From assembly GCA_905233965.1 (NCBI GenBank), contig CAJOFG010000028.1, forward strand, positions 2,944 to 13,955: a stretch of DNA of 11,012 nucleotides, given 5' to 3'. The DNA comes from an uncultured Selenomonadaceae bacterium. GTDB taxonomy: Bacteria; Bacillota; Negativicutes; Selenomonadales; Selenomonadaceae. The position numbers and the translations under genes were made by a program. This document shows positions 1 through 11,012 of this stretch, piece after piece; position 1 is the stretch's first letter, and each line of letters starts with the position of its first letter. The notes beneath the pieces were generated by a model. It saw only the letters and a program-made list of their open reading frames with translations, did not search any database and was not told where the DNA came from.

Positions 1-350
1 TAAGCGCGAATCAAACCGCCGGCTCCCAACTTTATCCCGCCGAAATATCGCGTCACGACAACTGCGGCGAAAGTCAATTCGTTTTTCTTTATCGTTTCCA
101 AAATCGGGTTGCCCGCCGTCCCGCCGGGTTCGCCGTCGTCATTCGATTTTTGTTTGTCGCCGTTCTCGCCCAAAATCCACGCCGAACAATTATGCCGGGC
201 ATCAAAATATTTTTTGGAAATTGTTTTCACAAATTCCCGCGCCGCATCCTCAGAAGGAACTTGCCGGACGTTCGCGATGAATTTCGATTTTTTAATTTCG
301 TACTCTGCGGAAAAAATTTCTCCCGCCGCAAAAGTTTTGTAATTTTTCAT
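1..350 (-). CDS. yigZ: YigZ/IMPACT (UPF0029) family protein, N-terminal part, cut by window edge
   Basis: The first 116 codons can be read on the minus strand from the ATG at 350-348; the C-terminus lies beyond base 1. Family hallmarks are in order: KSKFIA near residues 21-26, ARHNCSA at 51-57, DDGEPGGTAG at 71-80, and TRYFGGIKLGAGGLIRA at about 100-116. These define the conserved N-terminal domain of the YigZ/YvyE/IMPACT family. The family is linked to translation regulation in eukaryotes (IMPACT binds GCN1), but the bacterial role is poorly defined. The start overlaps the stop of the upstream gene as ATGA, so translation is probably coupled. The family is normally about 200-215 residues, so roughly half is visible. 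Family assignment is very likely; function is not. Confidence 0.93.
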   Translation of the reverse strand, partial: MKNYKTFAAGEIFSAEYEIKKSKFIANVRQVPSEDAAREFVKTISKKYFDARHNCSAWILGENGDKQKSNDDGEPGGTAGNPILETIKKNELTFAAVVVTRYFGGIKLGAGGLIRA

Positions 351-991
351 TCCGGCTCCCCGTTCATTGTCAGCCTGTCCCGAATTTCCGCAATTTCCGA
401 CGCGGTGAAAAGTATTTCCGGCGATTCGCGAAGTGTCACGTCCCGAATTTTTGCGTTGAGTGCGTTTAAGTCCGTCACGCTCTCCGGGTTCGCCGCGTCC
501 TTAACCGTCGTGATAACTTTCGTCTGCGCGTCGGAGTATGTGCGCGTTTTTTGCAAAACCGATTCCAAAAGTTCAGCCGACTCCGCGTCCAATTCCGGCG
601 GCACCTGCAAATTGTGAATGTGAATTTGTTCGTCGATTGCATCCCGGCTCAACTCGTCCAGCTGTTCGTAAGTCGAATACTCATAAACTTCAGCCGACTT
701 CAAATTTTCGATTATGCTGTGGTAAAGTTGCCAATTCCTGTCCAGCCGGTCGATGTCTTTTTGATAATTCGCATACCACGCGACGAACGCCATTCGCATT
801 TTGTAAACTTGCGCTTGTTGCTCGCGAATATCTTCAGCCGTTTTCGCGTTCATGTGATGAACGAAAGCCGACACCCCGAACACGGTCAGCCCGGCAAGAC
901 AGACTCCGACGAAAATTTTTTTGTCGGGCAAAAATTTGTACAGCGCAACCAAAACCGCCAAGCCGATTGCAACCAAAATATTCATTAACAT
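347..991 (-). CDS. Unknown protein with two N-terminal membrane segments
   Basis: This is a 214-residue protein I do not recognise. The ATG at 991-989 has GGAAGG eight bases upstream; a second in-frame ATG at 985 has poorer spacing. Two hydrophobic segments are visible, about residues 3-19 and 26-45, separated by a short charged turn (LPDKK). The remaining 170 residues are hydrophilic, rich in Glu, Asp, Gln and Ala, and probably largely helical, with heptad-like stretches around 50-100 and 135-165. It has no catalytic motif or cysteine-rich site I can see. It is the first gene of a two-gene minus-strand unit and overlaps yigZ by ATGA. An extended -10 promoter lies about 30 bases upstream. Much longer readings that extend toward 1360 run into the divergent kinase gene and are not credible. 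It is probably a small membrane-anchored accessory protein, function unknown. Confidence 0.8.
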   Translation of the reverse strand: MLMNILVAIGLAVLVALYKFLPDKKIFVGVCLAGLTVFGVSAFVHHMNAKTAEDIREQQAQVYKMRMAFVAWYANYQKDIDRLDRNWQLYHSIIENLKSAEVYEYSTYEQLDELSRDAIDEQIHIHNLQVPPELDAESAELLESVLQKTRTYSDAQTKVITTVKDAANPESVTDLNALNAKIRDVTLRESPEILFTASEIAEIRDRLTMNGEPE

Positions 992-1019
992 AAAATACAC
1001 CTTCCGAAATTTCCCGGAA

Positions 1020-1028
1020 AGTATATCA
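1020..1028 (-). promoter_or_regulatory. Extended -10 promoter of the two-TM protein/yigZ unit
   Basis: On the minus strand TATACT (1025-1020) is preceded by TGA (1028-1026), giving TGATATACT, an extended -10. No good -35 is visible at 17 bases, which is common with TGn promoters. The start codon follows at 991. It lies in the 115-base divergent gap shared with the kinase promoter. Confidence 0.6.
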
Positions 1029-1053
1029 CAAAACCGGCGGCATGATAAATTTC

Positions 1054-1082
1054 TTGCAAAAAAATTTGTCACCGAATATAAT
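1054..1082 (+). promoter_or_regulatory. Sigma70/SigA promoter of the kinase-cobD unit
   Basis: TTGCAA (1054-1059) and a perfect TATAAT (1077-1082) are separated by exactly 17 bases. The predicted start point near 1089 leaves a very short leader before GGAGG (1096-1100) and the ATG at 1107, so no leader RNA element is expected. Confidence 0.8.
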
Positions 1083-1106
1083 TTCAAAAAAATTTGGAGG
1101 TATTTT

Positions 1107-1943
1107 ATGACGGAAAAAGATTTCATTTTTAAAACCGAAGTGAACGGTCTGCCGCAGGAGTTGCGATTCAATGCGGAAACCGTCGAAAAAGTTTTCAAGC
1201 CGTTTTTGCTCAAGCTTGCCGAATTGCGCGAGATAACCGACAGAAAAATTGTTGCATTCCTTGCCGCGCCTCCCGGAGCCGGAAAAACTTCTCTCCTCAC
1301 GTTTTTGGAAAAGTACAGTCGCGAAAATCCGGAGTTCACCCCGATTCGTGCGCTCGGCATTGACGGATTCCATTACCCCGCCGAATATTTGAAACGCACG
1401 ACGATTCAGCGCGGCGACCAAGAAATTTTGCTCAACGACATTAAAGGTGCGCCGGATACTTTCGACACGGACACTTTGCAAACGAAATTGCGCGAAGTCC
1501 GGCAGGAAGGAACGGACTGGCACGGTTACGACAGATTGATTCATGATGTCGTTCACAACGTGATGAGTGTCGAGGACGATATAATTTTGTTGGAAGGAAA
1601 TTATTTGTTGCTGAAAGATCCGCGCTGGACGAACATAAGAGTTTTGGCTGATTACACGGTTTTCGTCACGACTGACCCGGAGCTTTTGAAAGAGCGTTTG
1701 ATTTCCCGGAAAGTTCAAAGCGGTTTGTCGCGTGAAGATGCGGAAAAATTTTATTACGCAAGCGATTCCAAAAATGTCGAATTGGTTCTGAAAAATTCCG
1801 CGCAGGCAAATGAAACTTGGCAAATGGTCGGCGACGGACATTTCATAAAGGACGAGGACGACGAGGAGGACGTTGAGATTGAAAATATCGCTTTGGACGA
1901 CTCCGCTCCGATTTTTTATGAAGACCCCGATGAGGAAAAATAA
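1107..1943 (+). CDS. P-loop nucleoside/sugar kinase-like protein (PRK/uridine kinase/FrcK group)
   Basis: A 278-residue P-loop kinase. The ATG at 1107 is chosen because GGAGG lies six bases upstream and a promoter lies just before it. Walker A is APPGAGKT (residues 54-61). The acceptor-side motif DGFH is at 86-89, KGAPDTFD at 113-120 and LEGNYLLL at 162-169. This order matches the phosphoribulokinase/uridine kinase/pantothenate kinase superfamily, specifically the YggC/FrcK-like group annotated as nucleoside/nucleotide kinase or fructose-transport kinase. It should be cytosolic and ATP-dependent; the substrate cannot be read from sequence. After the kinase fold, from about residue 249, comes a strongly acidic tail (DEDDEEDVEIEN, ending YEDPDEEK) that is unusual for the group. 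cobD starts two bases after the stop. Fold confidence is high, substrate confidence low. Confidence 0.85.
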   Translation: MTEKDFIFKTEVNGLPQELRFNAETVEKVFKPFLLKLAELREITDRKIVAFLAAPPGAGKTSLLTFLEKYSRENPEFTPIRALGIDGFHYPAEYLKRTTIQRGDQEILLNDIKGAPDTFDTDTLQTKLREVRQEGTDWHGYDRLIHDVVHNVMSVEDDIILLEGNYLLLKDPRWTNIRVLADYTVFVTTDPELLKERLISRKVQSGLSREDAEKFYYASDSKNVELVLKNSAQANETWQMVGDGHFIKDEDDEEDVEIENIALDDSAPIFYEDPDEEK

Positions 1944-1945
1944 TT

Positions 1946-2985
1946 TTGGAAAAATATGAACACGGCGGACGGGTTTACGACGAAACCGGCGCGACGGAAA
2001 ATTTTATCGACTTCAGCGCGAATATAAATCCGCTCGGTTTCCCGGACTCCGTTCGACTTGCTTTACAAAAAAATTTTGCCGGCATCGTCAACTACCCCGA
2101 TCCGGATGCAGTCGAATTGAAAAGTGCAATTTGCAATCGTTACGACGTGCGCCCGGAAAATTTGGTTCTGCTGAACGGTGCGGCAGAATTTTTTTATTTG
2201 TACGCGAATACTTGATTCCGGTACCGTGCTTTTCGGAGTACGAACGCGCCGCCCGCTCCGCCGGTTGCGAAGTCGAATTTTTTTTCACGCGGGAGGAAGA
2301 AAATTTTCGCCCGGACGTAAAAAAAATTATCCGGCAAATAAAATCGGCGGGCGCGGACTTAATCATAATCGGCAGACCGAACAACCCGACCGGGAATTTG
2401 ATTTCGCTTGAAGAAATTCCGGAACTTGCGGAAGTCGTGCCGGTTCTGCTTGACGAAGCGTTCATGGATTTTTTGCCGGAAGTTTCGGCGATGAATTTTG
2501 TTTCGGAAAAAATTTCCGTCGTGCGTTCGCTGACGAAAATTTTCGCAATACCCGGTTTGCGTTTGGGATTTGCGGTTGCCGACGAAAAAGTTGCCGCACG
2601 ATTAAATTTTTCAAAAGACGTGTGGAACGTAAATTTTTTGGCACAGAAAGCCGGAGTCGCCGCGCTGTCCGACGAAAAATTTTTGCAGGATACGCGCAAC
2701 CTTTTGGAGGGGGAGAAAAAATATTTTGTCGAACGGCTGAAAAAAATACCCGGCATAAAATTTTTTGAGCCGCACGTAAATTTTATTTTACTGAAATTAA
2801 ATTCCGGCGACGTTGCGGAAAAAGTTTTGCGAAAACTCCGGGAAGAAAAAATTTTGCTCCGGAGTTGCGCCAACTTTCCGGGACTTGACGAAAGATTTTT
2901 GCGTTCGGCGATTCGTTCGCGCCGGGAAAATATTTTGTTACTCGACACGTTGGAAAAATTTTTCGATAAACCGGCTCCGGAATGA
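1946..2985 (+). pseudogene. cobD: cobD, threonine-phosphate decarboxylase, disrupted by frame change
   Basis: Two adjacent frames encode the halves of one PLP aminotransferase-fold protein. Part one runs from a TTG at 1946 (GAGG at 1932-1935) to a TGA at 2213-2215 and has HGG, FIDFSANINPLG, NYPDPDA and LNGAAE, typical of CobD/CobC. Part two, in the -1 frame from about 2200 to 2985, has LIPVPCFSEYER, GRPNNPTGN, DEAFMDF and the PLP lysine motif SLTKIFAIPGLRLGF. CobD makes (R)-1-amino-2-propanol phosphate from L-threonine phosphate for the cobalamin lower-loop linker. Against my recollection of Salmonella CobD, the NG to PxF interval is about 16-19 bases short, so a small deletion in the helix-strand connection plus frame loss is the simplest reading. 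A T7 run (2189-2195) at the junction also allows a sequencing error or -1 slippage. HisC is less likely given the HGG and DFSANINPLG start. Confidence 0.85.
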
Positions 2986-2991
2986 TATAAT
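2983..2991 (+). promoter_or_regulatory. Extended -10 promoter before pgeF
   Basis: TGATATAAT (2983-2991) combines a TGn element with a perfect TATAAT, and its TGA is also the cobD stop codon. No strong -35 is seen. It could give pgeF-hisZ expression independent of the kinase/cobD unit. Confidence 0.55.
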
Positions 2992-3026
2992 TTCCCGGAA
3001 AAAATTTTACGAAGGAGAATTTTTTT

Positions 3027-3860
3027 ATGAGTTACTTTTTGAGGAGAAACGAACAAAATTTGTGGCACGGGAAATTTTCCGCTTTCCCGGAAGATATGGT
3101 CGTTCATGCAATTTCAACCCGGCTCGGCGGAGTGAGTAAGCCGCCTTACGACGGTTTGAATTTGGCTTTGCACGTCGGCGACAATCCGGAGGACGTTTTG
3201 ACAAACCGGAAAAAATTTATTCAATCGCTCGGTTATCAAGTCAAAGACATCGTAACGCCGAATCAGGTTCACGGGGAAAAAATTTTTGTCGTCGGCGAAG
3301 AAAATCGCGGCGCGGGAAGTTTGAATTACGACGACGCGATTAAAGAAACCGACGCGCTGATAACGAACGTTCCGGACTTGCCGCTCATGCTCTGCTTTGC
3401 GGACTGCGTGCCGGTTCTCTTCGTCGATACGGAAAATTCTGCCGTCGGAATTGCGCACGCCGGGCGAAAGGGTACGATGCAAAAAATTGCCGCGAAAACT
3501 TTTTCGGCGATGAAAGAAAATTTCGGGACACGCGGAAAAAATTGTCTTGTCGGTATCGCTCCGTCAATCGGCGTTTGCTGTTACGAAGTCGGCGATGAAA
3601 TTCGCGACGAGTGCAAAAAAAATTTCCCGGATAATTTCGGCGAACTTATTCAAGAGCGCGACGGAAAATTTTTTCTCGACCTGCAGACGGCGAATAAAAT
3701 TCAACTTGTCGCGGCGGGAGTGCCGGAAGAAAATATCGACGTTGCCGGCGAATGTACCTGTTGCAAATCGGGCTGGTATTTTTCATATCGTGCGGCGAAA
3801 AAAAATAATTTGCCGGAAACCGGGCGAATTGCCGCGCTTATCGCACTTCGCAACATTTGA
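3027..3860 (+). CDS. pgeF: Peptidoglycan editing factor PgeF (YlmD/YfiH, DUF152 family)
   Basis: A 277-residue protein of normal family length; the ATG at 3027 has GGAG at 3014-3017. The conserved zinc/active-site residues are visible: His82 in NQVHGE, Cys127 in FADCVPV and His144 in IAHAG, matching the His-Cys-His triad of YfiH/YlmD. Further conserved parts are IAPSIGVCCYEVG (177-189), CTCC (243-246) and SYRAAKKNN...TGR near the C-terminus. In E. coli the family removes misincorporated L-Ser from peptidoglycan precursors. Other members were described as purine nucleoside phosphorylase/adenosine deaminase or as laccase-like. One oddity: the usual HAGWKGT/HAGWRGT appears as HAGRKGT, with the Trp replaced by Arg. 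hisZ follows after 14 bases, indicating co-transcription. Confidence 0.93.
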   Translation: MSYFLRRNEQNLWHGKFSAFPEDMVVHAISTRLGGVSKPPYDGLNLALHVGDNPEDVLTNRKKFIQSLGYQVKDIVTPNQVHGEKIFVVGEENRGAGSLNYDDAIKETDALITNVPDLPLMLCFADCVPVLFVDTENSAVGIAHAGRKGTMQKIAAKTFSAMKENFGTRGKNCLVGIAPSIGVCCYEVGDEIRDECKKNFPDNFGELIQERDGKFFLDLQTANKIQLVAAGVPEENIDVAGECTCCKSGWYFSYRAAKKNNLPETGRIAALIALRNI

Positions 3861-3874
3861 AAGGAGTTTTAACG

Positions 3875-5050
3875 ATGTCCGGAATTTTGGAAACGCCTTA
3901 CGGAACACGAGATTTTTTGCCGAAAGAAGCGGCAGAGAAAAGAGAAATAGAGAATCGACTGGCGAAACTTTTTTCGAGTTACGGCTACGAAGAAATTGTA
4001 ACGCCGACAATGGAATATTTGGAAACACTCACCACGTCCGGCGCCGGGACGGTTGAGCAAGATTTATTTAAAATGTTCGACTTGAGCAACCGAACCTTGG
4101 CACTTCATCACGAAATGACGACGCCGGCGGCAAGACTTGCGGTCAGTCGGCTGAAAGATTCGCCGTTGCCGTTGAAACTTTCTTACAACGCCGGAGTTTT
4201 TCGTTTTCGTCGGAATCAGCCGGGCAGACAGTGCGAATTTTATCAATCCGGCGTGGAACTCATCGGAGTGTCGAACGCTTTTGCCGACGCGGAAATTATC
4301 GCGTTGACGGCGAAAAGTTTGCAGGTTGCCGGACTGGAAGATTTTAAAATTTGTCTGGGGCAGGTCGAATACGCAACCGGACTTTCCGAACAAAACAATT
4401 TGCCGCCGGAAATTCGTGCGAAAATTAAATCCGCCATCGAACGACACGACACGGTTGAACTTGAAAAAATTGCCGACGGTTTGAATTTGGAAAAATCGGA
4501 TGCGGACGCTTTGAAAAAAATTCCGGCGTTGCAGGGCGGCGAAGAAATTTTGGAAGTCGCCGGCAATTATGCGAAGAATGAAAAATCCGTTCATGCGCTG
4601 GACAATCTCCGGGAAATTTACAAGCTGTTGAAAATTTACGGAGTCGCCGAAAAAATTGTGTTCGATTTGGGAATTGTCCGCGACTTTGAATATTACACCG
4701 GTACCGTTTTTGAGGCGTACGCTCCGGGTGTCGGCTACTCTCTCGCCGGCGGCGGGCGTTACGACAAAATGCTGAAGGACTTCGGCACGGATTGCCCGGC
4801 AACCGGTTTTGCTCTCGGTATCGAAAGAATTTTATCGGCGCGTGAGCATTGCGGCATTTCGGAAAATTTTTTGTCGAAGGAAATTTATTTGAGTTACGCC
4901 GAAAATAAAATTGAGGACGCGATAAAAAAAGCCGCCGACCTTCGCGCCGACGGAAAAATTGTTGAACTTGCTTTGACTCCGCAAACAAAAATTGATGCGG
5001 AAAATTCCCGGACGCAAAAAGGTTACGCGGAACTGATTTATTTGGAATGA
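3875..5050 (+). CDS. hisZ: ATP phosphoribosyltransferase regulatory subunit HisZ
   Basis: A 391-residue HisRS-like protein without the anticodon-binding domain, which fits HisZ rather than HisRS (over 415 residues). The ATG at 3875 is preceded by AAAGGAG (3860-3866); an upstream in-frame TTG at 3857 overlaps that site and is rejected. Class II synthetase features are FRFRRNQPGRQCEF (109-122, motif 2-like), the histidine-pocket sequence YYTGTVFEAY, LAGGGRYDKML and ATGFALGIERIL. HisZ pairs with short-form HisG to catalyse and feedback-regulate the first step of histidine synthesis. The usual LRPEMT stretch reads LHHEMT here (about residues 77-82), consistent with relaxed synthetase constraints. 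No hisG is adjacent, although hisZ-hisG clustering is common. The stop overlaps the next start as ATGA. Confidence 0.92.
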   Translation: MSGILETPYGTRDFLPKEAAEKREIENRLAKLFSSYGYEEIVTPTMEYLETLTTSGAGTVEQDLFKMFDLSNRTLALHHEMTTPAARLAVSRLKDSPLPLKLSYNAGVFRFRRNQPGRQCEFYQSGVELIGVSNAFADAEIIALTAKSLQVAGLEDFKICLGQVEYATGLSEQNNLPPEIRAKIKSAIERHDTVELEKIADGLNLEKSDADALKKIPALQGGEEILEVAGNYAKNEKSVHALDNLREIYKLLKIYGVAEKIVFDLGIVRDFEYYTGTVFEAYAPGVGYSLAGGGRYDKMLKDFGTDCPATGFALGIERILSAREHCGISENFLSKEIYLSYAENKIEDAIKKAADLRADGKIVELALTPQTKIDAENSRTQKGYAELIYLE

Positions 5051-5559
5051 ACGAAATTTTTAAACGGGCGAAACAATTTTTCCGGGCAGTCACCGCGCAC
5101 TTGACGGAGGAGGACAAAAAATATATTTCGGCGCATTTGTCCGGCGAAGAACAAAAATTATTTTTCGCGATGAGTAAACCGGATCAATTTCACTGTCTGC
5201 GAACGGCGTACACGGTCGAAGAAAAATTCTTGCCGGAAAATCCGCACGTCGAAAAAAATTTCATGATTCGATGTGCTCTCCTCCACGATGCCGGGCGCGT
5301 CAAAAATGATTTGAGTATCGCCGGAAAAATTTTCACCGTGCTTGTTACAAAATTTTTTCCCGCACTCGCCGACAAACTCGAACGCTCCGGAAATCACGCG
5401 CTTTACATTTACAAAAATCATCCGGCAATCGGCGCGGCGAAGTTGAAAAAAATCGGACTGATTCGCGAATCGGAAATAATTGCCGAACATCACACAAAGC
5501 CGAACGAAAACGATCCGGACGAATTGAAAATTCTTCGCCTTGCCGATGAGGAAAATTAG
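5047..5559 (+). CDS. Small HD-domain (HDIG-like) phosphohydrolase
   Basis: A 170-residue protein, translationally coupled to hisZ by an ATGA overlap. The HD metal-binding pattern is complete: His49 (QFHCLR), His80-Asp81 (LLHDAGR), His125 (NHPAIGAAKLKKIG), His148-His149 (AEHHT) and Asp167 (RLADEEN). Such proteins are metal-dependent phosphohydrolases acting on nucleotides or phosphorylated ligands; the substrate is unknown. The stop codon TAG lies at the left edge of a MITE-like insertion. Removing the element and one TA copy restores ...AAT TAA, so the encoded protein would be unchanged, and the C-terminus is probably native although it ends only three residues after the last metal ligand. 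The gene is followed by a bidirectional terminator. Confidence 0.85.
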   Translation: MNEIFKRAKQFFRAVTAHLTEEDKKYISAHLSGEEQKLFFAMSKPDQFHCLRTAYTVEEKFLPENPHVEKNFMIRCALLHDAGRVKNDLSIAGKIFTVLVTKFFPALADKLERSGNHALYIYKNHPAIGAAKLKKIGLIRESEIIAEHHTKPNENDPDELKILRLADEEN

Positions 5560-5721
5560 GGCGTGTCGGTAAAGACGAACGCACGCCGATGACGGTTATT
5601 TTTCCGTCCGGACTTTGTCAAAATTTCTTGAAATATGTACGATATTACTGCGAAATTTTTCCTCGTCGGACGAAAAAATTCCACGTCACGTCGCACATTC
5701 TTACTTTACCGACACACCCTA
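5557..5721 (+). mobile_element. MITE-like palindromic insertion with 16-bp terminal inverted repeats and TA duplication
   Basis: GGGCGTGTCGGTAAAG (5559-5574) is matched by the inverted CTTTACCGACACACCC (5704-5719) with one mismatch, and each end is flanked by TA (5557-5558 and 5720-5721). The 161-base interior-to-end sequence remains loosely palindromic: TGACG and CGTCCG blocks recur in inverted order, and the centre is near-symmetric around GTAC at about 5636. It contains no transposase gene. TA duplication fits mobilisation by an IS630/Tc1-like or IS5-group (IS427-like) transposase in trans; the exact family is inference. The pre-insertion target would have been ATTAAT, including the stop codon of the HD gene. 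Confidence 0.8.
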
Positions 5722-5752
5722 ATCGGACAAAAATTTTTCTCCCCGCATAAAC

Positions 5753-5792
5753 AAAAAAAATTCCGGCGAAAAAAATTCGTCGGAGTTTTTTT
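5753..5792. terminator. Bidirectional Rho-independent terminator between the HD gene and aroE
   Basis: A 10-bp stem with two G-U pairs, TTCCGGCGAA (5761-5770) with TTCGTCGGAG (5776-5785), has an AAAAA loop. A T7 tract follows on the plus strand and an A8 tract precedes it, so it works in both directions for the convergent units. Confidence 0.88.
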
Positions 5793-5825
5793 GCGTCGAA
5801 TTATAATTGCAAAAATTTTTTTATG

Positions 5826-6713
5826 TCAATCTTCTTTTTCCGAATCCGTTTGAGAATTTTCGACTTGCAACGAAGTCACCAAAACTCTTTGCATGATGTC
5901 CAAGTCAGGATATTTGCCGGTGAAAAGTCGGTAAGCCTCTTCGCCCTGTTTTAAAAGCATTGTCAAACCGTTGAGAGTCGGATAACCGAGTTCTTCGGCT
6001 GTCTTGAGGAGTTTTGTTTTCTCCGGATTGTAAACTATGTCGTAGACGAGCGCGCCTTCCGGCAAAAGTTTCAAATCGATCGGCGGCATCGCGTCGATGT
6101 TCGGATACATTCCGAGCGGAGTCGTGTTTATCAAAATGTCCGCCGTCTGCAAAATTTCTTGAAACATTTCCGACGACCAATCCATTCCTTCGACTTCCGC
6201 ATAATTTTTGAAATCGCCGGCAAGTTTTTGCGCCTTAACTTCATTTCGCGCACCGATTGTGATAAATCCGGCTTTACGTTTGCAAAGTCCCCAGAGAACC
6301 GCACGCGCCGCACCGCCCGCGCCGAGAATCACGGCGTTTGAATCTTCCGGCAAAAAATTTGCTTCGGTGAGCGAGGCGAGAAATCCGGTAACGTCCGTGT
6401 TGTAACCCGTCAACATTCCGCCGTAATTCACGACTGTATTTACCGCGCCGATAATTTGCGCGTCCGGATCCGTCGCGTCCAAATAATTTAAGATCGTCGT
6501 CTTGTGAGGAATCGTCACGTTGAATCCGCGAAAATCCAGACCTTTCAAACCTTCAACCGCCGGCATGAGTCCGCCGACTTTTACCGGGATCGCGATGTAA
6601 TTGTAACGTATAAATCCCGATGCGTGAAAAGCCGCCATGTACATTTTCGGCGAAAGAGAATGATTTATCGGCAGACCGATTATCCCGAAATTTTTTATTT
6701 CCTCCAATTTCAA
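5826..6713 (-). CDS. aroE: Shikimate dehydrogenase AroE
   Basis: A 295-residue NADP-dependent shikimate dehydrogenase, which reduces 3-dehydroshikimate to shikimate in aromatic amino acid synthesis. Motifs are shikimate-binding SLSP (19-22), NVTIPHK with catalytic Lys71 (65-71), YNTD with Asp107 (104-107), dinucleotide loop GAGGAAR (131-137), INTTPLGM (195-202), YNP (228-230) and GLTMLLKQG with Gln256 (249-257). The start is taken as TTG at 6713, with AAGGAG (6728-6723) nine bases upstream; the nearby ATG at 6720 is out of frame. It is the last gene of the pncB operon, 18 bases after the heptosyltransferase gene. The last 13 residues (QVENSQTDSEKED) form a polar tail. It ends at the bidirectional terminator. 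Confidence 0.96.
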   Translation of the reverse strand: MKLEEIKNFGIIGLPINHSLSPKMYMAAFHASGFIRYNYIAIPVKVGGLMPAVEGLKGLDFRGFNVTIPHKTTILNYLDATDPDAQIIGAVNTVVNYGGMLTGYNTDVTGFLASLTEANFLPEDSNAVILGAGGAARAVLWGLCKRKAGFITIGARNEVKAQKLAGDFKNYAEVEGMDWSSEMFQEILQTADILINTTPLGMYPNIDAMPPIDLKLLPEGALVYDIVYNPEKTKLLKTAEELGYPTLNGLTMLLKQGEEAYRLFTGKYPDLDIMQRVLVTSLQVENSQTDSEKED

Positions 6714-6731
6714 TTTCCATCTCTCCTTAAG

Positions 6732-8057
6732 TTAAACAAGATTATTTTTCATCACCGGCGGAATCAAATTTTCCGACGTTATCAAATTTTCTATCGCGTT
6801 TATCACTTGTCGCGGCGAAATTTTTTTCTGACATTCCATTTCCCGCGACGTTCCGGCGTGATACGGACAAACTTTTTCAAAAAAATTTACGCGCAAATCG
6901 TTTACGCAACCGTTGCAGACAAGCCGATTTGCAACGCGGTACGGGGTGTAAAATTCCGACCAGTCACGCGAAAATCCGCAGATGAGAACTGCCGGTTTGT
7001 TGACGGCGTTTGCAACCCAAGCAAGTCCGCTGCTGAGTCCGATAAAAAATTCCGCGTGATAAATCATGTTCGCCCGTTCGACAATCGGTCTGTCACCGGT
7101 GAAATCTTCCGCGCCGTCCGGCTTGCGAATCGTCATTCCGGAATCGGTGACGGATTTTTCTTTGTCGATACAAAAAATTCTGTAGCCCAAATTTTTCAAG
7201 TAATCGACGACAATATCCCAACCGCCCGGCCATAACCAACCCTTCCGGTTCCCGGACGCTTGCACCGCGATACAAACGTAAGGATCGTTAGTGACCGGCG
7301 GCAAAGTCGGTTGAAAAAAATTTTTCGGGGCAACGTGAGAGAATCCGAAAATTTTTCCGGCAAGTCGTCCGAACGGGTAAGCGCGAATGTCTTCCGGCAA
7401 AACCGGCAAATCCGACGACGAAACGCCCGGATAAAAAGTTGCGTAATAATCCGAAGTTACTTCATCGACTTGCGGAATTTCCGGACAAAGCACCGTTGCA
7501 AATTCGCGAAGATATTCCGGAAGAATCATCGACGCGTCGCACCGATAAAATCTTTTCATCTCCGAAACGTAAGGCAACATTGAAATCGTATCGCCGAGCC
7601 GCAAAACTTTCGGAAAGACGACGAGAACCGGCTTTTCCGTCAAGTCGAGGTGGTGAGAAAAAATATTTTCGCCGTCAAGGAAAATTTCAATCTGCCAATG
7701 TATGAAATATTTTTCCGTCGAAATCAATCTCGTATCGGAAATTTCTTCGTCGAAAAAAATCATGCCGCTGTCGAAGTCCGAAATTTTCACGCGATAATTT
7801 CCCGTCGGAATTTCCAGACGCAGACCGAAATTAAAATCCAACTTCAAGCCGGGAATTTCCGTTTCGCAACTCAGCGGCGAATCGGAAATTTTTTCAAAGT
7901 CCGGGTAAGTTTCGACGGCTTTCGACAAAATTTTTTGAATCATCGGAGAGTGAATCGAATCTTGAACATTCAGCACCGGCATATTCGGATTATTTTTCGA
8001 CATGACCGGCTGAACGTAATCGCTGACATTTTTGGCACAGAACAATAATTTTTTCAA
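6732..8057 (-). CDS. TibC/Aah-type autotransporter protein O-heptosyltransferase
   Basis: A 441-residue GT-B glycosyltransferase resembling the bacterial autotransporter heptosyltransferase (BAHT) family, also called strand-loop-strand O-heptosyltransferases. These transfer heptose from ADP-heptose to serines of autotransporter adhesins. An N-terminal beta-rich domain (to about 140) is followed by a GT9-like core: VVFPKVLRLGDTISMLPYVSEMKRFY (from 146), GYRIFCIDKEK (291-301) and FFIGLSSGLAWVANAV (337-352). The family's metal-binding cysteine cluster is complete: Cys381, Cys384, Cys397 and Cys409, comparable to the Fe-binding Cys set of TibC. The start is TTG at 8057 with GAGGG seven bases upstream, 16 bases after the pncB stop. 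No autotransporter gene is in the window. A cytoplasmic location is expected. An LPS heptosyltransferase is less likely because of the cysteine motif and N-terminal domain. Confidence 0.85.
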   Translation of the reverse strand: MKKLLFCAKNVSDYVQPVMSKNNPNMPVLNVQDSIHSPMIQKILSKAVETYPDFEKISDSPLSCETEIPGLKLDFNFGLRLEIPTGNYRVKISDFDSGMIFFDEEISDTRLISTEKYFIHWQIEIFLDGENIFSHHLDLTEKPVLVVFPKVLRLGDTISMLPYVSEMKRFYRCDASMILPEYLREFATVLCPEIPQVDEVTSDYYATFYPGVSSSDLPVLPEDIRAYPFGRLAGKIFGFSHVAPKNFFQPTLPPVTNDPYVCIAVQASGNRKGWLWPGGWDIVVDYLKNLGYRIFCIDKEKSVTDSGMTIRKPDGAEDFTGDRPIVERANMIYHAEFFIGLSSGLAWVANAVNKPAVLICGFSRDWSEFYTPYRVANRLVCNGCVNDLRVNFFEKVCPYHAGTSREMECQKKISPRQVINAIENLITSENLIPPVMKNNLV

Positions 8058-8073
8058 ACGACCGCCCTCAAAT

Positions 8074-9534
8074 TCAGTTGCTCGTTTTGGAGCGCGTTTC
8101 GTAAAGCAAATTCATTTTCATTTCGTAATAATTCGGTGTCATGTCCAAATAATGCCGGTGAGGATTTTCAAAACGCTGTTCCTCTTCCCAAACTTCGTTC
8201 GCCAACTGATTTTTGACGTACTCCCGAATTTCGTTTAACGTCGGCAAATTTTCCGTCCGCTTTCCGTCTTTGACGTAGAGTTTCAAAAGTTTTTTCGCCG
8301 TGCAATTCGTGAAAGATCTTTGTTTCCAAGGCTTAACCGGGTCGATATACCTGAACGGTTTCGCCATATCCGGTTTTTCGTTCGGCATCGCGATAACGTC
8401 GGCGACTGCGTGACCGTCCGCGTCGTAAATCCGGTAAACGTCTTTCAGTCCGGGATTTGTAATTTTTTCCACGTTCTCGCTTACTTTTATTCGCGGAGAA
8501 AAAATTCCGTTCTCCTCGACGGCAACAATTTTGTAAACCGCGCCGAAAACCGGTTCGGACTTTGCGGTTATCAATCTTTCGCCCACGCCGAAACTGTCAA
8601 TCGCCGCGCCCTGTTTCAAAAGTGAAGTTATCGTAAATTCGTCCAAGCTGTTCGACACGACAATTTTGCAATCGTTCAACCCGGCATCGTCCAACATTTT
8701 CCGGACACGTTTGGAAAGATAAGCAAGGTCGCCGGAATCAATCCGGATACCTTTCAAGCGGTGACCGGCCGGCTCGCAAATTTCTTTCGCCACGCGAATT
8801 GCATTCGGAATCCCGCTGTGAATTACGTCATAAGTATCGACAAGCAAAGTTGCCGACTCCGGATAAACTTCCGCGTAACGTTTGAACGCTTCGAACTCGT
8901 TGCTGAAGTACATTATCCAACTGTGAGCCATCGTGCCGTTCACCGGTATGCCGAACATTTTTCCGGCGGAAACGGTTGCCGTGCCGTGAACTCCTCCGAT
9001 AAATGCCGCACGCGATCCGTAAATCGCCGCGTCCATGTTGTGCGCTCTCCGTGCTCCGAAGTCGGAAACGAATCTCCCTTCCGCCGCACGAACAATTCGC
9101 CGGGCTTTTGTCGCGATTAAAGATTGATGATTTATCTGCGCCAAAATCGCCGTTTCGATAAGTTGCGCGTCAATCAAATCCGCGACGACAGTCATAATCG
9201 GTTCGTTCGGGTACATTATCGTTCCTTCCGGGAAAGCGTAAATGTCGCCGTGAAATTTAAAATCTTTGAGGTAATTTAAAAATCCTTCGTCGAAAATATT
9301 TTGTTCGCGAAAATAGTTTATGTCGTCCTCGTCGAAGTGCATATTTTCAACGTACTCGATAATTTGTTCAAGTCCGGCAAAAATTGCAAAGCCGCCTTGA
9401 TCCGGGTTGCGACGATAAAAAACGTCGAAAGCAACTTTGGTGTTCGTCCCGCCGCTCTCAAAATATCCGTTGGCCATCGTCATTTCGTAGAAATCCATCA
9501 TCATGCTGATGTTGCGCTTATCAAATTGTGTCAT
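8074..9534 (-). CDS. pncB: Nicotinate phosphoribosyltransferase PncB
   Basis: A 486-residue enzyme of NAD salvage that converts nicotinate, PRPP and ATP to nicotinate mononucleotide. Visible motifs are MDFYEMTMANGYF near the start, VSDFGARRAH (156-165), GTMAHSW with the autophosphorylated His204, RIDSGDL (264-270), SNSLDE (294-299) and DSFGVGERLITAKSEPVFGAVYKIV (313-337). Length and order fit the long Gram-positive-type PncB. The ATG at 9534 has AAGGAG at 9550-9545 and a consensus promoter at 9590-9562. It is the first gene of a three-gene operon with the O-heptosyltransferase and aroE; no terminator lies between them. Confidence 0.96.
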   Translation of the reverse strand: MTQFDKRNISMMMDFYEMTMANGYFESGGTNTKVAFDVFYRRNPDQGGFAIFAGLEQIIEYVENMHFDEDDINYFREQNIFDEGFLNYLKDFKFHGDIYAFPEGTIMYPNEPIMTVVADLIDAQLIETAILAQINHQSLIATKARRIVRAAEGRFVSDFGARRAHNMDAAIYGSRAAFIGGVHGTATVSAGKMFGIPVNGTMAHSWIMYFSNEFEAFKRYAEVYPESATLLVDTYDVIHSGIPNAIRVAKEICEPAGHRLKGIRIDSGDLAYLSKRVRKMLDDAGLNDCKIVVSNSLDEFTITSLLKQGAAIDSFGVGERLITAKSEPVFGAVYKIVAVEENGIFSPRIKVSENVEKITNPGLKDVYRIYDADGHAVADVIAMPNEKPDMAKPFRYIDPVKPWKQRSFTNCTAKKLLKLYVKDGKRTENLPTLNEIREYVKNQLANEVWEEEQRFENPHRHYLDMTPNYYEMKMNLLYETRSKTSN

Positions 9535-9561
9535 GACAGAACAGCTCCTTTATTATGCAAA

Positions 9562-9590
9562 ATTATGAAACAATGAGATAAAAAAGTCAA
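9562..9590 (-). promoter_or_regulatory. Promoter of the pncB-heptosyltransferase-aroE operon
   Basis: On the minus strand TTGACT (9590-9585) and CATAAT (9567-9562) are 17 bases apart. The predicted start near 9555 lies just before AAGGAG, giving a very short leader without room for an attenuator. Confidence 0.8.
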
Positions 9591-9623
9591 TATTCACCGA
9601 AATAACTTTTCCGTGACGAAGTG

Positions 9624-9664
9624 CAAAAAAAAAATTTCCGAACCGCAACCCGGAAAATTTTTTT
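9624..9664. terminator. Long A/T-armed hairpin between divergent promoters
   Basis: GC plus an A10 tract and TTTCCG (9624-9640) pairs with CGGAAA plus a T-rich arm ending GC, around the loop AACCGCAACC. It has T runs on both strands, so it could terminate either way. It separates the pncB promoter from the riboswitch promoter and probably insulates them. Confidence 0.55.
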
Positions 9665-9681
9665 GCGTGTGAGAATTTTAT

Positions 9682-9710
9682 TTGACAATCTTAAATCGCC
9701 GGTGTAATAT
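9682..9710 (+). promoter_or_regulatory. Consensus promoter driving the cobalamin riboswitch
   Basis: A perfect TTGACA (9682-9687) and TAATAT (9705-9710) are spaced by 17 bases. The predicted start near 9717 is about a dozen bases before the aptamer P1 stem. It is one of the strongest promoters in the window. Confidence 0.87.
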
Positions 9711-9721
9711 TTCGTCAAATT

Positions 9722-9900
9722 GAATAACGATTGGATCAAGTGTCGCAAGACTTGATAGAGAATCCGGTCAAATGCCGGAACGGTCACGCCACCGTAGCGG
9801 GGAGTGCGTTTGCAAAAGTTATGTCACTGAAGAAAATTTCTTTGGGAAGGCGCAAACAAACCAAGATCCGAAGTCGGGAGAACTGCTTGATTGACAATCA
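9722..9900 (+). ncRNA. Cobalamin (adenosylcobalamin-type) riboswitch aptamer
   Basis: Conserved parts occur in order. P1 pairs GATTG (9729-9733) with CAATC (9895-9899), extended by GATCAAG with CTTGATT. A hairpin ATCAAGT/ACTTGAT leads into GATAGAGAATCCGGT, like the classical ATAGGGAAxCxGGT. Then come AACGGTCACGCCACCGTAGCGGGGAG, the TGTCACTG box (9822-9829), GGGAAGG (9844-9850) after an arm closed by GTTTGC/GCAAAC, and the B12 box AAGTCGGGAGAACTGC (9871-9886). These are the diagnostic elements of the Cobalamin family, and the long peripheral arm suggests the AdoCbl class. Unusually, no B12 transport or synthesis gene follows; only hairpins and terminators do, before the 3' end of a convergent gene. 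Confidence 0.93.
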
Positions 9901-9988
9901 CCGCCGAAGAAAATTTTTTTGACGAGAAAAATTTTTTTCAAACCTGCGAGTGACGGGGATGGGGATTCACGAATTTTGATTCGGAATT

Positions 9989-10016
9989 TCCGGTTTTTTG
10001 CCGGATTTTTTAATTT
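9989..10016 (+). terminator. Rho-independent terminator, possible riboswitch expression platform
   Basis: TCCGG (9989-9993) pairs with CCGGA (10001-10005), with a TTTTTTG loop, followed by T6 and AATTTT. It starts about 90 bases after the aptamer. The stem is short, so efficiency is uncertain. It is a candidate for B12-dependent termination, but I could not identify an overlapping antiterminator with confidence. Confidence 0.6.
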
Positions 10017-10018
10017 TG

Positions 10019-10062
10019 CGTCCCGTATTCGTTCGTTGAATTGCGGGACGTTTTCAATTTTT
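10019..10062 (+). terminator. Strong second hairpin/terminator downstream of the riboswitch
   Basis: CGTCCCG (10019-10025) pairs with CGGGACG (10044-10050), and ATTC (10027-10030) pairs inside it with GAAT (10038-10041), around the loop GTTCGTT. TTTTCAATTTTT follows. It is the most stable-looking hairpin in the region. Confidence 0.7.
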
Positions 10063-10075
10063 GGATTTGCCTTTT

Positions 10076-10095
10076 CCCTGTGAGGTATCACAAGG
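10076..10095 (+). repeat. Short hairpin TGTGA-GGTA-TCACA
   Basis: A perfect TGTGA (10079-10083) / TCACA (10088-10092) stem closes a GGTA loop and is extended by CC/GG beyond one mismatch. It is immediately followed by an AAGGAG-like sequence at 10092-10097, but no sensible reading frame starts after it. It could be a structural part of the putative RNA. Confidence 0.4.
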
Positions 10096-10139
10096 AGACA
10101 TTGCTCATACATTTCAAATTGCCGGATTTTTTTCGGCGC

Positions 10140-10172
10140 GACTTCGTTTTTTTAACGGAGTCTTTTTATTTT
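10140..10172 (+). terminator. Third plus-strand terminator
   Basis: GACTTCGTT (10140-10148) pairs with AACGGAGTC (10154-10162) over nine positions, one of them G-U, with a T5 loop; TTTTTATTTT follows. It would end any transcript from the riboswitch promoter before it enters the convergent SDR gene. Confidence 0.7.
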
Positions 10173-10179
10173 GCCGGGA

Positions 10180-10214
10180 AAATAAAAAACGCACCGACAA
10201 ATTTTATCGGTACG
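10180..10214 (-). terminator. Terminator of the SDR gene
   Basis: On the minus strand CGTACCGATA (10214-10205) pairs with TGTCGGTGCG (10199-10190) with an AAATT loop and two G-U pairs, then TTTTTTATTTT. It begins 14 bases after the SDR stop codon. Confidence 0.85.
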
Positions 10215-10227
10215 CCGGAAATTTTTT

Positions 10228-10975
10228 TTAAAAAGCTGACGAAGTGTAGCCGCTGTCGATTATGAAGTCCGAGCCGGTAATTTTTTTCGCTCTGTCACTG
10301 AGCAAAAACAAAACCGCACCGGTCACGTCGTCCGGATTGCAAACTCCGAGTAAGTGTTTCGATTCCACTTCCTTTAAGTAAAGCAATTCATCGTTGTCCG
10401 TCATTTCGGTTTTTACTCGACCCGGACTGACGGTATTTATCCGGTGAAAATTTTTTGCCAGATCATGAACGAAAGACTTTGCCGCAATTCTCACGGCGGC
10501 TTTTGTCGCCGCATAAACGGCTAAACCGCTCGGTGACGAATGCCCGGAAAATTACATACGACGAACCGGGATTTGCAAATTTTTTTCGCGTCGCCGTCTG
10601 CAAACTTTTTATCGCGCCCCAAAAACCGGTTTCCATTACATTTCTTGCGCCGGATTCATCAAAAAATCTTAACGGCGTTCTCATATCCGTGCCGGCCGTA
10701 TAAACTTCGCCGGAAATTTTTCCGTGCCGTTGAACAAATTCGCCGAGAACTTTTTCCCACTCTTCGCCGGTCGCCTTCGTCACGTCCAAAATTGCGAACT
10801 CAATCAAATCCGGGAATTTTTCGCGAAGTTTGTTCAAGCGTTCTTCATTCCGCGCAACTGCAAGTACATGAGCATTTGCCGCCGCCAATTCGAGAGCGGT
10901 TTGCCTGCCCATGCCGGAAGATGCGCCGACGACCAAAAAATTTTTTCCGGTAAAATCAAAATTTACTTCACTCAT
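10228..10975 (-). pseudogene. Short-chain dehydrogenase/reductase (SDR), frameshifted
   Basis: The two parts of one classical SDR lie in different frames. The first starts at ATG 10975 (weak GGTG upstream) and shows the cofactor loop VVGASSGMGRQTA, ARNEER and VYTAGTDMRTP in place of the NAG motif. It runs to SSYVI near 10552, then enters nonsense sequence. The second resumes as FSGHSSPSGLAVYAATKAA with the YxxxK active site, then NTVSPGRVKTEM and ITGSDFIIDSGYTSS, and stops at 10230-10228. The break maps to a T4 run (minus strand, 10551-10548). Two missing Ts would restore VIFSG; one lost base would give VFSG. It resembles SDRs found in glycan or fatty-acid reductase contexts; the substrate is unknown. 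A sequencing error in the homopolymer is a real alternative to a pseudogene, because the rest of the protein looks well conserved. Confidence 0.85.
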
Positions 10976-11000
10976 TTTATCACCGTTAATTTTCCACAAA

Positions 11001-11006
11001 ATTATA
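11001..11006 (-). promoter_or_regulatory. Probable -10 element of the SDR gene
   Basis: A perfect TATAAT on the minus strand lies 25 bases upstream of the SDR ATG at 10975. The matching -35 would be outside the window, so this rests on the -10 and spacing alone. It argues against the TTG at 10999 as the translation start. Confidence 0.5.
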
Positions 11007-11012
11007 AAGTTC

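What the first reader, a model, noticed from the sequence alone, without database searches (positions are those of the whole stretch)
9682..10172. Orphan cobalamin riboswitch heading a non-coding, multi-hairpin transcript
A near-consensus promoter and a complete B12 aptamer are followed by about 270 bases without a credible gene but with at least five hairpins, three of them terminator-like on the same strand, ending against a convergent gene. Known cobalamin riboswitches nearly always precede B12 transport or synthesis genes. The known exceptions (Rli55, EutX) produce small RNAs that sequester a regulator. This could be a new B12-controlled small RNA, or the scar of a deleted B12 gene. Conserved aptamer motifs and promoter argue it is still active.
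Basis: partly seen in the sequence, partly recalled or inferred. Interest (0 to 1): 0.75.

Follow-up and report, generated by a model that had tools for sequence, protein, structure and literature searches.

The report
B12-switched small RNA for B12 genes
In rumen bacteria related to Quinella, a vitamin-B12 sensor RNA seems to control a small RNA instead of a gene, and that small RNA matches the start regions of distant B12-making genes and a transporter gene, so one sensor could switch them on together when B12 runs low (predicted, not yet tested in the laboratory).

Summary
The window has a near-consensus promoter, a complete cobalamin aptamer (RF00174, 86.5 bits) and about 270 nt of hairpin-rich RNA without a credible gene. 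It is not a scar. The same layout (aptamer, terminator-like hairpin(s), hairpin, single-stranded TTGCTCATACAT, final terminator) was found in 46 of 60 same-genus (Quinella-like) genomes, and in Anaerovibrio, Megamonas and Schwartzia.

The complement of the core lies in 5' leaders of cbiK (41 of 52 read), cbiL (18 of 30) and a substrate-binding-protein gene (9 of 11), against 13 of 278 control leaders. In the window's own genome 25 consecutive nucleotides (10101-10125) are perfectly complementary to the cbiK leader, covering the arm predicted to sequester its Shine-Dalgarno site. Outside the core, sRNA arm and cbiK arm covary (permutation p = 3e-6), as do anti-SD arm and SD side (p = 2.5e-5).

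Best explanation: low B12 lets transcription read through into a trans-acting base-pairing sRNA that opens the cbiK leader. Known B12-riboswitch sRNAs (Rli55, EutX) sequester a protein; this one appears to pair with mRNAs. All evidence is computational; expression, B12 response and sign of regulation are untested.

The parts
9682..9710 (+). Promoter: -35 TTGACA, 17-nt spacer, -10 TAATAT
   Evidence: A TTGACN-16..18-TANNNT match lies upstream of the aptamer in 31 of 59 sRNA loci, 1.15 expected after shuffling.
9721..9904 (+). Cobalamin riboswitch aptamer (RF00174)
   Evidence: 86.5 bits, full length.
9905..9941 (+). AT-rich hairpin insert, absent from the relatives read
   Evidence: in relatives the CCTGCGAG element follows the aptamer within about 5 nt.
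9943..9958 (+). Conserved hairpin CCTGCGAGTGACGGGG of the expression platform (possibly P13; that name is recalled, not tested)
   Evidence: also present in riboswitch copies that precede genes.
9961..9991 (+). Predicted antiterminator hairpin, overlapping the 5' half of the next terminator
   Evidence: fold; coordinates. Inference.
9987..10011 (+). Terminator A (TTTCCGG-loop-CCGGA-TTTTTT)
   Evidence: By a lenient test without a shuffled control, a terminator-like hairpin lies between aptamer and seed in 62 of 62 sRNA loci.
10018..10063 (+). Second hairpin with T-rich tail before the sRNA module
10072..10098 (+). Hairpin directly 5' of the seed
   Evidence: fold; a hairpin closing within 6 nt of the core in 62 of 65 modules against 45 after shuffling, mean energy -12.2 against -7.3 kcal/mol.
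10101..10112 (+). Seed core TTGCTCATACAT, single-stranded in the predicted fold
   Evidence: Found without using the core as bait: 26 of 34 aptamer places in the genus with enough sequence downstream carry it. 12-mer in 53 of 60 same-genus genomes. Fold.
10101..10125 (+). 25-nt stretch perfectly complementary to the cbiK leader of the same genome (G000:C89, locus L083)
10140..10172 (+). Final terminator of the sRNA
   Evidence: a terminator was found within 138 nt after the seed in 56 of 62 loci.

Best explanation
The element is a trans-acting, base-pairing small RNA under control of its own 5' cobalamin riboswitch. With B12 bound, transcription ends at the terminator(s) after the aptamer (inferred). 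When B12 is low, RNA polymerase reads through into the module hairpin - seed TTGCTCATACAT - clade-specific arm - terminator (inferred). The seed pairs with the 5' leader of cbiK (sirohydrochlorin cobaltochelatase), and the arm pairs with the strand that sequesters the cbiK Shine-Dalgarno site. That frees the ribosome-binding site, so cobalt insertion into the corrin precursor goes up (complementarity and coevolution shown by computation; activation inferred). The same seed matches leaders of cbiL and of a periplasmic substrate-binding-protein gene, which would make it a B12 regulon linked by one sensor RNA.
For: (1) Conservation: of 34 aptamer places in same-genus genomes found through the aptamer and with enough downstream sequence (36 places in 29 genomes in all), 26 carry the exact core within 650 nt. 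The 12-nt core has 102 matches in 60 same-genus genomes, against 6 for the reversed-pattern control (my sums of the table). Of 95 distinct contexts read, 48 are sRNA modules behind a B12 aptamer (one also near cbiK), 27 cbiK leaders, 7 substrate-binding-protein leaders and 13 other. (2) The window's own genome has two exact core sites: this one and the cbiK leader, with 25 nt of perfect pairing. (3) Enrichment of T[AG]TGAGC in the 120 nt before the start codon: cbiK 41 of 52, cbiL 18 of 30, binding-protein gene 9 of 11; shuffled expectation 0.55, 0.35 and 0.18 leaders, reversed pattern 0 in all three; control genes 13 of 278. (4) Coevolution outside the core: sRNA arm against cbiK arm in 11 arm clusters, own-pair sum -152.6 against a permuted mean of -78.6 kcal/mol, p = 3.3e-6; anti-SD arm against SD side p = 2.5e-5. 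(5) Predicted SD unpaired probability in 38 leaders rises from 0.215 to 0.48 when the sRNA site is blocked; blocking the core alone gives 0.20 and a coding-side block 0.195. (6) sRNA and cbiK site co-occur, 37/42 against 4/10, Fisher p = 0.003. (7) Orientation is fixed: 41 cbiK leaders forward, 0 opposite. (8) The sign fits: B12 riboswitches are usually OFF switches (recalled), and cbiK and cbiL make B12.
Against: There is no expression data. In this one genome the reversed control pattern also occurs twice, so the own-genome count alone proves little; the 25-nt match does. Arm complementarity is absent or weak in G007, G028, G032 and G081, whose CbiK is only about 60-62% identical to the query, and in G004 and G006; G021 and G060 just miss the 1% line. 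Own pairing is best in its row in only 7 of 11 clusters. Blocking the site raises SD accessibility by more than 0.1 in only 25 of 38 leaders. For the window's own cbiK leader the fold depends on the 5' end chosen: 0.14 to 0.82 with a longer segment, 0.75 to 0.82 with a trimmed one. An earlier control that overlapped the anti-SD arm raised accessibility almost as much, 0.38. Five genomes have the sRNA but no cbiK site, and four the reverse. In Anaerovibrio-type genomes only 3 of 14 cbiL leaders carry the site, and no target is established for A. lipolyticus. For cbiL and the binding-protein gene, activation is not shown even in silico, and the binding protein's substrate is unknown. Homologous leaders are not independent, so permutation p-values are indicative.
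Confidence: 0.82

Rival explanations
1. Scar of a deleted B12 gene: an aptamer left behind with degenerate sequence.
For: The aptamer is orphaned here, and copies elsewhere precede genes: permease-like genes in L005, L020, L039, L051 (by eye), and cbiK in G003.
Against: The module was found in 46 same-genus genomes and in all 16 further Selenomonad genomes searched, which were chosen because they carry the core; 26 of 34 aptamer places found without the core have it, with hairpins on both sides and covarying arms. Scars do not conserve a 12-mer.
Confidence: 0.02
2. Protein-sequestering sRNA like Rli55/EutX: the hairpins bind an ANTAR or other regulator.
For: Same sensor (B12 riboswitch), a non-coding product and several hairpins.
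Against: The hairpin sequences vary between genomes while the single-stranded core does not, and the core's complement sits in B12-gene leaders. By eye the loops do not look like the ANTAR hexaloop pair (motif recalled, no formal test).
Confidence: 0.06
3. The shared motif is a DNA operator for an unknown transcription factor that acts at both the sRNA locus and the target promoters.
For: A short motif recurs near several genes of one pathway.
Against: At the sRNA locus it lies about 400 nt from the promoter, behind terminators. In cbiK leaders with a predicted promoter (31 of 38) the pattern rule places it downstream of that promoter. Orientation is fixed, 41 to 0, and the flanking arms covary as RNA pairs.
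Confidence: 0.05
4. The sRNA is real and pairs with the leaders but represses or destabilises them, for example as a timing or fine-tuning device.
For: For the binding-protein gene the site is close to the SD, core mostly at about -35 to -43, where many sRNAs repress (recalled).
Against: In cbiK the sRNA binds the anti-SD arm, not the SD. Repressing B12 supply when B12 is low would be counterproductive if the riboswitch is an OFF switch.
Confidence: 0.12

Closest known systems
Rli55 (Listeria monocytogenes) and EutX (Enterococcus faecalis), B12-riboswitch-controlled sRNAs
   Same: A cobalamin riboswitch controls release of a trans-acting non-coding RNA (passages of PMC8383071).
   Different: They sequester the regulator EutV and control ethanolamine use (same passages). 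Here the conserved element is a base-pairing seed matching leaders of B12-synthesis genes and a transporter gene.
SreA/SreB, SAM riboswitches acting in trans on prfA mRNA (Listeria)
   Same: A riboswitch RNA that binds a 5' UTR in trans (PMC8383071 passages).
   Different: SreA is the ligand-bound, terminated product. Here the pairing part lies beyond the terminators, so the read-through product would be active, and the predicted targets belong to the ligand's own pathway.
Riboswitch-regulated antisense RNA of Listeria (aspocR at pocR)
   Same: A riboswitch controls a non-coding RNA (title of the 2013 paper seen in a reference list; the name aspocR, its B12 ligand and locus are recalled).
   Different: It is a cis-antisense RNA of one neighbouring gene (recalled). 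Here the targets are unlinked, on other contigs or far away.
Anti-antisense activator sRNAs such as DsrA/rpoS (recalled)
   Same: sRNA pairs with the leader strand that sequesters the SD and frees it.
   Different: Those are not controlled by a built-in riboswitch.

Membership tests
Cobalamin riboswitch (RF00174) | Match to the covariance model above the gathering score | tested here: met
   86.5 bits against 31.5 for the window; 99 to 110 bits for the four sRNA loci scanned.
Cobalamin riboswitch (RF00174) | B12-dependent regulation | not testable with these tools
   Needs an assay.
Rli55/EutX class (B12-riboswitch sRNA sequestering EutV) | B12 riboswitch followed by a non-coding transcript with terminators | tested here: met
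   (sequence features; the transcript itself is not observed).
Rli55/EutX class (B12-riboswitch sRNA sequestering EutV) | ANTAR-binding dual hairpins | tested here: inconclusive
   Not apparent by eye in the folds; motif recalled, no model run.
Rli55/EutX class (B12-riboswitch sRNA sequestering EutV) | Control of eut genes through EutV | not tested
   eut genes and EutV were not searched for.
Trans-acting base-pairing sRNA | Conserved unpaired seed | tested here: met
   Core in 26 of 34 aptamer places found without it and unpaired in the predicted fold of the window's module. The 38 modules were sampled by the core, so their invariance is by construction.
Trans-acting base-pairing sRNA | Conserved complementarity to leaders of unlinked, functionally related genes | tested here: met
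   cbiK 41/52, cbiL 18/30, binding-protein gene 9/11; arm covariation p = 3.3e-6.
Trans-acting base-pairing sRNA | Expression and effect on target | not testable with these tools
   No RNA data available here.
Any described Rfam sRNA family | Match to an Rfam model for the region after the aptamer | tested here: not met
   Only sub-threshold matches in the window stretch and in five loci.

The most novel reading that the evidence does not exclude
A riboswitch that exports its ligand reading in trans: one B12 sensor RNA drives a base-pairing sRNA that coordinately activates unlinked mRNAs for B12 synthesis (cbiK, cbiL) and a transporter protein by opening their ribosome-binding sites, with sRNA arm, anti-SD arm and SD side of cbiK coevolving in three-way compensation across a genus. 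In a Megamonas and a Schwartzia genome the module is even multiplied in tandem behind one aptamer.
Probability: 0.72. Interest if true: 0.9.

Novelty: new variant of a known kind. Interest (0 to 1): 0.82.

Why it matters
Riboswitches are usually seen as cis devices; the trans examples in the review passages read here come from Listeria and Enterococcus and titrate a protein or reuse a terminated leader. A widespread, sequence-verifiable family in which a riboswitch controls a base-pairing sRNA with targets in the ligand's own pathway would show how one sensor can run a regulon without a regulatory protein. The three-way covariation makes the pairing directly testable, in part in cultured bacteria (Anaerovibrio).

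Tried and rejected
Rejected: gene scar (conserved module); coding sequence (no shared ORF apparent; no credible Pfam match); protein sequestration as the main function (no conserved loop pair by eye; seed complementarity instead). Rejected as targets: GAAATGTATGAGCGC/T, recurrent among the 41 genomes, read as leuA-like coding sequence in 6 of the 7 places fetched (names by eye); start-codon or coding coincidences such as gmk, der, a PTS gene and the gene before an S-layer-type gene (names by eye). Left open: what reads like a methylmalonyl-CoA mutase small-subunit start in G013 and a radical-SAM B12 protein in G088. Clustering target arms by single linkage merged 31 of 38 genomes and gave p = 0.004, own best in row 2 of 8; I replaced it by complete linkage, and both are reported. 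The first SD-accessibility control overlapped the anti-SD arm and was not clean; it was redone with other controls and trimmed 5' ends (predicted promoter in 31 of 38, fixed in 7, never closer than 18 nt to the site). The MAFFT alignment of modules cut the left arm of several hairpins, so I claim no column-wise covariation for the sRNA hairpin. The own-genome search for the substrate-binding protein found nothing, and CbiL matched only at paralogue level in the own genome (E 5e-4); the assembly is 86% complete. For cbiL I read the 30 best-matching of 54 full-length genes (my count); for the binding protein 11 of the 12 loci fetched gave a leader. For G034 the cbiK count uses the C28 copy, without a site; its second copy has one. 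Literature searches for a riboswitch-controlled base-pairing B12 sRNA found none in their listings; this covers only the held open-access library. Protein structure prediction was not used.

Full report
What is in the window. The aptamer is real: RF00174 at 9721-9904 (+), 86.5 bits, full length. A promoter TTGACA-17-TAATAT lies at 9682-9710. No credible gene follows. The stretch 9905-10200 folds far better than its shuffles (z = -5.5), although the count of single terminator-like hairpins is only modestly above expectation (7 against 3.3, both strands). Its ORFs have no credible Pfam match, and it ends at a terminator at 10140-10172, against a convergent SDR gene. The own genome (G000, 1.77 Mb in 223 contigs, 86% complete) has one more cobalamin riboswitch, before a FecCD-family permease gene (below the cut-offs of the BtuC and other NCBIfam models).

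Relatives. Searching 60 relatives with 551 nt of the locus gave matches in 47; in many same-genus genomes separate pieces after the aptamer matched as well. Read side by side (its output was cut in the middle), the loci share one layout: aptamer, hairpin CCTGCGAGYGACRGG, a variable part, one or more terminator-like hairpins, a short hairpin, the core TTGCTCATACAT, a clade-specific arm and a final terminator. The core was not used to find these loci: of 36 aptamer places in 29 same-genus genomes, 34 have enough sequence downstream, and 26 of these carry the core exactly within 650 nt. Of the eight without it, one is the own permease riboswitch and one (G003) precedes cbiK; L005, L020 and L039 precede a transporter permease-like gene by eye; the other three were not examined further. 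A named-genome scan with CATTGCTCATACATTTC returned 96 stretches. By the pattern rule, recounted and with the titles, 55 are Selenomonadales loci with a B12 box upstream, 5 are cbiK leaders, 4 are other Selenomonadales loci, and 32 lie in other or unassigned taxa (one of them with a spurious box), close to the roughly 30 expected by chance for a 17-mer in this collection (my estimate). Titles include Quinella sp. 2Q5, Anaerovibrio lipolyticus DSM 3074, A. slackiae, Megamonas and Schwartzia. B12 boxes were found by pattern in these loci; only the window, the second riboswitch of the own genome and four further loci were confirmed with Rfam.

The seed and its first target. The 12-mer TTGCTCATACAT occurs in 53 of 60 same-genus genomes, 102 times in all, against 6 for the reversed control, of which 2 are in the own genome (my sums). 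In the own genome it occurs twice: here and, in antisense orientation, in the leader of a gene with a CbiK domain (PF06180, 82.3 bits, contig-truncated). Of 95 distinct contexts read, 48 are sRNA modules (one of them also near cbiK), 27 cbiK leaders, 7 substrate-binding-protein leaders and 13 other; 46 genomes have a module. The CbiK name rests on Pfam (252 bits for a complete relative); the NCBIfam equivalog cut-off is not reached (198 against 400 bits).

Why RNA pairing. cbiK leaders share a plan: anti-SD arm, seed target, SD. The sRNA pairs with the seed target and continues into the anti-SD arm. In the own genome this gives 25 uninterrupted pairs, and own sRNA with own leader ranks 1 of 47 (-55.6 against a median of -36.4 kcal/mol with the other leaders). 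The rank is not 1 in most genomes, at least partly because near relatives share arms. The arm differs between groups (for example CAAATTGCCGG, TTGCTGAGGA, AAGTTAAGGGCGG on the sRNA), and the leader changes with it. With the core left out, 11 arm clusters give an own-pair sum of -152.6 against -78.6 (sd 13.1) for permuted pairs, p = 3.3e-6, own best in its row in 7 of 11; in 30 of 38 genomes at most 3 of 300 shuffles do as well. A first, cruder clustering gave p = 0.004. The anti-SD arm also covaries with the SD side (p = 2.5e-5; 29 of 42 genomes within the best 1% of shuffles). The eight genomes outside the 3-of-300 line are G007, G028, G032, G081 (CbiK about 60-62% identical to the query; no or little arm pairing), G004 and G006 (weak), and G021 and G060 (4 of 300).

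Predicted effect. In 38 leaders the median unpaired probability of the SD rises from 0.215 to 0.48 when the sRNA site is blocked. It stays at 0.20 when only the core is blocked and 0.195 when a coding-side stretch is blocked; 25 of 38 rise by more than 0.1 and none falls by that much. An earlier run gave 0.20 to 0.435, with one fall, and a control at 0.38 that overlapped the arm. For the own leader the result depends on the assumed 5' end; my promoter patterns found none there, and cbiK follows another gene on the same strand.

More targets. Leaders of cbiL (TIGR01467, above cut-off) carry T[AG]TGAGC in 18 of the 30 read, those of a substrate-binding protein (PF01497) in 9 of 11, and cbiK leaders in 41 of 52; shuffled expectations are 0.35, 0.18 and 0.55. 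The binding protein follows an ABC ATPase gene by eye, but its best NCBIfam match is an F420-0 transporter model, BtuF scores lower, and all are below cut-off, so 'B12 uptake' is an inference. Control genes: 13 of 278; some controls come from loci fetched because they carried the motif, so this is probably an overestimate. The cbiL sites tend to match the 5' part of the conserved block (GGCATTGCTCATAC) and the cbiK sites the 3' part (by eye), which would explain why the whole block is conserved. In the Anaerovibrio slackiae group the cbiL leader carries the site (3 of 14 Anaerovibrio-type leaders), and a leader that reads like cbiF carries a wobble version (name by eye). sRNA presence and cbiK site co-occur: 37 of 42 with sRNA, 4 of 10 without (Fisher p = 0.003); incomplete genomes blur this.

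How it most likely works. Shown by computation: aptamer, conserved module, complementarity, coevolution, predicted SD opening for cbiK. Inferred: B12 causes termination before the seed; low B12 yields the full sRNA; pairing activates cbiK and probably cbiL and the binding-protein gene. A predicted antiterminator (9961-9991) overlaps the 5' half of terminator A (9987-10011), as expected for a transcriptional switch.

Known relatives. Rli55 and EutX are B12-riboswitch sRNAs that sequester EutV; SreA is a SAM-riboswitch product that binds the prfA 5' UTR; a riboswitch-regulated antisense RNA is also listed (PMC8383071, passages read; aspocR's name and locus recalled). The present case joins the sensor of the first with the pairing of the second and targets the ligand's own pathway. 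No Rfam family matches the module in the stretches scanned. Searches of the held papers showed no report of it in their listings.

Noticed in passing
window 1946-2985 and 10228-10999: The CobD-like gene and the SDR gene are each split over two frames, which suggests assembly indels or pseudogenes in this MAG.
   Followed up: no
window 9905-9941: AT-rich hairpin insert between aptamer and the conserved expression-platform hairpin, not present in the relatives read.
   Followed up: partly
L106 (Megamonas sp. UBA1799, about 1750-2200) and L175 (Schwartzia): The seed module appears two or three times in tandem behind one riboswitch, with partly changed cores.
   Followed up: partly
L185, L190, L211, L212: In Schwartzia and other Selenomonads cbiK lies roughly 110-530 bases downstream of the seed, possibly the ancestral cis arrangement.
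   Followed up: partly
L005, L020, L039, L051: Copies of the same riboswitch type precede a transporter permease gene that reads like the Dpp/Nik type (by eye, no family search).
   Followed up: no
L364 (G013) and L368 (G088): The seed complement overlaps the start of what reads like a methylmalonyl-CoA mutase small subunit and precedes what reads like a radical-SAM B12 protein; both could be chance.
   Followed up: no
L014, L044, L046, L095, L097: Short AATTAGGAAT- or AGCTATCAGCT-like repeats sit in sRNA variable parts and in cbiK leaders, by eye without disrupting seed or anti-SD arm.
   Followed up: no
L214 (Megamonas sp. UBA1799): A seed-complement site follows what looks like another cobalamin aptamer (by eye), before an amidase-like gene.
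   Followed up: no
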